This document shows, piece by piece, positions 1-5,737 of a DNA stretch of 5,737 bases; position 1 is the stretch's first letter; each line of letters begins with the position of its first letter. A program made the position numbers and the translations under genes. The stretch lies in NCBI GenBank assembly GCA_030616165.1, contig JAUWXV010000231.1:1-5737 (forward strand), given 5' to 3'. Below the pieces are notes generated by a model. The model saw only the letters and a program-made list of their open reading frames with translations, ran no database searches and was not told where the DNA came from. Origin of the DNA: a bacterium (GTDB lineage: Bacteria; SM23-31; JAUVVT01).

Positions 1-286
1 ACTCCTCACTCAATATCAACAAAGATATGCCAATTAAAAGACTGTATAAAATAACATTAAGACCGACTCTGTTCAGACGAAAGCTCTTTTTTATAGAATA
101 TCCTCTATTATGAACAAACAGGAGAGCAGGTATTATAACAAGTATTTCTGCCAGAAATCCCTCTTTTCTTCCTGCAAGAACTGACTCAGAAAAAATACCT
201 GAAATTAAAAAGAGGAGAGCAAAGGTTATAATTAATACAAAAATTGCTTCTCTCTTTGATGGATAATCTTTTTTTTCTTCTTCCAT
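1..286 (-). CDS. Integral membrane protein, N-terminal part; resembles CPBP/CAAX intramembrane protease (partial)
   Basis: The frame is open for 95 codons from an ATG at 286-284 and runs off the window edge, so the C-terminus is missing. The protein starts with a charged, lysine/glutamate-rich tail (MEEEKKDYPSKREA), then shows three hydrophobic segments at about residues 14-32, 45-58 and 76-92, with a basic loop between the last two (RGYSIKKSFRLNR). This layout, a PSxREA-like entry, a PALLFVHNRGYS stretch and a KKSFRLNR segment before a helix ending in SEE, resembles the N-terminal part of CPBP-family (CAAX/Abi) membrane proteases. Their catalytic EExxxR and HxxxH motifs would lie beyond the edge, so the function is inferred. 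An in-frame TAA sits directly before the ATG, so the start cannot be further upstream. No Shine-Dalgarno is visible. The gene begins 14 bp after the amidohydrolase stop, suggesting co-transcription and possibly coupled translation. Confidence 0.62.
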   Translation of the reverse strand, partial: MEEEKKDYPSKREAIFVLIITFALLFLISGIFSESVLAGRKEGFLAEILVIIPALLFVHNRGYSIKKSFRLNRVGLNVILYSLLIGISLLILSEE

Positions 287-300
287 TTAATTTCAGAAAT

Positions 301-1092
301 TTATAAGTTTAATAAATTTTCAGCATTTTTAAAAAATATAGCCTCTTTCTCCTCCTTTGTTATGGGAAGATTCATAATATTTTCTATTTCTTTTTTCTGG
401 TCTCTCCAGGGTGAGTCTGTACCAAATAAAATTTTATCAATTCCATGATTTTTCAGGATTCTTAAGAACTGCTCTATTTTTAAGTGTCCAATTGTATAAG
501 AGATATCAAAGTAAGCCTGACTTCCTACCAGATAATATTCAACATCATCCCAGAGGCGGAAACCGCCTGTATGGGCAAGGACTATCTTCATTTCAGGGAA
601 TTTTTCAAGTATTTTTGAGAAAATTTTCGGTGTCCCGAGCGGTGGGGTTTTGATTCCGACATCCTTACCTGAATGATAAAATATTATCATCTCATTTTTT
701 ATCAGTTCTTCATATATATAAAACATATTTTCTTCGTCGGGCTTGAAATTCTGGTAATCAGCATGAAATTTGACACCCCGCAGATTCATATTTTTGAGTA
801 TTGCAGGCTGTTTAACCGAATTTTCTGCAGTTGAGTAAATAGTGCCGAATGGGATTATCGCATCACTCCGAATCTCACTCATCCATCTATTTATGGTTTC
901 GACCTGTGTTGGTTTAGTGGAGATAGGCAGAATAACAGAAATATCTATACCGGCGTTTTCCATCGATTTCAAAAGACCTTTTAAGCTTCCATCGAGAAAG
1001 GCTTTGGAATTTGATTCCTCTTCTATTATTTTTATAGCACGCTCCGCTATATTATCCGCAAATGCGTGGGTATGAAAATCGATTACCTTCAC
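301..1092 (-). CDS. Cytoplasmic metal-dependent hydrolase, amidohydrolase_2 (ACMSD-like) family
   Basis: This 263-residue TIM-barrel hydrolase has the metal-site pattern of the amidohydrolase_2 family (PF04909): HxH at H7/H9 in VIDFHTHAF near the N-terminus, GVKFHADY around 106-112, FYHSG with H140, VLAHTGG with H174, and the late aspartate D226 in ILFGTDSPW. Length is normal for compact members. Family members hydrolyse or decarboxylate small carboxylated or amide substrates; the substrate here cannot be told. There is no signal peptide, so it should be cytoplasmic. The start codon is GTG: it follows an excellent GGAGG, and the next in-frame ATG (residue 44) would remove the HxH metal ligands. 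The gene is first in a likely two-gene minus-strand unit with the membrane protein at 1-286. It is divergent from the exported amidohydrolase at 1656 but belongs to a different branch of the superfamily. Confidence 0.9.
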   Translation of the reverse strand: MKVIDFHTHAFADNIAERAIKIIEEESNSKAFLDGSLKGLLKSMENAGIDISVILPISTKPTQVETINRWMSEIRSDAIIPFGTIYSTAENSVKQPAILKNMNLRGVKFHADYQNFKPDEENMFYIYEELIKNEMIIFYHSGKDVGIKTPPLGTPKIFSKILEKFPEMKIVLAHTGGFRLWDDVEYYLVGSQAYFDISYTIGHLKIEQFLRILKNHGIDKILFGTDSPWRDQKKEIENIMNLPITKEEKEAIFFKNAENLLNL

Positions 1093-1098
1093 TTCAAC

Positions 1099-1103
1099 CC
1101 TCC
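1099..1103 (-). promoter_or_regulatory. Shine-Dalgarno GGAGG that fixes the GTG start of the minus-strand amidohydrolase
   Basis: On the minus strand CGGAGGG is followed six bases later by GTG (1092-1090). This perfect anti-SD match supports the GTG start and shows that the organism uses canonical Shine-Dalgarno initiation for this gene, unlike the shared leader ahead of the three plus-strand genes. Confidence 0.75.
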
Positions 1104-1227
1104 GAATTGGTTTTGTAGAAGTTGCGTAAAAAAACTTTTTAAAAATAAACTAAAGGACTTTAATTGTAATTTATATATTTACTCAAATCCTGTATAATTA
1201 GGTTAAAAGATAATAAAATATTTAAAG

Positions 1228-1256
1228 ATTATAAAGGGAAAATTTTTATTTGTGCT
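1228..1256 (-). promoter_or_regulatory. Weak sigma70-like promoter candidate for the minus-strand amidohydrolase
   Basis: A perfect TATAAT lies on the minus strand at 1233-1228. A poor -35 (AGCACA, 3 of 6 matches to TTGACA) lies 17 bp upstream at 1256-1251. The implied 5' leader would be about 130 nt. TATAAT matches are expected by chance in such AT-rich DNA, so this is only a candidate. Confidence 0.15.
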
Positions 1257-1282
1257 GTGGATTAAAATTTTTCCAAAAATTG

Positions 1283-1311
1283 TTGACAAATTGAGAAAAT
1301 ATAACGATATT
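1283..1311 (+). promoter_or_regulatory. sigma70-like promoter candidate, plus strand
   Basis: A consensus -35 TTGACA at 1283-1288 is followed, after 17 bp, by GATATT at 1306-1311 (4 of 6 matches to TATAAT). It would read toward the possible small ORF at 1427 and on toward the exported amidohydrolase at 1656. The -35 is the best one in the intergenic region, but the -10 is mediocre and overlaps a local inverted repeat. Confidence 0.25.
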
Positions 1312-1323
1312 TTTTTAAAATAT
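1296..1323. repeat. Three-part inverted/direct repeat AAAATAT / ATATTTT / AAAATAT
   Basis: AAAATAT (1296-1302) pairs with ATATTTT (1307-1313) across a four-base AACG loop. The same ATATTTT can instead pair with a second AAAATAT (1317-1323) across a TTT loop. The two hairpins are mutually exclusive, as in attenuator-like switches, but both stems contain only A/T pairs and would be weak. The block lies directly downstream of the TTGACA candidate. Confidence 0.4.
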
Positions 1324-1361
1324 AGGGTCTTTCTGATTTTTTGTGATAATTAACTAATTTC

Positions 1362-1377
1362 ATGTGAATTTTCACAT
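1362..1377. promoter_or_regulatory. 16-bp palindrome with TGTGA/TCACA half-sites, possible CRP/FNR-family operator
   Basis: ATGTGAA and TTCACAT are perfect 7-bp arms around a TT centre. The half-sites TGTGA and TCACA are those of CRP-type regulators. The gap between them is four bases, as in FNR-type sites, rather than the six of classical CRP sites. It lies in the divergent intergenic region, about 270 bp upstream of each flanking gene, where an operator serving both directions could sit. The regulator is not in the window, and the assignment rests on symmetry alone. Confidence 0.3.
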
Positions 1378-1426
1378 ATTTGAGGACTCTTTATTATCCT
1401 TTATCGTTCTATGTTTTACATTTATT

Positions 1427-1576
1427 ATGGATAATGAAGAATTTTCAGCAATAATTAAGAAAAGGAATTATCAGAGGTCAAAGATCAAACATGCAATAAT
1501 AGAAGGTGAACATCATATAACTGTTTGGCACGCAAGCTTCACAAAAGGAATTAAATTTGTATTCTATGTAAAATAA
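1427..1576 (+). CDS. Possible small hypothetical protein (49 aa)
   Basis: An open frame runs from ATG at 1427 to TAA at 1574-1576. It can be extended upstream to a GTG at 1364, but that codon lies within the 16-bp palindrome and the added residues look like random AT-rich translation. From the ATG the protein is basic and soluble, without a signal or membrane segment (about MDNEEFSAIIKKRNYQRSK, then a histidine-containing HHITVWHASF section). In favour: about 71% of codons begin with a purine, as in real genes, and GC content is higher than in the flanks. Against: there is no Shine-Dalgarno ahead of either start, and I recognise no family. It could equally be the tail of a decayed gene. Confidence 0.25.
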   Translation: MDNEEFSAIIKKRNYQRSKIKHAIIEGEHHITVWHASFTKGIKFVFYVK

Positions 1577-1594
1577 ATCCAATAAACAAACCAA

Positions 1595-1631
1595 AAATAT
1601 TTAAAAAATGATTATATTTTTTTGAATATTT
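1595..1631 (+). repeat. Long A/T-only hairpin directly before the first shared leader
   Basis: Bases 1595-1608 can pair with 1618-1631 over 14 positions, with one T-G wobble, around a nine-base loop. The stem is A/T only, but it is the longest inverted repeat in the window and ends one base before the leader of the exported amidohydrolase. It may be a weak terminator-like structure after the possible small ORF (the T run forms part of the right arm), or a structured 5' leader. Chance symmetry in AT-rich DNA is the main alternative. Confidence 0.4.
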
Positions 1632-1632
1632 G

Positions 1633-1655
1633 AATAAAAACACAGGTTTTCAACA
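1633..1655 (+). promoter_or_regulatory. Shared 23-nt leader element, copy 1 (before exported amidohydrolase)
   Basis: This copy of the shared leader ends exactly at the base before ATG 1656. It matches copy 3 at 20 of 23 positions and copy 2 at 18 of 23. The core is ATAAAAACACAGGTTTTC. The Shine-Dalgarno part is AGGT, one base weaker than the GAGGT of the other copies because of a G-to-C change, with eight bases to the ATG. AAAAC (1637-1641) and GTTTT (1646-1650) form a small stem around loop ACAG. Confidence 0.7.
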
Positions 1656-3008
1656 ATGAAAAAGTCATTTGTATTTTTCCTGTTATCAGCATTTCTGGCT
1701 ATTATTTATGTACAAGGCTGTGGCAAAAAACAACCTGAATCACTTATTGTACTGCGTGGAGCAACCATCATAGACTGCACAGGTGCGCCTGCCCAAGCAA
1801 ACATGACAGTGGTGATTAAAGGCAACCACATTTATACACTTGGCAAGACAGACAAAGTGGAAGTGGCTAAAAACATACAGGTAGTGGATGCAACAGATAA
1901 GTACTTAATACCGGGATTGTGGGATATGCACGTTCACACTGGCGAAAAAGACACATTTTTCCCACTATATATAGCGAATGGAATTACTGGTATTCGTGAT
2001 ATGGGCGGCGATCTAGTAAGGGCTACTGGTAACGCCTCACTGAGTTTAGACAGCCTTAACAAATGGAAAGAAGAGATAAAACGGGGAACGCTGGTAGGAC
2101 CGAGAATCGTGGCAACTGGACCAATCATTGATGGCCCGAAACCGTTTTGGCCAGGTGTGACGACTCCAGTTGGAAGCGAAGCTGAAGCTCGTGATTTAGT
2201 AAAAGCCTTAAAATATAGAGGTGCTGATTTTATAAAAGTATACGAAACACTTCCTCGAGAAATATACTATGCAATTGCGGATGAATCAAAGAAAAATCAA
2301 CTACCATTTGCAGGTCATGTTCCTAAATCGATTACAGCAGCCGAAGTATCAAATGCTGGTCAAATAAGTATTGAACATCTCGATGGAATTTATAATAGTA
2401 ACTCTGGAAACTCTTTATCTGACCTTTACACATTATTTCGATCTAATGGTACTTGGCAGATTCCTACGCTTGCTGCATATCGAGACCTTGTGAGAAATGA
2501 TGACAGCTTTCGTAATGATTATAGACTCAAATATATACCAGAATATATCAAAGAAATTTGGAGCCGATCATCGTGGTGGCATACTTCACGTACAGAAAAA
2601 GATATTGCAAAAGGGAAAGAGGAATTCCGAATACGTCTCAAGATAGTAAAGGAAATGCACGAATCAGGGATTAATATTTTAGCTGGATCGGATGCTGCCA
2701 ATCCATATACTTATCCTGGATTCAGTTTACATGATGAACTTAAATACATGGTTGAAGCAGGCTTAACATCGCAGGAAGCTATACAAACAGCTACACTTAA
2801 TCCAGCAAAGTTTTTGGGTATGCAAGATTCACTTGGAACTATTGAGGAAGGTAAAATCGCAAACCTGGTATTGCTCGATGCCGATCCTCTCCAAGATATC
2901 ACTAACACACAAAAAATCAACGCTGTAATACTCAGCGGCAAATACCTGCCGAAAAAGATGTTACAAAAAATGCTAGCTGACGTTGAAGCTGCTGCTATGT
3001 ACAAATAA
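1656..3008 (+). CDS. Exported amidohydrolase-family lipoprotein (imidazolonepropionase/prolidase-like)
   Basis: This 450-residue metal-dependent hydrolase belongs to the amidohydrolase family (PF01979), in the branch of imidazolonepropionase-like and Xaa-Pro/Xaa-Arg dipeptidase enzymes. Residues 1-22 are a lipoprotein signal: MKKS, a hydrophobic stretch, then VQGC with C22 as lipid-attachment site. A small beta domain (GATIIDCTG, about 35-43) precedes the barrel. Metal-site residues are HxH at H92/H94 in LIPGLWDMHVHTG, K194 in ADFIKVYE as the candidate carbamylated lysine, H221 in AGHVPKS, H241 in IEHLDG and D346 in LAGSDAANPY. The C-terminus carries the usual TLNPAKFLG and GTIEEGKIANLVLLDADP pattern closing the beta domain. 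All expected catalytic residues are present, so it should be active on the periplasmic side of a membrane, perhaps on a peptide or lactam-like bond; the substrate is unknown. ATG 1656 is set by the shared leader and signal peptide. GC content, roughly 40%, is above that of the reductase gene downstream. Confidence 0.93.
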   Translation: MKKSFVFFLLSAFLAIIYVQGCGKKQPESLIVLRGATIIDCTGAPAQANMTVVIKGNHIYTLGKTDKVEVAKNIQVVDATDKYLIPGLWDMHVHTGEKDTFFPLYIANGITGIRDMGGDLVRATGNASLSLDSLNKWKEEIKRGTLVGPRIVATGPIIDGPKPFWPGVTTPVGSEAEARDLVKALKYRGADFIKVYETLPREIYYAIADESKKNQLPFAGHVPKSITAAEVSNAGQISIEHLDGIYNSNSGNSLSDLYTLFRSNGTWQIPTLAAYRDLVRNDDSFRNDYRLKYIPEYIKEIWSRSSWWHTSRTEKDIAKGKEEFRIRLKIVKEMHESGINILAGSDAANPYTYPGFSLHDELKYMVEAGLTSQEAIQTATLNPAKFLGMQDSLGTIEEGKIANLVLLDADPLQDITNTQKINAVILSGKYLPKKMLQKMLADVEAAAMYK

Positions 3009-3024
3009 AAGAGTAATGATTGTT

Positions 3025-3040
3025 ATTAAATAAGTTTAAT
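3025..3040 (+). repeat. Small A/T inverted repeat between the amidohydrolase and MBL genes
   Basis: ATTAAA (3025-3030) and TTTAAT (3035-3040) form a perfect 6-bp inverted repeat around TAAG. It is too weak to be an intrinsic terminator and has no following T tract. The 59-bp gap between the two genes therefore shows no barrier to co-transcription. It ends four bases before leader copy 2. Confidence 0.3.
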
Positions 3041-3044
3041 GTAC

Positions 3045-3067
3045 GATAAAAACAGAGGTTTCCTAAA
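3045..3067 (+). promoter_or_regulatory. Shared 23-nt leader element, copy 2 (before MBL-fold hydrolase)
   Basis: This copy ends immediately before ATG 3068 and matches copy 3 at 20 of 23 positions. The core is ATAAAAACAGAGGTTTCC. The Shine-Dalgarno GAGGT lies eight bases from the ATG. AAAC (3050-3053) pairs with GTTT (3058-3061) around loop AGAG; the fifth pair is lost to the TTTC variant. As the gene lies only 59 bp downstream of its neighbour, the element is present inside a probable operon and not only at its head, which argues for a translational or post-transcriptional role. Confidence 0.7.
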
Positions 3068-3985
3068 ATGAAAAAATATAATAGAAGAAAATTTTTGGGA
3101 TTAGCCACAGCCGGATTAGCAATATTAGCTGGTTGTGGAAAATCCGGAGATGAAACCTTAGTTGATAAAATTACAGGCAAAAACCAGATTCTGAATCTCT
3201 ATGACAACATTACCAGAGATGCCGGCGAGGCAATCTCAGATTGGGGATTTTCTGCTTTTATTCGATACAGCGGAAAGACCATACTCTTTGATGCAGGTAC
3301 GCACCCGGGTATCCTGGAGCATAATACAAAGATGCTTGGTGCAGATCTCACGACGGTTGACATCGCCGTCCTTTCTCATAATCATTCTGATCACATTGGT
3401 GGATTCGACTATCTTCTGAAGGTAAATCCGGATTTCAAACTGTTTTTGCCGAACGATGTGAACATTGGTGGGAAAGCTGAATTTTATGCTGATATGGATA
3501 GAAAATATCCGCGCGGCTACCGGTATCGTCATCCGAACACTGAGTTCGTCACGGAACATACCGAAATTGCGCCAGGTGTTGTTCTCATCGCTACGACTTC
3601 GCCGTTGGCAGGCAGTTTCTGGAAGTATCCACCATATGAGAATGAAACTCGGTTTAATGAAATGCCGGAACTTTCCCTTGCTCTGGAAGGCGAAGATGGG
3701 CAGGTTAGCCTTATTTCTGGATGCTCCCATTCTAAAATCGAAGAGATAATTAAGGAAACAAAAAAATATCTTGGAAAAAATGTCTTACTTGTTATTGGAG
3801 GTTTTCATCAATCTCCTTATTCCTCTGACTATATTACGAATATAGCGAAAATGATGAAAGATGAACTGGGAGTGAGGCATGTTGCTCCCACGCATTGCAC
3901 AGGTGAAGAAGCTATAAAAATCTTCAAAGACATTTACAAAGAAAATTTCCACTATTTTGGTCTTGGTTCAAGATTGTCGCTGTAG
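3068..3985 (+). CDS. Tat/lipobox metallo-beta-lactamase-fold hydrolase, COG1237-like
   Basis: This 305-residue protein has the metallo-beta-lactamase fold. Residues 6-10 (RRKFL, preceded by N) form a twin-arginine motif, followed by a hydrophobic stretch and a lipobox LAGC with C23, so it is probably exported folded by Tat and lipid-anchored. The active-site signature is SHNHSDHIGG (H104, H106, D108, H109). Further ligands are H221 in SGCSHSKIEEI, H247 in GGFHQSP and H276 in APTHCTGEEA. The trio GCSH, GGFH and THCTG identifies the COG1237 group, related to the archaeal dihydropterin ribofuranosylaminobenzene phosphate synthase-like enzymes. Most of those are cytoplasmic, so the pterin reaction should not be assumed here. 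By hand count its central part (3181-3720) is about 46% GC while both ends are near 34-35%, a mosaic unlike its neighbours. A long open frame on the opposite strand reflects this GC-rich core and is not a gene. Confidence 0.93.
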   Translation: MKKYNRRKFLGLATAGLAILAGCGKSGDETLVDKITGKNQILNLYDNITRDAGEAISDWGFSAFIRYSGKTILFDAGTHPGILEHNTKMLGADLTTVDIAVLSHNHSDHIGGFDYLLKVNPDFKLFLPNDVNIGGKAEFYADMDRKYPRGYRYRHPNTEFVTEHTEIAPGVVLIATTSPLAGSFWKYPPYENETRFNEMPELSLALEGEDGQVSLISGCSHSKIEEIIKETKKYLGKNVLLVIGGFHQSPYSSDYITNIAKMMKDELGVRHVAPTHCTGEEAIKIFKDIYKENFHYFGLGSRLSL

Positions 3986-4037
3986 AAAATTAAAGAAACT
4001 TTGTTTAGTTTTCAAGAAAAGAAGCTGATAAAATGGA

Positions 4038-4065
4038 TTGAAAGCCATTGCAGTAAGAATAGCAT
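4038..4065 (+). promoter_or_regulatory. Weak sigma70-like promoter candidate before the reductase gene
   Basis: TTGAAA (4038-4043, 5 of 6) and TAGCAT (4060-4065, 4 of 6) are spaced by 16 bp in the 136-bp gap upstream of the aldo/keto reductase. The gap is wider than the 59 bp between the first two plus-strand genes, so an extra promoter is plausible. No terminator is visible, so read-through from upstream is equally possible. Confidence 0.2.
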
Positions 4066-4098
4066 AAAGTAAGATAAAATAATTCAAAAAAATTTTTT

Positions 4099-4121
4099 AA
4101 TAAAAACAGAGGTTTTCGAAA
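4099..4121 (+). promoter_or_regulatory. Shared 23-nt leader element, copy 3 (before aldo/keto reductase)
   Basis: This copy ends immediately before ATG 4122 and is closest to the consensus. The core is ATAAAAACAGAGGTTTTC. GAGGT is eight bases from the ATG. AAAAC (4103-4107) and GTTTT (4112-4116) form a 5-bp stem with AGAG as the loop, placing part of the Shine-Dalgarno in the loop. A 12-bp A6T6 palindrome (4087-4098) abuts its 5' end. Confidence 0.7.
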
Positions 4122-5429
4122 ATGAGCTTAAAAAAATTAATAAAAATAAGCAGGAGAGAATTTTTAAAGAAAGCAAAAACTATCTTTGCGGGTGTTGCTG
4201 TTTTTGCATCAGGTAAAGATACAATAATAAAAAACTTTTTTGTAAACAGACTTCCTCAGGGAGATAAGGTCAAGATAAAGAGTTATCGCAACCTTGGCAA
4301 TACAGGATTTAAAGTTTCTGATATAAGTTTCGGAGCGGCTCATATTACTGATGGGGCGGTGGTGAGATATGCAGTTGACTGCGGAGTTAATTATATTGAT
4401 ACCGCTCCTATTTATGGACAGTCGGAAAGATTAATTGGGGAAGTGTTAAAGGAAAAGAGAAAAGAGGTATTTATTGCAACAAAGTTCAACCAGAGAGCGT
4501 GGCGGGCTAAAAATTCAGAAGAACTTAAAAAAAATTTTAAAGAATCACTCGAAAGAAGTCTGAAAAACTTGAGAACCGATTATGTGGACGCTCTCCTTAT
4601 ACATTCTGCTTCGGAAAGTAGAATGAAGAGTGAGGAAATGCACGAGGTTTTTGAAAAGGCAAAAAAGGAGGGAAAGGTAAAATATTCAGGTGCCAGTTTT
4701 CATTCTTCCGGAATGGGTAATATTGTTAAACAATTTTTTAATTATGATTCGATGAAAATCCTTACACCTGCTTATAATTATTTAAATAATAAGGATGTTA
4801 ATGAAGATATAAAGAGTTTATCCGAAAAAGGGAAAGCAATTGTTGCGATGAAGGTAAGAATGGGAGCGTATCTTGAAAGACTTCCCGGGTGGGATAAACA
4901 GCCCCTTGGTGAGGATTTTGAAAGTCTTTCGCTAAATCAAAAGAGAAGCAGAATGATAAGATTTGTTGATGATAGTAATAATAAATTTACTATGGATTTT
5001 AATAGGAGTACATTTAAATGGGTTCTTTCTAATCCACATGTCAGCACTTTGATTCCAAGTTTCAGGACATTCTATGATGTCGATACTTTTTTGCCTGCCT
5101 CAGGGGAAAAATTCGGTTATCGAGATAAAGAAAATTTAGACAATTACATTGCTCTTGTCTGGAATCAATACTGCAGAATAGGATGCGATTTATGCCATTC
5201 GTATTGCCCGAAAAGTGTTCCGGTTAATGATATTTTGAGATTTCAGATGTATTATGAAAATTATGGTGATAGGAGAATGGCTGTTAATGAATATTCAGAC
5301 TTGCCGAAAAACAAATTGGGAGATAACTGTTCCGATTGTGATGCACCATGTCAAAAATACTGCCCGTATGGTATTGCAATCAAGGAAAGATTAATCCAAT
5401 CACATAAGACACTATCATTAAATTGTTAA
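4122..5429 (+). CDS. Tat-targeted aldo/keto reductase with C-terminal double iron-sulfur domain
   Basis: This 435-residue protein begins with a Tat signal: SRREFLKKA at residues 10-18, then a short hydrophobic run to about residue 30. There is no lipobox. The aldo/keto reductase barrel spans about 54-330 and has the full catalytic tetrad: D93 and Y98 in YIDTAPIYG, K121 in IATKFN and H161 in ALLIHSAS. VSTLIPSF (about 307-314) corresponds to the late nicotinamide-phosphate binding region. The C-terminal part carries two four-cysteine motifs: C351-x3-C355-x2-C358-x3-C362-P and C403-x2-C406-x3-C410-x3-C414-P, typical of aldo/keto reductases fused to a double [4Fe-4S] domain. Export in folded form fits the Tat signal, since both cofactor types are loaded in the cytoplasm. 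It probably passes electrons between an organic carbonyl/alcohol or sugar-like substrate and an iron-sulfur relay; substrate and partner are unknown. It is the last gene of the plus-strand set. Confidence 0.93.
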   Translation: MSLKKLIKISRREFLKKAKTIFAGVAVFASGKDTIIKNFFVNRLPQGDKVKIKSYRNLGNTGFKVSDISFGAAHITDGAVVRYAVDCGVNYIDTAPIYGQSERLIGEVLKEKRKEVFIATKFNQRAWRAKNSEELKKNFKESLERSLKNLRTDYVDALLIHSASESRMKSEEMHEVFEKAKKEGKVKYSGASFHSSGMGNIVKQFFNYDSMKILTPAYNYLNNKDVNEDIKSLSEKGKAIVAMKVRMGAYLERLPGWDKQPLGEDFESLSLNQKRSRMIRFVDDSNNKFTMDFNRSTFKWVLSNPHVSTLIPSFRTFYDVDTFLPASGEKFGYRDKENLDNYIALVWNQYCRIGCDLCHSYCPKSVPVNDILRFQMYYENYGDRRMAVNEYSDLPKNKLGDNCSDCDAPCQKYCPYGIAIKERLIQSHKTLSLNC

Positions 5430-5485
5430 TCCTAGCATGATAAATAGTTTAAAAAGTTTTTTGCAGAATTTTTTAAAATGGTTAT

Positions 5486-5508
5486 AAATTTTAAATTATT
5501 TAAATTTT
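5486..5508 (+). terminator. A/T-only hairpin after the reductase gene, weak terminator candidate
   Basis: Bases 5486-5496 can pair with 5498-5508 at 10 of 11 positions around a very short centre, about 55 bp after the reductase stop. A T-rich tail follows (TTATTTTAG). With no G-C pairs it is a poor intrinsic terminator, but it is the best candidate near the end of the plus-strand gene set. The GCCCC...TGGG pair just after it forms only a four-base stem without a T tract. Confidence 0.2.
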
Positions 5509-5597
5509 TATTTTAGCCCCAGATTGGGATACTCCAAAAAATGTCGATTAAGACTTGATTTTAGAAAAATTATTTTTAGATTGTAAATACCAGTGTC

Positions 5598-5616
5598 ATG
5601 TTAAATAACATATGTT
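5598..5616. repeat. Overlapping palindromes built from ATGTT/AACAT half-sites
   Basis: ATGTTA (5598-5603) and TAACAT (5606-5611) form a perfect inverted repeat, and AACATATGTT (5607-5616) is a perfect 10-bp palindrome sharing its middle arm. Three half-sites in 19 bp could be a tandem operator. A further ATGTTAA occurs at 5722-5728 near the window edge. No regulator can be named. Confidence 0.3.
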
Positions 5617-5617
5617 C

Positions 5618-5640
5618 TTTTTTGTAATTTTTACAAAAAA
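5618..5640. repeat. Perfect 10-bp inverted repeat with 3-base loop
   Basis: TTTTTTGTAA (5618-5627) and TTACAAAAAA (5631-5640) are exact reverse complements around TTT. The stem has one G-C pair. It may act as a weak terminator or transcript-end hairpin for either direction, although neither strand has a separate T tract after it. Confidence 0.4.
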
Positions 5641-5737
5641 ATTTGACTGGAGTTAAGCATTTTTTTAATGAGAAAATAAAAAAAGTTCCTTAATTCTTAT
5701 ATTTGTATAATTTTCAAAAATATGTTAACGGACAGAA

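Follow-up and report, generated by a model that had tools for sequence, protein, structure and literature searches.

A repeated 18-nt leader at the start codons of three unrelated, neighbouring genes in an uncultured bacterium

In the cluster K mycobacteriophages, a 13-bp repeat called the start-associated sequence (SAS) lies over the Shine-Dalgarno (SD) sequence of genes that belong to different families, typically 3-7 bp upstream of the initiation codon (PMC3203893). The SAS consensus, GGGATAGGAGCCC, is conserved beyond the SD, and its outer bases are symmetric in the pattern GGG-N7-CCC; 11-19 copies are found across a phage genome and are kept between related phages, and roughly half of these sites are accompanied by a 17-bp inverted repeat upstream (PMC3203893; PMC11373665). 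The function of SAS is unproven (PMC3203893; PMC11373665).

The bacterial locus described here lies in a window of 5,737 nt, by which we mean the whole stretch of DNA analysed; it is the entire contig C256 of a 3.74-Mb draft genome in 343 contigs from an uncultured bacterium. Three consecutive genes are found on its plus strand. Gene 1 (1656-3008) encodes a 450-aa amidohydrolase (Amidohydro_1, E 3.7e-30) with a lipoprotein-type signal, MKKSFVFFLLSAFLAIIYVQGC; gene 2 (3068-3985) a 305-aa hydrolase of the metallo-beta-lactamase fold (Lactamase_B_2, E 5e-10) with an N-terminal RR motif and an LAGC lipobox; and gene 3 (4122-5429) a 435-aa aldo/keto reductase (E 2e-36) with an N-terminal, Tat-like SRREFLKK motif and C-terminal Cys clusters of the 4Fe-4S type. 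The products are non-homologous members of three different families, and all three are predicted, from reading of the sequence, to carry export signals: a lipobox in the first, an RR motif together with a lipobox in the second, and an RR motif in the third. No phage genes were seen in the 5.7-kb window, where the genes are for bacterial metabolic enzymes; this reading covered the window contig and its probable neighbour. An AT-rich stretch of 540 nt (1093-1633) separates the divergent genes, and its sole open reading frame, of 70 aa, has no family match.

The leaders of the three genes (1633-1655, 3045-3067 and 4099-4121) each end just before an ATG and, compared without gaps, match at 18/23 positions for genes 1 and 2 and at 20/23 for both genes 1 and 3 and genes 2 and 3, as an earlier note on this DNA had claimed. 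The conserved block proper can be narrowed to positions -22 to -5, with pairwise identities of 16/18, 17/18 and 17/18. Its 18-nt consensus, ATAAAAACAGAGGTTTTC, ends 4 nt 5' of the ATG in all three genes, and the copies in the window differ from it at no more than one position. Copy 1 (1634-1651, plus strand; ATAAAAACACAGGTTTTC) has a G to C change inside the SD, copy 2 (3046-3063, plus strand; ATAAAAACAGAGGTTTCC) has a T to C change that also breaks the outer pair of a dyad discussed below, and copy 3 (4100-4117, plus strand) is the consensus itself without mismatch. The limits of the block are sharp. Likeness is near chance from -4 to -1 and from -40 to -24; the 17 nt directly 5' of the block agree at 5-9 positions, the highest value (9/17) being a slight extra likeness between the leaders of genes 1 and 3. 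Farther upstream the identity is 9-16/40, with the whole region from -120 to -24 near chance, and the first 30 nt of the three coding sequences agree at 9-15 positions, again near chance. That the likeness ends at the leader, together with the lack of homology among the proteins, upholds the claim that gene duplication is not the cause. The two minus-strand genes lack the element, also as claimed: one starts with a GTG at 1092 preceded by GGAGG, the other with an ATG at 286 and no clear SD.

The leader repeat is real. A search of the window with ATAAAAACAGAGGTTTTC at up to three mismatches returned exactly three sites, against an average of 0.01 in dinucleotide shuffles (n=200), and when triples of real leaders were resampled from the same genome, none in 2 million had all three pairs above 16/23. 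An assembly artefact is an unlikely source, as the repeats are of 18 nt with differing flanks and lie far below the contig overlaps seen in this assembly (43-141 nt).

The genome at large was searched in two ways. An iterative weight-matrix procedure picked 877 predicted gene starts from 1.33 Mb, so that base-by-base reading covered about 36% of the genome. The start consensus obtained is a weak A-rich leader followed by GGAGG, G-richness peaking between -11 and -8, and A-rich leaders with GAGG-type SDs are common. Apart from the window genes, none of the roughly 874 starts in this sample has the core within three mismatches. The whole 3.74-Mb assembly contains 27 sites at up to three mismatches, compared with 31 for a reversed control pattern; core matches other than the three window copies are thus not in excess, and none of the matches elsewhere precedes a convincing gene start in the way the window copies do. 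A match with one mismatch at C149:6576 (L002 1501-1575) adjoins a CGTTCCCAAACAGAGTTTGGGAACGAGAATGAG repeat and is not 5' of a gene, and one with 1-2 mismatches at C234:4360 lies upstream of a -35 box and is not placed like the window copies. The gene-associated element is confined to one locus, where all copies lie within 2.5 kb.

Shared leaders do occur at other genes of this genome. All other leader pairs in the sample that agree at 20/23 or more belong to homologous, duplicated genes. C222 carries tandem paralogues of this kind and C204 kinase-like genes; further near-identical genes occur on C44, C67 and C222. At L201 (C222), for instance, the Tat-type tandem paralogues at 7003 and 8288 are 76% identical and their 23-nt leaders are identical. 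Among non-homologous neighbouring pairs (n=1889), only the window attains 20/23. Weaker pairs, at 18/23 or less, are compatible with chance likeness of A-rich sequence. On C171, two non-homologous minus-strand neighbours (L058, 716 and 2697) have a common leader at 18/23 (AAAATAGAAAGGAG...), which may be either a lesser instance of the same phenomenon or chance.

Outside this genome, the exact core followed by an ATG 2-5 nt downstream was found in 0 of 385 other genomes. For comparison with relatives there was a single genome from the same family, along with four others from the class; the loci read in these have no comparable start, and the orthologous gene cluster was not found in the relatives searched. 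For gene 1 the species collection yielded a single relative, an Acidobacteriota homologue with 45% identity, and this is without the leader. Viral contigs gave one core match before an ATG, on a phage-like contig, which by a rough estimate is about what chance would give for a collection of that size. In the plasmid collection the sole match was a short one that falls within the gene 2 coding sequence, and Rfam had no credible match to the leader.

At its 3' end the window shares 75 bases (5663-5737) exactly with the end of contig C208, and because of this terminal identity C208, read on its minus strand, probably follows the window contig. Exact terminal overlaps of a similar kind are seen at other contigs of the assembly. 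The sequence past the 75-nt overlap opens with a GGACAGAACG...CCTGCACACTGTG repeat, which probably caused the contig to break off there. On C208 the gene order after the window is a lipoprotein gene, the product of which we take from its sequence to resemble the endonuclease/exonuclease/phosphatase family, followed by a gene 3 paralogue. This paralogue is 83% identical to gene 3 in protein and 85% in DNA; its leader, CATTAATTTTGTATGGAGGGACT, is without the element, and the two genes have no common leader and little likeness in the first 120 nt. Neither export nor membership of the reductase family, therefore, predicts the leader. A 116-nt identical run between gene 3 (window 4700-4820) and the paralogue (L119), in genes otherwise about 85% alike, suggests recent gene conversion active at the locus.

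What, then, is conserved in the three leaders? Pairing with the SD is ordinary: the predicted energies are -3.7, -7.0 and -7.0 kcal/mol against a genome median of -5.8, with a standard anti-SD assumed because no 16S was found. Strong SD pairing is thus not the conserved property, and conservation runs past the SD on both sides. The block spans a ribosome footprint, that is, the SD and the expected 30S contact area. It contains a dyad, AAAAC-N4-GTTTT, with perfect 5-bp arms in copies 1 and 3 and the outer pair broken in copy 2. The dyad folds weakly, with a 5-bp stem of -0.9 kcal/mol, and a hairpin that sequesters the SD was rejected since the stem is too weak and is interrupted in copy 2. As for candidate factors, Hfq was not detected in the genome, and a search of the window and C208 for antisense partners gave nothing that outdid shuffled sequence, except the leaders' own opposite strand.

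The explanation we prefer, at somewhat less than even confidence, is a locus-specific recognition element at the translation initiation of the three exported proteins. It starts from what is observed: a repeat in exact register with the ATG, sharply bounded, confined to one locus and not part of the start consensus of the genome at large. From there we infer action in RNA, binding of a factor, and an effect in one direction or the other. The leaders would be copies of one 18-nt start-associated element in the mRNA, placed over the SDs of neighbouring exported-enzyme genes; most likely, a trans-acting factor, either an RNA-binding protein or a small RNA, would recognise AGAGG jointly with the two arms that flank it, one A-rich and the other UUUUC, and would raise or lower the access of ribosomes at all three starts, so that the three genes could respond together despite their separate start regions. 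The identical 4-nt register in unrelated genes and the common limits favour such an element, as does conservation on both sides of an SD whose pairing is ordinary. The lack of any other non-homologous neighbour pair at 20/23 counts for it too, and we have also counted the export signals on all three proteins and the published SAS with the same geometry (PMC3203893). Against it stand the three copies at one locus, since a regulon element would usually recur elsewhere, as well as the weak dyad broken in copy 2, the undetected Hfq, the missing CsrA core GGA, the missing antisense partner, and the orthologous locus that was not found. The shared regulatory or initiation element proposed in the earlier note is accordingly possible and unproven, and its "set of genes" holds only as three neighbours at one locus.

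Nearly as likely as a recognition element is the local copying of an SD-bearing segment of about 20-35 nt, which would have spread between the neighbours by microhomology or gene conversion and been kept for translation, without a common regulator. The one-locus restriction favours it: all copies lie within 2.5 kb and are found at starts nowhere else. Gene 3 and its paralogue, alike in DNA and not in leader, indicate that leaders have been exchanged or lost here; the 116-nt run suggests gene conversion at work in the vicinity, and the slight added likeness 5' of the block between copies 1 and 3 points the same way. However, independent tracts are not expected to share both limits as well as a 4-nt distance to three unrelated ATGs, and the other leaders at 20/23 or more in the sample all travel with homologous coding sequence, with no equally strong non-homologous case. 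The earlier note had taken absence of the motif from other genes and orthologues as a sign of coincidence or local duplication; the genome scan gave no further copy placed before a gene, and the 385 genomes no exact one before an ATG. Coincidence is refuted by the resampled triples of leaders, and the one-locus confinement leaves the copying of a short leader as a serious rival.

A DNA operator, in which the AAAAC-N4-GTTTT dyad is bound by a transcription factor and promoters close upstream give very short 5' UTRs, is less likely, and we regard it as improbable. The perfect arms in copies 1 and 3 and the AT-rich region would suit it, but the dyad is short and damaged in copy 2, and the exact register with the ATG is not needed for an operator. 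Nor are promoter-like hexamers spaced alike relative to the three blocks, upstream of which likeness is near chance; for the promoter element that the earlier note raised as an alternative, a placement at fixed distance upstream is therefore not supported. Far less probable still is a generic start consensus, either lineage-wide or of a donor lineage. A-rich leaders and GAGG-type SDs are indeed common in this genome, but the 877-start sample and the whole-assembly scan show that the motif does not precede most genes, and for the sampled part of the genome the lineage-wide consensus is refuted; the 385 other genomes speak against it as well, and the close paralogue of gene 3 within this genome means that the gene does not have the look of a recent import. 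Chance resemblance of A-rich leaders is refuted and has a negligible claim: although unrelated leader pairs attain 18/23 at about 1e-4 in this genome, here all pairs of three consecutive genes reach at least 18, and simulated or resampled triples did not exceed 16 in 2 million.

Should the element be regulatory, unrelated neighbouring genes of bacteria could share an initiation signal longer than the SD, as reported in some phages, and the locus would be a small, three-gene test case. Should the leader have been copied, it would illustrate cleanly how ribosome-binding sites can pass from gene to gene while the coding sequence stays behind.

Compared with known systems, the leaders resemble those of co-duplicated paralogues (such as on C222 and C204) in being near-identical within one genome; the proteins are homologous there and non-homologous here. 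The CsrA/RsmA system likewise has an SD-overlapping binding site on several mRNAs, and CsrA is encoded in this genome. A CsrA site needs GGA, which is absent from all three leaders, where GAGGT or CAGGT is found instead. Of the known systems, the mycobacteriophage SAS comes closest; the leader resembles it in anatomy without being a member. The consensus is GGGATAGGAGCCC in the phages and ATAAAAACAGAGGTTTTC here; 11-19 copies phage-wide stand against three at one bacterial locus, and conservation in related phages against 385 other genomes in none of which an exact copy stands before a start; nothing here is comparable to the upstream 17-bp inverted repeat of phage sites. The likeness lies in a short asymmetric repeat over the SD, here 4 nt before the ATG of three gene families, in conservation that extends past the SD on either side, and in the symmetric outer bases, GGG-N7-CCC in the phage and AAAAC-N4-GTTTT here. 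It is possible, if doubtful, that the leaders are a cellular counterpart of the phage SAS, that is, a dedicated initiation element that would couple the exported-enzyme cluster and be read by a putative RNA-binding factor.
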